Shown: positions 1 to 64,000 of the stretch, in pieces
How positions within the stretch are numbered: the stretch's first letter is position 1
How the letters are laid out: every line of letters begins with the position of its first letter
Assembly (NCBI RefSeq): GCF_000785105.2
Contig: NZ_CP018906.1
Location: 1,736,001-1,800,000 of the forward strand
Direction: 5' to 3'
DNA length: 64,000 nt
Source of the DNA: Lentilactobacillus curieae
Lineage (GTDB): Bacteria; Bacillota; Bacilli; Lactobacillales; Lactobacillaceae
Notes under the pieces: generated by a model
Told to the model about the DNA's origin: nothing
Databases searched by the model: none
The model's input: only the letters and a program-made list of their open reading frames with translations
Program-made: the position numbers and the translations under genes

Positions 1-411
1 GCCAAACCATATGGTTACTCTGTAGCTGGTAAAACTGGTAGTACTGAGGCTGATAATACCGGGTCTTCTGATGCAACCAAGGATAAATGGATCATCGGCT
101 ACACTCCTGATTTAGTTGTTGCAACCTGGGAAGGCTTCGATAGTACCAACTCTGCTCACCATTTAGAGAATCTGAGTGGGACTGGTGTAGGGGCATTATT
201 TAGAAATGAAATGCAGACAATGCTGCCATATACTAAGAACACTAGCTTTGATACTGAAGATGCAGAAACAATGGCTAAGGGAAACAATCAAGGATCTGGT
301 GATTCAATTTGGAGCACTATTCAAGATAAAGCTAATGAAGTCGGTAGTCAGTTTGAAGAAAAAGCTAAAGATTTCATCGACGATGCCAAAAGCTGGTTGG
401 GTGGAAACTAA
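1..411 (+). CDS. Class A penicillin-binding protein, C-terminal fragment (cut by window start)
   Basis: The reading frame is open from base 1 and gives 136 residues. It holds the end of a transpeptidase domain: the KTGST box at residues 11-15 is the third active-site motif of penicillin-binding proteins, followed by the WIIGYTPDLVVATW strand region typical of class A (PBP1A/2A) enzymes that polymerise and cross-link peptidoglycan at the outer membrane face. The last 40 residues are an acidic, helix-prone tail that ends DAKSWLGGN. The glycosyltransferase domain and the SxxK and SxN motifs would lie upstream of the window, so the exact paralogue cannot be named. The gene ends 65 bases before a UPF0342 gene. 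Confidence 0.85.
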   Translation, partial: AKPYGYSVAGKTGSTEADNTGSSDATKDKWIIGYTPDLVVATWEGFDSTNSAHHLENLSGTGVGALFRNEMQTMLPYTKNTSFDTEDAETMAKGNNQGSGDSIWSTIQDKANEVGSQFEEKAKDFIDDAKSWLGGN

Positions 412-476
412 AAATTAGCTAAACGAGCCGTTATGTATGTTAGACTAGTATTAACTAATAATTAAGGTGGATTTTT

Positions 477-821
477 ATGACTGATGATATTAAAAGTGCA
501 GCAATTGCACTTTCTGAACAAGTAAAAGAAGCAGAAGAATTTAAGCAATTAGGCAAAGCTTACACTGACCTCAAAGCTGATAAGGACACTTTTGAATTAT
601 TTGAAAAGTTTCAAAATCTTCAAATGGGATTACAACAAAAGCAAGCCAGTGGCCAGCAACCAACTGACGATGAACTAAGTGAAGCCCAATCAATGGCACA
701 AAAAATGAGTTCAAATAAAACCATTACAGATTTGATGGACAAAGAACGCAACCTTAACAACTTGCTCAATGACATCAATCAAGTGGTTACTCAACCAATC
801 GTTGACTTATATCACGACTAA
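477..821 (+). CDS. YheA/YlbF-family protein (UPF0342)
   Basis: This encodes a 114-residue, charged, all-helical protein of the YlbF/YmcA superfamily. Length and content (helices rich in Lys, Glu and Gln, no Cys) fit the UPF0342 (YheA) branch. YlbF and YmcA of Bacillus act in a complex that modulates RNase Y and RNA processing; the role of the YheA branch is unknown, so I assign family only. The ATG is preceded by AAGGTGG at good spacing. An intrinsic terminator follows, which separates it from yhaO, although the same neighbourhood (yheA near yhaO/yhaN/yhaM) is found in Bacillus. Confidence 0.8.
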   Translation: MTDDIKSAAIALSEQVKEAEEFKQLGKAYTDLKADKDTFELFEKFQNLQMGLQQKQASGQQPTDDELSEAQSMAQKMSSNKTITDLMDKERNLNNLLNDINQVVTQPIVDLYHD

Positions 822-824
822 ACG

Positions 825-871
825 AAAAGCGCCAAAGTTAGTGTTAATTTAGCTAATTTCGGTGCTTTTTT
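825..871 (+). terminator. Intrinsic terminator after UPF0342 gene
   Basis: An AAAGCGCC / GGTGCTTT stem with an inner AAAGTTAG / CTAATTTC extension is followed by a run of T. It sits between the UPF0342 stop codon and yhaO. Confidence 0.75.
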
Positions 872-903
872 GTACATATAAAATTTTATAAGAGGGATTA
901 TCG

Positions 904-2127
904 ATGAAATTTATTCATGCCGCGGACGTGCATCTAGACAGTCCGTTTTCTGGCTTACTACAAAAGGGTAATTTACCAAATACGTTAGCTACTGCAATTA
1001 CAAAATCTACCTTCAGCTCATTCAAAAAAATTGTTAATGACGCAATTGAAGAATCAGTGGATTTTGTGATTTTGGCAGGGGACCTTTTCGATCGGAACGA
1101 TCGGAGTATCGCTGCTGACGCATTTATTAATGATCAGTTCAATCAATTAAAGGATCATCAGATTCCCGTTTACTTGATTTTTGGAAACCATGATTTCTTT
1201 AATTTTGATAACGACCATTTAGACTATCCAGAAAATGTTCATGTGTTCAAAAATGATGTTAGCACTGAAACATTGACCTTAAATGACGGTAAAACCGTCG
1301 TACTTTCTGGATTTAGCTTTAAGACCCAGTGGATTCATGACAGTTATGCGGATAAATTTCCAGCCAAGTCCGGAACTGACTGGGCAATTGGGATTATGCA
1401 CGGGAGCGCTGATTCAGTTGATTCTCCAGAAGCGAACTACGCTCCGTTCAGCATTAGTCAACTTGAAAATAAGAATTATGACTATTGGGCACTTGGTCAC
1501 ATCCATAAACGACAATCGCTCAATGCTGACAAAACAATCAACTATGCTGGAAATACTCAGGGGAGAAGTATCAATGAAGCAGGCGATAAGGGATATTTAT
1601 TAGTAAGTGAACAAAACGGCAAGCTAATCCCCGAGTTTAAAAAAACCGCAGTAATTGACTGGAAACTTGTCACGATGCCTGTTGATGAATTAAAACCTGC
1701 TGAATTGGTTGACCGAGTTTTAGCGAAACTAGCCGATTTGAACTTGCCTACTACAACGCTGGTAAGGCTAGTTCTTCAGTCAACTAAGCCAAGTTCGGTT
1801 ATTGGTGACGCGGTTAAAGAAGGGGACTTGTTAGAGCAGTTACAAACCTCTAATTCTAGAGTTTATGCAGATATTAATGCCTACATAGTTTCTGTTAAGT
1901 ATCAAGTAACTGAAACAAAAATTACCAGTCCAGTTGACCAAGAATTTTTTGAGCAAGCAGCTGATAGCGTTTTAAAAGAAACACAAGTTGAAAAATATCA
2001 AAGTCTTTTTAATGACTACCAGTTTATTTCAGAGGACTTAAAAACAGCAGAATCACAGTCTGAAATTGTCCAAATGAGTCGACAGGTAATTAATGAAAAA
2101 GTAAATATTGAGCAGGAGGACCGCTAA
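904..2127 (+). CDS. yhaO: SbcD/YhaO-type metallophosphoesterase (DNA repair exonuclease family)
   Basis: This is a 407-residue calcineurin-like phosphoesterase of the SbcD/Mre11 type. Metal-binding motifs are visible in order: DVH at residues 8-10, GDLFDRN at 59-65, GNHD at 94-97, a GIMHG segment near 162-166 and GHIH near 198-201. Family members are Mn-dependent nucleases that work with an SMC-like ATPase. The partner yhaN starts one base after this stop codon, so the two are translationally coupled as in Bacillus. The ATG is chosen for the AGAGGG site before it. The C-terminal 150 residues are the capping and partner-binding part and are less conserved. Confidence 0.9.
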   Translation: MKFIHAADVHLDSPFSGLLQKGNLPNTLATAITKSTFSSFKKIVNDAIEESVDFVILAGDLFDRNDRSIAADAFINDQFNQLKDHQIPVYLIFGNHDFFNFDNDHLDYPENVHVFKNDVSTETLTLNDGKTVVLSGFSFKTQWIHDSYADKFPAKSGTDWAIGIMHGSADSVDSPEANYAPFSISQLENKNYDYWALGHIHKRQSLNADKTINYAGNTQGRSINEAGDKGYLLVSEQNGKLIPEFKKTAVIDWKLVTMPVDELKPAELVDRVLAKLADLNLPTTTLVRLVLQSTKPSSVIGDAVKEGDLLEQLQTSNSRVYADINAYIVSVKYQVTETKITSPVDQEFFEQAADSVLKETQVEKYQSLFNDYQFISEDLKTAESQSEIVQMSRQVINEKVNIEQEDR

Positions 2128-2128
2128 A

Positions 2129-4654
2129 GTGATTATCCAAAGGCTAAAAATTTACGGCTATGGTAAGTGGTCGGATCAACAATTCGAGCTTGATGAATCA
2201 ATCCAAGTGATTATGGGGCCGAATGAAGCTGGTAAATCGACAATCGTGGACTTTATTAAGTCAATTTTATTTGGCTTTCCCACAGCTAAACAGGCCACGC
2301 ATGGACAGTTTATTCCAAAGGACGGCAGTAAGTTTGGCGGGGAGCTATTCTTTCGAGAAGCAGGTCATGACTATCGAATAGTAAGAACAAAGGGTACCCA
2401 CGGAGGAAAAGTCAGTTTTTATGATTTAACCGCGGATATTGAACTAACCAAGGCGGACTTTGAAGAGTTACTTTCGCCAATAACCAGGCAAGTGTACGAC
2501 AACTTATTTTATTTTGGTGAGTATGTTCAAAAGGAGCTCTATGGCCTCAATAAAGATAAATTAAGATCGAGAATCCAGCAAATTGGCGTCGCTGGTTCTG
2601 ATCAGTTGATTGACATTAACGAAGATTTCGAAAAACAAGCTGAGCACTTTTTTGCAAAACGTGGGACAAAGAGAGTTATTAACAAAAAATTAACCGAATA
2701 CGATAAATTAAGTGCCAGAGTTGAAGAGGCAAAGAGCAATTTTAGTGAATATGAATTGCTAACGAGACAAGTCACTGACCTAAATAGTGTGAATTCAGAA
2801 AAGCGAGCTTCATTAAAGGAGAAGCAATCGAAGTTATCAATGCTGCAGTCACAGGCAAGCCTGGTTCCTTTGTTGAGTGAGCTTAACAGCATACCAGAAA
2901 TAAGCGAACATCAACTTAAACAAGGGTTTAGCGAAAAAGATCATAACCAAGTTAATGAATACTTAGCTGAAAAGTACTCATTATCTAAAGAAGTGGATAG
3001 GGTAAAGAAGCAAATTGATGATCCAAAAATGACGGTGTCATTATCGCCAGCAGCCAGTTTTTACCGACAAAATTTATATAAAATTGATAGCCTTTACAAT
3101 CAAACAACTGATGTTCAGGAGCAAATTTCACAGTTGACCTATAATCAGCAAATGATTGAAAATAATCAAGGGAAAATTAATTCTCTAAAGCAATCAAATA
3201 ACTTAACTGATCCATTACCCAAGCCTTTTGATGATCAGACAAAGGTGAATGTGGCTAATTGGCTAAAACGTGAGAGTCAAATTGAAGCCGCTCAAGCCAG
3301 CGTTCCGGACGTAAAAACTTCAATGACGATTAATCCAGTCATGATGGGAATTTCTGTGCTAATTTTGGTAGTTGGGTTATTGATGAATTCAATCGCAGTG
3401 AAAATTGGCGGCATCGTAGTTGCTGCAGCAATTGCTTACTTTTTCGGCATTAACCGGCAAGCTAGTCAAGATATTCCTGACTATACCGAAGAATTAGCCG
3501 ATCTTGAGAAAAAACTAACACGGGTGCGGCAGACACATAATCTGAATCAGATTGATTCGGCGGATTGGCTAAATATTCAACCAGCTTTATACCAAATTAC
3601 AGAATTGAATAAAGAAATTACGGAATCATCTACAGTGGTGGAACAGCTGAAATCCTCAGTCAACGATTATTTTATGCAGTGGGATTTTGCCAATGATTGG
3701 TTAGCTGGCTTTTCTAACGGGGATGCCAATATCAAGCTGAATACCATTCGTGATTCTGTTACCAGGTGGCGTCAAGATTCGAACCACTCTTTGAATACTG
3801 AAAATCAAGTTAATACACTTAAGGGAGTATTAACTGATAATCAAGAAAATCTTGAACAAGTGGAACAGAAATTGGCCAAGTTTTTAAGTACTCGTCATAT
3901 GAATAATGCTGCTGACTTTGAAACTGAATATACCAGGCAGCAACAATTAACTAAGCAATTTAATCGGCGCCAACAATTAGTCGACCAAATTGAAGCCAGC
4001 AAGGTTCAAGTCGACCTTAATACTGATTTAACTGAAATCCAGCAATCTATAGATTCACTAAAAGTTAAAATAAATTCATTACGCAATGATTTGAGTCAGG
4101 GAGAAACTCAGGCGACTGAGTCAGAAACAAAGCTAGCTCATTTAATCCGTGATGGGGAATATCACGAGTTACAACAGCAGCAAGCTAACTTACAAGCTGA
4201 AATTTTAGAAGATGTTCATACCTATGTATCGCTGCTGATGGGTTCTGAATTCATCAGTAAGGTTTTAGATTTAGCATCAAAGGGTCGATTACCTAAAGTT
4301 ATCAATCAGGCAACTGATTATTTCGGAATATTAACTAATCATCATTATGACAAACTTAATTTTGATGCTGAACTAACTGTGACTGCAAATGATGGTATGA
4401 TTTTTGCAATCAATGAGCTTTCTAGGGGGACGTTAGAACAGCTGTACTTATCACTTGTATTAGCGATGGCGGTTAATTTTGCGGACGAATATCAAATGCC
4501 AATCATTATTGATGATGGATTTGTAAACTTTGATGTTAATCGTCGAAATAATGCTTATGAATTACTCAATCAAGTAGCCAAACATACTCAAGTTATTTAT
4601 TTGACTGCTAATCAATACAGTGACAATCTAGAGTTACCAGTAATAAATCTTTAA
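2129..4654 (+). CDS. yhaN: SbcC/Rad50-like AAA ATPase with central membrane hairpin (YhaN)
   Basis: An 841-residue SMC-like ATPase. The N terminus carries the Walker A motif GPNEAGKST, and the C terminus carries a signature-like ELSRGTLEQ and a Walker B IIIDDGF. Between them lie long coiled-coil arms rich in Gln, Glu, Asn and Lys. A hydrophobic pair near residues 403-440 looks like two membrane segments, unlike classical cytosolic SbcC. I chose the GTG at 2129 because AGGAGG lies about 10 bases upstream; a TTG at 2108 in the same frame lies upstream of that site. It presumably acts with YhaO on DNA ends, possibly at the membrane (inference). Confidence 0.87.
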   Translation: MIIQRLKIYGYGKWSDQQFELDESIQVIMGPNEAGKSTIVDFIKSILFGFPTAKQATHGQFIPKDGSKFGGELFFREAGHDYRIVRTKGTHGGKVSFYDLTADIELTKADFEELLSPITRQVYDNLFYFGEYVQKELYGLNKDKLRSRIQQIGVAGSDQLIDINEDFEKQAEHFFAKRGTKRVINKKLTEYDKLSARVEEAKSNFSEYELLTRQVTDLNSVNSEKRASLKEKQSKLSMLQSQASLVPLLSELNSIPEISEHQLKQGFSEKDHNQVNEYLAEKYSLSKEVDRVKKQIDDPKMTVSLSPAASFYRQNLYKIDSLYNQTTDVQEQISQLTYNQQMIENNQGKINSLKQSNNLTDPLPKPFDDQTKVNVANWLKRESQIEAAQASVPDVKTSMTINPVMMGISVLILVVGLLMNSIAVKIGGIVVAAAIAYFFGINRQASQDIPDYTEELADLEKKLTRVRQTHNLNQIDSADWLNIQPALYQITELNKEITESSTVVEQLKSSVNDYFMQWDFANDWLAGFSNGDANIKLNTIRDSVTRWRQDSNHSLNTENQVNTLKGVLTDNQENLEQVEQKLAKFLSTRHMNNAADFETEYTRQQQLTKQFNRRQQLVDQIEASKVQVDLNTDLTEIQQSIDSLKVKINSLRNDLSQGETQATESETKLAHLIRDGEYHELQQQQANLQAEILEDVHTYVSLLMGSEFISKVLDLASKGRLPKVINQATDYFGILTNHHYDKLNFDAELTVTANDGMIFAINELSRGTLEQLYLSLVLAMAVNFADEYQMPIIIDDGFVNFDVNRRNNAYELLNQVAKHTQVIYLTANQYSDNLELPVINL

Positions 4655-4674
4655 TAGACAACAGGGGGGATTTG

Positions 4675-6474
4675 ATGATATCTGCGTTATTGACAGCTAC
4701 GGCGGCGTTTAAAAAGCGTTTTTCTCAGTACATGATTTTATTGATCTCGATGAACGTCGTATTGGCAATGTTGGTGGTTGCCTTTAAATGGGTGACCGGA
4801 TACGTTCTTTCTCTCTTAGGAATTCCATATGTGTCGTACACTAACGCTCTGCAAATAATTAAAAATCCAACGGCTGTTTTAGTGTTATTGGTAATTTTAA
4901 TACTGCTGTTAGTTACAGTGTACTGGCAATTTGCTTTTATCCTACTGGGATTAAAGCAGATTGAAAACCATAATTTTTCGTTGCGTTATTTAATTGGTAG
5001 TAGTCTGGAAAGTCTTTTACACTTATCTGGGTGGGAAATCCTATTCTTTATCTTTTATTTCGTATTAATATTGCCACTATCTCAGGTGATATTTAGTTCG
5101 AGACTTTTGGGTAAAATCGTAGTTCCAGACTTTATCATTGAATTTTTGGAGACTCAGCCACTTCTTATTGCGGCTTCACTATTTGCCTTGGCTATCATCA
5201 TTTATGTAGCAATCAGAATGGTTTTTGTGTTGCCATTGATGATTTATGGCCGCCTACGAGTTAGAAGGGCAATCAAAGAGAGTTTACAGATTTCCCGGGG
5301 AAACTTCTGGAAACTGGTGATTACGATTGCTTTCTTAACGTTTATGACTAGAGTAGTTGTTTACGGTCTGTTTCTAGTGATTTATGGATTTCAAGTGTTT
5401 TGGGATTCAGTTGGTAAGCCTGACTCACTAATTTTCGGGGTTCTTAACCTTTCACTAGTTCAATTGATTAACTTAGTTGGGAGTGCTTGGACTCTAGTTG
5501 TTTTATTCAGGTTTGTGCTGTTATTTCCAAGGATGAAGGCGTACTTTGCTAGCTCATTGAGAGTTGATTTTCGGGCTCACGAATCGACAAGATGGCGGTT
5601 TAAATCATTACCAACGTTGATTTTAGCAGTTGTTGGTTTGTTTTTTCTGGCGGGTAACGTTGTATTCTTAAGCAATTCACTTGGTAAGATGCCGTTAACG
5701 ATTTCTCATCGAGGAGTGAATAACAATAATGGGGTTCAAAATACAATTCCTGCGATGGCGAAAACTATCAGGAACAAACCAGATTACATTGAGATGGATA
5801 TTCAAGAAACGAAAGATAATCAATTTGTTGTGATGCATGACCCAAATTTGAAGAATTTGACAGGTGTTAATAAGCGGCCAAAGCAGTTAACTCTCAGACA
5901 GATAACTAAGCTGACAGCTAAGGAAAATGGCCATAAAGCAAAAGTGCCTAGTTTTGACCGATACTTTAGTTATGCTCGGCGTCATCATCAAAAGCTATTA
6001 ATTGAAATCAAAACTCAGCCAGATGATTCAAAGGGCATGGTGGGCAGGTTTGCAAAAAAATATGCGGCACTAATAATTAGGAACAATGATATGGTTCATT
6101 CTCTTGACTATTCTGTGGTTCAACAATTAAAGCGGCGAGTTCCACAAATCTATGTTAGTTACATCATTCCATATAGTTTGACGTATCCAACCAGCAGAGC
6201 CAATGCGTATACAGTTGAACAGACTACACTGGACGATAGTTTCGTTGAGGCTGCTCATTCTCAAAGAAAACAAGTATTTGCCTGGACGGTGAATGATCCA
6301 GATCAGATGGATAGTATGATTTCAATGGGAACGAATGCAATTATTACTGACCGTTTGTCTGAGTTGCGCTCTCAAATTGATGAGTTTAAAGGGCAGCCAG
6401 GATACGCGGAAAAAATTCTGTATTACTTTGTTACTACCCCAGCAACAACGGGTGGTACTAGCCAAGGAGTGTAA
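4675..6474 (+). CDS. Membrane-anchored glycerophosphodiester phosphodiesterase
   Basis: This is a 599-residue, two-part protein. Residues 1-330 are highly hydrophobic with several membrane segments and match the layout of the GDPD membrane domain (PF10110 type). Residues from about 340 are a glycerophosphodiester phosphodiesterase barrel, with SHRG near the start, a YIEMDIQ metal-binding strand and VMHDPN, then a late IEIK strand. Such enzymes hydrolyse glycerophosphodiesters to glycerol-3-phosphate and an alcohol; a lipid or lipoteichoic-acid-related substrate at the membrane is plausible. The ATG at 4675 follows GGGGGG closely; the TTG just before it is less likely. It lies between yhaN and yhaM, probably in one operon. 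Confidence 0.85.
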   Translation: MISALLTATAAFKKRFSQYMILLISMNVVLAMLVVAFKWVTGYVLSLLGIPYVSYTNALQIIKNPTAVLVLLVILILLLVTVYWQFAFILLGLKQIENHNFSLRYLIGSSLESLLHLSGWEILFFIFYFVLILPLSQVIFSSRLLGKIVVPDFIIEFLETQPLLIAASLFALAIIIYVAIRMVFVLPLMIYGRLRVRRAIKESLQISRGNFWKLVITIAFLTFMTRVVVYGLFLVIYGFQVFWDSVGKPDSLIFGVLNLSLVQLINLVGSAWTLVVLFRFVLLFPRMKAYFASSLRVDFRAHESTRWRFKSLPTLILAVVGLFFLAGNVVFLSNSLGKMPLTISHRGVNNNNGVQNTIPAMAKTIRNKPDYIEMDIQETKDNQFVVMHDPNLKNLTGVNKRPKQLTLRQITKLTAKENGHKAKVPSFDRYFSYARRHHQKLLIEIKTQPDDSKGMVGRFAKKYAALIIRNNDMVHSLDYSVVQQLKRRVPQIYVSYIIPYSLTYPTSRANAYTVEQTTLDDSFVEAAHSQRKQVFAWTVNDPDQMDSMISMGTNAIITDRLSELRSQIDEFKGQPGYAEKILYYFVTTPATTGGTSQGV

Positions 6475-6476
6475 TT

Positions 6477-7427
6477 ATGACCAAACAATTGATGGATTTA
6501 GTAGAAAATGAAGATTTCGAAATGTTCGTGATACTAAAGAAGGCTGAAAAACGAGTAGCCAAAAACGGTAAACAATTTTTAGCCATTACGTTTCAAGATA
6601 AATCAGGAGAAATAAATGGAATGTACTGGGATGCTAGCGATGATGATGTTGAAAAGTTCACGGCTGGTACGATTGTGCATCTAACCGGGAAGCGCGAAAG
6701 TTACTTAAATAGCCCTCAAATTAAGATTTCTTCAATGAATTTGCCTAATCCGGATCAGCATCTGGACCGTGAAGACTTTGTTCAATCAGCTCCAATGAAA
6801 GAGGCGGATATGAAGTCAGAGATTGACCAGATTGTTTTTTCAATTACTAATGCAACATATAATCGAGTTGTAAGGTATCTTTTGAAGAAACATGGAGATG
6901 CATTCTTTGAGTTTCCTGCTGCCAAATCAAATCACCATGATTTTGAAGGTGGGTTGGCCTTTCATACAATTTCTATCGTTAGGCTAGCTGAGCACATTGT
7001 GGATCAGTATGGGGACATTGATGCACCGTTACTATACGCTGGTGCTGTTTTGCATGATTTAGGAAAAACAATTGAGCTGTCTGGACCAGTTGGAACTACC
7101 TACACATTGGCTGGTAATTTACTTGGCCACTTAAGTATTATTGATGCGGAGATTGTTGAAGCTGCTGATAATTTAGGGATCTCTCAAGACTCAGAAGAAT
7201 TACTGTTATTAAGGCACATGGTGCTTTCTCATCATGGTCTGAAGGAATATGGGTCACCAGAAAGGCCACAGTTGTTAGAGGCGGAAATTCTCCATGATTT
7301 AGACGAGCTTGACGCTTCTATCATGATGATGAAGAGGGCGCTTAACCAGACTGCACCAGGAGAATTCTCTGATAAGATTTTTGGGCTAGATAACCGGAGA
7401 TTTTACAGACCAAATACAGAAGAATAA
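6477..7427 (+). CDS. yhaM: 3'-5' exoribonuclease YhaM
   Basis: This is a 316-residue protein with an N-terminal OB-fold (about residues 14-90), which binds nucleic acid, and a C-terminal HD phosphohydrolase domain (FHTISIVRLAEHI, then VLHDLGK, then a later HH pair). This is the architecture of YhaM, which degrades RNA and some single-stranded DNA from the 3' end. The ATG lies two bases after the upstream stop codon with AAGGAG before it. The unit ends at a strong bidirectional hairpin. Confidence 0.92.
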   Translation: MTKQLMDLVENEDFEMFVILKKAEKRVAKNGKQFLAITFQDKSGEINGMYWDASDDDVEKFTAGTIVHLTGKRESYLNSPQIKISSMNLPNPDQHLDREDFVQSAPMKEADMKSEIDQIVFSITNATYNRVVRYLLKKHGDAFFEFPAAKSNHHDFEGGLAFHTISIVRLAEHIVDQYGDIDAPLLYAGAVLHDLGKTIELSGPVGTTYTLAGNLLGHLSIIDAEIVEAADNLGISQDSEELLLLRHMVLSHHGLKEYGSPERPQLLEAEILHDLDELDASIMMMKRALNQTAPGEFSDKIFGLDNRRFYRPNTEE

Positions 7428-7431
7428 ACAA

Positions 7432-7467
7432 AAAAGGCATCAATTCCATGTGGAATTGATGCCTTTT
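7432..7467. terminator. Bidirectional terminator between yhaM and prsA
   Basis: A perfect 17-base-pair inverted repeat (AAAAGGCATCAATTCCA and its complement) around a two-base centre has A runs on the left and T runs on the right. It can terminate yhaM on the plus strand and prsA on the minus strand. Confidence 0.9.
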
Positions 7468-7482
7468 ATAGTTAGTGATTAA

Positions 7483-8376
7483 TTACTTCTTTTTGCTTGA
7501 TGAAGTTAAGTAATCAGCAAGGACGTTTTCAAGATCTTTGTCTTGAATTTGAACGTTACCTTTCTTCAATACCTTAGATACGACTGAGTGAACAGTAGCA
7601 CTGTCTTGAAGCTTGTTAGCGACGATTTGGTCCTTTAATTCACTTTCGTGATCCTTGTATGAACCCTTCTTAGGATGGTTTACCATTTGAATAACTTGGT
7701 AACCATATTGGGTCTTAACAGGAGTCTTAGTGTATTCACCGTTGTCCAACTTGAAGGCAGCAGCCTTAAAGTTCTTGTCTAGTGAAGTGTTAGTGTTATC
7801 AAATGCGGCGATACGGCCACCTTTTTTCTTAGTAGCTGAGTCGGTTGAGTACTTCTTAGCTAAGCTTGAGAAGCTCTTACCGTCTTTAAGTTCGCTGATA
7901 ACTTTTTCAGCTGTTGACTTCTTTGAAACTAAGATTTGGTTAACAGTAACTTTTGGTTGGAATGATTTGAACTGTTGCTTCAATTGAGCATCAGTAATCT
8001 TGATGTTATCCTTAACGGCTTCTTGTAGTAATAAGTTAGCCTTGATATCATTCTTAAGACCTGAAGCAGTCATTCCGTTTTGTTGTAGTACGGCATTAAA
8101 TGATGAACCGTATTGTTTCTTATACTTTGCAAAGTCCTTGTTAACTTCTGAATCCTTGACCTTGTCACCGTATTGCTTATCCAATACCTTGTTCAAGATC
8201 ATTTGTTGAAGTACTTGCTTACCACTTGAAGTATTCTTCAAGCTGCTGTAATAAGCACTTTCTGTAATTTTTCCACCGTCAGTAGTAGCAACTGATTTGC
8301 TACCACAGGCAACAAGAGTAAAACTAAGTAATACCCCGGCTAAAGCAATTAGCCATTTTTTCATACGAAAACACAT
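7483..8376 (-). CDS. prsA: PrsA foldase lipoprotein (peptidyl-prolyl isomerase)
   Basis: This encodes about 297 residues. The N terminus is a lipoprotein signal: basic KKW, a hydrophobic stretch, then the lipobox LVAC with the modified Cys near residue 23. The middle holds a parvulin-type domain ([20 protein letters not shown], then YGYQVIQM). PrsA assists folding of secreted proteins outside the membrane. I chose the ATG at 8376 because GGAG lies six bases upstream; an ATG at 8364 (MKKWLIAL) is the alternative and gives a more classical signal start. Its neighbours yhaH and hit are the same as in Bacillus. Confidence 0.9.
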
Positions 8377-8495
8377 CCATTTCTCCAGATTTTTGCGTTT
8401 AAATGCAAACGTTCTTGAAAATAATAACATACAAACGACGAAGTAGGCCAATGAGACCTAAACTTAAACAAATATTCATAAATATTAAATGAACC

Positions 8496-8810
8496 TTAAT
8501 CCATTTTAGTTATATCGTCTGAATGTTTTTGAATCTCATCCAACCTTGGTTGAATTTGAAACATCGCTTCTTCAACAGCACGTTGAATGTCAGAAACCAC
8601 TTCATTAATTGTAGCGGCTTTTTCCGTAAAGTCACTTAATGATGACTTGAAATTATCAAGAGCTGACTTGAAGTTTTCAGCATCCTGTTTCTTTTGAGTA
8701 AATTTTTGCTTGGTGTTATCGATAAATTCTTGGGGAGTTTCTTTTCTGGTATACAGATAAACTCCAGCCAAGAATGCCGAGCCACCAATCATTTTAATCA
8801 ATGTCTTCAT
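8496..8810 (-). CDS. yhaH: YtxH-like protein (YhaH)
   Basis: A 104-residue protein with one N-terminal hydrophobic segment (IKMIGGSAFLAGVYLY) followed by a long charged helix, the form of YtxH-like proteins. It sits between hit and prsA exactly where Bacillus has yhaH. The function is unknown; some relatives are stress-induced. The ATG at 8810 is preferred because AGGTG overlaps the end of hit at correct spacing; a GTG at 8819 would extend it by three residues. Confidence 0.75.
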   Translation of the reverse strand: MKTLIKMIGGSAFLAGVYLYTRKETPQEFIDNTKQKFTQKKQDAENFKSALDNFKSSLSDFTEKAATINEVVSDIQRAVEEAMFQIQPRLDEIQKHSDDITKMD

Positions 8811-8811
8811 G

Positions 8812-9240
8812 TTAATCACCTAGAGCCTTAACAATAGAATTTTGAATATCCTCTAATTGTTCTGACGTGTACTTATTTGAATTATCTTTAAACGTCATTG
8901 CAAAATCATCATGGTCTGTATACCGAGGCACTAAGTGAAAGTGGGAGTGGAATACAGACTGATAAGCGATTTGACCATTGTTGTTCACAATGTTCATACC
9001 CTTAATTTCAGGGTTTGAGTCACGCACAGCTTTGGCAATCTTTGGAATCCGTGAGAAGACTTCAGCTGCAAGCTCTGGGTCATACTCAAAGATATTTGGA
9101 ACGTGCTTTTTGGGAATTACCAAAGTGTGCCCAGGCGTCCCTTGAGAGATATCCAGAAACGCCTTAACTACATCGTCTTCATAAACGGTGTAGCTAGGAA
9201 TTTCGCCAGCAACAATTTTACAAAAAATGCAATCTTTCAT
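8812..9240 (-). CDS. hit: HIT family hydrolase
   Basis: This is a 142-residue histidine-triad protein. The catalytic HxHxH triad is at H98, H100 and H102 (HSHFHLVPR), and there is a zinc-type Cys pair at C4 and C7. HIT proteins hydrolyse or transfer nucleotidyl groups from dinucleotides and adenylated compounds. The ATG has AGAAGG upstream. It is divergent from ecsA, with promoters for both directions in the 123-base gap. Confidence 0.92.
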   Translation of the reverse strand: MKDCIFCKIVAGEIPSYTVYEDDVVKAFLDISQGTPGHTLVIPKKHVPNIFEYDPELAAEVFSRIPKIAKAVRDSNPEIKGMNIVNNNGQIAYQSVFHSHFHLVPRYTDHDDFAMTFKDNSNKYTSEQLEDIQNSIVKALGD

Positions 9241-9274
9241 ATTTCATACCTTCTTTCTAAAGCATCTTAAATCA

Positions 9275-9283
9275 ATTATAACA
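9275..9283 (-). promoter_or_regulatory. Extended -10 promoter element for hit-yhaH
   Basis: On the minus strand the sequence reads TGTTATAAT, a consensus -10 with an extended TGn element, about 35 bases upstream of the hit start codon. The -35 region is poor. Confidence 0.55.
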
Positions 9284-9303
9284 TTGACTCCGTCCATGAC
9301 TAA

Positions 9304-9331
9304 TTCAAAGTTCTCTTACCTATGTTATAAT
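9304..9331 (+). promoter_or_regulatory. Promoter of ecsAB
   Basis: TTCAAA at 9304 and TATAAT at 9326 are separated by 16 bases, with a TGn extension before the -10. It lies 33 bases upstream of the ecsA ATG. Confidence 0.6.
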
Positions 9332-9363
9332 CATCGTTGTAAATTTATACGATTGGAAGTGGC

Positions 9364-10110
9364 ATGGTGGCTTTAGAAGTCAATAAATTAGTGGGTGGCT
9401 ACTCTTCAGTGCCCGTTTTAAAAGACATTACCTTCGATATTAAGGACAGCGAACTGGTTGGCCTTATTGGACTTAACGGTGCTGGTAAGTCTACTACGAT
9501 CAACCATATCATTGGGTTACTAACTCCGTTTTCTGGATCGATTGAACTAAATGGAATTACGATAACCGATGATTTAAAAAAATATAAGGGACAAATTGCT
9601 TATATTCCTGAATCACCAATCGTTTACAAGGAATTAACCTTAAAAGATCATATCGAAATGACGATTATGGCTTACGATTTGGATCCTGATGAAGCTTGGA
9701 AACGAGCTCATTCACTTTTAAAAACTTTTAGATTAGACAATAAGTTAGACTGGTTCCCTGATAACTTTTCAAAGGGAATGCGGCAGAAGGTAATGATTGT
9801 TTGTGCCTTCATGACAAACGCCAAACTATTTATCATTGATGAGCCATTTTTAGGACTAGATCCATTAGCCGTTAGTGATTTGCTTGAATTGATTACTGAA
9901 CGTAAAAGACAAGGTGCAAGTATTTTAATGTCGACCCACGTTTTGGATACTGCACAGAAATATTGTGATCGCTTCGTCTTGGTTCACGAAGGGCGAGTGA
10001 GAACTGAGGGAACACTCGAAGAGCTAAAACGTGAATTTCCAGAGGCGGGAGATTCACTTAATGATATTTACCTAACGCTTGCAAAGCAGCAAGGTGAACG
10101 AAATGAATAG
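9364..10110 (+). CDS. ecsA: ABC transporter ATP-binding protein EcsA
   Basis: A 248-residue ABC ATPase. Walker A is GLNGAGKST at residues 36-44, the signature region is the EcsA-type FSKGMRQKV near 135 instead of LSGGQ, and Walker B (LFIIDEP) follows near 156. Position next to hit and ecsB matches Bacillus, where Ecs affects secretion, regulated membrane proteolysis and competence. The transported substrate is not known from sequence. The start follows GGAAG. The gene overlaps ecsB by eight bases. Confidence 0.9.
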   Translation: MVALEVNKLVGGYSSVPVLKDITFDIKDSELVGLIGLNGAGKSTTINHIIGLLTPFSGSIELNGITITDDLKKYKGQIAYIPESPIVYKELTLKDHIEMTIMAYDLDPDEAWKRAHSLLKTFRLDNKLDWFPDNFSKGMRQKVMIVCAFMTNAKLFIIDEPFLGLDPLAVSDLLELITERKRQGASILMSTHVLDTAQKYCDRFVLVHEGRVRTEGTLEELKREFPEAGDSLNDIYLTLAKQQGERNE

Positions 10111-11317
10111 CCTATTTAAAAAACGGCTTTCCTCACACTTAACAGAAATGCTAAAGTATTTACGTCTCGTCTTTAATGACTACTTTGTGTTGGCATTGAT
10201 GTTTATGGTTGGGGGGCTAGGCTATTACTATTCTGGAGTATTAAAGGACCTTCATAAGGGGACTTGGTGGGCACCATTACTAGTGATTGTTTTTTTCTTG
10301 ATTACGGTTCAATTTGGCAGGCTAGCAACGCTGATTGAGGATCCTGATTACGTGTTCTTGTTGCCGAGAGAATCGGAGATGCCCAAGTTCTTTAAGGCAG
10401 GGTATCGCTACAGTCTAGTGATTGCCCTTGCAATTCAAGTGATTCTTTGGTTTATCAGTATTCCGTTCATTGAGAGAACTCTAACTGTTGAAACGATATC
10501 GTTGCTGTGTTCACTAGTTTTGTTGAAGATAACTTGGCTAACTAGCGATTTCATTCGGAAGTTTAAGGTAAAAACCTGGTTGTCAAACCGACTATTTTTC
10601 CGGTGGTGTTGGCCACTTGTTGTTTTGGGCATCAGTTTGTACACAAACGCTGTACTGGGTACTATCTTTGCCTTGGTTATGTTATTAATAAGCTTGGTAT
10701 TTTCTATGCGGTTAACAGTTAATGTGCCGGTTGATTGGCAAACAGCAATTAGCGATGAAAATAGTCGAATGCACACTATTTACTCATTCTTTAACTTGTT
10801 TACAGACGTTAAGTCGATGAGCGGTTCTGTTAACCGACGAAAATATCTTGACTGGGTAGTTTCCAAAATTAAACTTAAGTCAGAAAATACCTATTTGTAT
10901 CTCTATTCTCATGGTATTATTAGGGATACAGAAATGAGCGGATTGTTTGCTCGGCTAACCTTGATTGGAATGGTGCTATTGGCGTTTATCGCAGGGACTT
11001 GGTTACCAGTGATCCTTTCGGTACTGTTCATCTATTTGATTGGGTTCCAACTGATTCCGTTTTATTATCACTTTGATAACAATGCCTTCGTGCACATTTA
11101 TCCAATTGATAGGAAAAATCAGTTAAGTAGTTTTCAAACGGTAATTAGGAATATGTTGACAGTCACTGCAGTGCTATTTGCGGTTGTGGTTATCCTAGTT
11201 AATCTGCACAATCCAGTTACCATTATTGCCGTGATTGTTGCCGAAATTTTGGAACTACTTGGATTCGTATACTTGTATGTTCCAAGCAGAATAAAAAAGG
11301 CGTATTCTAAGCGCTAA
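10103..11317 (+). CDS. ecsB: ABC transporter permease EcsB
   Basis: A 404-residue polytopic membrane protein with about six to eight hydrophobic segments, the membrane partner of EcsA. The ATG at 10103 lies inside the end of ecsA, with AAGGTG upstream, which gives translational coupling; a TTG at 10079 would add eight residues but lacks a good ribosome site. Hydrophilic stretches near residues 215-280 are probably cytoplasmic. Annotation rests on position and topology more than on a motif. Confidence 0.87.
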   Translation: MNSLFKKRLSSHLTEMLKYLRLVFNDYFVLALMFMVGGLGYYYSGVLKDLHKGTWWAPLLVIVFFLITVQFGRLATLIEDPDYVFLLPRESEMPKFFKAGYRYSLVIALAIQVILWFISIPFIERTLTVETISLLCSLVLLKITWLTSDFIRKFKVKTWLSNRLFFRWCWPLVVLGISLYTNAVLGTIFALVMLLISLVFSMRLTVNVPVDWQTAISDENSRMHTIYSFFNLFTDVKSMSGSVNRRKYLDWVVSKIKLKSENTYLYLYSHGIIRDTEMSGLFARLTLIGMVLLAFIAGTWLPVILSVLFIYLIGFQLIPFYYHFDNNAFVHIYPIDRKNQLSSFQTVIRNMLTVTAVLFAVVVILVNLHNPVTIIAVIVAEILELLGFVYLYVPSRIKKAYSKR

Positions 11318-11382
11318 TCTCATAGGCTGAGGTGCTTTTGCCCCCCAGCTTTAATTATGTAAAAAGAAAGAAGGCGGTTTTG

Positions 11383-12024
11383 ATGCGAGTAAGAAAAAAG
11401 CCCTGGGCAGAACCATATATTAAAGAACATCAAGAATATATCGTGCTTGATCCTCAAAGTTATTTAGGAAAATGGCAAGATAGATTTGCAAAGAAGCAAC
11501 CACTCCACGTGGAAATTGGAACTGGAAAGGGCCAATTTATCATTCAAATGGCAAAAAAATATCCCGACGTTAACTTTATCGGGATAGAATTACAGGAGTC
11601 AGTTATTGCCACTGCGTTAAGATCATTTTTAGAGGACCCAACTCCTAATTTACAATTTGTTTTAACTGATGGTGGGGACGTAAACGAATTCTTTACAGCT
11701 CATGAGATTGAAAAAATTTACCTTAATTTCTCTGATCCTTGGCCAAAGACTCGACATGCTAAACGGCGTCTAACGTCTCCTGGATTTTTGAAAAGTTATC
11801 AAGATGTCTTGAAAACTGATGGTGAAATTGAATTTAAAACTGACAACCGTGGGCTGTTTGAGTATTCTTTGGGTAGTTTTAACAACTATGGGATGCAGTT
11901 TGAATATGTCAGTTTAGATCTTCACAAATCACCAGAGGCCGAGGACAACGTTGAAACTGAGTATGAACAGAAATTTAGTCCCCAAGGACCAATCTATAAG
12001 CTAGTCGCAAAATTTAATTCATAA
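11383..12024 (+). CDS. trmB: tRNA (guanine-N7-)-methyltransferase TrmB
   Basis: A 213-residue SAM-dependent enzyme that methylates G46 of tRNA. Seen: the family start MRVRKKPWAEPYI, the SAM loop VEIGTGKGQF, FIGIELQ, and the conserved NFSDPWPKTRHAKRR block that precedes the catalytic region, then the late FKTDN. The ATG at 11383 has GAAGGCGG upstream. The 3' end overlaps the convergent gene on the minus strand by 11 bases. Confidence 0.95.
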   Translation: MRVRKKPWAEPYIKEHQEYIVLDPQSYLGKWQDRFAKKQPLHVEIGTGKGQFIIQMAKKYPDVNFIGIELQESVIATALRSFLEDPTPNLQFVLTDGGDVNEFFTAHEIEKIYLNFSDPWPKTRHAKRRLTSPGFLKSYQDVLKTDGEIEFKTDNRGLFEYSLGSFNNYGMQFEYVSLDLHKSPEAEDNVETEYEQKFSPQGPIYKLVAKFNS

Positions 12025-12337
12025 TAACGTTGTGATCAGTAATTGTTCCAGATTTATCAGCGTAGTATTCGTGAATCAAAGATTGTGAGTTTGAATCTTT
12101 ATAATCAAGACCAAAGTGGAATACATGTTTGCCGTCATTGGCTTTTTGCTCAAACCAGCTACCAATGAAGGTTAATTCATTGTCGTTGATAGTTGGTTTA
12201 ACCTTGTTGATCAGCCGATCTTCAAGCGATTCCATTAGTTCTTCTTGTTTTTTTGCGTCGCCAGTTTTTTTAGCGACAAAAAGTGCCATAGAAATGGCTG
12301 TAAGTGATAAACTATAAAGAAGAGATTTTACTTGCAT
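12014..12337 (-). CDS. Small membrane-anchored or secreted protein, unrecognised
   Basis: A 107-residue protein. The first 22 residues are hydrophobic after MQVK and may be a signal or anchor; the rest is hydrophilic with a Lys/Glu-rich stretch, then strands such as LTFIGSWFEQK and VFHFGLDYKD. I do not recognise the family. The ATG has GGGGGA upstream and a good promoter in the 106-base gap before ytpP. Its stop codon lies inside the end of trmB on the other strand, so the two genes are convergent and overlapping. Confidence 0.7.
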   Translation of the reverse strand: MQVKSLLYSLSLTAISMALFVAKKTGDAKKQEELMESLEDRLINKVKPTINDNELTFIGSWFEQKANDGKHVFHFGLDYKDSNSQSLIHEYYADKSGTITDHNVIMN

Positions 12338-12378
12338 ATTAATTCCCCCAGTAATTACTTTGTTTAATTGTTGGTTAT

Positions 12379-12406
12379 ATTATATATCAAGGATTCTCTT
12401 TGTAAA
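12379..12406 (-). promoter_or_regulatory. Promoter of the small anchored protein gene
   Basis: On the minus strand TTTACA and TATAAT are separated by 16 bases, about 40 bases upstream of the start codon at 12337. Confidence 0.6.
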
Positions 12407-12443
12407 TTAACTGATTCATCAGTAGAAAGAAAAGGGATTTTCA

Positions 12444-12764
12444 ATGGAAGTACTTGAGAAAACAAATTACGATAATATGGTCGATCAAATCAAGGATGGC
12501 AAGTATATGCTGTTCTTCACAGCCGACTGGTGCCCTGACTGCCGCTTCATTAAGCCAGCAATGCCAGAAATTGAACAGGAATTTTCCGAGTACAAATTTC
12601 TCACGGTAGATCGTGATGAAAACATCGACCTTGCCGCTGAAATGGGCATTATGGGAATTCCTAGTTTTGTTGCTTTTTCAGATGGAAAAGAACTAGGTCG
12701 CTTTAATAATGGTGATCGCAAAACTAAAAAAGAAGTTGAGGACTTTATCAACTCACTTAATTAA
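12444..12764 (+). CDS. ytpP: Thioredoxin-like protein YtpP
   Basis: A 106-residue thioredoxin fold. The redox pair is WCPDC at residues 29-33, and the cis-proline loop is GIPSF. YtpP-type thioredoxins reduce disulfides in the cytosol; recent work on relatives links them to bacillithiol or CoA thiols, which I cannot test here. AAAGGGA precedes the ATG. It is followed by ytpR, the same pairing as in Bacillus. Confidence 0.88.
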   Translation: MEVLEKTNYDNMVDQIKDGKYMLFFTADWCPDCRFIKPAMPEIEQEFSEYKFLTVDRDENIDLAAEMGIMGIPSFVAFSDGKELGRFNNGDRKTKKEVEDFINSLN

Positions 12765-12789
12765 TTTGTTATATGGAAAGGTTTTTTAG

Positions 12790-13431
12790 ATGTTAATTGC
12801 AAGTTATAACCACAAGGGTACCGGAGATACGTTAGTTGTTTTATTGCGCCAAGATGTGGCGGAACAGGCAAGCACGGTTAAGGATGGCATCGCCAGAATC
12901 TTTGACCCGGAGACCGATAATACCCTAGGATACAATTTTTTAAATGCTAGTGAAGTTTTAGATGACCTTGCTGATGTAAACGGACAAGCTCATTTATCAG
13001 AGGCAGATGTGGCTAAGCTTAACGAAGCACTTGTTGATGCTGGCTTCCCAGGTGACATTGAATTTGATCCTGAACCTAAATTTGTCATTGGGTATGTTAA
13101 AGAAATTAAGGATCATCCAGATTCAGATCACCTTAAGGTTACAACTACAGTAGTCGAAGATGGTAAAGAGTTACAAATCGTTAGTGGTTCGCCCAACATC
13201 ACGGACAACATTAAAGTGGTAGTTGCTAAAGTTGGTGCTATGATGCCAGATGGATTGATTATTTGGCCTGGTAAACTTCGTGGAGTTGAAAGTGACGGAA
13301 TGATTAGTTCTGGTCGTGAACTTCACTTAGCTAATGCCCCTCAAAAGAAGGGAGCTTTGATTTTGCCAGATGATTTTGGTGAAGTCGGCACAGAGTTTGA
13401 TTTTGAAAAGGGTCAACATATTTTTGATTAA
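12790..13431 (+). CDS. ytpR: tRNA-binding domain protein YtpR
   Basis: A 213-residue protein with a N-terminal DUF4479-type region and a C-terminal tRNA-binding (EMAP/OB) domain from about residue 95 (VIGYVKEIKDHPDSDHL, then IVSGSPNI, then GMISSGREL). The same OB module forms the N terminus of PheT, which is also in this window. The precise role is unknown. GGAAAGG precedes the ATG. Confidence 0.88.
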   Translation: MLIASYNHKGTGDTLVVLLRQDVAEQASTVKDGIARIFDPETDNTLGYNFLNASEVLDDLADVNGQAHLSEADVAKLNEALVDAGFPGDIEFDPEPKFVIGYVKEIKDHPDSDHLKVTTTVVEDGKELQIVSGSPNITDNIKVVVAKVGAMMPDGLIIWPGKLRGVESDGMISSGRELHLANAPQKKGALILPDDFGEVGTEFDFEKGQHIFD

Positions 13432-13454
13432 AAGAAAAAACGCAGGGGTTTGCA

Positions 13455-15671
13455 ATGGAGCATTATGACGGCCCTGCTTTTTTTCGCAGAAAACGCGAGA
13501 AAAAACAGGATTTACCAAAAAAACAACTGAATAGACAACCAAGTGTTCACCAATCAAAAAGTAAGCCTGAACACGCGACTAAGCACCGGCCCACGCCGGT
13601 TTCTCGTCCCAAGCAAAAAGCTTTAGATTCTGCTAGGTCTTTTTATGACTTACCTAGATTTAACAGTGCTAGAAAGCAGGAAGTGGAAACTAACAGTTTT
13701 TTAACGCAAAAGCGAAGACGTCAGGGAATTTACGAGCTATTCAAGCAAGAGTTAGCGTTAACTACTGATAAGCTCATTTTGATGGCCACTACAGCGAGCG
13801 ATTATGACTTCGACCTTGATAAGCGCAATGGTAACTTTACTCCTGAACAAAAGTCTGCGTCAGAACCAGTTGAATCATCAGAAATACGAGTTGACAATCA
13901 AGAGTTACAAACAGACAACTCAAAACCTGTTGAACATTTTACCGAAACTGATAGTTCTAACCTTGAATCAGCAGAAAAGCCAGTTTCACCAAAGCACGTT
14001 AAGGTACGCCGCGGATTAGGAAAATCATTTAGGTCAATGGTTCATCGGGAGCGGGAAAAAGCAAGCAGGCTTAATGTGTTTAACGATCAGAAAAAAACTG
14101 AGCTTGATAATCAATCTTCGAATATTGAGAAATCAACCGGTAGTGTCGAGGCCAATTCAGCAACCCCTTCGGCAGACTCTAAACCTGAGTCTGTTGGGTT
14201 ACATAGTTCTGAAAATCAGTCTTATTCTTCAGAAACGAGTTCTGATAAATTAGATATAACAGCTGACAACTGGGTTCCATCTATTAATTTGCTTGATCAT
14301 GAGCAGACTAATGATGCTAAACTAAATGATTCTTTTGTTACTGATCAGATAACTAAGTTGAATAAAACGTTATCTGCATTTAAAGTCCATGCTGAAGTTG
14401 TTAATTATACTGTAGGGCCAACCATTACCCAATTTGAAGTTAAATTGGCACTGGGAGTCAAGGTTAGTCGAATAACCAATCTCGCTGACGACATCAAACT
14501 TGCTCTTGCAGCTAAGGATGTCCGGATTGAAGCTCCAATTCCAGGTAGGTCAACTGTCGGAATCGAAGTTCCTAATCCGCAGTCTCGGCCTGTAAACCTT
14601 GCTGAAATTATCGATTCTCCGGAATTTATTAACAATGCTGCTACCTTGTTAGCAGCAGTTGGTGAGGATATTTCGGGAAAACCAGTTGTTGGCGATATCG
14701 CTAAGATGCCTCATGCATTAATAGCTGGTGCAACTGGCTCTGGTAAGAGTGTCTTTATTAATGGGCTGTTGACCTCATTACTGTATAAGGCGAGTCCAGC
14801 TGACTTGAAGCTGCTACTGATTGATCCTAAGGCGGTAGAATTGTCAATGTACAGTGGGATTCCACATTTATTGGCACCAGTCATTTCAGATCCACAGACA
14901 GCTACTCAGGCTTTGAAGTGGGTAACCAAGGAAATGGATGAGCGGTACGAAAAGTTAGCAGCCGCTTCGGTTCAAAATATTAAACAATTTAATGACCGAG
15001 CTGAGGAAGCAGGAGAGTACGGTCTTAAGATGCCGTATATCTTAATCGTAATTGATGAATTGGCTGATTTAATGATGGTATCTTCTCAGGATACTGAAAC
15101 TTATATTGCTAGAGTAACTCAAAAGGCAAGAGCTGCAGGAATTCACTTGATTGTTGCTACCCAAAGGCCTAGTGTTGATGTAGTTACTGGAACAATTAAA
15201 AATAATATTCCAACAAGAATTGCGTTTGCCGTTTCCAGTCAGATAGATTCCCGGACGATTTTAGATTCATCAGGGGCAGAAAAATTGCTTGGTCGAGGGG
15301 ATATGCTTTACTTAAGAAGTGGGGCATCTAAACCTGTTAGGCTACAGGGAGCTTTCGTTAAAAATGATGAAATTCACCGTGTAATTGATTTTGTCCGCAG
15401 TACCGGTTCACCGCACTACCAGTTTTCTCCGGAGCAACTTAAGAAGTCTTACGAAGAGGCCGAGCAAAACGACCCGATTATGGGAGACGTTTTAGAATAT
15501 ATTGCCGGAGAAGACTCAATTTCCACTTCTAAGCTACAACGAGTTTTTTCAATCGGTTATAATAGAGCTGCAACTATTATTGATGATCTTGAAGATCAAC
15601 ACTATATTTCTGAACAGCACGGGTCTAAACCTAGGGAAGTTTATTACCGTAAAAACAGTGATCAGGAATAA
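13455..15671 (+). CDS. sftA: FtsK/SpoIIIE-family DNA translocase (SftA type)
   Basis: A 738-residue DNA pump without obvious N-terminal membrane segments, which fits SftA rather than SpoIIIE. Residues about 1-270 are hydrophilic and low in complexity (Ser, Glu, Lys, Gln). The motor follows: Walker A GATGSGKS near residue 424, LLIDPK, Walker [13 protein letters not shown], and VATQRPS. The C-terminal gamma winged helix ([13 protein letters not shown] to the end) recognises KOPS-like DNA sequences. SftA clears chromosomes from the closing septum. It follows ytpR, as in Bacillus (ytpT). The ATG has AGGGG six bases upstream. Confidence 0.9.
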
Positions 15672-15697
15672 AAATATATTTAGTTAGGAAGAGAGAT

Positions 15698-17029
15698 ATG
15701 GATTCAGATACTACTTATCATTTTGTAGGAATTAAGGGGACAGGGATGAGCGCTATGGCACTCATTTTGCATGATCGTGGCATGAGTGTTCAAGGTTCAG
15801 ATATTGAACAATACACTTTTACTCAACGAGGATTAGAAAAAGCCGGCATTAAAGTAATGACATTTGATCCTAGCAATATTCATGAAGGATTAACTGTGAT
15901 TGCTGGAAACTCATTTAATGATGATCATCCAGAAATCAGAAAAGCTCGTGAAATGGGGCTCACAGTTTACCGCTATCACGATTTCTTGGGCAAAATGATT
16001 GAAGGCAAAACTAGTATTGGAGTTGCTGGTGCTCACGGTAAGACTAGTACCACTGGCTTGCTTGCACATGTCCTTTCTGGAATTTCACCAACAGATTATT
16101 TAATCGGCGATGGCTCAGGAAAAGGTGTTCCTGACGCGCGTTTCTTTGTGTACGAAGCAGATGAATATCGCCGCCATTTCTTAGCTACATATCCAGATTA
16201 CGCAATCATGACCAATATTGATTTTGATCATCCCGACTACTACGAAAGCATTGATGATGTTCGCAGTGCATTTGATACTTTTGCTAGCCAAGTTAAGAAG
16301 GGGATTTTTGCTTGGGGCGATGACGAGAATCTGCGTAAGTTGAAGGCTGATGTACCTGTCTATTATTATGGCCTCAAGGATACTGACGATTTCCAAGCCG
16401 TTGACGTTAAACGGACTACTAGTGGTTCAACATTTACTGTTATGTATCATGGCGAATCACTTGGGGAATTTGAGGTTCCACTTTATGGAGAACACAACGT
16501 GCTTAACTCTTTAGCAGTTATTGCTGTGGCATATTTCGAAAAGGTAGACCTTGCCGAAATTCGTCGCGAATTGTTAAGCTTCTCAGGGGTTAAACGGCGG
16601 TTCTCTGAACGCAAAGTTGCCGATATGACGATTATTGATGACTATGCTCACCACCCATCTGAAATTAAGGCTACTTTGGACGCCGCTAGACAAGAGTACC
16701 CAAGTAAAGAAATTATTGTGGTATTCCAGCCACATACTTTCAGCCGGACGATCGCCCTGATGGACGATTTTGCTAAGAGTCTTAATAAAGCTGATAAAGT
16801 TTTCTTGACTGACATTTATAGCTCACCACGTGAGAAGTCAGGTAAGGTATCTTCCCAAGATCTTGGTGCTAAAATTACCAAGGGTGGAGAAATTCTTAAA
16901 GTTGAAAATATGTCACCATTGTTGGACTTTGACAACGATGTCGTAATCTTCATGGGTGCTGGTGATATCCAGAAGTATGAACAGGCTTATGAAGAACTTC
17001 TAAGTCACCTAAGTAAAAAAATAAATTAA
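15698..17029 (+). CDS. murC: UDP-N-acetylmuramate--L-alanine ligase MurC
   Basis: A 443-residue Mur ligase that adds the first amino acid to the peptidoglycan precursor in the cytosol. Seen: N-terminal [14 protein letters not shown] loop GAHGKTST near residue 110, the [10 protein letters not shown] region and the C-terminal [19 protein letters not shown] precedes the ATG. It closes the ytpP-ytpR-sftA-murC run and is followed by a terminator. Confidence 0.95.
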
Positions 17030-17044
17030 TTTTTCCTTATACTG

Positions 17045-17085
17045 ACCATTAATTGAGCAAAGTTGCTTGATTAATGGTTTTTCTT
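17045..17085 (+). terminator. Intrinsic terminator after murC
   Basis: A 16-base stem (ACCATTAATTGAGCAA against TTGCTTGATTAATGGT, with two G-U pairs) has a two-base centre and is followed by a T-rich run. Confidence 0.8.
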
Positions 17086-17094
17086 TGCTAAAAT
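17067..17094 (+). promoter_or_regulatory. Probable promoter of the BI-1 family gene
   Basis: TTGATT at 17067 and TAAAAT at 17089 are separated by 16 bases, with a TGn extension. The -35 lies inside the murC terminator stem. Confidence 0.45.
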
Positions 17095-17126
17095 TATCTA
17101 AACAGATATAAAAAGGAGCGGTTTAA

Positions 17127-17846
17127 TTGAACAATTTTCCCAATGAAGATGCTCGTCGAGTTGTAAATGCAGATTCTGGTTTGAATTCATTCTTATCTAA
17201 AATGTATGGTTGGATGGCACTAGCAGTTTTAGTGTCAGCAGCTACTGCTTACTTTGTAGTTAATGTTGGTCAAGGCCAAATTGTTTACACCATGATGGCA
17301 AATCCATTTCTTAAGTGGGGGTCGTTAATTGCTTGGATGATTATTCCAATCATGATTTCTTTTCAAGCGCTAAAGCGACCAACCTTTAGTTTTGGAATGC
17401 TGATGCTTTATTCAGTGTTAACTGGCTTCGTTTTTTCAAGCTACTTGTTGATCTATACGGGAGCTTCAGTATTAGCTGCGTTCCTTAGCGCATCGGCAAT
17501 CTTTATTACGATGGCTGTGATTGGTTTAACCACCAAGAAGAATTTAAATCGACTTGGTACTCAGGTGTTTGGTGCTTTAATCGGTTTAATGGTGGCAATG
17601 GTAATCAATATGTTACTAAAGAGCAGTGCCATTGGCTTCTTCATTTCAATTGCAGCAGTTATTATCTTTTCAATTTTGACGATGTATGATTCAAATAGAA
17701 TGGCAAAGATGTACATGCAATACGGTAGCACTGGTCAAGTTTCAATTACTGGGCTTGCGGTGTCAGGCGCATTACAACTTTATCTAGACTTTATTAACTT
17801 GTTCATCCAATTGCTTAATATCTTGGGTGTTGTGGATGATCGTTAA
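17127..17846 (+). CDS. Bax inhibitor-1 / YccA family membrane protein
   Basis: A 239-residue protein with about seven membrane segments, the BI-1 (TMBIM) layout. Bacterial relatives are pH-sensitive calcium-leak channels (YetJ) or FtsH-interacting proteins (YccA). The start is a TTG at 17127, with AAAGGAGCGG upstream at good spacing. The gene is monocistronic: a promoter before and a terminator after. Confidence 0.88.
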   Translation: MNNFPNEDARRVVNADSGLNSFLSKMYGWMALAVLVSAATAYFVVNVGQGQIVYTMMANPFLKWGSLIAWMIIPIMISFQALKRPTFSFGMLMLYSVLTGFVFSSYLLIYTGASVLAAFLSASAIFITMAVIGLTTKKNLNRLGTQVFGALIGLMVAMVINMLLKSSAIGFFISIAAVIIFSILTMYDSNRMAKMYMQYGSTGQVSITGLAVSGALQLYLDFINLFIQLLNILGVVDDR

Positions 17847-17860
17847 TCTTGGTTGATAGC

Positions 17861-17900
17861 AAAAATCAGAAGTAATCTGCAAGGATGCTTCTGATTTTTT
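17861..17900 (+). terminator. Intrinsic terminator after the BI-1 family gene
   Basis: An AAAATCAGAAG stem pairs with CTTCTGATTTT, followed by T residues. Confidence 0.85.
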
Positions 17901-17959
17901 GTTTGTAGAAATCAAATAAGAATAATTCTAAATCAGCTTGGGAATTATTAACTGACCCG

Positions 17960-17968
17960 TGGTAAAAT
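17960..17968 (+). promoter_or_regulatory. Extended -10 element upstream of polA
   Basis: TGGTAAAAT is a TGn-extended -10, 34 bases before the polA ATG. No clear -35 is visible. Confidence 0.45.
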
Positions 17969-18002
17969 TAATGAGAAGTATACAAATGTTAGGGAGATTC
18001 TA

Positions 18003-20651
18003 ATGCCAAAAAAATTATTATTAATCGATGGAAATAGTGTTGCTTTTAAAGCGTTCTATGCGCTTTACACCTCAATGGATAGGTTTGTTAATTCAGAGGG
18101 ATTACACACTAGTGCTATGTATGGATTTAACTTGATGTTAAATAAGGTGTTAGAAGATGAACAACCTACTGATATGCTAGTGGCGTTTGACGCTGGCAAA
18201 ACGACGTTTAGAACTAAAATGTTTGATGATTACAAGGGTGGTCGGAGCAAAACACCAACGGAGTTGTCAGAACAGTTTCCGTTCTTAAAAGAAATGTTAG
18301 CGGCGAGGGGAATCAAGACTTATGAACTCCCCAATTATGAGGCTGACGATATTATTGGTACGCTGGCAAAAAAAGCCGAGGATGCCGGCGATTATGAAAC
18401 TGTAATTGTTACTGGAGATCGGGATTTAACCCAACTAACTTCTGCCACAACTACTGTGCAGGTTTCTAAAAAAGGGGTAACTGATTTGGAGTCATATACT
18501 CCAGCTTACGTTGAGGAGAAGTTAGGAGTTAAGCCGAGCCAAATTATCGAAATTAAGGGGCTTCGTGGCGATAATTCCGATAATTATCCAGGAGTTGAAA
18601 AGGTCGGTGAAAAGACTGCTGTTAAGCTAATCCAGCAATTTGGAAACATTGATAATATTTATGAAAACCTTGATGATGTTTCTGGGAAAAAATTAAAGGA
18701 ACACTTGATCAACGATAAAGATAAAGCGTTAATGGCAAGAACATTGGCGACAATTAATCGAGATTCACCAATTGAAGTGAGTCTTAAAGATTTGGCTTAT
18801 ACAGGTGACGATCCTGAAAAATTACCGGCATTTTATGAAAAAATGGGCTTTAAGTCGTTTCTTGATAAGTTAGACACAGCTGATGAGGTTGATCAAAGCA
18901 CCGAAATCGAATATCAAGAACTAACTAATGAAAATATTGCAAATTTGAGTAAATTTAAAGATGAGTTCTCAATCCAAGTTGAACTTAGTGCTGAGAACTA
19001 TCATACTGCCGAAATTGTCGGCTTTGCCATTGGTAGTGGTGATGACTGGTATGCAAGTAATGACAGTAGCTTACTAAAGAGTAAGGTCCTTAAACAATTG
19101 CTTGAATCGGACGACGTTAAAGTTAATGTATTTGACGCAAAACGGACCTATGTCGCTTTGAACCGGTTAGGAATAAAACTAAACGCGGTTGATTTTGATA
19201 TGCTGTTAGTTTCATACCTATTGGACACAAGCAATAATAGCAACGATGTGGCAACGATTGCCCGTAGTCAGGGATATCGTAATATTCAAACTGATGAGGA
19301 TGTTTACGGAAAGGGTGCCAAACGGCATATTCCAGTTGACCAACCAGAATTTCTTGACCACCTGGTTCATAAGGCGTGTGCAATTGACCGACTTCATGAA
19401 CAAATGTTTACTGAGTTAGACAAACACGACCAGACAAAGTTGTACCGGGATATGGAAATTAAGATTGCCTTTGTTCTTTCTAGAATGGAAATTGCTGGAA
19501 TCAAGGTGCTTCCAAATACGCTTGAGGAAATGGGCAGTAAATTCAAAGAACGACAAAGTGAAATTGAACAACAGATTTTTAACCAAGCTGGGGAAGAATT
19601 TAACATTGGTTCTCCAAAACAATTAGGAGTAATCCTGTTTGAAAAGTTGGGACTACCGGTTATTAAGAAAACTAAGACGGGCTATTCGACTGCAGTGGAT
19701 GTTTTGGAAAAGCTGGCACCAGAAGCTCCAATCGTGCAGAATATATTGGAATATCGCCAAATAAGTAAGTTGCTTTCAACGTACATTGAAGGCTTATTAA
19801 AAGTTATTCATCCTGAGGACTCCAAGGTTCATACTAGGTACTTGCAAACGTTGACAGCAACCGGCAGACTTTCATCGGTTGATCCTAATTTACAAAACAT
19901 TCCAGTGAGAACCGATGAAGGAAAGAGAATTCGCTCGGCGTTTGTTCCTAGTCACAAAGGTTGGCACATCTTCTCCTCTGATTATTCTCAAATTGAGTTA
20001 CGGGTGTTAGCATCATTATCTGGTGATAAGAACATGCAAGAGGCATTTAAATCTGGTGAGGATATTCATGCTGAAACCGCCCGGAGAATTTTCGGATTGG
20101 ATTCTAATGCAGACGTAACGCCTAATTTACGTCGCCAAGCCAAGGCCGTTAACTTTGGAATCGTTTATGGGATTTCTGATTATGGTTTGGCTAACAATAC
20201 TGGAATTTCTAGAAAACAAGCACACGAGTTCATTGAGAGGTATTTTGAAGAGTACCCAGGTGTGAAAAAATATACGGAGGATATCGTTAAGTTTGCCCGG
20301 GAAAAGGGTTATGTAGAAACGATTGCTCATCGCCGTAGATACTTACCAGATATCAATTCAAAGAGCTTTAACCTAAGATCATTTGCTGAGAGAACTGCTA
20401 TGAACACACCTATTCAAGGAAGTGCTGCAGACATCATTAAAATTGCGATGATTAAGATGGATGAAGCCTTGGCCAACATGGATACTCGGATGCTTCTTCA
20501 AGTGCATGATGAGTTGATTTTTGAGGTTCCAGACGAGGAGTTAGCCACAGTTCAAGAACTGATCCCTAAGGTTATGGACTCAGCTATCAAACTTGAAGTA
20601 CCACTTAAAGTTGAAAGCCATTTTGGTGATACTTGGTACGAAGCAAAATAA
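18003..20651 (+). CDS. polA: DNA polymerase I
   Basis: An 882-residue PolA for gap filling and primer removal. Residues 1-300 are the 5' nuclease (LLLIDGNSVAFKAFYAL, YEADDIIG, VTGDRDL). The middle domain is the 3'-5' exonuclease fold, but the first acidic motif is degenerate (IQVELS in place of the usual DxE), so proofreading is probably lost, as in Bacillus. The polymerase has motif A DYSQIELR, motif B RRQAKAVNFGIVYG and motif C VHDELIFEV. AGGGAG precedes the ATG. It starts the polA-mutM-coaE-nrdR-dnaB-dnaI run. Confidence 0.97.
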   Translation: MPKKLLLIDGNSVAFKAFYALYTSMDRFVNSEGLHTSAMYGFNLMLNKVLEDEQPTDMLVAFDAGKTTFRTKMFDDYKGGRSKTPTELSEQFPFLKEMLAARGIKTYELPNYEADDIIGTLAKKAEDAGDYETVIVTGDRDLTQLTSATTTVQVSKKGVTDLESYTPAYVEEKLGVKPSQIIEIKGLRGDNSDNYPGVEKVGEKTAVKLIQQFGNIDNIYENLDDVSGKKLKEHLINDKDKALMARTLATINRDSPIEVSLKDLAYTGDDPEKLPAFYEKMGFKSFLDKLDTADEVDQSTEIEYQELTNENIANLSKFKDEFSIQVELSAENYHTAEIVGFAIGSGDDWYASNDSSLLKSKVLKQLLESDDVKVNVFDAKRTYVALNRLGIKLNAVDFDMLLVSYLLDTSNNSNDVATIARSQGYRNIQTDEDVYGKGAKRHIPVDQPEFLDHLVHKACAIDRLHEQMFTELDKHDQTKLYRDMEIKIAFVLSRMEIAGIKVLPNTLEEMGSKFKERQSEIEQQIFNQAGEEFNIGSPKQLGVILFEKLGLPVIKKTKTGYSTAVDVLEKLAPEAPIVQNILEYRQISKLLSTYIEGLLKVIHPEDSKVHTRYLQTLTATGRLSSVDPNLQNIPVRTDEGKRIRSAFVPSHKGWHIFSSDYSQIELRVLASLSGDKNMQEAFKSGEDIHAETARRIFGLDSNADVTPNLRRQAKAVNFGIVYGISDYGLANNTGISRKQAHEFIERYFEEYPGVKKYTEDIVKFAREKGYVETIAHRRRYLPDINSKSFNLRSFAERTAMNTPIQGSAADIIKIAMIKMDEALANMDTRMLLQVHDELIFEVPDEELATVQELIPKVMDSAIKLEVPLKVESHFGDTWYEAK

Positions 20652-20673
20652 TTAATGTCAGTGAGGTTTTTTT

Positions 20674-21510
20674 ATGCCAGAATTACCTGAAGTTGAAACT
20701 GTTCGGCGAGGTCTAAATGAACTTGTTGGTGGCAGTGAAATAAAAACTATTGAAGTCCTGTATCCCAAGATGCTTAACAATCTGACCGCTGATCAGTTTA
20801 TTGCCACATTAAGTGGCAGGACAATTGAAAAAGTAGATCGTCGGGGAAAATATTTGTTAATTAGGCTATCAGGCGACTTAACTATTGTTTCTCATTTACG
20901 GATGGAAGGAAACTATGATGTTGTCCCTGAAGGTACGACACCCCACAAGCATACGCACATCATCTTTCATCTAACTGATGGGCGTGAATTAAGATATAAC
21001 GACACTCGTAAATTTGGACGAATGGCGGTGGTCAATACTGGAGATGAGTACACCGTTTCTGGATTGAAAACAATTGGTCCTGAGCCAACTGAAAAAACTT
21101 TGAAGCTTGAATACATGGAACAGATTTTTGCAAAGAGTAAGAAGGCAGTTAAGCCATTTCTACTTGATCAAAGTAAGATTGCCGGACTAGGTAATATCTA
21201 TGCTGATGAAGTGTTATGGATGAGTAAAATTCATCCTGAGAGGCCTGCAAACTCATTAACGATTGCTGAATTAAAGGAATTAAGAAGCAACATTATTCTG
21301 GAACTGCAAAAGGCAATTGCTGGTCACGGAACAACCGTCCACTCTTACTCCAACGCATATGGTGAAGCCGGCAGTTTTCAGAATCAGTTGAATGTTTACG
21401 GACGTGAGGGAGAACCTTGTTTGCGCTGCGGTACCCCAATCGTGAAGATTAAGTTGGCTCAACGGGGAACGCATTTTTGTCCTAATTGTCAGGTACTAAC
21501 TGAGGAGTGA
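20674..21510 (+). CDS. mutM: Formamidopyrimidine-DNA glycosylase MutM (Fpg)
   Basis: A 278-residue repair glycosylase/lyase that removes oxidised purines such as 8-oxoguanine. Seen: catalytic N terminus MPELPEVETV (P2 and E3), the helix-two-turn-helix segment with GLGNIYADEVLW, and a C-terminal zinc finger with CLRC and CPNC pairs. It lies 23 bases after polA; GTGAGG precedes the ATG. Confidence 0.96.
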   Translation: MPELPEVETVRRGLNELVGGSEIKTIEVLYPKMLNNLTADQFIATLSGRTIEKVDRRGKYLLIRLSGDLTIVSHLRMEGNYDVVPEGTTPHKHTHIIFHLTDGRELRYNDTRKFGRMAVVNTGDEYTVSGLKTIGPEPTEKTLKLEYMEQIFAKSKKAVKPFLLDQSKIAGLGNIYADEVLWMSKIHPERPANSLTIAELKELRSNIILELQKAIAGHGTTVHSYSNAYGEAGSFQNQLNVYGREGEPCLRCGTPIVKIKLAQRGTHFCPNCQVLTEE

Positions 21511-21514
21511 TCGT

Positions 21515-22105
21515 TTGTCAAAAATTGTTGGTTTAACGGGTGGAATCGCCACAGGAAAAACCCAGGTATCAAACTATTTAAAGACATTTGGAATCCCAAT
21601 AATTGATGCTGACATTGTTACCAAAATGGTTGAGGCTAAAGGTCATGAGGGATTAGTTGCCATCATTTCTGAATTTGGTGAAGATTTTCTTGATGTAAAC
21701 GGCGAGTTAGACCGCAAAAAGCTGGCGCAAACCGTCTTTAGCTCAGATAGTGAGTTAAAAAGATTAGTCAGGGTGATCAACCCGTTTATTGGTAGTGAAA
21801 TTTACCGTCAGATTAATGAGTTGAAAGACCAAAAAATGGTGGTGTTAGACGCTCCAACATTGTTTGAAAATGGTTATAATAGTATAGTTGATGAAACGGT
21901 GGTTGTTTATACTGACCCCGTAAAGCAGCTTTCAAGATTGATTAATCGAAACCAGCTATCTATCACTGATGCAATGGCTAGAATCAATAGTCAATGGTCA
22001 TTAGAAACGAAACGAGATTTAGCTGATGTAATAATTTATAATTCAAAAGAATTCGATTTGACTAAACTCCAAATCGATGACTGGTTAAGAAACGAAGAAT
22101 TTTAA
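21515..22105 (+). CDS. coaE: Dephospho-CoA kinase
   Basis: A 196-residue kinase that performs the last step of coenzyme A synthesis. The P-loop is GLTGGIATGKT near the N terminus, followed by IIDADIV and LDAPTLFE. The start is a TTG at 21515 with GAGGAGTGA upstream; mutM ends four bases before. Confidence 0.94.
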   Translation: MSKIVGLTGGIATGKTQVSNYLKTFGIPIIDADIVTKMVEAKGHEGLVAIISEFGEDFLDVNGELDRKKLAQTVFSSDSELKRLVRVINPFIGSEIYRQINELKDQKMVVLDAPTLFENGYNSIVDETVVVYTDPVKQLSRLINRNQLSITDAMARINSQWSLETKRDLADVIIYNSKEFDLTKLQIDDWLRNEEF

Positions 22106-22118
22106 GGAGTGAACGTTC

Positions 22119-22613
22119 ATGCAGTGTCCTCATTGTGGTCACAATGGATCAAAGGTTGTTGACAGTCGGCCAACGGACGATGGTCGGGTAATTAGAAGAC
22201 GGCGAGAATGTGAAAGTTGTGGCTTTAGGTTTACGACATTTGAACGAGTAGAAGCTACCCCATTATTGGTCATCAAAAAGAACGGGAACCGTGAAGAATT
22301 TAACCGCGAAAAGTTGATGAAGGGAATCGTTAGGTCCGCAGAAAAGCGGCCTGTGTCTATGAATGCAATCACAGACTTGGTTGACAAAGTTGAGAATAAA
22401 TTGCGTTCAACCGGTGATAGCGAAGTCACAAGTACTGAAATTGGTGAATATGTGATGGAGGATTTGGCCTCACTTGACCAAATTGCCTACATCAGGTTTG
22501 CCTCTGTGTATCGCCAATTTAAAGATATGTCTGTTTTTTATAAAGAGTTAAAAGAAATGATGGAAAAAACAAGCGGCAACCCAACCGATTCAAAAAACAG
22601 TGGTGATAAATAA
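22119..22613 (+). CDS. nrdR: Transcriptional repressor NrdR
   Basis: A 164-residue repressor of ribonucleotide reductase genes. The N-terminal zinc ribbon has C3, C6, C31 and C34; the ATP-cone domain follows (VIKKNGNREEFNREK). NrdR senses ATP/dATP and binds NrdR boxes. AAGGAGTG precedes the ATG. The stop codon is directly followed by the ATG of dnaB, so the two are coupled. Confidence 0.95.
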   Translation: MQCPHCGHNGSKVVDSRPTDDGRVIRRRRECESCGFRFTTFERVEATPLLVIKKNGNREEFNREKLMKGIVRSAEKRPVSMNAITDLVDKVENKLRSTGDSEVTSTEIGEYVMEDLASLDQIAYIRFASVYRQFKDMSVFYKELKEMMEKTSGNPTDSKNSGDK

Positions 22614-23987
22614 ATGTTAAGCGAAGAAAAGCTGTCTCCTGACAGTCGGTTTGTGGCATCTAACCAAAATGGTAATCAGGAATTAAATTTAAGCGTTCTT
22701 ACCAATTTGTATTTACCTTTGATTGGCGCAAACGCTTTTTCGTTATACACATTTTTGTTTGGTGTTGCTAGGTCTGACCAACACACTTACCGGGTTCATT
22801 CATTCTACGAGATTCAGTCCTCGCTTAGCCTATCGTTAGAGTCAATTCAAACTGCTCGAAGAAAGTTAGAGGCTGTTGATCTAATGGCAACTTTCAAGAC
22901 AAATGAGTCGCTTTTTGAATTTTCTGTGCAACTACCACTTTCTTCTGTTGAGTTTCTCAAGACGGACTTACTAACAACTCTACTGTTAGGTACAGTCGGT
23001 GAGCGAACTTTTAAGCAATTGGTAGGTCGGGTTGATGCCCCTAGAGAGCAAGCAAAACAAGCTGAAAACATTTCAGCATCGCTATTGGATGTTTTTTCAG
23101 TTCCTAAGTCTGTAATTGATCAGCCGTCTGCTGAGGTTGCTTCAGTTAAAAATCAACAAATTACCACAAATAAATTATCTGCAAATCAGCAAGATTTAAA
23201 AGAGCACCCATTTGATTTTGACCTATTATTAGAAATGTTACGCACATCATTCGTTGACATTGAAAGTGTGAAGGCGGCATACAATCCAATTATTGCTGAA
23301 CATCTTTTGTATGACATTGATGAAATCAACATGAGCAAGTTGATTTTAAAGGCAGTTGATTTAAAGACAAACCAAGTTGATACAAAGCGACTTAGCGTGT
23401 TGGTAGCAGATAAATATGGGATTGGTAAACGACAAACGAGTAGTCGGGTGGCTCAAGCTAGTAGTTCTCAGGCATCTAAGACTGATTTAAGTGGTTTCGA
23501 TTCACAAATCCAGCAAATTATTACCATTGCTCAAAAGACAGCCCCGATTGCATTTTTAAACCAAATCAAGAAGCAGAAGGGCGGTTTTGTTTCTAGTAAC
23601 GAACAACGAGTGATTCGTGATTTAGTTACTAGAGATATATTGCCAGCCGAGGTAATCAATATCTTGTCCTACTACGTTTTGGTGAATCTTGGGAATGCGA
23701 CTTTGAATAAGGCGCTAGCAGAGACAATTGCCAACGATTGGACACAGCACAAAGTAAATACTGCTCCCGAAGCAATCAAAGCGATTGAGAGTCGTAATGA
23801 GGCTAAGGTAAATCAGAAACCTCAAGTAAGAAGAAACAATGGTAGACATACCGTTAAAGAAACTTTACCTGACTGGGCAAAACGAAATAAAGATAACAAA
23901 CCACAAGCTACGACAAAGACCGCATTAACTCCTGAACAGGAGAAGTTGCTTGATGAAAAACTTAAAAATTTAAAAAAAGAAAAGTAG
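22614..23987 (+). CDS. dnaB: Replication initiation and membrane attachment protein DnaB
   Basis: A 457-residue Gram-positive DnaB (not the helicase), which helps DnaI load the replicative helicase. The N-terminal part (about 1-150) and the C-terminal DnaD-like helical region (about 290-390, with PIAFLNQIKKQKGG and IINILSYYVL-type helices) fit the family, and the last 60 residues are basic. The ATG directly abuts the nrdR stop codon with only a weak GGTGAT site, so translation is probably coupled. Confidence 0.9.
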   Translation: MLSEEKLSPDSRFVASNQNGNQELNLSVLTNLYLPLIGANAFSLYTFLFGVARSDQHTYRVHSFYEIQSSLSLSLESIQTARRKLEAVDLMATFKTNESLFEFSVQLPLSSVEFLKTDLLTTLLLGTVGERTFKQLVGRVDAPREQAKQAENISASLLDVFSVPKSVIDQPSAEVASVKNQQITTNKLSANQQDLKEHPFDFDLLLEMLRTSFVDIESVKAAYNPIIAEHLLYDIDEINMSKLILKAVDLKTNQVDTKRLSVLVADKYGIGKRQTSSRVAQASSSQASKTDLSGFDSQIQQIITIAQKTAPIAFLNQIKKQKGGFVSSNEQRVIRDLVTRDILPAEVINILSYYVLVNLGNATLNKALAETIANDWTQHKVNTAPEAIKAIESRNEAKVNQKPQVRRNNGRHTVKETLPDWAKRNKDNKPQATTKTALTPEQEKLLDEKLKNLKKEK

Positions 23988-23996
23988 GTGAGAGAA

Positions 23997-24923
23997 TTGG
24001 AAAAAGTGTCTGATACAATGAAACGGATTATGGCTAGTAAACACTTGAACGGTGATTTCGCCACTTTGGTGAACACGGTAAAACAAGACGCCGAAATTCA
24101 AAGTTTTGTGAAAGAACACCAAGATGAATTAGCGGATGACGCTGTTGATCGTTCAATTGCAAAATTGTACGAATTTTATAACGTCAAACAAAAGGCTGCC
24201 AAGCAAGAAAAAACTTTTGCTCCAGGTTATCTACCTCATTTAGTAGTTAATGATAGGCTAATTGACATCTCGTATAGTGCCTCTCCTGAAGTAATTGCTC
24301 GCCAAAAGGAACAGGCACAAAAACGGTTAGTTACTAATATTTTGATGCCTAAAGATATTCAAAATGCGAGTTTGGATGACTATTATCGTGATGGAAATAA
24401 GAGTATTGCTTTGGCTGAGGCCGTTGAGTTCGTTAGTGGCATGGAAAGCGAACCAAAGAAGTTTCATAAAGGCCTGTATTTGTATGGACCTTTTGGAATT
24501 GGGAAAACTTACTTACTTGGAGCGATTGCTCGCCAACTTGCACTCTCTGGTATTCAAACAACGTTAGTACATTTTCCAAGTTTGGCTGTTGAAATGAAAT
24601 CTGCAATTTCTGATAACTCGGTTGCTGGTAAGATTGATGCAATCAAGAAGTCACCAGTTTTGATGATCGATGATATCGGTGCAGATTCAATGTCTAGCTG
24701 GGTTAGGGATGATATTCTCGGAGTCATTCTGGAATATAGAATGCAGCAGCAATTACCTACATTCTTCTCGTCTAATTTTTCAATGGATCAGCTTGAGGAT
24801 GAACATTTACGAATAAATCAACGTGGGGATGATGAACCACTTAAGGCAAGGCGACTAATGGAACGAATCCGTTTCTTGGCAAAGCCGATAGAAGTTGAAG
24901 GCCCGAATCGACGTTTAAATTAA
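23997..24923 (+). CDS. dnaI: Primosomal helicase loader DnaI
   Basis: A 308-residue AAA+ helicase loader. The P-loop is GPFGIGKT near residue 164, followed by VLMIDDIGADSMSSW (Walker B) and FFSSNF. I chose the TTG at 23997 because AGGTGAGAG lies just upstream and because Bacillus DnaI starts with a similar ME peptide; a GTG at 23988 is the alternative. The protein has no cysteine, so the zinc-binding site in the N-terminal domain of Bacillus DnaI is absent. It follows dnaB by nine bases. Confidence 0.93.
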   Translation: MEKVSDTMKRIMASKHLNGDFATLVNTVKQDAEIQSFVKEHQDELADDAVDRSIAKLYEFYNVKQKAAKQEKTFAPGYLPHLVVNDRLIDISYSASPEVIARQKEQAQKRLVTNILMPKDIQNASLDDYYRDGNKSIALAEAVEFVSGMESEPKKFHKGLYLYGPFGIGKTYLLGAIARQLALSGIQTTLVHFPSLAVEMKSAISDNSVAGKIDAIKKSPVLMIDDIGADSMSSWVRDDILGVILEYRMQQQLPTFFSSNFSMDQLEDEHLRINQRGDDEPLKARRLMERIRFLAKPIEVEGPNRRLN

Positions 24924-24931
24924 AAATTAAT

Positions 24932-24960
24932 TTGACAACGATAAGAGTGACCCTTATACT
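24932..24960 (+). promoter_or_regulatory. Promoter of thrS
   Basis: Consensus TTGACA at 24932 and TATACT at 24955 are separated by exactly 17 bases. Transcription would start near 24967, just before the T-box stem I. Confidence 0.85.
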
Positions 24961-24966
24961 TTAATC

Positions 24967-25200
24967 GATATAGAAAAGACATGATTATTTCAACTCATCA
25001 CAGGGAGGGTTCTTCTAGCCTGGAAGAGAACCCGTTAAGATTGAAATGATTACCACTTTTCGACAATGGATTGCGGACAATGCTATCCCGGTTGGTAACC
25101 GTTAGCAGCCACTTGAGAGCTTTTATTTAATAAAGTAATATGGGTGGAACCGCGCTAAATGCGTCCCTGGTGTATATTTGTGCACCAGGGATTTTTTTGT
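24967..25200 (+). promoter_or_regulatory. T-box leader controlling thrS (specifier ACC)
   Basis: Stem I is closed by GAAAAG near 24973 and CTTTTC near 25056. The specifier ACC (Thr) lies at 25052-25054 on its 3' side. The T-box TGGGTGGAACCGCG is at 25141-25154, and its bulge TGGA would pair with a tRNA end of U73-CCA. The terminator stem TCCCTGGTG / CACCAGGGA at 25164-25191 is followed by seven T. Uncharged tRNA-Thr would stabilise the antiterminator and allow thrS expression. Confidence 0.93.
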
Positions 25201-25227
25201 GGTTCCAGAAAAAAAGGAGAGAGTACA

Positions 25228-27174
25228 ATGGCAGATTTATCATTTGAATTTCCAGATGGCAGCGTAAAGCAATTTGCTGACGCAGTGGTTGGTGAAGAAA
25301 TTGCAAAATCAATTTCAATTAGTCTTGCAAAGAAGGCAGTTGCCGCTAAAGTTGATGGCAAGCTTCACTCAGTAAATGAACCTTTACATAAGGGTGGTAA
25401 GCTTGAAATTATCACTAAGGACAGTGAAGAAGGATTAACTGTCTTAAGACAAACTGCAGCCCAGATCTTAAAGATGGCAATCAACCAAGATTTCACTAAC
25501 GTTAAGATTGGTGAAAGTGTTGCTGACGAAGACGGTTTTTACGTTGATACTGACAAGCCTGACACTCAAATCAGTGTTGATGAACTTGAAGGTTTATCAA
25601 AGACAATGAAAAAAATTGTTTCAGACAATTTAGAAATCAAGTCAGTTGAGTTATCTGTTGCTGATGCTAAGGCATTAGCAGGTGAAGATCCATATCAAAA
25701 TTCTTTGATTGATAAGTTAGCTGTCGATGGCCAAGTTCTCTACAACGAAATTGGCGATTTCAAGGGAATTGCCGAAGGTGCCGTTCTTCCTAAGACTGGT
25801 GCTGTTAAGATTTTCAAGTTACTTTCAGTAGCTGGTGCTTATTGGGAAGGTAAGTCATCTAACCCAATGCTTCAAAGAATTTATGCAACTGCATTTAACA
25901 AACAAGGTGAACTTGATGAAGATTTGAAGAAGCGTCAAGAAGCCCATGATCGTGATCACCGAGTTATCGGTAACCAGCTTGATTTATTCTTTGTTGACCC
26001 CAAGGTTGGTGCAGGTCTTCCTTACTGGATGCCAAACGGTGCAACAATTAGAAGAACAATCGAACGTTATATCATTGACCGTGAAGTTGCGAATGGTTAT
26101 AAGCACGTTTATACCCCAGTTCTGGCTAACTTAGACTTATACAAACAATCAGGTCACTGGGATCACTACCGTGAAGATATGTTCCCACCAATGGACATGG
26201 GTGATGGTGAAATGCTTGAATTACGTCCAATGAACTGTCCATCGCATATTCAAGTTTACAAGCATCACATTCGTTCATACCGTGAATTACCACTTAGAAT
26301 TGCTGAACTTGGTATGATGCACAGATACGAAAAATCAGGTGCGTTGTCAGGACTACAACGAGTTCGTGAAATGACTTTGAATGACGGTCATACATTTGTA
26401 ACTCTTGACCAAATTCAAGAAGAATTCCAAAAAATTCTTAAGTTGATGGTTTCTGTATACCACGATTTCGATATTAATGACTACACATTCCGTTTGAGTT
26501 ACCGTGATCCTCAAAACACTGAAAAGTACTTTGATGATGATGAGATGTGGAATCGTGCTCAAAGCATGTTAAAGAACGCCATGGATGAACTTGGATTGGA
26601 TTATGTAGAAGCTGAAGGTGAAGCCGCATTCTACGGTCCTAAGTTGGATGTTCAAACGAAGACTGCACTTGGTAACGAAGAAACTCTATCAACAATCCAA
26701 TTAGACTTCATGTTGCCAGAACGTTTTGACCTTCATTACATTGGAGAAGATGGTAAGGAACACCGTCCAGTTATGATTCACCGTGGCCTAGTTTCTACTA
26801 TGGAAAGATTTACTGCTTACCTAACTGAAATTTACAAAGGTGCATTCCCAACTTGGTTAGCACCACAACAAGTTAAAATTATTCCTGTTAGTGAACAAAA
26901 GCATGGTAAGTTTGCTCAGGAAATTGGTGAAAAGCTTCGTGGGTTTAACATTAGAGCTGATGTTGAAGAAAGACCTGAAAAGATGGGTTACTTGATTCGT
27001 GATGCCCAAACTCATAAGATTCCATATACCTTGGTCGTTGGTGACGAAGAAATGAACTCTGGTTCAGTTTCAGTACGTAAGTATGGTGAGGATGATTCTA
27101 AGTCAGAATCAGTGGATAGTTTTGTTGATGAAATTAGACACGATATTGACACTTACTCTAGAAATGAAGATTAA
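25228..27174 (+). CDS. thrS: Threonyl-tRNA synthetase with a degenerate editing site
   Basis: A 648-residue class II synthetase: TGS domain (1-62), editing (N2) domain (about 64-225), catalytic core and anticodon-binding domain. The catalytic zinc ligands are present (Cys in RPMNCPSH, His in NDGHTF, His in VMIHRG). In the editing domain the usual HxxxH is Q75 and Q79 (RQTAAQIL), and the usual Cys and His of the GDF segment are A182 and V186. All four residues known to form the post-transfer editing site are therefore replaced, so clearance of Ser-tRNA(Thr) is probably lost. The ATG follows AAAAGGAGAGA; in-frame codons further upstream lie in the terminator and are not coding. Confidence 0.95.
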
Positions 27175-27183
27175 TTAGTGCCC

Positions 27184-27212
27184 TTGACACTAATTTGATT
27201 CAATGGTATTCT
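27184..27212 (+). promoter_or_regulatory. Promoter of infC-rpmI-rplT
   Basis: TTGACA at 27184 and TATTCT at 27207 are separated by 17 bases, with a TGn extension before the -10. Confidence 0.8.
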
Positions 27213-27217
27213 ATTAA

Positions 27218-27358
27218 AGTTCGAAAGAAAGCAAAGCAGAAGCAACCCGCTTCTCGCCTTAGTAAAATTGTTTACTGGGCATGATATCGAGTCAGGACTG
27301 ATCACTTGTGAACAGTCTTGTAATTGAGCGGGCGCACTGTGTGCCCGCTTTTTTCTGC
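27218..27358 (+). promoter_or_regulatory. infC operon leader with attenuator (L20-leader type)
   Basis: About 150 transcribed bases lie before infC. The last part is an intrinsic terminator: AGCGGGCGC pairs with the GTGCCCGCT region (27327-27349), followed by six T. A terminator placed before the first gene implies attenuation. In Bacillus this operon is repressed by ribosomal protein L20 binding such a leader; I infer the same here, but I did not derive the full alternative fold. Confidence 0.7.
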
Positions 27359-27386
27359 TTTTAATCAATTTTGGAGGTGAATTACC

Positions 27387-27908
27387 ATAGCAAAAGATAT
27401 GATGGTTAATGACGGAATTCGCGCTCGTGAGGTTCGACTTATCGGGGCCAATGGTGATCAACTTGGTGTTAAGTCTAAGGATGAAGCTTTAAAGCTTGCC
27501 GAAGACGCTGAGTTGGACTTAGTTTTGGTTGCTCCTAAAGCTAAGCCACCAGTAGCAAAGATTCTGGATTATGGGAAATATCGTTTCGAGCTTCAAAAGA
27601 AGGAACGCGAATCTCGTAAGAAACAAAAAGTCATCAGTGTTAAAGAAGTTCGCCTAAGTCCTACAATTGATGTTAACGACTTCAACACTAAGCTTAAGAA
27701 CGCTAAGAAGTTCTTGGCTAAGGGTGAAAAGGTTCGAGTTTCAATTAGGTTTAAGGGTCGGGCAATTACTCACAAGGATATTGGTCGTGAGGTGCTTGAT
27801 CGTATGGCGAAGGAAACTGCCGACGTTGCAAACGTTGAGCAAAAAGCCAAAATGGATGGTCGGAGCATGTTCTTAGTGCTTGCGCCAAAAGATTCGGATA
27901 AAAAATAG
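27387..27908 (+). CDS. infC: Translation initiation factor IF-3, probable AUA start
   Basis: A 173-residue IF-3: N-terminal domain [13 protein letters not shown], linker rich in Lys and Arg ([12 protein letters not shown]), C-terminal RNA-binding domain with [11 protein letters not shown] and [20 protein letters not shown] at 27373-27380 is nine bases before ATA at 27387, which gives MAKDMMVND; the first ATG is at 27399, 21 bases from the site, too far. infC genes are known for non-canonical starts (AUU in several bacteria) that allow IF-3 to limit its own synthesis. Confidence 0.9.
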
Positions 27909-27933
27909 TTAAAATTTTTGAGGAGGAACCATA

Positions 27934-28128
27934 ATGCCTAAACAAAAAACAAACCGCGCTGCCGCAAAGCGTTTCAAAAAGACCGCTAACGGTGGTTTCA
28001 AGAGTGCAGCTGCTTACACTAGTCACCGTTTCCACGGTAAGACAAAGAAGCAACGTCGCCAACTTCGTGGCACTCACATGATGGACAGCACTAATGTGAA
28101 GACATACAAGAAGTTATTAGCACACTAA
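27934..28128 (+). CDS. rpmI: 50S ribosomal protein L35
   Basis: A 64-residue basic protein with the L35 start [15 protein letters not shown] and the conserved [22 protein letters not shown] precedes the ATG. It sits between infC and rplT in the usual order. Confidence 0.97.
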
Positions 28129-28168
28129 TCAATTAAAATTAATCGCCAATAATTAGGAGGAATTCGAT

Positions 28169-28525
28169 ATGCCACGAGTAAAAGGTGGAACAGTCACACA
28201 TGCACGTCGTAAGCGTGTTTTAAAATTAGCTAAAGGTTACCGCGGTGTAAAGCATCTTCTTTTCAAGACTGCTAAAGACCAAGTAATGAAGTCACAAACC
28301 TACGCATTCCGCGACCGTCGCGCTAACAAGGGTAACTTCCGTAAAATCTGGATTGCCCGTATTAACGCTGCTTCAAGAATCAATGGTTTGAGCTACAGTC
28401 AATTTATGCACGGTTTGAAACTTGCTAACATTGATATGAACAGAAAGATGCTTGCTGATCTTGCAGTTAACGATGCAGATGCATTCAAAGCACTTACAGA
28501 TGAAGCCAAGAAGGCTCTCAAGTAA
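28169..28525 (+). CDS. rplT: 50S ribosomal protein L20
   Basis: A 118-residue basic protein with the L20 start [15 protein letters not shown] and the conserved [10 protein letters not shown] block. L20 is needed early in 50S assembly and, in Bacillus, represses its own operon through the leader. AGGAGG precedes the ATG. Confidence 0.97.
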
Positions 28526-28539
28526 TTTTTGACTTAAAC

Positions 28540-28573
28540 AAGACTTTCACTGGTTAACGGTGGAAGTCTTTTT
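28540..28573 (+). terminator. Intrinsic terminator after rplT
   Basis: An AAGACTTTCAC stem pairs with GTGGAAGTCTT (one G-U pair), followed by T residues. Confidence 0.8.
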
Positions 28574-28602
28574 AAATAATTTAGTAAAAGGGAGTCCCCC
28601 TC

Positions 28603-29118
28603 ATGATTTCTAAATTCAAACCAACTTGGATGTTTGGGGATATTTATAGTATTTCTCCAGAATTTCTAACCGCCAACCACATAAAATATGTACTTACTGA
28701 TCTTGATAACACGCTAATTCCTTGGAACCAAAAGGATGGCGACACAAGATTGTCGTTGTGGCTGAAAGAACTTAACAAGTTTGGAATTAAAGTGATTGTT
28801 GTGTCTAATAATAGCCATGACAGAATCGAAAAAGCGGTTGCTGATTATGATGTGGAATTTATTTCAAGAGCATTAAAACCCTTAACAGTAGGGATTAATC
28901 GCGCTATGAAACGTTATTCTATTAACCCACGAAATGTGGTCATGGTGGGCGATCAGTTGCTTACTGATATTTTTTCTGCTAATAATAGTGGAATTAAAAG
29001 CGCCCTGGTTAAGCCATTGGTCAGTAATGATGGCTGGACTACTTGGTTTAACCGTTTTGTTGAAAAATATGTATTTAAACTACTAAAGAAAAAGTATTCT
29101 GATATACACTGGCAATAG
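28603..29118 (+). CDS. yqeG: HAD-family phosphatase YqeG
   Basis: A 171-residue HAD IIIA hydrolase. The nucleophile motif is TDLDNTLIPW (DxD), then VVSNN and VGDQLLTDI. The substrate is not known; YqeG lies next to yqeH in nearly all Firmicutes. GGGAG precedes the ATG. It starts a tightly packed run that reaches tmcAL. Confidence 0.9.
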   Translation: MISKFKPTWMFGDIYSISPEFLTANHIKYVLTDLDNTLIPWNQKDGDTRLSLWLKELNKFGIKVIVVSNNSHDRIEKAVADYDVEFISRALKPLTVGINRAMKRYSINPRNVVMVGDQLLTDIFSANNSGIKSALVKPLVSNDGWTTWFNRFVEKYVFKLLKKKYSDIHWQ

Positions 29119-29128
29119 GAGGAAGTAT

Positions 29129-30265
29129 ATGGCTGAAAATGAAATTATAGTTGCTGGAGAAGTGGTTCACTGTATAGGTTGTGGTGCCGCAATTCAAACA
29201 GTGGATAAAGCTAAACCTGGGTATACCCCGGAGTCGGCACTTAACAAAGGTCTAGAATCTGGTGAGGTATATTGTCAACGTTGCTTTAGGCTCCGTCATT
29301 ATAACGAAATTGTCCCAGTTGGATTAACTGACGATGACTTTTTAAAGTTGTTGTCTAGTATTTCAGCCACTGACTCATTGATTGTCTATGTAGTAGATGT
29401 TTTTGACGTTAACGGCAGTTTAATTCCAGGATTACACCGATTAGTTGGAGATAACCCGGTACTACTTGTAGGAAATAAAGTGGACATTTTGCCAGCTTCA
29501 TTTAAGCATAAAAAGGTTGCTGACTGGTTGCGTCAGCGCGCTAATGCCGCTGGTTTGAGACCGATTGGTGTTCAATTGGTTTCAGGAAAGACAAACGCTG
29601 ATGTTGATAGTTTGCTAAAACAAATTGAAAAATATCGCGATGGCAAGGATGTTTACGTTGTTGGGGTTACTAACGTTGGTAAATCAACACTGATCAACCA
29701 AATTATTAGTCAATCCACTGGTGTTAAGGATTTGATCACGACCTCTAGGTTCCCAGGAACGACATTAGATAAGATTGAAATTCCTTTGGAAGACGGCCAG
29801 ACATTGGTCGATACACCCGGAATCATCCAACCAGAACAGATGGCGCACTTATTATCAGGGTCGGAACTTAAACTAGTTACGCCACAAAAGATGATTAAGC
29901 CGAAGGGATACCAATTAAACCCAGAACAAACACTATTTCTGGGTGGCTTAGGTCGTTTTGATTACGTGTCTGGCGATAAAAAGCATGGATTTACAGTTTA
30001 TGCGGAGAATAGTCTATATCTTCACAGGACAAAACTGGAAAATGCTGATGAGTTTTACGCTGGTCACGTAGGTGGCTTACTAACACCGCCGGAGTCCGAC
30101 AATGCTGATAAATTTGGCAAGTTAGTTCCGCATGAATTTAAGACTACTGAAAAAAGTGACATTGTAATTGAAGGTTTAGGTTGGATTACTGTTCCTGCTG
30201 GTGTAGTTGTTCGTGGATGGGCACCAAAGCAAGTTGCTGTGTTGATTAGACCAGCAATGATTTAG
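29129..30265 (+). CDS. yqeH: Ribosome biogenesis GTPase YqeH
   Basis: A 378-residue circularly permuted GTPase: zinc finger with C15, C18, C49 and C52, then G4 (GNKVD) before G1 (GVTNVGKST near residue 179), with G3 as DTPG. YqeH is needed for 30S assembly in Bacillus. AGGAGG precedes the ATG. Confidence 0.95.
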   Translation: MAENEIIVAGEVVHCIGCGAAIQTVDKAKPGYTPESALNKGLESGEVYCQRCFRLRHYNEIVPVGLTDDDFLKLLSSISATDSLIVYVVDVFDVNGSLIPGLHRLVGDNPVLLVGNKVDILPASFKHKKVADWLRQRANAAGLRPIGVQLVSGKTNADVDSLLKQIEKYRDGKDVYVVGVTNVGKSTLINQIISQSTGVKDLITTSRFPGTTLDKIEIPLEDGQTLVDTPGIIQPEQMAHLLSGSELKLVTPQKMIKPKGYQLNPEQTLFLGGLGRFDYVSGDKKHGFTVYAENSLYLHRTKLENADEFYAGHVGGLLTPPESDNADKFGKLVPHEFKTTEKSDIVIEGLGWITVPAGVVVRGWAPKQVAVLIRPAMI

Positions 30266-30276
30266 AGGAGTAAATA

Positions 30277-30588
30277 ATGGAATTAAAAGGTAAACAAAGA
30301 AGATTATTAAAATCAAAAGCTAACAGGATGAAGCCAATTTTTTCGGTTGGGAAAAATGGTCTTTCGGAAGTGTGGCTCGAAGAAGTTACCAATGCAATTG
30401 AAAAGCGAGAATTGATGAAGATCAATATCTTACAAAATGCTGACGTATCAACTGATGATGTAAGAAATTATATTGAAAAGAACTCTGATATCATGGCTAT
30501 TCAAGTAATTGGCCGAAACTTAGTTTTATTTAAACAAGCAGGCGATCCTGATAATCGTAATGTATCAGTGGAAGTAACATCAATCTAG
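30277..30588 (+). CDS. yhbY: CRM-domain RNA-binding protein YhbY
   Basis: A 103-residue single CRM domain with the conserved KPIFSVGKNGLSE (GxxG loop). YhbY associates with pre-50S particles. AGAGGAG precedes the ATG, 11 bases after yqeH. Confidence 0.93.
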   Translation: MELKGKQRRLLKSKANRMKPIFSVGKNGLSEVWLEEVTNAIEKRELMKINILQNADVSTDDVRNYIEKNSDIMAIQVIGRNLVLFKQAGDPDNRNVSVEVTSI

Positions 30589-30600
30589 GAGTGTTAAAAC

Positions 30601-31233
30601 ATGACAAAGGTTGCTAGTACAGTTCAAACTTATGCAAAAACTCAATTAAGCACCAAAAATGAGCGGAAAAAAATTGGCTTGTTAGGTGGGACATTTAACC
30701 CGCTCCATAATGGCCATTTGATTATTGCTGAACAGGTAATTGACCAGTTAGGGCTTGATGAAATCCGGTTTATGCCGGATTATATGCCCCCACATGTCGA
30801 TAAAAAATTAGCTATTGATGCAAGAGATCGGGTATCAATGATTAATGGGTCGATAAGGGACAATCCCCACTTTGCAATTGAGATGGAGGAGATTGCCCGA
30901 GGTGGAACAAGCTATTCGTATGATACGATGGTCGCACTTAAGCGCCGTAATCCCAATTATGAATATTACTTTATTATTGGTGGTGACATGGTGGAGTATC
31001 TGCCAAAGTGGTACAAAATTGATGAGTTAGCTAAGCTAGTTACGTTTGTTGGAGTCAAACGAGATGGGTACAAAACCACCTCAAAATACCCAATTATTTG
31101 GGTTGACGTTCCGTTTATTGATATTTCATCAACATTGATCCGTTCTAAGGTTAGAGCAAGGCATTCCATTAAGTACTTGGTTCCTTCATTTGTTGAAAAA
31201 TACATTAAGGAGAATGGTTTATATGCAAACTAA
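30601..31233 (+). CDS. nadD: Nicotinate-nucleotide adenylyltransferase
   Basis: A 210-residue enzyme that makes deamido-NAD from nicotinate mononucleotide and ATP. Seen: GGTFNPLHNGHL (HxGH), FIIGGDMVEYLPKW and ISSTLIRSKVR. About 20 extra residues precede the core; AGGAG precedes the ATG at 30601. The end overlaps yqeK by 11 bases. Confidence 0.95.
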   Translation: MTKVASTVQTYAKTQLSTKNERKKIGLLGGTFNPLHNGHLIIAEQVIDQLGLDEIRFMPDYMPPHVDKKLAIDARDRVSMINGSIRDNPHFAIEMEEIARGGTSYSYDTMVALKRRNPNYEYYFIIGGDMVEYLPKWYKIDELAKLVTFVGVKRDGYKTTSKYPIIWVDVPFIDISSTLIRSKVRARHSIKYLVPSFVEKYIKENGLYAN

Positions 31234-31834
31234 AGACATTGTTTATCAGGGAAAATATACGCAACTTACTCGTCTCGAACTTGTCGATCGCTTGAAGTCA
31301 GCCCTGACTGAATCGCGATTTCAACACGTTTTGCGAGTTGAGCAGAGTGCCGTAGACTTAGCGGAGCAAAATAATATTGATCCTGAACGGGCTAGTATCG
31401 CTGGTTTAGTTCACGATTATGCAAAGCAACGCCCAGATGAAGACTTTATTGAAGCCATTAAGTTAAACCAACTAGACCCAAACTTGCTAAATTACGGCAA
31501 CGCAATTTGGCATGGGGTTGTTGGTTGGCTATTTGTTAAGGATGAATTGGGAATTAACGATATTGAAATTTTGAATGCTGTTAATTATCATACAGTTGGT
31601 CACGAGACAATGACCAAGTTAGAGCAAATTGTTTATATGGCGGATTACATTGAACCAAACCGAAACTTTCCTGGAGTAGACGAAGCCCGTAAGCTAACGC
31701 ACCAAGATTTAGCATTAGGGGTGGCATACCAGACGAAGCAGACCTTAGAGTATTTAGTAAAGAACAATCGACCAGTATTTCCACAGACAGTGATTACCTA
31801 TAATAGTTGGGTTCCTGGAAGTGGTTTGGAATAA
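31223..31834 (+). CDS. yqeK: HD-domain hydrolase YqeK (symmetrical Ap4A hydrolase family)
   Basis: A 203-residue HD protein: RFQHVLRVEQSA, GLVHDYAK (HD pair), IWHGVVG and VNYHTVGHETMTKLEQIVYMADYIEP. YqeK-type enzymes split Ap4A into two ADP with a metal centre. The ATG at 31223 has AAGGAG 10 bases upstream; an ATG at 31214 is too close to the site. Confidence 0.92.
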   Translation: MQTKDIVYQGKYTQLTRLELVDRLKSALTESRFQHVLRVEQSAVDLAEQNNIDPERASIAGLVHDYAKQRPDEDFIEAIKLNQLDPNLLNYGNAIWHGVVGWLFVKDELGINDIEILNAVNYHTVGHETMTKLEQIVYMADYIEPNRNFPGVDEARKLTHQDLALGVAYQTKQTLEYLVKNNRPVFPQTVITYNSWVPGSGLE

Positions 31835-31845
31835 TAGGAGGATTT

Positions 31846-32202
31846 ATGAATAGTAAAGAAATTGCACAAATCGCGGTTAGAGCTGCTGACAGCAAACGGG
31901 CCGAAGATATTGTGGTGTTGGATATGGAAAATGTTAGTTTAATGGCAGATTACTTTGTGATTGCCGATGCTAACTCAAACAGACAAGTTAAGGCGATTGC
32001 CGATGAGATTACCTCACAAGCATCTGCTGCTGATGTGGAAATTTACCAAGTTTCCGGTAAGGAAAGTGCTAAGTGGATTCTGATTGATTTAGGAGACGTG
32101 ATTGTTCATGTTTTCCAAAAGGACGAAAGAGAATTCTACAATTTAGAAAAATTGTGGTCAGAAGCACCACTAGTTGACACTCGGGACTGGATTGAGGCAT
32201 GA
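31846..32202 (+). CDS. rsfS: Ribosomal silencing factor RsfS
   Basis: A 118-residue Iojap-family protein that binds L14 and blocks subunit joining in slow growth. Seen: DIVVLDMENVSLMADYFVI, SNRQVKAIADEI, WILIDLGDVIVHVF and FYNLEKLW. AGGAGG precedes the ATG. The stop overlaps the start of the next gene (ATGA). Confidence 0.95.
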   Translation: MNSKEIAQIAVRAADSKRAEDIVVLDMENVSLMADYFVIADANSNRQVKAIADEITSQASAADVEIYQVSGKESAKWILIDLGDVIVHVFQKDEREFYNLEKLWSEAPLVDTRDWIEA

Positions 32203-32936
32203 TTTACGAAAAATTCGCTAAATTTTATGACGAATTGTTTGATGATGACTTATACACGGACTGGGGCAATTACTTTGCCGAACGGGTTGATAAGTCAGCT
32301 AGCGTGATGGATTTAGCGTGTGGTACGGGTAAGCTTGCAATTGAACTTATTCGCCAAGGATATAACGTTGTTGGTTCTGATATCTCGGAAGACATGCTGA
32401 AGTTAGCAAGTGAGCACGCCCAGACAGCAAATGTTAACTTACCATTGGTTCAGATGGATATGCTGGCCATGGATGGCTTGCCAAATTTTGATGCAATATC
32501 GTGTTTCGATGATTCACTTTGCTATTTGACTGAAGATGGTCAGCTTGAACAGGCTTTTTCTGAAGTTAATGCTCATTTAACGGCTGGAGGAGTGTTCTTA
32601 TTTGATGTAATCACTCCGTATCAGACTGATAAGGTTTATCCTGGTTACATGTTTAATGATCGAACTGACGACTCGGCATTTATGTGGTCATCATATTCAA
32701 CTGATGACTCTGAGCATGCAATTGAGCATGACTTGGTATTCTTCTTATACAATGAAGATAAGGAAGCGTATGAGGCATATAACGAAGTTCACGATGAACG
32801 TTCATTTTCTCTTGCAGAATATCAACAAAAATTGAATGATGCAGGTTTTACTGCCGTGAAGGTTACAACTAATTTTGGTAAGGAACCATACCAAGAAAAC
32901 GTTAAACGATGGTTCTTTGAATGTAAGAAGGGATAG
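32199..32936 (+). CDS. yqeM: SAM-dependent methyltransferase YqeM
   Basis: A 245-residue class I methyltransferase with MDLACGTGKLAIEL (motif I), VVGSDISEDML and a GGVFLFDV strand. The substrate is unknown. The ATG overlaps the rsfS stop codon, so the two are coupled; Bacillus has the same gene order. Confidence 0.88.
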   Translation: MIYEKFAKFYDELFDDDLYTDWGNYFAERVDKSASVMDLACGTGKLAIELIRQGYNVVGSDISEDMLKLASEHAQTANVNLPLVQMDMLAMDGLPNFDAISCFDDSLCYLTEDGQLEQAFSEVNAHLTAGGVFLFDVITPYQTDKVYPGYMFNDRTDDSAFMWSSYSTDDSEHAIEHDLVFFLYNEDKEAYEAYNEVHDERSFSLAEYQQKLNDAGFTAVKVTTNFGKEPYQENVKRWFFECKKG

Positions 32937-32940
32937 TAAG

Positions 32941-34077
32941 GTGGACACTGCGGTTGGGATTGTTGCTGAATACAATCCGTTTCATAATGGACATCAATAT
33001 TTAGCTGCTCAAGCTAGAAAAATGGCTCATGCAGACACAGTTATTGCCATTATGAGTGGTAACTGGGTCCAAAGAGGCGAACCTGCTATGTTTGATAAGT
33101 GGCATAGGGCTGAAGCTGCAATCGCCGCTGGCGTTGACTTAGTGGTGGAATTGCCATTTTTCGGCGCTGTTCAGCCATCCCATATTTTTTCGAAAAACGC
33201 CGTTAAAATTGCCCAAGCAGTCGGTTGTGACGCGCTATCGTTCGGTGCAGAACATCCCGACATGGATTATGATGTGTTGATTGCAAACCAACCGGTTAGG
33301 GCAGATGCCTTTAAGCGATTTGATCGACCTTATGCGACAATATTTCAGGAGTACCTTCGTAAAAAAACCGGGATAGTTTTGAAAGAACCCAATGACATTC
33401 TAGGATTTGGTTATGCAAATGCTAACCATGAGTTAGGGAACCCATTAAAGTTATATCCAGTTAATCGAAAGGGTGCTAATCACAATGATAAGTGCCTTGA
33501 AGGGTCGCTTAACATTGGTAGTGCTTCCGCAATTCGTAACGAAATTCAAAGGAATAATCTTGCGGCAATTAAAGATTTTGTCCCGAAGACAACCCTGGAG
33601 ATGGTAGGCAAGTCGTTTCAGTATGACTGGAATCAATTTTGGCCATTCTTGAGGTACGAACTGATTGAAAGCTCAATTGATCGGCTTCATGAAATCTATC
33701 AGATGACTGAGGGCATTGAATATCGGCTTAAAGACTCAGCAAAAAAGGCGCAAAGTTTTTCGGAGTTTTTAAACCTAGTCAAAACTAAACGGTATACTTA
33801 CGCTAGAATTCAGCGTTTGTGCGTTTATGTTCTTGTTCAGTGTTTTGAAGAGGATATGCTTGAAGAACCTAGCTACATTCGACCACTTGCGTTTAATCAG
33901 CAAGGAAGAAAGCATCTAAACCAAATAAAACATGATGTCGATTGGCCAATTATCACTAAAGTAACGGACGAACAAATCAAGAATCAGCTGTTACTTGACT
34001 ATCAGTCGTCTATGTTGCTGCAAACAATAAGTAATGAAAATCAAGACATTTATCGATACCCCATCATAAAAAATTAA
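32941..34077 (+). CDS. tmcAL: tRNA(Met) cytidine acetate ligase TmcAL
   Basis: A 378-residue nucleotidyltransferase-fold enzyme (formerly YlbM) that makes N4-acetylcytidine at the wobble base of elongator tRNA-Met from acetate and ATP. Seen: GIVAEYNPFHNGHQYL (HxGH), IMSGNWVQRGEPA, VELPF, and ASAIRNEI. The start is GTG at 32941, with AAGGGAT upstream and four bases after yqeM. Confidence 0.93.
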   Translation: MDTAVGIVAEYNPFHNGHQYLAAQARKMAHADTVIAIMSGNWVQRGEPAMFDKWHRAEAAIAAGVDLVVELPFFGAVQPSHIFSKNAVKIAQAVGCDALSFGAEHPDMDYDVLIANQPVRADAFKRFDRPYATIFQEYLRKKTGIVLKEPNDILGFGYANANHELGNPLKLYPVNRKGANHNDKCLEGSLNIGSASAIRNEIQRNNLAAIKDFVPKTTLEMVGKSFQYDWNQFWPFLRYELIESSIDRLHEIYQMTEGIEYRLKDSAKKAQSFSEFLNLVKTKRYTYARIQRLCVYVLVQCFEEDMLEEPSYIRPLAFNQQGRKHLNQIKHDVDWPIITKVTDEQIKNQLLLDYQSSMLLQTISNENQDIYRYPIIKN

Positions 34078-34104
34078 AAACGTTTGCCTATCAAGGAAAT
34101 AGCC

Positions 34105-34133
34105 TTGACAAGGTATTTTGATGCCGGTATAAT
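34105..34133 (+). promoter_or_regulatory. Consensus promoter of yceD-rpmF
   Basis: TTGACA and TATAAT are perfect consensus hexamers separated by 17 bases. Transcription would start near 34140, about 20 bases before the yceD ATG, which excludes an upstream TTG start at 34139. Confidence 0.9.
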
Positions 34134-34159
34134 AAGTCGTGTTGCATTGGAGGAATAAC

Positions 34160-34717
34160 ATGAAAATGTATTTTAGGGAACTTCAGAAGTACCCCGAAAG
34201 TGCACCTTTCAAGTTTGAGGAAACTCTTGATATAAAGCAAGAGCTTCTAGACAGATATGCTGATCAAGTAATTGATGCGGACAAGTTTACCATAACTGGA
34301 ACAGCTTTTGCTGACCAGGGCGACGTGATTATTGATTATTACGTGACTGGTAAACTAATAGTGCCATCATCTAGATCATTAGTACCTGTTGATCTGCCTA
34401 TGGATTTTGACGTTGAAGAGTTTTATGTGCCATCAAAGGCTGCAGAAGCCAGGTACCCCAAAGATTCGATTGTGTTTGTTCTTGATGAAGAAGCAGAAGT
34501 CGATTTGACGGGCTCAGTTATTGATAACGTCATACTTAACATTCCGATGCAAGTTCTATCGGAATCAGAAATCAAAACTCAGGATATGCCGAGTGGCGAT
34601 GGCTGGGAAGTTATGACAGCCGATGATTTTGATAAGAACAAGGCAGAATTAGAAACTGTTGATCCACGTCTAGCTAAACTAAAGGATTTGTTCGACGAGA
34701 ATGATCAAGGTAGTTAG
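34160..34717 (+). CDS. yceD: DUF177 / YceD family protein
   Basis: A 185-residue acidic protein with the DUF177 features (DKFTITGTAF, then PSSRSLVPVDLPMDFDVEE and DLTGSVIDNVILNIPM). It lies directly before rpmF, as in most bacteria; in plants and E. coli a relative affects 23S rRNA. TTGGAGG precedes the ATG. Confidence 0.9.
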   Translation: MKMYFRELQKYPESAPFKFEETLDIKQELLDRYADQVIDADKFTITGTAFADQGDVIIDYYVTGKLIVPSSRSLVPVDLPMDFDVEEFYVPSKAAEARYPKDSIVFVLDEEAEVDLTGSVIDNVILNIPMQVLSESEIKTQDMPSGDGWEVMTADDFDKNKAELETVDPRLAKLKDLFDENDQGS

Positions 34718-34766
34718 ACACTAATAATTCACTAGTGGATATTTTTTAGTAGAGGAGGGATTTTTA

Positions 34767-34940
34767 ATGGCTACACCAGCACGTAGAACCTCTAAGACAA
34801 AGAAGCGCATGCGTCGTGGTCACATCAAGTTACAAACACCAAATCTTAGCTTTGATCCTAAGACTGGCGAGTACAGATTGCCACACCGTGTATCACCATC
34901 AGGCTACTACAATGGCCGTAAGGTTCTTGATAACAAGTAA
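34767..34940 (+). CDS. rpmF: 50S ribosomal protein L32
   Basis: A 57-residue basic protein that starts [19 protein letters not shown] and ends GRKVLDNK. It is the cysteine-free (zinc-independent) form, since no CxxC pair is present. AGGAGG precedes the ATG, 49 bases after yceD. Confidence 0.96.
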
Positions 34941-34953
34941 TACTTACTTGGCT

Positions 34954-34989
34954 AAACTCTTAAGAACGCCATGGATTCTTAACGAGTTT
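34954..34989 (+). repeat. Inverted repeat (hairpin) just after rpmF
   Basis: AAACTC-T-TTAAGAA pairs with TTCTTAA-C-GAGTTT around a nine-base loop, with one internal mismatch. No T run follows, so it is not a standard terminator; the true terminator starts nine bases downstream. Confidence 0.7.
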
Positions 34990-34997
34990 GTGAAGGG

Positions 34998-35026
34998 GCT
35001 CTAAGCTTAACGCTTAGAGCTTTTTT
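34998..35026 (+). terminator. Intrinsic terminator of yceD-rpmF
   Basis: GCTCTAAGC pairs perfectly with GCTTAGAGC around a five-base loop, followed by six T. Confidence 0.92.
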
Positions 35027-35044
35027 AGTGCGATAATTCTGGAA

Positions 35045-35076
35045 TAAAAAAGTCCTAGTCAAAGTGACTAGGACTT
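35045..35076 (-). terminator. Intrinsic terminator of the alcohol dehydrogenase gene
   Basis: A perfect 12-base stem (AAGTCCTAGTCA and complement) has a three-base loop. Read on the minus strand it ends in a T run. Confidence 0.88.
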
Positions 35077-35096
35077 GAAACAATTTAAAATTGAAT

Positions 35097-36113
35097 TTAT
35101 TTGGTGAAGTCAATAACCATCCGACCAACGATTTGGTTGTTCTTCATTTCATCAATGATGTCGTTAACTTCTTCAAGCTTTCTTGTTTGGACAATTGGTT
35201 TAACTTTACCTTCTGCACCAAATTGGAAAGTTTCGGCAAGATCTTGACGAGTTCCAACAAGAGAACCAGCAACTTGAATTCCATCAAGAACTGTTTTATC
35301 GATGTTAAGTGCCATGTCACCTTTTGGTAGGGCAACAGCAACTAACTTACCATCTGGACGGAGTGAGTTAACTGATGTAGTAAATGCGTCGGTGTTAACA
35401 GCAGTAATTTGTGCGTTGTGAACTCCACCAACTTTGTTTTGGATTTGTTCAGCAACATCTGGATCATGACGGTTAATTGTGATTTCAGCACCATTTTCTT
35501 TGGCAGCGTTAAGTTTCTTATCATTACCATCAACGGCAACTACATGAGCACCAAAGACGTTGTGTGCAAATTGAACAGCTAAATTACCAAGACCACCGGC
35601 CCCAACAACTTCGACCCATTGCCCTGGGCGAGTTTGGCCAACCTTTAGTGCTTTGTACATAGTTACACCGGCACAGGTTAATGAAGTTGCTTCAACAGGG
35701 TCAAGTTCTTCTGGAACCTTAACCGCATAGTTTGCATCAACAATAACTTCTTCAGCCATCGCACCATCAACACTGAAACCGGCGTTCTTTACATTACGGC
35801 AAAGTGTTTCTCTACCAGTGTTACAGTACTCACAGTGACCGCAACCCTTAAAGAACCATGCGATTGATACCCGATCACCAATCTTTAGGTTAGTAACGTC
35901 GTCGGCAACTTGAATTACTCGACCAACACCTTCGTGACCAATAATTCTGCCAGGTACTGCACCAAAATCACCAGCAGCAACGTGAAGATCTGTGTGACAA
36001 AGACCACAATATTCAACCTTAACTAGTGCTTCACCATTAGTAATGGGGCGTAATGTAACATCCTTGATATCAACATATCCGTCAACTGAATCGCGTACAA
36101 CTGCAGCTTTCAT
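35097..36113 (-). CDS. Zinc-dependent alcohol dehydrogenase (AdhP-like)
   Basis: A 338-residue medium-chain dehydrogenase that interconverts alcohols and aldehydes with NAD(H). Seen: catalytic zinc ligands in CGLCHTDLH and GHEGVG, the structural zinc lobe with four Cys ([16 protein letters not shown]), and the cofactor motif GAGGLG near residue 170. Similar enzymes reduce acetaldehyde in lactic acid bacteria, but the substrate cannot be told here. GAGGGATGG precedes the ATG. It has its own promoter and terminator. Confidence 0.92.
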
Positions 36114-36154
36114 ATAAAAACCATCCCTCTGAAATTTTTTTTCTAAACAACTTC

Positions 36155-36182
36155 ATTATAGAGGATTTTGGTTGTTTATCAA
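36155..36182 (-). promoter_or_regulatory. Promoter of the alcohol dehydrogenase gene
   Basis: On the minus strand TTGATA and TATAAT are separated by 16 bases, about 40 bases before the ATG. Confidence 0.75.
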
Positions 36183-36267
36183 GTGAAAAAATGCACAAAT
36201 TCAAGGATAATATTGAAAATTATTTCCACCATAATTATGAGAAAAGTACTCGTAATTTACCTAAGTG

Positions 36268-36276
36268 TGTTAAAAT
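36268..36276 (+). promoter_or_regulatory. Extended -10 element of the two-component operon
   Basis: TGTTAAAAT, 57 bases before the response-regulator ATG. The -35 is not clear, and the rest of the 219-base gap is AT-rich with no further feature I can support. Confidence 0.45.
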
Positions 36277-36332
36277 TAGATTATTATTAAAAAGAATTTA
36301 AAAAAGATTTATAAAGTAGGAGAAATCAAACA

Positions 36333-37019
36333 ATGAGTCGAGTTTTAATTATTGAAGATGAAAAAAATCTTTCCCGATTTGTAGAATTGGAATTACAACA
36401 TGAGGGCTACGAAACCCAAGTTGAGTTAGATGGTCGTAAGGGTTTAGATGCTGCGTTAAATGAAAACTTTGACGTAATTTTACTAGACTTAATGCTTCCT
36501 GAACTTAATGGTATGGAAGTTGCCCGTCGCCTAAGAGAAAAGAAAAACACCCCAATCATTATGATGACTGCTCGTGATTCAGTTATCGACCGAGTATCTG
36601 GTTTTGATCACGGTGCGGACGACTACATCGTTAAGCCATTTGCAATTGAAGAATTGCTTGCCAGAATTCGGGCATTACTAAGAAGAATTCAAATTGAAAA
36701 TGACCAACAAAAGGGCAACAAGAAGACCGTTACTTTCAAGGATTTAACTATTGAAAAAGAAAGTCGGATCGTTCGTCGTGGCGACGAGGTAATCAACCTT
36801 ACGAAGCGTGAGTATGAATTGTTGCTGGCATTGATGGAAAATGTCGATGTTGTTTTAGCACGTGATGTCCTATTAACCAAGGTTTGGGGATATGATTCAG
36901 AAGTTGAGACTAACGTTGTCGATGTTTACATTAGATACTTAAGAAACAAAATTGATCGTCCCGGAGAAAACAGCTATATCCAAACTGTTCGGGGCACTGG
37001 GTACGTGATGCGTTCATGA
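36333..37019 (+). CDS. OmpR-family response regulator (ArlR/CsrR-like)
   Basis: A 228-residue regulator: receiver domain with acidic pocket E8/D9 and phosphoacceptor D52 (ILLDLMLPE), then a winged-helix DNA-binding domain ending VRGTGYVMRS. The receiver resembles the ArlR/CsrR group of Firmicutes, which control adhesion, capsule or autolysis genes. TAGGAG precedes the ATG. The stop overlaps the kinase start (ATGA). Confidence 0.9.
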   Translation: MSRVLIIEDEKNLSRFVELELQHEGYETQVELDGRKGLDAALNENFDVILLDLMLPELNGMEVARRLREKKNTPIIMMTARDSVIDRVSGFDHGADDYIVKPFAIEELLARIRALLRRIQIENDQQKGNKKTVTFKDLTIEKESRIVRRGDEVINLTKREYELLLALMENVDVVLARDVLLTKVWGYDSEVETNVVDVYIRYLRNKIDRPGENSYIQTVRGTGYVMRS

Positions 37020-38545
37020 TCACTGAAGGTAAAAAGAAAAAAAGGACCTCACTTAGACTAAAGTGGTCCTTTTTCACATCTATAGGTGTATTTATTATTG
37101 TCCTGATTTTTTCTGTGTTGATTTATAACCGGTTTACGAATGTTTTGATTCAGCAAGAGCGTGGCTATATAAATAATACATTGATGACGGTCTCAAATCG
37201 GTTGTCAAGTTTTGATTCCCCATTTGACAAGCCAGGAGTTAATTCTATGCTTCGTCCGGATATTACCTCAAAGGGAGAGAACGATGCACTGGTTGATAAA
37301 AAAACCAACCAAAACATCTATTCTGATTCTTTGATTGTGAACTTATCGCGCGACAGCATGGTGGTTAATGTGTACAGCACAGATAATAAGTTGCTATTTG
37401 AATCTCGAAAGTCAAACTTTGATTTCAAAAAAAGTGACAAGAAAAAGGTCTCATTAATTCGTGAACACGGTCAACAGGTCATGGTTGGGCGGATGCCTGT
37501 TTTGTCTAAGCAAAACGGCTCATTAGTTGGTTACGTTCAAGTTACTGATACGCTGAATAATTATCACACTACTGTCAGAAAACTGATTGCTATTATGGTT
37601 ATTTTGGTAATCCTGGCCGTAATTATTTCAGTTGTAGTAGCTTACTTTTTGGCATCTGAATTACTTAAGCCGATGAAGGAAATCCAACGCACTATTTCTG
37701 AGATTAAAGAGAATCCCGATTCTGATGAACGAGTTCCTGACCTGCATACAAACGATGAAATAGCTGATCTTGGAAACTTATTCAACGGGATGCTTGATCA
37801 GACTCAGCGGTACATGAACCAGCAAAGTCAGTTTGTGGAAGATGTTTCTCACGAGTTGCGGACACCGGTTGCCGTTATTCAAGGACACATGGAAATGTTA
37901 TTGCGATGGGGTAAAGATGATCCTCAAGTCTTAGACGAGTCCTTGAAGGCATCTTTACAAGAAACCAAACGGATGCAATCTTTGGTTGCTGAAATGCTGG
38001 ATCTTTCAAGAGCTGAGCAAATTGAAATCAATTATAGTGATGAAGTGACTAAAGTTAATGAAGTCTTTGATCAAGTTAACAATGACTTCAAGATGATTCA
38101 TCCGGAGTTTACGTTTATTGTTGATGATGACACCGATGGGGATATATACGTCCAAATTTATCGAAATCATTTAGAGCAGGTATTAGTCATTCTGATTGAT
38201 AATGCTATTAAGTACTCTAAAGATCGCAAGGAAATCCACACTTCAATTTCAACGACACCTTCGACCGTAAACATTGCGGTTCAAGATTTTGGTGAAGGAA
38301 TTTCTAGTGAAGATATTTCAAAAGTATTTAACCGCTTCTACAGAGTTGATAAGGCGCGCTCGAGGGATAAAGGTGGAAATGGATTGGGATTATCAATCGC
38401 CCACAGGTTAATTGAAGCCTATCATGGTGATATATCAATTGAGAGTTCACTAGGGTATGGATCAATTTTCCAAATCAAGCTGCCAATTCTGAAAAATAAG
38501 CAGGATGATGATACAGAAGAAAATTCTGCAGATCTAGATAAATAA
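37016..38545 (+). CDS. Sensor histidine kinase (ArlS-like)
   Basis: A 509-residue kinase: membrane segments near residues 17-40 and 190-213 flank an extracellular sensor of about 150 residues; HAMP follows, then the H-box FVEDVSHELRTP near 277, N-box LIDNAIKYSKD, DFGEGI and GNGLGLSI. The last 20 residues are acidic. It overlaps the response regulator by four bases. The signal is unknown. Confidence 0.92.
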   Translation: MITEGKKKKRTSLRLKWSFFTSIGVFIIVLIFSVLIYNRFTNVLIQQERGYINNTLMTVSNRLSSFDSPFDKPGVNSMLRPDITSKGENDALVDKKTNQNIYSDSLIVNLSRDSMVVNVYSTDNKLLFESRKSNFDFKKSDKKKVSLIREHGQQVMVGRMPVLSKQNGSLVGYVQVTDTLNNYHTTVRKLIAIMVILVILAVIISVVVAYFLASELLKPMKEIQRTISEIKENPDSDERVPDLHTNDEIADLGNLFNGMLDQTQRYMNQQSQFVEDVSHELRTPVAVIQGHMEMLLRWGKDDPQVLDESLKASLQETKRMQSLVAEMLDLSRAEQIEINYSDEVTKVNEVFDQVNNDFKMIHPEFTFIVDDDTDGDIYVQIYRNHLEQVLVILIDNAIKYSKDRKEIHTSISTTPSTVNIAVQDFGEGISSEDISKVFNRFYRVDKARSRDKGGNGLGLSIAHRLIEAYHGDISIESSLGYGSIFQIKLPILKNKQDDDTEENSADLDK

Positions 38546-38600
38546 ACGGGACTAGGGGTTTAATGCACCCTGATAAATTTATCTCGATTGCCATCAAATA

Positions 38601-38639
38601 AAAAAGAGCTACGATGTTAAAAACAGCGTAGCTCTTTTT
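38601..38639. terminator. Bidirectional terminator between the kinase gene and yidC
   Basis: AAAAAGAGCTACG pairs with CGTAGCTCTTTTT; A and T runs flank both sides, and the genes converge here. Confidence 0.88.
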
Positions 38640-38668
38640 GTTAATATCACATCTTTGCCAAACACAAA

Positions 38669-39607
38669 CTACTTTCGATTTCTTTGTTGTTTGCCGGCGT
38701 TTCGTTTGCGATTATTATTGTTGTTTGTTTGATTGTTGTTACTTTGATTATTGTGGTTTAACTGGGTAGGTTGTTGTGGTTCTTGCTTAGGAATTAAATC
38801 GTCCACATTAACTTTCTTGATGTCTTTCATTTCTTCTGCAATATCTTTTCTAATCTTAGGCCGATATAAATTGATAATTAAGGTTTGCAAACAAGCAAAC
38901 AGTCCACCGATGAAGAAGTAAAGTCCCAATCCGGCCGGTGCACTCAGCGTAAAGAACAGGATCATGACAGGGCTCATCAACATCATTGCGCCCATTTGTT
39001 TTTTCTGCTCTTTAGGAACCCCAAGAATTGAAAGGTAACTTTGAAGCAGGTAAGACAAGAATGAAAGTAACGCTAATACCCAACTTGCTTGTCCTAACTT
39101 AATGCCCATAAATATTTCGTGAGAAAGTTCTGGTGAATACCTAATTGCAGCATATAGACCAGCAAAAATTGGCATTTGAATAATTAATGGTAAACAACCA
39201 ATTCCACCTGTCATTGAAATGTTGTTCTCTTTGTAGACGGCCATCATTGCTTGGCTAACAGCGGCTTGCTCCTCTGGAGTTTTAGCTGCTTTTTGGCGCT
39301 TTTGAATTTCGTTTAGTTGTGGTCTAACCAGTTGCATCTTTTCCTGTTGAATTGTTGAGCTTTTCATCTGTTTGACCATCATTGGAAGTAAGAACATTCT
39401 AACGACAACAGTCAGTACGATGATTGCCCAGCCATATGAACCGGTAAAGTTAGCAATCCATTCCATGATTGCCTGTCCTGGCTTTGCCAAATAATCGTAT
39501 ACGAACCCGTAAGGTTTGCCAGACTTTGTAGTTTGGACACATCCACTTAGCACAATTGCTAGCATGGAGATTAATCCAAACACAGTGAGTGATTTTGCTT
39601 TTTTCAT
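38669..39607 (-). CDS. yidC: Membrane protein insertase YidC/OxaA (lipoprotein form)
   Basis: A 312-residue insertase. The N terminus is a lipoprotein signal with lipobox LSGC near residue 23; five membrane segments follow (WAIIVLTVVVRMFLLP, then GGIGCLPLIIQMPIF and others). The C-terminal tail is low in complexity: an Asn/Gln-rich stretch and a basic end, likely to bind ribosomes or RNA. AAAGGGT precedes the ATG. It is downstream of the acylphosphatase gene. Confidence 0.93.
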   Translation of the reverse strand: MKKAKSLTVFGLISMLAIVLSGCVQTTKSGKPYGFVYDYLAKPGQAIMEWIANFTGSYGWAIIVLTVVVRMFLLPMMVKQMKSSTIQQEKMQLVRPQLNEIQKRQKAAKTPEEQAAVSQAMMAVYKENNISMTGGIGCLPLIIQMPIFAGLYAAIRYSPELSHEIFMGIKLGQASWVLALLSFLSYLLQSYLSILGVPKEQKKQMGAMMLMSPVMILFFTLSAPAGLGLYFFIGGLFACLQTLIINLYRPKIRKDIAEEMKDIKKVNVDDLIPKQEPQQPTQLNHNNQSNNNQTNNNNNRKRNAGKQQRNRK

Positions 39608-39679
39608 TAATTGAGACCCTTTCTGATCTTTAATAACATAACAGGTTAAATATTACTAGATTTATTTAAGGTTTTCAAT

Positions 39680-39955
39680 TTAATATTTAACATCAAACCC
39701 TTTATTAACGTTTGAGGTTGTATAATGGATTTTGGTAGAGGTGACTTTTCCGTATGGCGTAGGCGATGCCTTAACGCTATTAATAAACTGATTTAACTGG
39801 TTGTCGTTAGCTGATGCAACTATGTGCACTGAGCCGTCTGGAAGATTTTCAACGTAACCGTCAACTTCCAGACTATCAGCCAGCCTGATTGTTGCATATC
39901 TGAATCCAACACCTTGGACTCGGCCTATCACAATGATATCCACTGTTTTTTTCAT
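39680..39955 (-). CDS. acyP: Acylphosphatase
   Basis: A 91-residue enzyme that hydrolyses acyl phosphates. The active-site segment GRVQGVGFR holds the catalytic Arg, and the Asn lies in GYVENLPDGSV. GAGGT lies eight bases before the ATG at 39955; a TTG at 39970 is less likely. It is divergent from the methyltransferase gene with a 42-base gap. Confidence 0.93.
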   Translation of the reverse strand: MKKTVDIIVIGRVQGVGFRYATIRLADSLEVDGYVENLPDGSVHIVASANDNQLNQFINSVKASPTPYGKVTSTKIHYTTSNVNKGFDVKY

Positions 39956-39997
39956 TATTATTGACCTCAAATCATTTTGTATTGAAAGGAAATTTAC

Positions 39998-40765
39998 ATG
40001 GAAATATTAACTTCAAATCAGAATCAACGTGTTAAAGATTGGAAGAAACTTCAAAGTAAAAAACAAAGAACAAAGACTTCTTCTTATATTATAGAGGGTT
40101 GGCACTTAATTGACGAAGCTCAAAAAAGTGGCAAAGAATTCGAAGAAATAATGGTTGTTGACCCTGATGACTTAGATGATTTAAATATTAGTTCAAGTAC
40201 TAGTATCTTTCAAATAACCGAAGAAATTGCTGATCATATTTCATCTACGAAGACTCCTCAAGGGATATTTGCTGTTTTACCCACTGAATCATATCATGAA
40301 GAAGTTCCGGATGATGTCAAGGGGCGCTGGATATTGTTGGATAATGTTCAAGATCCAGGGAATCTGGGAACGATTGTCAGAACAGCAGATGCTGCAGGAC
40401 TAAAGGGTGTTGTTTTAGGTGGTAGTAGTGTCGATATTTACAATCCGAAATTAATTCGTTCTATGCAGGGTAGTCATTTTCACATTGCACTATACTCAGG
40501 TGACCTTGATGAATGGATGAACAAATTTAAGCAAAATGAAATTCCCGTATTTGGTACTGAATTAAACGAAAATGCAAAATCTTATAAAGATGTAGGTCAT
40601 CCTAGTGACTTTGCATTAGTAATGGGGAATGAAGGAAACGGTATGAGTGAGAGCTTACTCTCTAAAACTACGCAAAACCTTTATATTCCTATGAATGGTA
40701 ACGCCGAATCGCTTAACGTTGCGGTTGCTGCAGGAATTGTTATGTTTCAACTTGTAAATAGTTAG
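39998..40765 (+). CDS. TrmH/SpoU-family RNA 2'-O-methyltransferase
   Basis: A 255-residue SPOUT methyltransferase. The N-terminal substrate domain (about 1-95) is followed by the knot: LLDNVQDPGNLGTIVRTADAAG, ALVMGNEGNGMS and IPMNGNAESLNVAVAAGIV. This is the rRNA-modifying branch; the exact target is unknown. GAAAGGA precedes the ATG. Confidence 0.92.
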   Translation: MEILTSNQNQRVKDWKKLQSKKQRTKTSSYIIEGWHLIDEAQKSGKEFEEIMVVDPDDLDDLNISSSTSIFQITEEIADHISSTKTPQGIFAVLPTESYHEEVPDDVKGRWILLDNVQDPGNLGTIVRTADAAGLKGVVLGGSSVDIYNPKLIRSMQGSHFHIALYSGDLDEWMNKFKQNEIPVFGTELNENAKSYKDVGHPSDFALVMGNEGNGMSESLLSKTTQNLYIPMNGNAESLNVAVAAGIVMFQLVNS

Positions 40766-40774
40766 TCAATTTAA

Positions 40775-40803
40775 TTGATTATTTTTCAAAATCCTAGTAT
40801 TAT
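40775..40803 (+). promoter_or_regulatory. Promoter of the HD-protein gene
   Basis: TTGATT and TATTAT are separated by 17 bases, 30 bases before the ATG. Confidence 0.6.
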
Positions 40804-40833
40804 CTCCTTAGACATTAAGAAAAGGGGTATTGC

Positions 40834-41316
40834 ATGCAAAGAGATGAATGGAAGAACGACGAATTATACGTTTCAATCGTCGAAGATTTGCTATCAACTG
40901 ACTTAGTTCAAAGCATGGCTAATTACACACAACATCACAATTCGACTCGACTTGAACATTCGTTAGCTGTTTCGTTTGACAGTTACCAAATTGCAAGGCG
41001 TGCTAATCTTGACTACCGTTCTGTAGCCAGAGCGGGATTGTTGCATGACCTGTTCTTTTACGACTGGCGAACAACAAAGTTCGACCTTGGTTCGCATGCA
41101 TACATTCACCCTCGAGTTGCGTTGCGTAATGCTGAAAAGATTACAGATCTCAACGATATGGAAAAGGACATTATCCTTAAACATATGTGGGGGGTTACTT
41201 TAGCTCGTCCTAAGTATAGGGAAAGTGTTATTGTTTCACTCGTTGACGACTATGAGGCTGTCCATGAATTTATGCAACCTTTTAAAAAACGGATTATTGC
41301 AAGGCTTAAAGCTTAG
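40834..41316 (+). CDS. HD-domain phosphohydrolase family protein
   Basis: A 160-residue single HD domain: RLEHSLAVSFDSYQIA, LLHDLFFYDW (HD pair), HPRVALRNAEKI, then IVSLVDDYEA. Metal-dependent phosphohydrolase activity is expected from the family; the substrate is unknown. AAAAGGGG precedes the ATG. It is followed after 25 bases by an HxlR regulator, so the two are probably co-transcribed. Confidence 0.85.
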   Translation: MQRDEWKNDELYVSIVEDLLSTDLVQSMANYTQHHNSTRLEHSLAVSFDSYQIARRANLDYRSVARAGLLHDLFFYDWRTTKFDLGSHAYIHPRVALRNAEKITDLNDMEKDIILKHMWGVTLARPKYRESVIVSLVDDYEAVHEFMQPFKKRIIARLKA

Positions 41317-41341
41317 TTGCTAGTGTTAAGGAGGAAAATAA

Positions 41342-41692
41342 ATGAGAACGAATTTATCTATAAAAGACCCAGTTAACTATTATCTTTGTCCACGCTTTGA
41401 AAAAACATTTTCATTCTTAGGCAAAAAGTGGAATGGACTAATCATTGACGTTCTTCTGCAAGAAGGATCTTTACGTTTCCGTGAAATTGCTCGCCAGATT
41501 CCTAAGTGCTCCGATCGGGTTCTAGTAGAACGCTTGCGTGAACTAGAAGAAGACGGTGTATTAATTAGAAATGATTACGAAGATTCATCATTGATTGAAT
41601 ATTCACTGACTAAACAAGGTGAAGAACTTGCTCCAATTATGAAGCAACTTCATGATTGGTCAGAAAAATGGTATCCAGTTAACAAATGTTAG
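41342..41692 (+). CDS. HxlR-family transcriptional regulator
   Basis: A 116-residue winged-helix regulator: start of the fold at FLGKKWNGLIIDVLL, then RFREIARQIPKCSDRVLVERLREL and the wing IEYSLTKQGEEL. There are three Cys: C16 before the fold, one in the recognition region and one at the C-terminal residue. Redox-sensing relatives (YodB) use an N-terminal Cys, so thiol sensing is possible but unproven. AGGAGG precedes the ATG. The next promoter overlaps its stop codon. Confidence 0.88.
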   Translation: MRTNLSIKDPVNYYLCPRFEKTFSFLGKKWNGLIIDVLLQEGSLRFREIARQIPKCSDRVLVERLRELEEDGVLIRNDYEDSSLIEYSLTKQGEELAPIMKQLHDWSEKWYPVNKC

Positions 41693-41693
41693 C

Positions 41694-41722
41694 TTGACCA
41701 TTTTTTTATTTTAGTCTATTAT
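41694..41722 (+). promoter_or_regulatory. Promoter of pheST
   Basis: TTGACC and TATTAT are separated by 17 bases; the -35 starts two bases after the hxlR-type stop codon. Confidence 0.75.
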
Positions 41723-41727
41723 TTTTA

Positions 41728-41970
41728 GAGTAAATGCGATATAGAAGAAGCAGTAAGTTATACCGATTATTCAGAGACTTCTGGGTTGGTGCGAACAGAG
41801 GAAATTGGTTAGCTGAATTCATCTTCTTAGCTGAAATTGGGAGTTCTAATAACGAAAAATTTTCCGGTTATCGCCGTTATCGATTTGAAGTGTTCGTCTA
41901 GTCTTTACTGGACGTGAACTAGGGTGGTACCGCGAGAAACCTCGTCCCTTTTTGGGATGAGGTTTTTTTG
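41728..41970 (+). promoter_or_regulatory. T-box leader controlling pheST (specifier TTC)
   Basis: Stem I is closed by AAGAAG near 41745 and CTTCTT near 41823; the specifier TTC (Phe) is at 41818-41820. The T-box AGGGTGGTACCGCG is at 41921-41934, and its bulge TGGT would pair with a tRNA end of A73-CCA. The terminator AAACCTCGTCCC / GGGATGAGGTTT at 41937-41965 is followed by a T run. Uncharged tRNA-Phe would permit readthrough. Confidence 0.93.
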
Positions 41971-41994
41971 TGCCTAAAATATTGGAGGGATTCT

Positions 41995-43044
41995 ATGTCT
42001 TTAAGAGAAGACTTAACTAACATTAGAACGGAAAATCTTAAGGTAATTGAGACAACTGGTGACCTTAAGAAGTTGAACGATATTCGGGTAAACTTGCTCG
42101 GAAAAAAGGGACCAATTACCACTGCCTTGAGATCAATCAAGGATTTACCGGTTGAAGAACGACCAGAAGTTGGTAGTTATGCAAATGAAATAAGGGATGA
42201 CTTGACGCAAGCTATCGCTAACCAAAAGGAAAAGCTGGAAACAGCAGAGATGAATGAACGGTTAGCCAAGGAATCAATTGATGTTACCTTGCCAGGAACT
42301 GAATTACCCCAAGGCCAACCACATGTTATCCAACAAATTATTGATCAAATCGTAGACTTATTCTTAGGAATGGGCTACGAGGTATTGACTGGCCCCGAAG
42401 TTGAAGAAGAAAAATATAACTTTGAAATGATGAACCTTCCTAAGGACCACCCTGCACGTGATATGCAGGATACCTTTTATTTAACTAGCGATATATTAAT
42501 GAGAACTCAAACATCACCAATGCAAGCAAGAACTTTGGAAAAGCATGATTTTAGCCAAGGACCTTTAAAGATGATCTCACCAGGAATCGTTTATCGACGT
42601 GATACTGATGATCCAACCCACTCTCATCAATTTCATCAGGTTGAAGGGTTGGTAATCGATGAACACATTACCATGGCTGACTTAAAGGGTACCCTTATCA
42701 CTATGACTCATGAAATATTTGGTGATAAGTTTGATATTCGACTTCGCCCAAGCTACTTCCCATTCACAGAGCCTTCAGTTGAAGTTGATGTGACATGCTT
42801 TAACTGTATGGGTAAGGGTTGTGATGTCTGCAAGCACACTGGTTGGATTGAAGTGTTAGGTGCTGGAATGGTTCATCCTAATGTTTTGAAGATGGCAGGC
42901 GTAGATCCAGACGTTTATGGAGGATTCGCTTTTGGTCTTGGACCAGATAGATTTGCAATGCTTCAATATGGGGTAACTGATATTCGTGACTTCTATTTGA
43001 ACGATGTTCGGTTCCTAAATCAATTCGACAAGAGGAGTAATTAA
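41995..43044 (+). CDS. pheS: Phenylalanyl-tRNA synthetase alpha subunit
   Basis: A 349-residue class II synthetase subunit: N-terminal coiled coil (1-90), then the catalytic core with [20 protein letters not shown], a Cys cluster ([12 protein letters not shown]) and [14 protein letters not shown] (motif 3). It forms an alpha2-beta2 enzyme with PheT. The ATG at 41995 has GGAGGG upstream; in-frame codons further upstream lie in the T-box terminator. Confidence 0.97.
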
Positions 43045-43045
43045 A

Positions 43046-45457
43046 TTGAAACTTTCATATAAATGGGTAAAAGAATATTTAGATTTAAACATTCCAGCTA
43101 AGGATCTTGCCGAAAAGATTGAAAGAACGGCGGTTGAAGTTGACTCGGTAAGCCGTTTAGCTGATGGATTAAAGAAAATTGTAACTGGTAAAGTTTTGAG
43201 TATGGAAAACCATCCAGATTCTGATCATTTGCACGTGTGCCAAGTTGACGTTGGTGAAGAAGAGACACTGCAAATCGTTTGTGGTGCGCCTAATGTGGCA
43301 GCTGGTCAAACTGTAATTGTTGCTTTGCCAGGTTCACGAATCGGTGGAAATGTAAAAATCAAGAAATCTAAAATGCGCGGTGTTCAATCGAATGGAATGA
43401 TTTGTGCACTCGATGAAATTGGCTTTTCTAAAGATGTTGTACCAAAGGAATGGGAAGATGGAATTTATGTATTTGATGATTCAGTTCCCGTTGGTGAGGA
43501 TGTATACAGCTATTTGGGAATGGATGACGATGTAATTGACCTTGATGTGACTCCTAATCGTGGAGATATGTTGAGTGTGTTGGGTACAGTTCATGATTTA
43601 GCTGCAATATATGATCAAAAACCAGAAATTAAACAGCCAACAGTAAGTGAAGATGCAGCAATCAAGGTAGAAGATGAACTTTCTGCATCTGCGGACCAAA
43701 CGCTTGCCCCCACATACAAACTGAGAGTAGTTAAGGGAGTTAAGATTGCTCCTAGTCCAGCTTGGTTACAGGTAAGGCTTTGGACATCTGGAATTAGACC
43801 AATTAATAATGTTGTTGATGTTACCAACTACATTCTCTTGAAGTACGGCCAACCTTTACATGCTTTCGATAGAAATAAAATCGATGGTAATATTAACGTT
43901 CGAGCTGCTAAGGATGGTGAGTCAATAACAACACTAGATGAAGAAGAACGTAAATTAGCAGCAGGTGACATTTTGATTACTGATGATAATAAGCCAGTTG
44001 CAATTGCAGGAATCATGGGTGGATTGGATTCTGAAATCAGTGATGATACTACTGATGTTGTAATTGAATCTGCAATTTTTGATTCAATTCAAATTCGGAA
44101 AACAGCAAGACGCCTTGTTCTTCACTCTGAAGCCTCACAACGATTTGAACGGGGAATCAATTACGATACTGTAGAAGATGCTGTAAATGAAGCTGCCCAA
44201 ATGATGGCTGAACTTGCAGGTGGTAAAGTTGCTACCGGTATTATTTCTGCCACTGACACTCCGCGAGAACTTCCAACGATTCACGTGTCAGATAAAAGTG
44301 TTAACAAAGTTCTGGGAACTGATTTGAGCTTAGCAGATGTTACAAACATTTTTGACCGGTTAGGTTTCACTTCAGTAAAAGATGGGGATGGATTAGATGT
44401 CACAATTACTGCTCGCCGTTGGGACATTGAAATTCCTGCTGATTTAAATGAAGAGGTAGCCAGAATTTACGGTTATGATAACCTACCAGTGACACTTCCA
44501 ACGGGGAGAATGGGGGTTGGTGCATTAACTGACACACAAAAGAATGAACGCGCCTTGAGAAACGTTTTAGAAGGGTTAGGCTTAACACAGGCCATCTCAT
44601 ACTCTCTAACTACGGAAGACAAAGCGAAAATGTTTTTAACTAGGAACTCATCTGAAACCAAATTGAGTTTTCCAATGACTCAAGATCATTCAGTACTTAG
44701 AATGAACTTACTATCAGGACTGCTTGATGATGTGGCTTACAATAAGGCTCGTAAAGTCGGCAACGTTGCCCTTTATGAATTTGGTCGAGTGTTCTTCAAA
44801 GATAGTGAAGAACAAGTTCGTCCTGAAGAAGTTAGCCACGTTGCCGGGGTGCTTTCAGGAAACCTGGTCGATAAGAGTTGGAGCCATCAGTCAGTGAAGG
44901 CTGACTTCTTTATGGTCAAGGGGATTGTTGAAAAACTAATCAAGAACTTTGCTCCGAATGGGGAAGTTGAGTTTGTAGCTGACAATTCAATCAAGGAAAT
45001 GCATCCAGGAAGAACTGCCAAGGTATTGGTCCATGGCAAAGAAGTTGGTTTTGTTGGTCAAATCCATCCGGTAACTGAAAAGCAATTTAAAATTAATGAT
45101 ACTTATGCTTTCGAGCTTGATTTTGATCTTTTGAATTCATTGCCTAAGAATGCTGATCAATTTAGTCCAATTTCTAAATTCCCAAGTATCAAACGTGATA
45201 TTGCGTTATTAGTTGACGATGCTATAAGTAACGATGATTTATTAAAGGTCATTTCAAAATGTGGTGGAGCATACCTTGCTAACATTGAATTGTTTGACCT
45301 TTATACCGGTGAAAATGTTGCTGACGGCAAGAAGTCTTTGGCTTACTCGCTTACTTTTGAGAATAAACGTGATACTCTTAAGGACGATGAAGTCAATGCG
45401 TCAATGGAAAAGATTAAAAAACACTTAACAGATGAATTAAATGCAGAAATTAGGTAG
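43046..45457 (+). CDS. pheT: Phenylalanyl-tRNA synthetase beta subunit
   Basis: An 803-residue subunit: N-terminal tRNA-binding OB domain (HPDSDHLHVCQVDVG), B3/B4 editing domain (GQPLHAFD, IAGIMGG, HSEASQRFERG), B5, a catalytic-like core and the C-terminal anticodon-binding domain (FPSIKRDIALLV). The editing-domain landmarks look intact, in contrast to thrS. The start is TTG at 43046, one base after the pheS stop, with AGAGGAG upstream. Confidence 0.97.
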   Translation: MKLSYKWVKEYLDLNIPAKDLAEKIERTAVEVDSVSRLADGLKKIVTGKVLSMENHPDSDHLHVCQVDVGEEETLQIVCGAPNVAAGQTVIVALPGSRIGGNVKIKKSKMRGVQSNGMICALDEIGFSKDVVPKEWEDGIYVFDDSVPVGEDVYSYLGMDDDVIDLDVTPNRGDMLSVLGTVHDLAAIYDQKPEIKQPTVSEDAAIKVEDELSASADQTLAPTYKLRVVKGVKIAPSPAWLQVRLWTSGIRPINNVVDVTNYILLKYGQPLHAFDRNKIDGNINVRAAKDGESITTLDEEERKLAAGDILITDDNKPVAIAGIMGGLDSEISDDTTDVVIESAIFDSIQIRKTARRLVLHSEASQRFERGINYDTVEDAVNEAAQMMAELAGGKVATGIISATDTPRELPTIHVSDKSVNKVLGTDLSLADVTNIFDRLGFTSVKDGDGLDVTITARRWDIEIPADLNEEVARIYGYDNLPVTLPTGRMGVGALTDTQKNERALRNVLEGLGLTQAISYSLTTEDKAKMFLTRNSSETKLSFPMTQDHSVLRMNLLSGLLDDVAYNKARKVGNVALYEFGRVFFKDSEEQVRPEEVSHVAGVLSGNLVDKSWSHQSVKADFFMVKGIVEKLIKNFAPNGEVEFVADNSIKEMHPGRTAKVLVHGKEVGFVGQIHPVTEKQFKINDTYAFELDFDLLNSLPKNADQFSPISKFPSIKRDIALLVDDAISNDDLLKVISKCGGAYLANIELFDLYTGENVADGKKSLAYSLTFENKRDTLKDDEVNASMEKIKKHLTDELNAEIR

Positions 45458-45502
45458 TTTCATATCTATAATTGACGTGAGAACTAACAGGAGGAACTAC
45501 TG

Positions 45503-46615
45503 ATGAATAATGGTCCAACAACTCCTGCCCCAAAGCAAAATAAAGGGCTGGGAAAGAAAATAATTATCACCGTTGTGACGTTACTGGTTATTTTACTGGC
45601 AGCAATCGGCCTCTTGGGATATAACTATTTCCAAGAGTCACTTAAACCACTTGATCCTAAAAATGAACAAGTTAGCCAAGTTCATATTCCCTTAGGGGCT
45701 TCAAACAAGCAAATTGGCTCGATCTTGCAAAATAAAAAGATTGTTAAAAGTGGAATGGTATTTGACTACTATGTTAAGTCAAACAACATGACTAATTTCC
45801 GTGCGGGCTATTACCAGTTGAAACCTTCAATGAGTTTGAAGCGAATTGCTAAGGAACTTCAAAAGGGTGGTAGTGACGAACCAATTCAAAGTGCAAAGGG
45901 TAAACTTCTTGTCATGGAAGGTGCCAATATCAAGGATATTTCATACAGAATTAGTTCAACCACTGACTTTTCAAGTAAGAGCTTTTTGAGTTTGATGAAG
46001 GATAAGACCTTTATCAATTCACTTTATAAGAAGTATCCTCAACTCCTTCAGTCAGCAATGAAAGCTAAGGATGTTAGATATCGGCTTGAGGGCTACTTGT
46101 TCCCTGCGACATATGAAGTTAAGAAGAATATGTCACTAGAAGCATTGGTTACTCAAATGGTGGCTAAAACAAATCAAGTAATGACACCTTATTATTCACA
46201 AATTAAGAAACGTCACATGACGGTTCAAGAATTTATGACTTTGGCTTCCCTTGCTGAAAAAGAGGGGGTTAATCAGACTGACAGACGTAAAATCGTTGGT
46301 GTATTTATGAATAGAATTAAAATTAATATGCCAATTCAGTCAGATATATCTGTTTTGTATTCTCTAGGAGTCAGAAATAAGGACCTTACTACCAAAGACC
46401 TACAAAATGATTCTCCATATAATTTGTACAAAAATTATGGATATGGACCAGGACCATTTGATAGCCCAAGCTTGAGTTCAATTCAAGCAGTGCTTCATCC
46501 GCTTTATCGTTCTAAGGGATATTTATATTTCGTTGCTGACACCAAAACTGGAAAGGTGTATTATTCAAAGACGTACGCTGAGCACCAGGAAAAAAGTGCG
46601 AAGTATCTACACTAA
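45503..46615 (+). CDS. mltG: Endolytic transglycosylase MltG (YceG-like)
   Basis: A 370-residue membrane protein: short cytoplasmic part, one membrane segment near residues 20-42, a LysM-like region, and the YceG catalytic domain with the Glu in LASLAEKEG near 250 and the later PIQSDISVLYSL. It cuts nascent glycan strands and sets their length. AGGAGG precedes the ATG. Confidence 0.94.
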   Translation: MNNGPTTPAPKQNKGLGKKIIITVVTLLVILLAAIGLLGYNYFQESLKPLDPKNEQVSQVHIPLGASNKQIGSILQNKKIVKSGMVFDYYVKSNNMTNFRAGYYQLKPSMSLKRIAKELQKGGSDEPIQSAKGKLLVMEGANIKDISYRISSTTDFSSKSFLSLMKDKTFINSLYKKYPQLLQSAMKAKDVRYRLEGYLFPATYEVKKNMSLEALVTQMVAKTNQVMTPYYSQIKKRHMTVQEFMTLASLAEKEGVNQTDRRKIVGVFMNRIKINMPIQSDISVLYSLGVRNKDLTTKDLQNDSPYNLYKNYGYGPGPFDSPSLSSIQAVLHPLYRSKGYLYFVADTKTGKVYYSKTYAEHQEKSAKYLH

Positions 46616-46636
46616 TTAGAATCTGAGGAGTTTGAA

Positions 46637-47308
46637 ATGAGCGCTAAGAAAAAACCGGTAGTAATCGGGGTTACTGGAGGATCAGGTAGTGGGAAAACGA
46701 CTGTTAGCCGAAAGATTTTTAATCAGCTTGCAGATAATTCAATTATGATCTTGCAACAAGATTCTTACTATAATGATCAGGCTGATATGTCAATGGAGGA
46801 GAGAAAGCAGGTTAACTATGATCATCCGCTTGCTTTTGATATTGACTTATTGGTTGCCCAGTTAAAAGATTTGTTAGATTATAAGGCAATTGAAAAGCCG
46901 GTTTACGACTATTCTCAATACACTCGAAGTGAGAAAACTATTCACCAAGAGCCTCGAGAAGTTATTATTCTGGAAGGAATCCTTCTATTAGATGATAAAC
47001 GTCTTCGAGATTTGATGGACATCAAAGTATATGTTGATACTGATGATGATATTCGAATAATTCGGAGAATTCAGCGAGACAACGGTGAACGTGGTCGTGA
47101 CTTGAATGGTATCATCAAGCAGTATCTTAGTACTGTAAAACCCATGTATCATCAATTCGTTGAGCCAACTAAACGGTATGCTGATATCATTGTTCCTGAA
47201 GGTGGGGAAAATCAAGTTGCGATTGACTTGTTAACCACCAAAATCCGTTCAATACTAGTTAAGCGTGGTAACAAACACGTTGCAAATAACACCGATTCAA
47301 CAATTTAG
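46637..47308 (+). CDS. udk: Uridine kinase
   Basis: A 223-residue kinase of pyrimidine salvage. The P-loop is [12 protein letters not shown] near residues 11-22, then [16 protein letters not shown], and [15 protein letters not shown] precedes the ATG. It lies between mltG and greA, the usual order. Confidence 0.95.
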
Positions 47309-47328
47309 ATTTAAGGGAGACATTTTAA

Positions 47329-47802
47329 ATGGCTGAAGATAGTTATCCAATGACGGCTGATGGCCGCGAAAAATTACAAGCAGAACTTGAGGACTTAAAG
47401 CTTAACCAACGTCCAAAAGTGGTTGAAAGAATTAAAATTGCTCGTTCATATGGTGATTTGTCTGAAAATTCAGAATATGAATCTGCAAAAGACGAACAAA
47501 GTATGTTAGAAAGTAGAATTCAAACTATTGAACACATGCTTCAATATGCTGAAATTATTGATTCTAACAACAGTGATAAAGATGAAGTCACTGTCGGTAA
47601 GATGGTAACGTTCCAAGAATTACCGGACGAAGAACCAGAAACTTACCAAATCGTGGGGGCTGCTGAAGCAGATCCGATGTCTGGCAAAATTTCAAACGAA
47701 TCGCCAATTGCTAAGGGATTGTTAGGTCACCGAGTAAATGATGAAGTAACAATTGAAATTCCAGCCGGTAATATGCAAGTTAAAATTACCAAGGTTGACT
47801 AA
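47329..47802 (+). CDS. greA: Transcription elongation factor GreA
   Basis: A 157-residue factor: N-terminal coiled coil (to about residue 75) with acidic tip residues ([13 protein letters not shown]), then the FKBP-like C-terminal domain ending VKITKVD. It rescues backtracked RNA polymerase by stimulating transcript cleavage. AAGGGAG precedes the ATG, and a terminator follows. Confidence 0.96.
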
Positions 47803-47831
47803 GTAGTTTGTGAATTTTTGACATACAAATC

Positions 47832-47877
47832 AAAGCCATGTTGTCTCCGTTATTTGGAAATGACATGGCTTTTTCTT
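47832..47877 (+). terminator. Intrinsic terminator after greA
   Basis: AAAGCCATGT pairs with ACATGGCTTT across a 21-base loop that itself can partly pair (TCC / GGA), followed by T residues. Confidence 0.8.
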
Positions 47878-47937
47878 TAGTATCAGACATTTAAAAATGT
47901 TTGATTTAGATAAAATGAATAATTTAGATTATAAACT

Positions 47938-47966
47938 TTGTGAAATACATTTGAGGATGTTATACT
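47938..47966 (+). promoter_or_regulatory. Promoter of the HesB-like gene
   Basis: TTGTGA and TATACT are separated by 17 bases, with a TGn extension. Transcription would start near 47973, so the upstream in-frame ATG at 47897 cannot be the start. Confidence 0.75.
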
Positions 47967-48004
47967 ATTGTAAGCGAATACAATACGATTTGGCGGTGAC
48001 AAAT

Positions 48005-48316
48005 GTGAAAATTACGGTAACTGAAGCAGCAAGTAAATGGTTTGAAGACGAGATGGGCTTAACTGACGGGAACGGTGTTCGTTTTTATGGCAAGGTGTAC
48101 GGCAATACTCCGGTTCACGATGGTTTTTCCTTGGCACTAACTAGAGATGACCATCCTAAGGAAGTTTACGCTGAAACTGAGAAAGATGGCATCAAGTTCT
48201 TCGTTGATGAGGGTGACGAGTGGTTCTTTAAAGGATACGATCTAACAGTGGATTTTGATCCTGAACTGTCTGACGATGTTACCTATCGTTATGAAGAAAA
48301 TGGCGAATTAGAATAA
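48005..48316 (+). CDS. HesB/YneR-like protein (iron-sulfur scaffold superfamily fold)
   Basis: A 103-residue protein with the start KITVTEAASKWFEDEMG and the core GVRFYGKVYGNTPVHDGFSLAL, as in YneR-type members. It has no Cys, so the cluster-binding cysteines of IscA/SufA are absent and a carrier role is doubtful. The start is GTG at 48005, with GGCGGTGA upstream. Confidence 0.8.
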   Translation: MKITVTEAASKWFEDEMGLTDGNGVRFYGKVYGNTPVHDGFSLALTRDDHPKEVYAETEKDGIKFFVDEGDEWFFKGYDLTVDFDPELSDDVTYRYEENGELE

Positions 48317-48363
48317 ATAAGAATTGATTGACGGATATTGTCAGGGGTGGAATTCGACCTAAT

Positions 48364-48408
48364 AAAGAAGGACTACGATGTATTTTTTCAACATCGTAGT
48401 CCTTCTTT
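48364..48408. terminator. Bidirectional terminator between the HesB-like gene and yfhO
   Basis: A perfect 18-base-pair stem (AAAGAAGGACTACGATGT and complement) has a nine-base AT loop; the flanking genes converge. Confidence 0.9.
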
Positions 48409-48425
48409 AATGCCATTATTAATGC

Positions 48426-51047
48426 TTAATATCTTCGATTTCGTTTGAAAATAAAGTGACCTCCAATTAATCCCAATATTGTTATTCCAGTTAGGATAAC
48501 TCCTAAAACCATGCCCTGTGGGTGATACGTAAATGCGACTTTTTGGCCATGTTTAGGGTTATTTAGGTAAATGAATGTGTTAGCCCATTTGTGGATCTTA
48601 ACTGGTTTTCCGTCAATTGTTGCGCTCCATCCTTGCTCATAGGGGATGGAAGTGATGATCTGCTTTGAATTTTTCGACTTAAAGTTAGCCGTAAGTTGGG
48701 TGCTGCTATGCTGTTTTACATTACCGGCGTCACTTTTAACTCGGTTTACCCAATTAAGCAGGATTGGTTTATTTAATTGGTAGAAGCGCATCGATGACAA
48801 CCAAATGTTTTGCTTAGTGGTGCTTATAGTAATGCTAACATCTTTAGATTGAGTACTTGTATTTGCGATGTTTACTACGACAGGGTGCTTATATGGCTTA
48901 AATTGGTGAATGGCCACCCCGTCTGCAGTAATTGAAATGTCTTTCAGTGGGGCCTGTTCACTCAACTCCATATACAATGAACTGTGAGCTTTTACATGAA
49001 TCTTTGCACTTATAGTTGCCGGCTTTAATAATGACTTTTTGCTGAGGATGGCATTATCAAACTTATTGATTGGGTTGGTATTGTTGGCAACATAATTTTT
49101 GGGATTTACTTGAGTGAAGAGCTGACCACGTACACCTAATTGTTTTGCTAAGTCGTTTTGATATTGTAATGGGTCGGCGTCGCGGTACTTAGGTGGATTA
49201 TTGGATAATTCTGATTTAAAAATTATTGGTAGAGCAGCGGGATTTTCGTAAACATCCAAATATTTAGATCTATCGATTAATGAGTATGCCTCAAGTTCGG
49301 GCCTAGTAGTGTTTAAGTTTGTGATTGATTTAAAAATTTCTTGCTCAGCTCTTGAAGCGAAAGGATTTTCTGATAATGAGTATTTGAATCCTAATAAAGC
49401 GTCTGTAAAAAGCGTGGGGTTAGTATACACCACAAAAGCATCGCCATTTGGATTACCGATATTACCGTAAAATTTCGAGACGTTATTTTCTAGTGTTGAG
49501 GAGAAATTCGACCCACCATTGTAATTACCAGTTAAAGCATCGTTTTTTGATCTCTGAAATGTTTCGTTCACTCTAAAAAATGAAGAGTCCTGTTTGTTAA
49601 GCATTTTGGAGGCGTCATTAGTAATTGTCGCAAAGTTTGCGTACTCACTTGCACTTAAATAAGAAATGCTATTTAAAGAGTTAACTAGATTTAAGCTCAT
49701 TTCACCACCAACCAATATCAGCATTCCGATTTGGATTAGTTTACTGCTACGATTACTGTTTGCAATAACTATTAATGCGATGGTGGCAGTTACATATACA
49801 ACTCCAAAAATAAAGGTTCCTGAATTCATGTATTCAAATTTCTTAATGTTGGCGAAAATGTACAGTAGGCCAACAATTATTAGGATACTTGAGATGGCCA
49901 TCGGAATCTCTCTGAGCCTATCAGTTCTAATTGTTTGATATGCCCGGAAACCGATAAAAATCATCCAGAAAGAAAAAATGTATGAGAATCGGTATGAATA
50001 CCAAACAGGTAGTTGAAATGCGTGCCATAAAATATCTAAAGGATTAAAACACATTGATATCACGAAAAATGCTGTGACTATCAACCCGATGATTTTATCT
50101 TGTTTTGGGAATTGTTTGGATACGAAGAAATATAGAAACGTGAAGATAACTAAGCTGGCCACAAATAAATTAGGGGTTCCGTTTGGCATTTGTTTAAAGT
50201 CGAACGCACCATTGATAAACTTACCAATCATCAACAATGGATTGTACTCAAATTTAAATTTAAGTTCGTTTGTTGAATAGGCTACCTTACTGTTCAAAAG
50301 AGACATGAAAGTTGGGATTGTGATCCATGCTGACAATAATGCAGAGATTAAAAAGTGAATTACGTAATGGCCAATCCTCTTAAGATAGTCAACAAAGTTA
50401 CTTGCTAGAGGAATACTGTATAAAATAACGTAAATTGTCGAGAATAAAGCAATCATGTACGCCATATAATAATTAATCATAAGCATTGCTGCCATTGTAC
50501 CGATAAATAATTTTGATTTACCGTTAGCAATTAATGCTTCTAAACCAAGGAAAATCAGTGGCAACAAAATAACGGCGTCAATCCACAATAAATTAAGCTG
50601 GTTGGCAACCATCCAACCCATTAATGCGTACGAAGTAGAAAAGGATACTACTGAAAATGATTTATCTGAGAACCTGTTGGTCAAAAAAATACTACACGTT
50701 AATCCAGCCAAAGCATATTTGAGAATTGTGATTATGCCAATTACAGATGGCAATGCTTTTACAGGGAACAATAGCAAAAGTAGATTGAGGGGACTCATTA
50801 GGTAATAGCTCCATGTCCCAATCATATTTCCACCTAGAGCTTTTTGAAAACTGTATAGGATTGATGAGGGATCTGAAGTTAGAGCATTTTTGAAAAACGC
50901 ATAAAAGTCAACATATTGCTGCCCCAGATCAACTGTTAGCACAGACGAGCTACCAAACGGTGCAAATCCTCTAAAGATAAAGTAGGCAGTTACGATTACA
51001 AGTGGAATTAAAAAACTTAATGAATAAATCGATTTTTTTGTTTTCAT
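48426..51047 (-). CDS. yfhO: YfhO-family membrane protein
   Basis: An 873-residue protein. Residues 1-460 hold about 12 membrane segments, followed by a large extracellular part (about 460-840) and a final membrane segment with a basic end. This is the GT-C-like YfhO layout. In Bacillus and Listeria such proteins are linked to glycosylation of lipoteichoic acid together with a lipid-linked sugar transferase (CsbB/GtlA type); no such partner is in this window. AAAGGAAG precedes the ATG. It is monocistronic and on the opposite strand to its neighbours. Confidence 0.85.
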   Translation of the reverse strand: MKTKKSIYSLSFLIPLVIVTAYFIFRGFAPFGSSSVLTVDLGQQYVDFYAFFKNALTSDPSSILYSFQKALGGNMIGTWSYYLMSPLNLLLLLFPVKALPSVIGIITILKYALAGLTCSIFLTNRFSDKSFSVVSFSTSYALMGWMVANQLNLLWIDAVILLPLIFLGLEALIANGKSKLFIGTMAAMLMINYYMAYMIALFSTIYVILYSIPLASNFVDYLKRIGHYVIHFLISALLSAWITIPTFMSLLNSKVAYSTNELKFKFEYNPLLMIGKFINGAFDFKQMPNGTPNLFVASLVIFTFLYFFVSKQFPKQDKIIGLIVTAFFVISMCFNPLDILWHAFQLPVWYSYRFSYIFSFWMIFIGFRAYQTIRTDRLREIPMAISSILIIVGLLYIFANIKKFEYMNSGTFIFGVVYVTATIALIVIANSNRSSKLIQIGMLILVGGEMSLNLVNSLNSISYLSASEYANFATITNDASKMLNKQDSSFFRVNETFQRSKNDALTGNYNGGSNFSSTLENNVSKFYGNIGNPNGDAFVVYTNPTLFTDALLGFKYSLSENPFASRAEQEIFKSITNLNTTRPELEAYSLIDRSKYLDVYENPAALPIIFKSELSNNPPKYRDADPLQYQNDLAKQLGVRGQLFTQVNPKNYVANNTNPINKFDNAILSKKSLLKPATISAKIHVKAHSSLYMELSEQAPLKDISITADGVAIHQFKPYKHPVVVNIANTSTQSKDVSITISTTKQNIWLSSMRFYQLNKPILLNWVNRVKSDAGNVKQHSSTQLTANFKSKNSKQIITSIPYEQGWSATIDGKPVKIHKWANTFIYLNNPKHGQKVAFTYHPQGMVLGVILTGITILGLIGGHFIFKRNRRY

Positions 51048-51080
51048 AGTGACTTCCTTTGCGACATTTTAACAAATTTT

Positions 51081-51089
51081 AGAATAGCA
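51081..51089 (-). promoter_or_regulatory. Extended -10 element of yfhO
   Basis: On the minus strand TGCTATTCT, about 34 bases before the yfhO ATG. The -35 is weak. A second TGTTAAAAT lies nearer the gene. Confidence 0.4.
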
Positions 51090-51138
51090 TAAATAAGTTA
51101 AAGATTGTTGAAGCATTCTAGTTTTTAAACAGAAATTC

Positions 51139-51147
51139 TGATAAAAT
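51139..51147 (+). promoter_or_regulatory. Extended -10 element of the class B PBP gene
   Basis: TGATAAAAT lies 27 bases before the TTG start. The -35 is weak. Confidence 0.45.
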
Positions 51148-51173
51148 TAAGTTTACGCGAGGAGTTAAGAATA

Positions 51174-53222
51174 TTGAAATTATTTAAAGGCAAAAACAAG
51201 AAAAATAAAAGTTCAAAAGCGGCTTCACTACCCTTTAGAATCAACATTATTTTTATGGTAGTCGGGGTCTTATTTATTGCATTACTTACAAGATTAGGAT
51301 ATCTGCAAGTAGTTAACGGAGCAAAAATGAAGGCTGAAGCAAATCGTAGTGACACGACAGTGGTTTCAGCTAATACTCAACGGGGGATGATTTACGATTC
51401 AACTGGCCAAGTATTAGTTGGAAATTCTGCCCACCAAGCAATTACGTACACTAAGGGTGTTAATGCCCTTTCTACTGATATGTATGCGACAGCAAAAAAA
51501 TTAGCTCAATTTGTTAAGGTACAAACCGGCACATTGACTGAGCGTCAGTTAGCTGATTATTACCTGGCAAATAATGACAATTTGAAAAAAGTTTTGGAAC
51601 AAATTCCAAATTCAGCTCAATATAACGATGATGCTAAGTATAATAAAGCATTAGCATATGTACAGAGCCACAAAATTAACTTTACTGCTTCCGACAAGAA
51701 CGCAGCAGAAATTTTTGCCAAAATGAGTGGTGCTTACCAACTGTCCACAGTTAATATTAAGGACAGCGGAGTAACAAACACTGAAATAGCTCAAGTTGGT
51801 GAACATTTATCCGAACTAGAAGGCGTTAATATTGGTACAAGTTGGAGCCGAAACTACCCAGTTGGTCAATCTATTCAAGGGCTTACAGGAACCGTTTCAA
51901 CAGAAAAGGCGGGTCTACCTTCTGATCGGGTTAATGAGTTGTTGGCTCAAGGATACTCGCGAAATGACCAGGTTGGTCAAAGCTACTTGGAACAAAAATA
52001 TGAACCCGTTTTACGAGGCTCAAAGTCCCAAACACAAGTTTACTTGAACAGTCAAAATGAAATCACCAAGGAAGTTAAAAAGTATGGTGGCCAAAAGGGT
52101 GATAATCTACAGTTGACGATTAATGCTAACTTCCAAAAGAAGTTATCTTCACTTGTAAAATCTGCTGAGCAAGGTGCAGGTGGATATTCAACTGGAACCT
52201 ATGCGGTCGTTATGAATCCTAATAATGGTGCCATTTACGGTATGGCTGGTGTTGATCGGAATCCAAAGACACAAAAGATTACCAGTAATGATTTGGGAAA
52301 CATAAATAGTTCAATCGTTATGGGATCTGTTGTTAAAGGAGCAATGGTTTCTGGAGCACTTCAGGATGGAGTTATTACACCAACAAATAGTACGATGACT
52401 GATTTTCCAATCCATATTGGTGGAGTAACCAAATCCTCTTGGTTCAATAAAAAAGGCGGAGCAAATATTGCAGTCGATGCGGCTGGGGCACTGGAAGTAT
52501 CTTCTAACTCATATATGATGCAACTCGCAATGAAGGAAGCCAAGTTTAAGTACGTAGATGGTGCTGCATTAACCATGAATCCATCGATTTTCACCAAATT
52601 AAGGGCACATTTCTCTCAATTTGGACTAGGTGTTAAGACTGGAATCGATATTCCTGGTGAGACTACTGGTCTTCAAGGTGCAAGCGATTTTGGCCATATT
52701 GGTTCAGCACTTGATCTTTCATTTGGTAACTATGATGCGTACACCACAATGCAAGTTGCACAGTACATGTCAACAATTGCTAATGGTGGATACAGGATTC
52801 AGCCTCATATTGTTTCAGCAATCCGAGGAACCAGTAAGAATGGTGGCCTCGGTGCTATCAAGGACACGGTAACCCCAAATGTCCTGAATTATGTAAGCAT
52901 GACCCCAGCACAACGTAAATTAGTCAAACGTGGATTGTATCAAGTGGTTCATGGAAGTAATCAATACAAAACTGGTGGTCAACTATCATCTATCAAGCCA
53001 GAAATTTCTGCCAAAACTGGTACTGCCCAAACATTTTATAATGGTAATGAGACAGTTACTTTAAGTTTAGCCTCATTTGCACCTTCTAAGCATCCGCAAG
53101 TGGTAGTTGCATTGGCAATGCCTAATTTGGGAGTTAATGCTGAAAGCAATAACATGCAACTAGCAAAGAAAATTTACTCTGCATTTTGGTCAACCGTCCA
53201 ATCAAAATCAACTGTTAAGTAA
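51174..53222 (+). CDS. Class B penicillin-binding protein (PBP2b-like transpeptidase)
   Basis: A 682-residue transpeptidase: short basic cytoplasmic start, one membrane segment near residues 22-45, a dimerisation/pedestal domain, and the penicillin-binding domain with S385xxK388 (SVVK), SSN near 444 and KTGTAQ near 613. It cross-links peptidoglycan in elongation or division. GAGGAG precedes the TTG start. The order PBP-rpmG-5FCL-gluP-yqgQ-glcK matches the Bacillus pbpA region. Confidence 0.92.
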   Translation: MKLFKGKNKKNKSSKAASLPFRINIIFMVVGVLFIALLTRLGYLQVVNGAKMKAEANRSDTTVVSANTQRGMIYDSTGQVLVGNSAHQAITYTKGVNALSTDMYATAKKLAQFVKVQTGTLTERQLADYYLANNDNLKKVLEQIPNSAQYNDDAKYNKALAYVQSHKINFTASDKNAAEIFAKMSGAYQLSTVNIKDSGVTNTEIAQVGEHLSELEGVNIGTSWSRNYPVGQSIQGLTGTVSTEKAGLPSDRVNELLAQGYSRNDQVGQSYLEQKYEPVLRGSKSQTQVYLNSQNEITKEVKKYGGQKGDNLQLTINANFQKKLSSLVKSAEQGAGGYSTGTYAVVMNPNNGAIYGMAGVDRNPKTQKITSNDLGNINSSIVMGSVVKGAMVSGALQDGVITPTNSTMTDFPIHIGGVTKSSWFNKKGGANIAVDAAGALEVSSNSYMMQLAMKEAKFKYVDGAALTMNPSIFTKLRAHFSQFGLGVKTGIDIPGETTGLQGASDFGHIGSALDLSFGNYDAYTTMQVAQYMSTIANGGYRIQPHIVSAIRGTSKNGGLGAIKDTVTPNVLNYVSMTPAQRKLVKRGLYQVVHGSNQYKTGGQLSSIKPEISAKTGTAQTFYNGNETVTLSLASFAPSKHPQVVVALAMPNLGVNAESNNMQLAKKIYSAFWSTVQSKSTVK

Positions 53223-53270
53223 ATTTACTTAACAATTATCTATAATGTACTGGTAAATTTTGACTATTGA

Positions 53271-53279
53271 TGATAGAAT
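53271..53279 (+). promoter_or_regulatory. Extended -10 element upstream of rpmG
   Basis: TGATAGAAT lies 55 bases before the rpmG ATG. It suggests that rpmG can be expressed apart from the PBP gene. Confidence 0.4.
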
Positions 53280-53333
53280 ATCAAGAGTTGAGGTTATTAC
53301 TAGCCACATTTAAATGTTTGGAGGTTATATTCC

Positions 53334-53483
53334 ATGCGAGTACACATTACAATGGAATGTACTGAATGCCACGAACGCACATACTTATCAAGCAAAAACC
53401 GTCGTAACAATCCAGACCGTTTGGAGCTTAACAAGTACTGCCCTCGTGACCGTAAAGTTACATTACATCGCGAAACAAAATAA
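53334..53483 (+). CDS. rpmG: 50S ribosomal protein L33
   Basis: A 49-residue basic protein: [17 protein letters not shown], then [17 protein letters not shown] and the end TLHRETK. Only three of four zinc Cys are present (C9, C12 and one in KYCPRD), a state also seen in other L33 copies. GGAGGT precedes the ATG. Confidence 0.95.
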
Positions 53484-53511
53484 GGTTTGGGGTAAATACC
53501 CAAACCTTTTT
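53482..53511 (+). terminator. Intrinsic terminator overlapping the rpmG stop codon
   Basis: GGTTTGGG pairs with CCCAAACC, followed by five T; the left arm starts in the stop codon. Confidence 0.8.
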
Positions 53512-53542
53512 ATTATACATAGAAAAAATGGTGGTGAGCGGA

Positions 53543-54082
53543 ATGAAGAAGTCAGAGATTAGAAAGTCAGTAATACCTGCGCTGTCTGAATATGTTAAGT
53601 CTCCAGCTGGTAGAGCCAATGCTCAGGATTTGTACCAACAACTGTTTGAAAGCGATGATTTTAAACAGAGTAGTACTGTTGGGGTTACGCTTAACATGGA
53701 AGATGAGTTGGATACTCAGCCAATCATTGATAAACTGAACAACCTGAATAAGCGTGTAGTTGTCCCTAGAACCTTACCGGACTTTCAAATGGAGTTCGTG
53801 GTACTTGATGAACGAACTCGCCTTGAAAGAACCAAATTTGGGGTTAGAGAGCCGGTTGGTGGCCAAGTTGTTGATCCAAGTGATATTGACTTACTAATTG
53901 TTCCAGGGGTTGCCTTTACTCCGTTAGGGGAAAGAGTCGGGTTTGGGGCTGGATTTTATGATCGCTATTTAAAGAAATTTTCAGGCCGAACCATTACGCT
54001 TGCCCTAAAACCACAATTTTTTGACAAGGCGGATTGGGTAGTAGATGATTATGATGTTTTAGTTCAGCAGGTTTTTCATTAA
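53543..54082 (+). CDS. 5-formyltetrahydrofolate cyclo-ligase
   Basis: A 179-residue enzyme that converts 5-formyl-THF to methenyl-THF with ATP. Seen: basic N-terminal helix MKKSEIRKSV, then LIVPGVAFTPLGERVGFGAGFYDRYL, which holds the conserved GxGxGxYDR loop. The ATG at 53543 is preceded by GGTGAG; an ATG at 53528 is less likely. In Bacillus the gene is yqgN. Confidence 0.93.
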   Translation: MKKSEIRKSVIPALSEYVKSPAGRANAQDLYQQLFESDDFKQSSTVGVTLNMEDELDTQPIIDKLNNLNKRVVVPRTLPDFQMEFVVLDERTRLERTKFGVREPVGGQVVDPSDIDLLIVPGVAFTPLGERVGFGAGFYDRYLKKFSGRTITLALKPQFFDKADWVVDDYDVLVQQVFH

Positions 54083-54094
54083 GGGAGAATTAAA

Positions 54095-54751
54095 TTGATA
54101 AGACAAAGACCGTTTATGACGTACATTCTGTTAGGAATCATGGTTGTTGTGTACGGATTAATGACACTAAGTGGCGGTACCCAAAATGCTGGTGTCTTAG
54201 TAGAATTTGGTGCTAAATACAATCCGTTGATTGTCGCTGGACAATACTGGCGATTCGTTACCCCAATTTTTATCCATATCGGGTTTACCCATATCCTTAT
54301 GAATGGGATAACACTTTACTTTATTGGTCAGTATGTGGAAAATATTTTCGGCCACCTGCGATTCTTCATCATTTTTATGGCTTCTGGAATTGTGGGAAAT
54401 ATTGCCAGTTTTGCATTTAGTGATGGCCTTTCAGCGGGAGCTAGTACCGCAATTTTTGGCTTATTTGGAGCATTTTTGATGCTTGGAGAAAGCTTTCAAG
54501 ACAATCCGGCAATTGTGTCACTAGCTAAGACGTTCTTAGTATTTATCGTCTTGAACATTGCGGTTGACCTATTTGCATCAGGAATAGATATTGCTGGTCA
54601 TTTAGGAGGATTAGTTGCCGGATTCTTAAGTGCATACGTTGTTGGAGTAAGCTTTGATAAGGTGTCTCCGGTTAAAAGAGCCATTTCAACAATTATGTTG
54701 ATATTTGTTGCTGGAGCAATTTTATACCTAGGTTTTAGCAAAAATATGTAA
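54095..54751 (+). CDS. gluP: Rhomboid intramembrane serine protease GluP-like
   Basis: A 218-residue protein with about six membrane segments. The catalytic Ser lies in GASTAIFG and the His in AGHLGG; the HxxxN oxyanion region is HILMNGI. It is the short form without the large soluble domains of Bacillus YqgP. The start is TTG at 54095, with AAGGGAG upstream. Confidence 0.92.
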   Translation: MIRQRPFMTYILLGIMVVVYGLMTLSGGTQNAGVLVEFGAKYNPLIVAGQYWRFVTPIFIHIGFTHILMNGITLYFIGQYVENIFGHLRFFIIFMASGIVGNIASFAFSDGLSAGASTAIFGLFGAFLMLGESFQDNPAIVSLAKTFLVFIVLNIAVDLFASGIDIAGHLGGLVAGFLSAYVVGVSFDKVSPVKRAISTIMLIFVAGAILYLGFSKNM

Positions 54752-54795
54752 AAAATTTTCCAAATCGAAAGAAATTTTTATTAGGATGTGAGATA

Positions 54796-54999
54796 ATGAA
54801 AACGCTATATGATGTTCAACAGCTTCTTAAAAAGTTCGATATTTACGTTTACGTTGGAAAAAGGATTTGGGATATTGAAGTTATGGCGTTGGAACTCGAC
54901 CATCTGCATGAAGCCAAACTTATTTCTCAAGACGAATTTTTGCACGCCAAAATGGTTTTAAATCGGGAGCATCGTGTGGAAGAAAAGAAACAAAAATAG
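54796..54999 (+). CDS. yqgQ: YqgQ family protein (DUF910)
   Basis: A 67-residue three-helix protein (TLYDVQQLLKKFDIYVYVG, then a Met/Glu-rich helix). The function is unknown; it lies before glcK across Firmicutes. AGGATGTGAG precedes the ATG. Confidence 0.88.
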   Translation: MKTLYDVQQLLKKFDIYVYVGKRIWDIEVMALELDHLHEAKLISQDEFLHAKMVLNREHRVEEKKQK

Positions 55000-55014
55000 T
55001 AGGAGGAAGTAAGT

Positions 55015-55992
55015 ATGGCCAAGAAATTAATCGGGATTGACCTAGGGGGTACTACCACCAAATTTGCTTTCCTTGATGATCAAGGAAATATTCTTTCAAA
55101 GTGGAGAATTCCAACTGATATTAGCGACGAGGGATCACATATTGTCCCTAACATGATTAAATCAATTGAAGAACAAATGCGTAGAGAGGATTACAACACT
55201 GAGGATTTCATTGGAATTGGGATGGGAACTCCTGGTGCGGTTAATCGCGACGAAGGTACTGTCGTAGGTGCCTACAATTTGAACTGGAAAGAAGTGCAAC
55301 CGGTTCGCCAACAAATTAGCAGTGCATTACATTTACCAATTATGATCGACAATGATGCCAACAGTGCTGCCCTTGGAGAATTCTGGAAGGGTGCTGGAGA
55401 TAAAGCTGATGACGTTGTATTCGTAACCTTAGGAACGGGTGTCGGTGGCGGTGTAGTCACTAACGGACGTTTGGTTCATGGAATTAACGGTGGTGCTGGT
55501 GAAATCGGTCACATTTGTGTCGAAAAAGACGGATTCCAATGTACTTGTGGTAAGCGTGGCTGTCTAGAACAATACGCATCAGCAACTGGTGTTGTAAAAG
55601 TTGCTAAAGATACAGCGGCTAAATTTACTGGGCACTCAAGAATTAAAGAATTAATCGATAATGATGAAGACATTACTTCAAAGCTAGTATTCTTCTTAGC
55701 TGATAATGGTGACATTTTGGCAAATCAAATTGTTAACAGAGTTTGTTCATACTTAGGCTTAGCATTATCACACATCGGAAACATTTTAAACCCAGAGAAT
55801 ATCATTATTGGTGGTGGAGTTTCTAATGCTGGAAACACACTTTTACAACCAACAACCAGATATTTTCAAGAAAATGCCTTTCCATCTGTTAGAGATTCAA
55901 CTAGACTTAAACTAGCTCAGTTAGGTAATGATGCTGGAGTTGTTGGTGCTGCATCACTAGCTTTACAGCTGAGAAAAACTAGCTCGTTATAG
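55015..55992 (+). CDS. glcK: ROK-family glucokinase
   Basis: A 325-residue glucokinase: phosphate motif GIDLGGTTTKF, sugar-binding and catalytic NDANSAALGE, GTGVGGG, then GAGEIGH and the zinc site CTCGKRGCLE. It phosphorylates cytosolic glucose. AGGAGG precedes the ATG, 15 bases after yqgQ. Confidence 0.95.
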   Translation: MAKKLIGIDLGGTTTKFAFLDDQGNILSKWRIPTDISDEGSHIVPNMIKSIEEQMRREDYNTEDFIGIGMGTPGAVNRDEGTVVGAYNLNWKEVQPVRQQISSALHLPIMIDNDANSAALGEFWKGAGDKADDVVFVTLGTGVGGGVVTNGRLVHGINGGAGEIGHICVEKDGFQCTCGKRGCLEQYASATGVVKVAKDTAAKFTGHSRIKELIDNDEDITSKLVFFLADNGDILANQIVNRVCSYLGLALSHIGNILNPENIIIGGGVSNAGNTLLQPTTRYFQENAFPSVRDSTRLKLAQLGNDAGVVGAASLALQLRKTSSL

Positions 55993-56015
55993 AAGCAAAA
56001 GGAGTGGAGTAACAA

Positions 56016-56429
56016 GTGAACGTTGCTGCAATTAATGGAAATATAGTTTCTTGGATTATTTTGGTGATTTTAATCGTTGCTTGGTTAGGATGGACCTTGT
56101 TCCAAAATTACCGAGTGCGCCAAGCTGCTAAATATTTGTCAAATGATGAATTTAGGGAAGGCATGAGACGTGCTCAGGTTATTGATCTACGCGAGAAGAG
56201 CAACTTTAAGAGTGGCCACATTCTTGGAGCTAGAAGTCTTCCATATTCAACAATTCGCAGCTTCTACTCTCAAATTAGGGCTGACTTACCTGTTTACCTT
56301 TATGATCAGGGTAGAACGGTTAGTAAGCGTGCCGCCTTGTTCTTGAACAAGAAGGGTTACAATGACATCTACATTTTGAAGACAGGTTATCAAAACTGGG
56401 ATGGCAAAGAGAAGAAGGACGAGTTTTAA
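56016..56429 (+). CDS. Membrane-anchored rhodanese-like protein without catalytic Cys
   Basis: A 137-residue protein: one membrane segment (about 10-28), then a rhodanese fold with VIDLREKSNFKSGHILGARSLP-type features. The active-site loop reads YDQGRTVS, with Asp where sulfurtransferases have Cys, and the protein has no Cys at all. Sulfur transfer is thus unlikely; a scaffold or binding role is inferred. The start is GTG at 56016, with AAGGAGTGG upstream. Confidence 0.85.
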   Translation: MNVAAINGNIVSWIILVILIVAWLGWTLFQNYRVRQAAKYLSNDEFREGMRRAQVIDLREKSNFKSGHILGARSLPYSTIRSFYSQIRADLPVYLYDQGRTVSKRAALFLNKKGYNDIYILKTGYQNWDGKEKKDEF

Positions 56430-56473
56430 AAAAAGATTGGGATAAAACGTTATGTTTTATCCCAATCTTTTTT
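56429..56473. terminator. Bidirectional terminator between the rhodanese and DUF3042 genes
   Basis: AAAGATTGGGATAAAAC pairs perfectly with GTTTTATCCCAATCTTT around a five-base loop, with A and T runs outside. Confidence 0.92.
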
Positions 56474-56487
56474 GTTTATATTAATAA

Positions 56488-56664
56488 TTATCCTTGGTGA
56501 GCTGAGCGGCTCTTGCGCATTGCTTTTCTACGATTATCGTCGAACTTTTCTTCTTCATCCTCAATTGGATCAACAACCGTTTTTTTGAATGTAAATAGGC
56601 CACCGAATAGTGCGGCTAATGTACCTAATACTCCAATAAATAGGCCACCTGTAAATTTTTTCAT
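56488..56664 (-). CDS. DUF3042 family small membrane protein
   Basis: A 58-residue protein: MKKF, one Gly-rich membrane segment (about 5-26), then FKKTVVDPIEDEEEKFDDNRRKAMRKS-type charged tail ending AHQG. The form matches DUF3042, a family typical of Lactobacillales. The function is unknown. GGGGG precedes the ATG on the minus strand. It is divergent from the glycerophosphodiesterase gene. Confidence 0.85.
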   Translation of the reverse strand: MKKFTGGLFIGVLGTLAALFGGLFTFKKTVVDPIEDEEEKFDDNRRKAMRKSRSAHQG

Positions 56665-56762
56665 TATGACTGCCCCCTTAAGTTGGTTTATAATTATATT
56701 ATGCTTTATTCGACTACAATTATCTAGTTAATTGACTAATTTATCAATGGAATGGTGAAAAA

Positions 56763-57515
56763 TTGAAAATTAATACTGAAATTTTTGCACATCGGGGAAG
56801 TAGCGGGGACTTTCCAGAAAATACAATGCCGGCTTTTCGAGATGCAATTGACTCCGGATGCGATGGAATTGAAACCGATGTTCAGCTTTCTAAGGACGGT
56901 CGGTTTATCATAATGCACGATGAAAAGGTTAACCGAACCACAAACGGCAAAGGATATATACAAAACTTAACACTCGAGCAGATTAAAGGACTGGATGCGG
57001 GAATAAAAAAATCTACGCAATTTAGAGATGTGACTGTACCAACTTTAGAAGAGTTGGTTGATTTGTTAGTTGCTAGTGACTTTCAAGGAAAATTGAATTT
57101 AGAATTAAAAACCAATAAGATTCCCTATCCAGGAATTGAAAAACAAGTTTTTGATTATTTAAATTCGCGAACGGATATCAAATTTGAAATCATTTACTCT
57201 AGTTTTAGTGATCGGTCGGTGCAATTGTTACATAAACTTGATGCACACCGGGTTGCAGCGAAACTCTTCAAAAAAAACTTTAGCTCGGCAATTGCACTCC
57301 ACAAGGAACGAGTGATTGAAGACATTCATTTAGAAATTGGTTGGTTAAAGAAACATATTGGTGAGTTTCAGGTTAATCACGTTAGACCATGGCTAGTTAA
57401 CACGCCAGCAGATATGGAATTCTGTTTTAAATCTGGAGTTGCTGGTTTCTTCACAGATTATCCAAGAAGAGCAATGAAGTTAAAACGGGAAATGGAGAAT
57501 GGCGCAGATGCATAA
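56763..57515 (+). CDS. Soluble glycerophosphodiester phosphodiesterase
   Basis: A 250-residue cytosolic GDPD barrel: FAHRGSSGDFPENT with the catalytic His, GIETDVQLSKDG (metal-binding E and D), MHDEKVNRTT, and LNLELK. It has no signal or membrane segment, unlike the copy at 4675. The start is TTG at 56763, with GGTGA just upstream. It overlaps miaA by eight bases. Confidence 0.92.
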   Translation: MKINTEIFAHRGSSGDFPENTMPAFRDAIDSGCDGIETDVQLSKDGRFIIMHDEKVNRTTNGKGYIQNLTLEQIKGLDAGIKKSTQFRDVTVPTLEELVDLLVASDFQGKLNLELKTNKIPYPGIEKQVFDYLNSRTDIKFEIIYSSFSDRSVQLLHKLDAHRVAAKLFKKNFSSAIALHKERVIEDIHLEIGWLKKHIGEFQVNHVRPWLVNTPADMEFCFKSGVAGFFTDYPRRAMKLKREMENGADA

Positions 57516-58416
57516 GGTACTGGCAATTGTGGGTCCAACAGCTGTTGGTAAAACATCGCTGTCAATTGAAATGGCAAAGCAACTGAACGGCGAAATAATT
57601 TCCGGGGACTCGATGCAGGTTTATCGAGGCCTTGATATCGGAACTGCCAAGGTAACCCCAAAGGAAATGCAGGGAGTAACTCATCATTTGATCAATATTT
57701 GTGATGTTCATGAGCGGTATACCGCAGCTAAATTCGTAGCTGATGCTACCAAAGCAATCAATGAAATTGAGAAAAATGGCAAGTTGCCAATAATTGCAGG
57801 CGGAACAGGCTTCTATTTGCAGGCATTGAATCAAGGAATGAATTTGGGTGGGAACACCAATTCAGAGACTAGAAGTAAGTTAATGGATCAAGCCAAGGCA
57901 GATGGCCCTGAAAAAATGCATGAATGGCTTTCTAAGGTCGACCCGCAATCTGGCAACAAAATCCCCGCTAATAACCTTCGTCGAGTTGTGAGAGCTTTAG
58001 AAGTCTATTTGGACACTGGTCAAAGGTTCTCTGAACAAAAAAATGCTGACCAATTATTTGATTTCCACTACGTGGCATTGACTACCGAGCGAAACTTGCT
58101 TTATGACCGCATCAACCGCCGAGTTGATATGATGGTTGATGATGGGTTAATTCAGGAAGCTCGCTGGTTGTTAGAACAAGGTGGACGAGAATTGCCGGCC
58201 AGTCAAGGGATTGGCTACCATGAATTCTTTGATTTCTTTGAGGGCAAAGTGACCGAAAATGAAGCAATTAGTAAAGTTAAGCAGGATTCACGGCACTATG
58301 CAAAACGCCAATTGACTTGGTTCAGAAATAAAGTGGTCGCAAATTGGTACAACCTGATTGAAAAGGAAAATACGATTTCTGAAATAATTTCTGATACTAG
58401 AAACTGGCTTAAATAA
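57508..58416 (+). CDS. miaA: tRNA dimethylallyltransferase
   Basis: A 302-residue enzyme that prenylates A37 of tRNAs reading U-starting codons. Seen: P-loop GPTAVGKTSLS, SGDSMQVYRGLDIGTAK, GGTGFYLQAL, and GIGYHEF. The ATG at 57508 has GGAG 10 bases upstream and gives the family-like start; an ATG at 57499 is the alternative. Confidence 0.95.
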   Translation: MHKVLAIVGPTAVGKTSLSIEMAKQLNGEIISGDSMQVYRGLDIGTAKVTPKEMQGVTHHLINICDVHERYTAAKFVADATKAINEIEKNGKLPIIAGGTGFYLQALNQGMNLGGNTNSETRSKLMDQAKADGPEKMHEWLSKVDPQSGNKIPANNLRRVVRALEVYLDTGQRFSEQKNADQLFDFHYVALTTERNLLYDRINRRVDMMVDDGLIQEARWLLEQGGRELPASQGIGYHEFFDFFEGKVTENEAISKVKQDSRHYAKRQLTWFRNKVVANWYNLIEKENTISEIISDTRNWLK

Positions 58417-58433
58417 TAGCTTTTTTAAAACAA

Positions 58434-58450
58434 TGTTATATTTTATGACA
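58434..58450 (+). promoter_or_regulatory. GlnR operator upstream of glnRA
   Basis: TGTTATATTTTATGACA fits the GlnR/TnrA consensus TGTNAN7TNACA at every defined base. It lies just before the -35, so GlnR can repress its own operon. Confidence 0.85.
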
Positions 58451-58457
58451 TCTAATG

Positions 58458-58485
58458 TTGACTATTCATTTTCAAATGGTATTAT
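58458..58485 (+). promoter_or_regulatory. Promoter of glnRA
   Basis: TTGACT and TATTAT are separated by 16 bases, with a TGn extension. It is eight bases after the GlnR box. Confidence 0.75.
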
Positions 58486-58509
58486 TAAATCAAGTTTTGG
58501 AGGTGAAAA

Positions 58510-58893
58510 ATGTCTGAGAAGGAATTAAGGCGGTCGATGTCAGTACTGCCTATTGGCACGGTTATGAAACTAACTGATTTGTCAGCAAGACAAATTCGTT
58601 ATTATGAGCAGCAGGAGTTAATTTTACCAGAGCGTAACGAAGGCAATCGGAGGATGTACTCTTTAAATGATATTGATCGTTTGCTAGAAATAAAGGACTA
58701 CTTGGATGAAGGATTGAACATTTCTGGAATCAAAGAAGTCTATAAGAAACAGCAGATGATTGAACAGGAAAAGAAGAAAAATCGCGAAAAACAGCTTACC
58801 GATACTGATGTTCGCAGAATTTTGGAAGATGAGTTTTTGCATATTAGTGGCTTGATGCCACCTTCTTCCACATTAAATAACCAAAAACTATAA
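58510..58893 (+). CDS. glnR: Nitrogen repressor GlnR (MerR family)
   Basis: A 127-residue MerR-type regulator: helix-turn-helix with [27 protein letters not shown]-type core (residues about 22-50), a dimer helix, and a C-terminal tail that senses feedback-inhibited glutamine synthetase in relatives. GGAGGTGA precedes the ATG. It forms an operon with glnA, with a GlnR box in front. Confidence 0.95.
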
Positions 58894-58915
58894 ATCACAG
58901 ATAGGAGAGGTCAGG

Positions 58916-60259
58916 ATGGCTACAAAGCACGATTACACGAAAGATGATATTCGGCAGATGGTAAAGGATGAAGATGTTAAGTTTCTTCGTCTGATGTTCA
59001 CAGATTTATTTGGTACGATCAAAAACGTTGAGGTTCCAATTACTCAATTAGAGAAGCTACTAGATAACAAATTGATGTTTGATGGATCTTCAATCGAAGG
59101 ATTCGTTAGAATTGAAGAAAGTGACATGTACCTGTACCCAGACCTATCAACTTGGATGATTTTCCCATGGAGTTCTGAACGTGGAAAGATTGCCAGAGTG
59201 ATTTGTGAAGTATATACCCCAGATGGCAAACCATTTGAAGGGGATCCAAGAAACAACTTAATTAGAGTTCTTGGTGATATGAAGAAGGCTGGCTTTACTA
59301 GTTTCAACATTGGACCAGAACCAGAATTCTTCTTATTCAAGATGAATGATAAGGGAGAACCAACTCTCCACCTTAACGATAAGGGTAGTTATTTCGATAT
59401 GGCCCCAATGGACTTAGGTGAAAATTGTCGTCGTGAAATTGTGCTTACCCTTGAAGAAATGGGCTTTGATGTTGAAGCTGCCCATCATGAGGTTGCTCCT
59501 GGACAACACGAAATTGACTTTAAGTATGCAGACGCACTTGCAGCTGCTGATAATATTCAAACATTTAAATTAGTTGTTAAGACAATTGCTAGAAAGTATG
59601 GCCTATATGCAACATTTATGCCAAAACCACTTAGCGGTATCAATGGATCAGGAATGCATTTAAATATGTCATTATTCACTGATAAAGGTAATGCTTTCTT
59701 TGACGAAAGTGGTGAGCTTAAATTATCTAAGGATGCTTATTACTTCTTAGGTGGCCTATTGAAACATGCTCGTGCATTTACTGCAGTATGTAACCCGATC
59801 GTTAACTCATACAAGCGTTTAGTTCCTGGATATGAAGCACCAGTTTATGTTGCTTGGTCAGGATCAAACCGTTCACCACTTATCAGAATTCCTAACGCCC
59901 GTGGAAATTCAACTCGTTTGGAAGTTAGAAGTGTTGATCCAACTGCTAACCCATACCTAGCAATTGCTAGCGTCCTTGAAGCCGGATTAGACGGTCTTAA
60001 GAATAAGATTGAACCAGAAGATAGTGTTGATCGTAACATCTATCGTATGGATGCAGAAGAGCGTCAGGAAAGCCACATCAAGAACTTACCTGACACACTC
60101 CACAATGCCTTGAAAGATTTGGCAGCTGATGAAGTTATGAAGGGTGCTTTGGGTCCAAAACTTTACCAAAGCTTTATTGAAGCTAAAAATCTTGAATACG
60201 ATTCATATCGTACCCAAGTTTCTGGCTGGGAACGTGACCAGTACCTTGAAAAATACTAA
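58916..60259 (+). CDS. glnA: Glutamine synthetase type I
   Basis: A 447-residue GSI-alpha enzyme that makes glutamine from glutamate, ammonia and ATP. Seen: [43 protein letters not shown] and the [13 protein letters not shown] active-site block. The length and lack of an adenylylation loop fit the feedback-inhibited Gram-positive form, which also signals to GlnR. GGAGAGG precedes the ATG. Confidence 0.97.
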
Positions 60260-60289
60260 AAAAGTTGCTATTTAATTAAAATTCACCTT

Positions 60290-60328
60290 AAAAGGGACTC
60301 AAATCACTGATTTGAGTCCCTTTTATTT
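60290..60328 (+). terminator. Intrinsic terminator after glnA
   Basis: AAAAGGGACTCAAAT pairs perfectly with ATTTGAGTCCCTTTT around a five-base loop, followed by a T-rich run. Confidence 0.92.
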
Positions 60329-60351
60329 TCTAAAAGTAAATTTCTGAATTA

Positions 60352-60378
60352 AAATAGAATTAGTTACAAATTCTATTT
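60352..60378. repeat. Palindrome upstream of the three-gene unit
   Basis: AAATAGAATT and AATTCTATTT are perfect 10-base inverted arms with a seven-base spacer. No T run follows. It lies 88 bases before the first gene, so an operator is possible. Confidence 0.6.
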
Positions 60379-60465
60379 AAAAAATGGATAAATAGCTTTA
60401 TTTCTAGGTGTAAGTTAGATACCATTAAAATAGGATTATAAATAAAAAAGTGATGAGGATATGCT

Positions 60466-61344
60466 ATGGATATGAAAGAGCAAAATGATCAATTTGCACA
60501 AAATGATTCAATTTTGTCTTCTGCAATTGACCATAAATTAGATTATTTAAATCAAATAAATGAATCTATAAAAAATGGGGATGATTTAAAACTATATGAA
60601 TTGATTGACGCAGCAAGATTCCACCAAGAATTCAAGGAAGATGGAGAAGTCCCACAGCAACACGATTTCAGCTTGGTTGCTGACTTGAACTCTGAGCTGA
60701 GTCATCATCTTAGTAACAAATTGATCGATTATTTGGGGGATACATACCCGTTCTTCTATTACCACGAGTTTGAACTGGGAAAGTTTAATATATACTTTGG
60801 TAACTGGTGGGATCACCGGATGTTTGGTGAACTTGATGCGTTGAATGTGGAATTTCACTTTGCAGAGGATGAATACAATAAATTATCGGATTCTTTCTCT
60901 CTGGAAGCTCAAAACCAACGGGTCAACGATGCGCCAATGCAACAACTTGCCGACGAAAACGAGCGATTGTCTCAATTGATCGAGCAACAAGATCAAAGGG
61001 ATCAGCAAAAAGAAGAGATTCGCGCCCAAATTAGGGAAAATGAAGAAAAATCACCGATGCCTTGGGAAGCTGCAAAAGTTCGCGAGGAAAAAGAAGCTTT
61101 AAACAAGTCGATGCTTGAATTGACACAAGTCGATGAAGAAGCTGCTAATGCAAGGCAAACGATGAAGGAAAATGAAGCTAAAATTTTGTCACTTTCAAAA
61201 GATGAAACAATTCTGAATCTTGAAAAGCAAAACATTAGATCTTCATTTGGCTCTTTTGAAGAGTTTAATAAGAATAATAGCCAACTTTACACCAAATACC
61301 TTTCATTTTTGGAAGATGGATCGAAGGTGAACGCAAATGACTAG
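60466..61344 (+). CDS. Unrecognised coiled-coil protein (gene A of the post-glnA unit)
   Basis: A 292-residue acidic, soluble protein that I do not recognise. Residues 1-150 are globular, with an aromatic stretch near 90-120 (TYPFFYYHEFELGK, NWWDHRMFGELDAL). Residues about 160-255 are a long coiled coil rich in Glu, Gln, Lys and Arg, broken by a short SPMPWEAAK segment. No Cys, no signal, no membrane segment, no nucleotide-binding motif. A GATGAGGAT site precedes the ATG. It overlaps gene B by eight bases, so the two are translated together. Its coiled coil resembles SMC-type arms in composition only. Confidence 0.8.
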   Translation: MDMKEQNDQFAQNDSILSSAIDHKLDYLNQINESIKNGDDLKLYELIDAARFHQEFKEDGEVPQQHDFSLVADLNSELSHHLSNKLIDYLGDTYPFFYYHEFELGKFNIYFGNWWDHRMFGELDALNVEFHFAEDEYNKLSDSFSLEAQNQRVNDAPMQQLADENERLSQLIEQQDQRDQQKEEIRAQIRENEEKSPMPWEAAKVREEKEALNKSMLELTQVDEEAANARQTMKENEAKILSLSKDETILNLEKQNIRSSFGSFEEFNKNNSQLYTKYLSFLEDGSKVNAND

Positions 61345-62269
61345 TGAAACTCCAGAAGTAGAAACTACTGTTGAAGATACATTTGCGTCCTATACGACAT
61401 CACTTCAATCAGGATTAGATAATGGTCTGCAGTACGTTAAACTGTTTGATAAGTTAGTTAAAACGACAGATTTTGATGAACTATTAAGTGCATCCGAAAA
61501 ACTGGCTGATTTCTCGTTAGATACGGAATTTTTGAGCTTTCCACACCAATTCAGTGGTGAAGATGTTCAAACATTGTTTTTCTCTCGGGTGCTTGAACTA
61601 GGAGGCGTTTCTGGACAGTTCCAGATCAAAGATACTTCTAGAATTCAAAAGTTACTCGGTTCATTTAAGGAAATTGATGATGAACCGTTTACCTTTGTCA
61701 GTTCACCTAAGGCAGGTGCCGGTTACTTTTTCACGGCAACTAACGATAACCAACCATTGATGTACCTTAATTTAAAGACTAAAGAGTTGTTGTTTAATGG
61801 CCGTTCACTGATTGATTTCTTTGTAGTTGCCCTTGAAGGCAAAGAAACAGCTAAGGTTAAAGGTGCGTTAACGACACTTAAAAAATTTGGTAAGATTCTG
61901 AAAGAAAAGGCTGGGTTTACCGTTGATTTCAACGTCCTCGATAGTTTTAATGGCGAGTTCTTTGAGTTTGCTGGTGGCAACGTTTCTGAAGAAATTATGG
62001 ATGAATTGTTTGTTAAATCAGCAGAAAATGACTACATTTTGATGGCCGATGAGAGCGGAAACGCTACACTAGATCTTGATGCAACAACCAAGTTAGTGAT
62101 TTCAGATCAAGGTACAGATGAGCATCACCGCTATGGTGCGTATATTCAAGATCACGGCCAAACCGAAAATTGGATTTTCTTACTGCTTGATTATGAATTC
62201 TTACAAAAATGGTACTTAAGAAACGAGAAGCAACTTGAAATATTGTCAAACCAAGTTGTTTTCGGGTAG
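61337..62269 (+). CDS. Unrecognised acidic protein (gene B of the post-glnA unit)
   Basis: A 310-residue acidic soluble protein that I do not recognise. It has no Cys, signal or membrane segment. Strands and helices alternate through the chain (FFSRVLELGGVSG, FTFVSSPKAGAGYFF, LMYLNLKTKELLFNG, WIFLLLDYEFLQKWY). The ATG lies inside the end of gene A with AAGGTGAA upstream, and gene C starts 15 bases after its stop. The tight spacing on both sides suggests the three products act together. Confidence 0.8.
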   Translation: MTSETPEVETTVEDTFASYTTSLQSGLDNGLQYVKLFDKLVKTTDFDELLSASEKLADFSLDTEFLSFPHQFSGEDVQTLFFSRVLELGGVSGQFQIKDTSRIQKLLGSFKEIDDEPFTFVSSPKAGAGYFFTATNDNQPLMYLNLKTKELLFNGRSLIDFFVVALEGKETAKVKGALTTLKKFGKILKEKAGFTVDFNVLDSFNGEFFEFAGGNVSEEIMDELFVKSAENDYILMADESGNATLDLDATTKLVISDQGTDEHHRYGAYIQDHGQTENWIFLLLDYEFLQKWYLRNEKQLEILSNQVVFG

Positions 62270-62284
62270 GAATGGAGTTTGAAG

Positions 62285-62824
62285 ATGGATTTACAGAAGA
62301 TGCTAAGTGCGTCTGTTTATTTAAATAGAATGATCGATAGCAAGAAACAGTTACACTGGGCTCCTGATTCACGAATTCAAAATGCGTTTGTTGCTTTGGA
62401 CGTCGAGTTGTCTGAAGTTGCTAATACCTCTGAATGGTTCAAGGTTTGGAAAACTCATCGTGGCAAGCATGATGATGGGAAAAGTCCTGAAGAGACACTA
62501 CTTTATGAGTATGTGGATGCAATGGATTTCTTTTTGCTAATTTCAAATCTTAAAAATTGGAACCACATTATTTTGAATACCCAACCCGATTTGGATAAGA
62601 TTTCTGGATATAAGAAGGAACAGAATCTGGATAAACAGTATCTAATAATTAAGCGAATGCTATTTGATAGTTTCTTTAATCGGAGCGAGTCAGCATTTAG
62701 CCACTGCTTTAGATTGTTTATCAAGATGGGACTCGTTGATTTTGGCTTTTCTCAAGACCAAATCGAAGCGGCATTTATGGAAAAAAATCAGATTAATCAG
62801 CAACGTCAAGATAATAATTATTAA
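62285..62824 (+). CDS. All-alpha dUTPase-like NTP pyrophosphatase (gene C of the post-glnA unit)
   Basis: A 179-residue helical protein. It shows the metal-binding pattern of the dimeric dUTPase/MazG superfamily: E41xxE44 in VELSEVAN and, 30 residues on, E75xxD78 in YEYVDAMDFFL, with WFKVWK between them as in PF08761 (dUTPase_2) members. Such enzymes hydrolyse dUTP or related nucleotides. The ATG at 62285 has AATGGAG upstream; a TTG at 62279 is too close to it. It is the last gene of the unit and ends at a terminator. I am fairly sure of the superfamily, less so of the substrate. Confidence 0.72.
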   Translation: MDLQKMLSASVYLNRMIDSKKQLHWAPDSRIQNAFVALDVELSEVANTSEWFKVWKTHRGKHDDGKSPEETLLYEYVDAMDFFLLISNLKNWNHIILNTQPDLDKISGYKKEQNLDKQYLIIKRMLFDSFFNRSESAFSHCFRLFIKMGLVDFGFSQDQIEAAFMEKNQINQQRQDNNY

Positions 62825-62831
62825 GCATTAT

Positions 62832-62868
62832 GCACTTTCCTTTTTTAATGATGGGAGAGTGCTTTTTT
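62832..62868 (+). terminator. Intrinsic terminator after the post-glnA unit
   Basis: GCACTTTCC pairs with GGAGAGTGC (one G-U pair) around a 13-base loop, followed by six T. Confidence 0.82.
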
Positions 62869-62951
62869 ATTTTTAATGTTGTGTTTTTACTGCAAAATAC
62901 TGTAAGCTCTAATTAAATAAATTAAGGATTCATGAGAGGATGGTTAAAAGT

Positions 62952-63221
62952 ATGAAAGCAATCGTTACCGTAATTGGCCACGATCAAGTTGGTATTGTTG
63001 CGCAAGTTTCTGCAAAGTTGGCGGATTTACAGGTAAACATTACTGATATGTCGCAAACTCTATTAGATGGGGAATTTACCATGATGTTAATGGGTGAATG
63101 GGATGATAATGATACTTCATTTGAATCCGTTCAAACTGCATTGACTGATTTAGGTCGTCAATTGAAGCTAGATATTAGAATTCAGCGTCGTGAGCTTTTC
63201 GATGCGATTCAAAAGTTATAG
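62952..63221 (+). CDS. ACT-domain protein (UPF0237)
   Basis: An 89-residue single ACT domain: [23 protein letters not shown], then [21 protein letters not shown] domains bind small ligands, often amino acids. The ATG at 62952 follows GAGAGGATGG; an ATG at 62940 touches the ribosome site. It is followed after nine bases by a UPF0210 gene, a pairing seen in many Firmicutes. Confidence 0.92.
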
Positions 63222-63230
63222 GAGATTATG

Positions 63231-64000
63231 ATGGAAACAAATCAAATTATTGAAACGATTCAGATGATCTCAGAGGAGAGGCTTGATATTCGAACGATTA
63301 CCATGGGAATCTCCCTTTTTGATTGTATTGACAGTGACGGTGATACAGCACGGCGAAAAATATATGATAAATTAACATCAAGTGCGAAAGATTTGGTAAA
63401 GGTTGCTGACCAAATTGAAGCGGAATACGGGATTCCGATTGTTAATAAAAGAATATCTGTTACCCCAATCGCTTTGATTGCTGCCGCGAGTGGTGATCAA
63501 GATTATGTTAAGTATGCCAAAACTATGGATCAAGCTGCTGCTGCAGTTGGCGTGGATTTGATTGGGGGATTCTCCGCATTAGTTCAAAAGGGATATCAAG
63601 TGGGAGATTCTCGGCTAATCAAATCATTACCTGAAGCCTTAACTGAGACAACCCGGGTATGTAGTTCGGTAAATGTTGGCTCAACTCGGTCTGGAATCAA
63701 CATGGATGCGATTGGTCAAATGGGACACATAATTAAAGATATTGCCGCCATTGATGTTCAAAGCTGTATGAGTCTAGTCGTATTCGCCAATGCTGTTGAG
63801 GATAACCCATTTATGGCAGGTGCTTTCCATGGTGTAGGAGAAGCTGATAAGGTGATCAACGTTGGGATTAGTGGTCCAGGCGTGGTTAAACGTGCATTAG
63901 AGAAGGTTCCGAACGCATCTTTGGATAAAGTTTCAGAAACAATTAAAAAAACGGCATTTAAAGTAACTAGAATGGGTCAATTAGTCGGAAATGTTGCTGC
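63231..64000 (+). CDS. UPF0210 / DUF711 (PFL family) protein, 3' end outside the window
   Basis: The frame is open to the window end, giving 256 residues of a family about 450 long. Seen: [40 protein letters not shown], and [17 protein letters not shown]. The family resembles pyruvate formate-lyase-type proteins in databases, but its reaction is unknown. AGGAG lies six bases before the ATG at 63231; an ATG at 63228 is possible. Confidence 0.9.

Follow-up and report, generated by a model that had tools for sequence, protein, structure and literature searches.

Loss of the editing residues, with the domain retained, in the threonyl-tRNA synthetase of Lentilactobacillus curieae and of much of the Lactobacillaceae

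The threonyl-tRNA synthetase (ThrRS) of Lentilactobacillus curieae carries none of the four residues of the editing site in its N2 domain, and the site has also been lost in most of the Lactobacillaceae loci that we read. According to excerpts of PMC4041444, editing by E. coli ThrRS requires all four residues. The explanation that we favor, with a probability of about 0.7, is that N2 has become a catalytically dead scaffold for tRNA, that the loss is old, and that serine would be dealt with by selection, pre-transfer hydrolysis and tolerance.

The window, that is the whole stretch of 64,000 nucleotides analyzed (positions 1,736,001 to 1,800,000 of contig NZ_CP018906.1), contains thrS on the + strand at 25228..27174; the coordinates of thrS features below refer to the window and to this strand. 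The reading frame, NCBIfam and Pfam identify a ThrRS of 648 residues made of N1/TGS, N2, the class II core and the anticodon-binding domain. The protein matches the NCBIfam model thrS TIGR00418 at 650 bits (cut-off 383.65), and Pfam recognizes the TGS, tRNA-synt_2b and HGTP_anticodon domains. The four editing positions were read from the DNA and aligned with the ThrRS of S. aureus (1nyq) and E. coli (1qf6), where they fall in the HxxxH, Cys and His columns. Q75 (codon CAA, 25450..25452) and Q79 (CAG, 25462..25464) occupy the places of the first and second His of HxxxH (E. coli H73 and H77), A182 (GCC, 25771..25773) that of the catalytic Cys (E. coli C182) and V186 (GTT, 25783..25785) the fourth site (E. 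coli H186). Codons and alignment together bear out the earlier note, which had claimed from the sequence that all four residues are lost: an editing-competent ThrRS is recognized by HxxxH plus the Cys and His of the CRGxH segment, and the window enzyme deviates at every one of these positions. The note had also considered that His or Cys might stand elsewhere in the domain. The N2 domain (residues 65-225, 25420..25902) holds neither, which excludes a shift of the catalytic residues to other positions in it. The catalytic zinc ligands, in agreement with the same note, are all present (C337, 26236..26238; H388, 26389..26391; H518, 26779..26781; coordinates computed from the residue numbers) and are invariant across all rows compared. 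Editing residues absent and synthetic site kept is the sequence pattern of the editing-deficient type.

A probable T-box leader of thrS was detected at 24960..25171 on the + strand (RF00230, 58.7 bits, E 2.1e-12 in the stretch searched), with a score below the Rfam gathering score of 93 bits. We take thrS to be flanked by a dnaI-like gene and infC. An L20 leader precedes infC at 27228-27362, and a further T-box leader lies at 41730-41952, upstream of the PheRS genes (beta chain frame 43046-45457).

The alignment of N2 across the Lactobacillaceae, which had been proposed as a check, showed that the loss is much wider than the window genome. A search of 397 family genomes found a match in every one, of ThrRS strength except in the incomplete genomes G064 and G165. 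The four sites were read in 242 loci, some taken from these genomes and some from others. The 141 from Lactobacillaceae comprise 132 under 40 genus codes and 9 named ones; of the 101 from other bacteria, 30 come from eight further families within the order and 71 are named loci, a few of which (e.g. Enterococcus) belong to the same order. A state without H79, C182 and H186, called 'lost' here, was found in 107 of the 141 Lactobacillaceae loci and in 32 of the 40 genus codes; H75 is still present in 6 of the 107. Seven named loci share this state: UBA5807, Apilactobacillus micheneri, Secundilactobacillus folii, Companilactobacillus furfuricola, a Limosilactobacillus, Holzapfeliella floricola and Lactobacillus kimbladii. 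An altered state, HHDL, accounts for 28 loci (genus codes g2, g7, g8, g16, g18, g29 and g39, and two Weissella confusa). The complete set HHCH occurs within the family in a single genus, g19 (5/5 loci), and the one remaining locus, L265, is a partial gene without C182 and H186. Among the other bacteria, HHCH is seen in 100 of the 101 loci, two phytoplasmas included; in the last one, L184, the open frame is truncated, with the C and the H still visible. These rows are partly non-independent, the 107 'lost' loci corresponding to 104 distinct proteins and the 28 HHDL loci to 26. As in the window enzyme, N2 contains no His and no Cys in 20 of the 107 'lost' rows; the column where either residue is commonest over these rows is position 93, with a His in 34 of them.

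Only one ThrRS was found in the window genome, with a single match below 1e-100. Among 100 other genomes of the family, G042 alone has two ThrRS genes (L237 and L249), both lacking N1 and both without editing residues. N1/TGS is wholly or mostly missing from a set of shorter enzymes of about 600-620 residues (L052, L054, L231, L237, L243, L245, L249, L251, L259 and L260), coming from genus codes g3, g6, g12 and g22, the last two each with a single such species.

The fold of N2 is predicted to be as in 1tje by the structure model of the window ThrRS, which fits the claim that the fold is kept. The comparison of the model with the PDB was good over N1-N2; residues 334-385 have a pLDDT below 50, and no pocket geometry was therefore taken from the model. 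The SAD profile PF07973 scored 19.9 bits on the window N2 with hmmscan (cut-off 24), 23.9 bits in the genome search and 25 bits when neighbors were included. Other pocket residues that are conserved in HHCH enzymes have also been replaced in the 'lost' rows: P98 and R183 are kept in 0%, Q175 and I100 in 7%, G97 in 17%, Y106 in 21% and K157 in 35%. F104, D107, G203, Y205 and R217 are still present in 100%.

Relative to the core, N2 has diverged 1.5-3 times faster in the 'lost' than in the HHCH enzymes. At a core distance p of about 0.15, the N2/core distance ratio is 4.60 for the 'lost' rows (1716 pairs) as compared to 2.07 for other Lactobacillales (106 pairs), 1.70 for named other bacteria (85 pairs) and 1.65 for HHDL rows (52 pairs). 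The excess is smaller at a core p of about 0.05, with ratios of 5.43, 3.66 and 3.40 for 'lost', other Lactobacillales and HHDL, respectively. Within the window's genus alone, the ratio is 3.99 at a core p of 0.10. In close pairs (72), dN(N2)/dS is about 0.10, showing that N2 is under purifying selection and hence is not decaying freely; the constraint is about as strong as in HHCH enzymes (0.096 vs 0.101). Together with the smaller excess at short range, this strong constraint could reflect an undiscovered function of the pocket.

Sequence comparison suggests that N2 is most likely a catalytically dead, tRNA-binding scaffold. The sole ThrRS of the cell would have an N2 stripped of the chemistry that hydrolyzes Ser-tRNA(Thr), and the domain would have been retained for another job, most likely gripping the acceptor stem of tRNA(Thr) during charging. 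Such a role is suggested by the retained fold, by the purifying selection and by published domain deletions; the excerpted parts of PMC4267643 describe the ThrRS editing domain as touching the acceptor stem, and charging as reduced once the domain is removed. Judged by sequence, the window enzyme has kept its charging function. Discrimination against serine would then come from initial selection combined with pre-transfer hydrolysis in the synthetic site, comparable to yeast mitochondrial ThrRS, with presumably some tolerance of serine at threonine codons. The same excerpts of PMC4267643 attribute pre-transfer editing to the yeast mitochondrial enzyme, which is without an editing domain, and state that in vitro this activity alone is insufficient and that the enzyme forms Ser-tRNA(Thr). 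The cell may therefore depend on tolerance or on a trans-acting factor as well. On the whole, the reading proposed in the earlier note finds partial support.

The age of the loss was examined with a quick maximum-likelihood tree of the core only (residues 225-640, 107 rows). Lactobacillaceae form one clade (SH-aLRT 99), within which 63 'lost' rows, L265 among them, also form one clade (SH-aLRT 95), and g19 is grouped with the HHDL rows (SH-aLRT 94). Because the 'lost' rows are one clade, the window genome owes its state to a deep ancestor, and this state is not peculiar to it. Most simply, editing would have been lost once, no later than the ancestor of the main lactobacillus clade, and not by recent decay in L. 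curieae. In AU tests, neither HHDL plus 'lost' as one clade (p 0.343) nor g19 plus 'lost' (p 0.337) was rejected, and the tree in which HHDL was constrained as one clade had a likelihood above that of the free tree. These tests leave the order of the HHDL change and of the full loss unfixed and are compatible with a first step that the two may share.

The HHDL rows (L064-L069, L071, L144, L162 and 19 others) are of the Leuconostoc/Weissella type. All 28 keep H75 and H79, and in all 28 Cys182 is replaced by Asp and His186 by Leu. At further positions, residue 173 is Ala and residue 192 Trp in 27 of 28, residue 180 is Glu in 23 and Asp in 5, and residue 178 is His in 23, the 5 rows of g29 having Tyr instead. 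Positions 178, 180 and 182 alternate along what is presumably a single strand and may thus face the same side. As judged from the N2/core distance ratio, N2 of these enzymes is as constrained as that of HHCH enzymes. The HHDL site therefore looks changed rather than dead, possibly metal-binding or carboxylate-based. A more far-reaching proposal, which we offer tentatively and do not expect to hold in full, is that the 'lost' clade has long lived without ThrRS proofreading, tolerating serine at threonine codons, and that its Leuconostoc/Weissella-type sister rebuilt the catalytic center without Cys, with His178 and Glu180 as new residues in 23 of 28 rows. If true, the family would hold three states of one proofreading site: intact in one genus, rebuilt, and dead.

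Clearance of Ser-tRNA(Thr) in trans, by an INS-family deacylase of the YbaK/EbsC type or by an AlaRS-type editing domain, would make N2 redundant; we regard this as unlikely. The earlier note had suggested a free-standing editing factor elsewhere in the genome. As a separate N2 or PF08915 domain, no such factor was found in 42 genomes of the family; all 42 carry an INS-family deacylase, whose substrate is putative. The search for a free-standing N2/SAD domain in the window genome matched only AlaRS and ThrRS. Over 50 genomes, 42 of them from the family, additional PF07973 matches were confined to a frame of 181 aa in G040 and one of 372 aa in G035; these matches, at G040:C19:261486-261614 and G035:C1:369287-369403, lie in frames that are neither ThrRS nor full-length AlaRS. 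With N2 of the HHCH genus as query, no stand-alone N2 was found in the 42 family genomes; besides ThrRS, the matches were to AlaRS-length frames, and weak ones of N1 type in G026 and G017. The archaeal-type ThrRS editing domain PF08915 was detected in 0 of the 42, window genome included, and the control was positive in three archaea.

At least one free-standing INS protein exists in each of the 42 family genomes and three in the window genome. The member universal in the family is of the YbaK/EbsC type and nearest to YbaK (locus L289:183-680, corresponding to G000:C1:1000800-1001600 in the window genome). It is present in 34 of the 34 lost-clade genomes read, with a GXXXP loop that reads HGAN(T/S)P in 33 and HGENTP in one; the HGANxP form differs from the GGxSP seen in E. 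coli YbaK and in 6 of 11 outgroup proteins. In the excerpts of PMC11295145, the INS relatives ProXp-ST1 and ProXp-ST2 hydrolyze Ser-tRNAs including tRNA(Thr), and the excerpted text of PMC6765224 describes AlaX proteins as acting on Ser-mischarged tRNA(Ala) or tRNA(Thr). The YbaK/EbsC-type protein could be a candidate for a factor that made the loss of ThrRS editing bearable. No gain is tied to the loss, however: HGANNP is found in g19, which is HHCH, in 7 HHDL genera and in the outgroup family f4, and outgroup f3 has HGANTP itself. Since f3 and f4 both keep HHCH, the loop does not mark the loss, and HGANTP was rejected as a strict mark of it. In addition, NCBIfam assigns the universal copy of the window genome to Cys-tRNA(Pro) deacylase (165.5 bits, cut-off 153.25), and E. 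coli YeaK (ProXp-ST1) matches, at 30 bits, one of the three copies of this genome, which is not the universal one.

The AlaRS of the window genome retains its editing motifs HxxxH and CxxxH, as the AlaRS-type variant of trans editing would require. HxxxH and CGGTH were present in 8 of 8 AlaRS loci checked, 7 of them from the family. PheRS and LeuRS were judged by profile score in 19 genomes. In the window genome, PheRS B3/B4 scores 244.5 bits and LeuRS CP1 225.5 bits, as compared to 206-241 and 224-231 bits, respectively, in four outgroup genomes. ProRS was covered through its INS match. A general loss of proofreading was rejected for AlaRS, PheRS and LeuRS, and among the four synthetases examined in the window genome the loss is confined to ThrRS. 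PheRS beta B3/B4 scores are low in two other genomes, G001 (L325, 148 bits) and G003 (L324, 186 bits), the other 17 ranging from 206 to 245 bits.

Alternatively, the synthetic site itself might reject serine well enough to make editing dispensable. Near the zinc Cys, S339 and E331 are present in all 140 Lactobacillaceae rows; the corresponding residues are H in 100 of 101 and V in 94 of 101 other rows. Since both are common to g19 as well, they predate the loss and could have made it possible. On the other hand, the two positions have no known contact with serine, and E. coli has Gly at the S339 position. The first shell of the threonine site, which we take to consist of R366, D386, H388, C337, Y469, Q491 and H518, is identical in all rows of all groups, so that no compensating change was seen there. 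Sharper selection as the whole explanation is in our opinion quite unlikely.

It is more improbable still that the N2 pocket is active through other residues, on a different substrate or by a different chemistry. N2 is indeed under purifying selection today, and Q79 recurs frequently, in 40 of 107 'lost' rows. Conservation would be expected of a new active site, and the lack of a common replacement at the other positions speaks against it: position 75 is Q in 30, N in 29, A in 19, D in 10 and E in 7 rows, position 182 is G in 44, A in 32, S in 21, E in 4 and V in 3, and position 186 is V in 42, L in 29, I in 12, Q in 9 and A in 4, with others at each. The window N2, moreover, lacks His and Cys altogether. 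Finally, an artefact of sequencing or alignment can be practically dismissed, since the same loss recurs across the 107 loci and 32 genus codes, with the four columns unambiguous in the solved-structure alignment, the closest sister genome (92% identical) reading QQSV, 23 of 23 loci of the genus lacking the set (a 24th, L026, ends before residue 124 and was left out of this count), and the near-uniform HHCH of other bacteria excluding chance.

A dead N2 kept as a scaffold has partial counterparts. Compared to the E. coli (1qf6, 1tje) and S. aureus (1nyq) enzymes, the window ThrRS has the same domain order, predicted fold and zinc ligands, but none of the four residues of their working N2. Archaeal ThrRS-cat paired with ThrRS-ed is likewise a ThrRS without cis editing; in contrast, the PF08915 domain of ThrRS-ed is absent from the 42 family genomes. 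Yeast mitochondrial ThrRS (MST1) lacks the whole domain, whereas in Lactobacillaceae N2 is present and constrained. Mycoplasma offers a natural loss of editing-domain function in bacterial synthetases, ThrRS included. The study of Li et al. 2011 reportedly concerns Mycoplasma. Mycoplasmas are parasites restricted to hosts, with reduced genomes and with several synthetases affected, whereas in Lactobacillaceae ThrRS alone of four is affected, in a large family with N2 kept and genomes of about 1.2-3.7 Mb (rounded, the least complete left out). The excerpts of PMC7373986, PMC4014445 and PMC9976931 describe editing-deficient ThrRS, PheRS and LeuRS in Mycoplasma, as the earlier note had mentioned for synthetases of mycoplasmas.

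Editing-deficient synthetases being known from Mycoplasma and yeast mitochondria, the kind of change is not new. What would be new is a loss of ThrRS editing residues across a family of free-living bacteria that keep the domain, beside altered and intact states. No description of it in Lactobacillaceae was found by title or abstract in searches of the openly licensed PMC literature (CC0, CC BY, CC BY-SA), and the excerpts of PMC9976931, PMC6765224, PMC13206607 and PMC4427996 make no mention of it in lactobacilli. Reviews, as far as excerpts of PMC7373986, PMC4014445, PMC9976931 and PMC4267643 go, discuss the loss of proofreading for host-restricted, genome-reduced bacteria, microsporidia and organelles.

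Overall, the loss spans 32 of the 40 sampled genus codes of a family of cultivable, for the most part harmless bacteria, in which the intact genus and the altered state provide natural controls. This makes it a testable question how a cell responds when Ser-tRNA(Thr) stays uncleared. For food and gut bacteria, it can now be asked how serine is kept from threonine positions, or whether it is kept from them at all. The finding also bears on the interpretation of Ser/Thr variants in the proteomes of starter cultures and probiotics.
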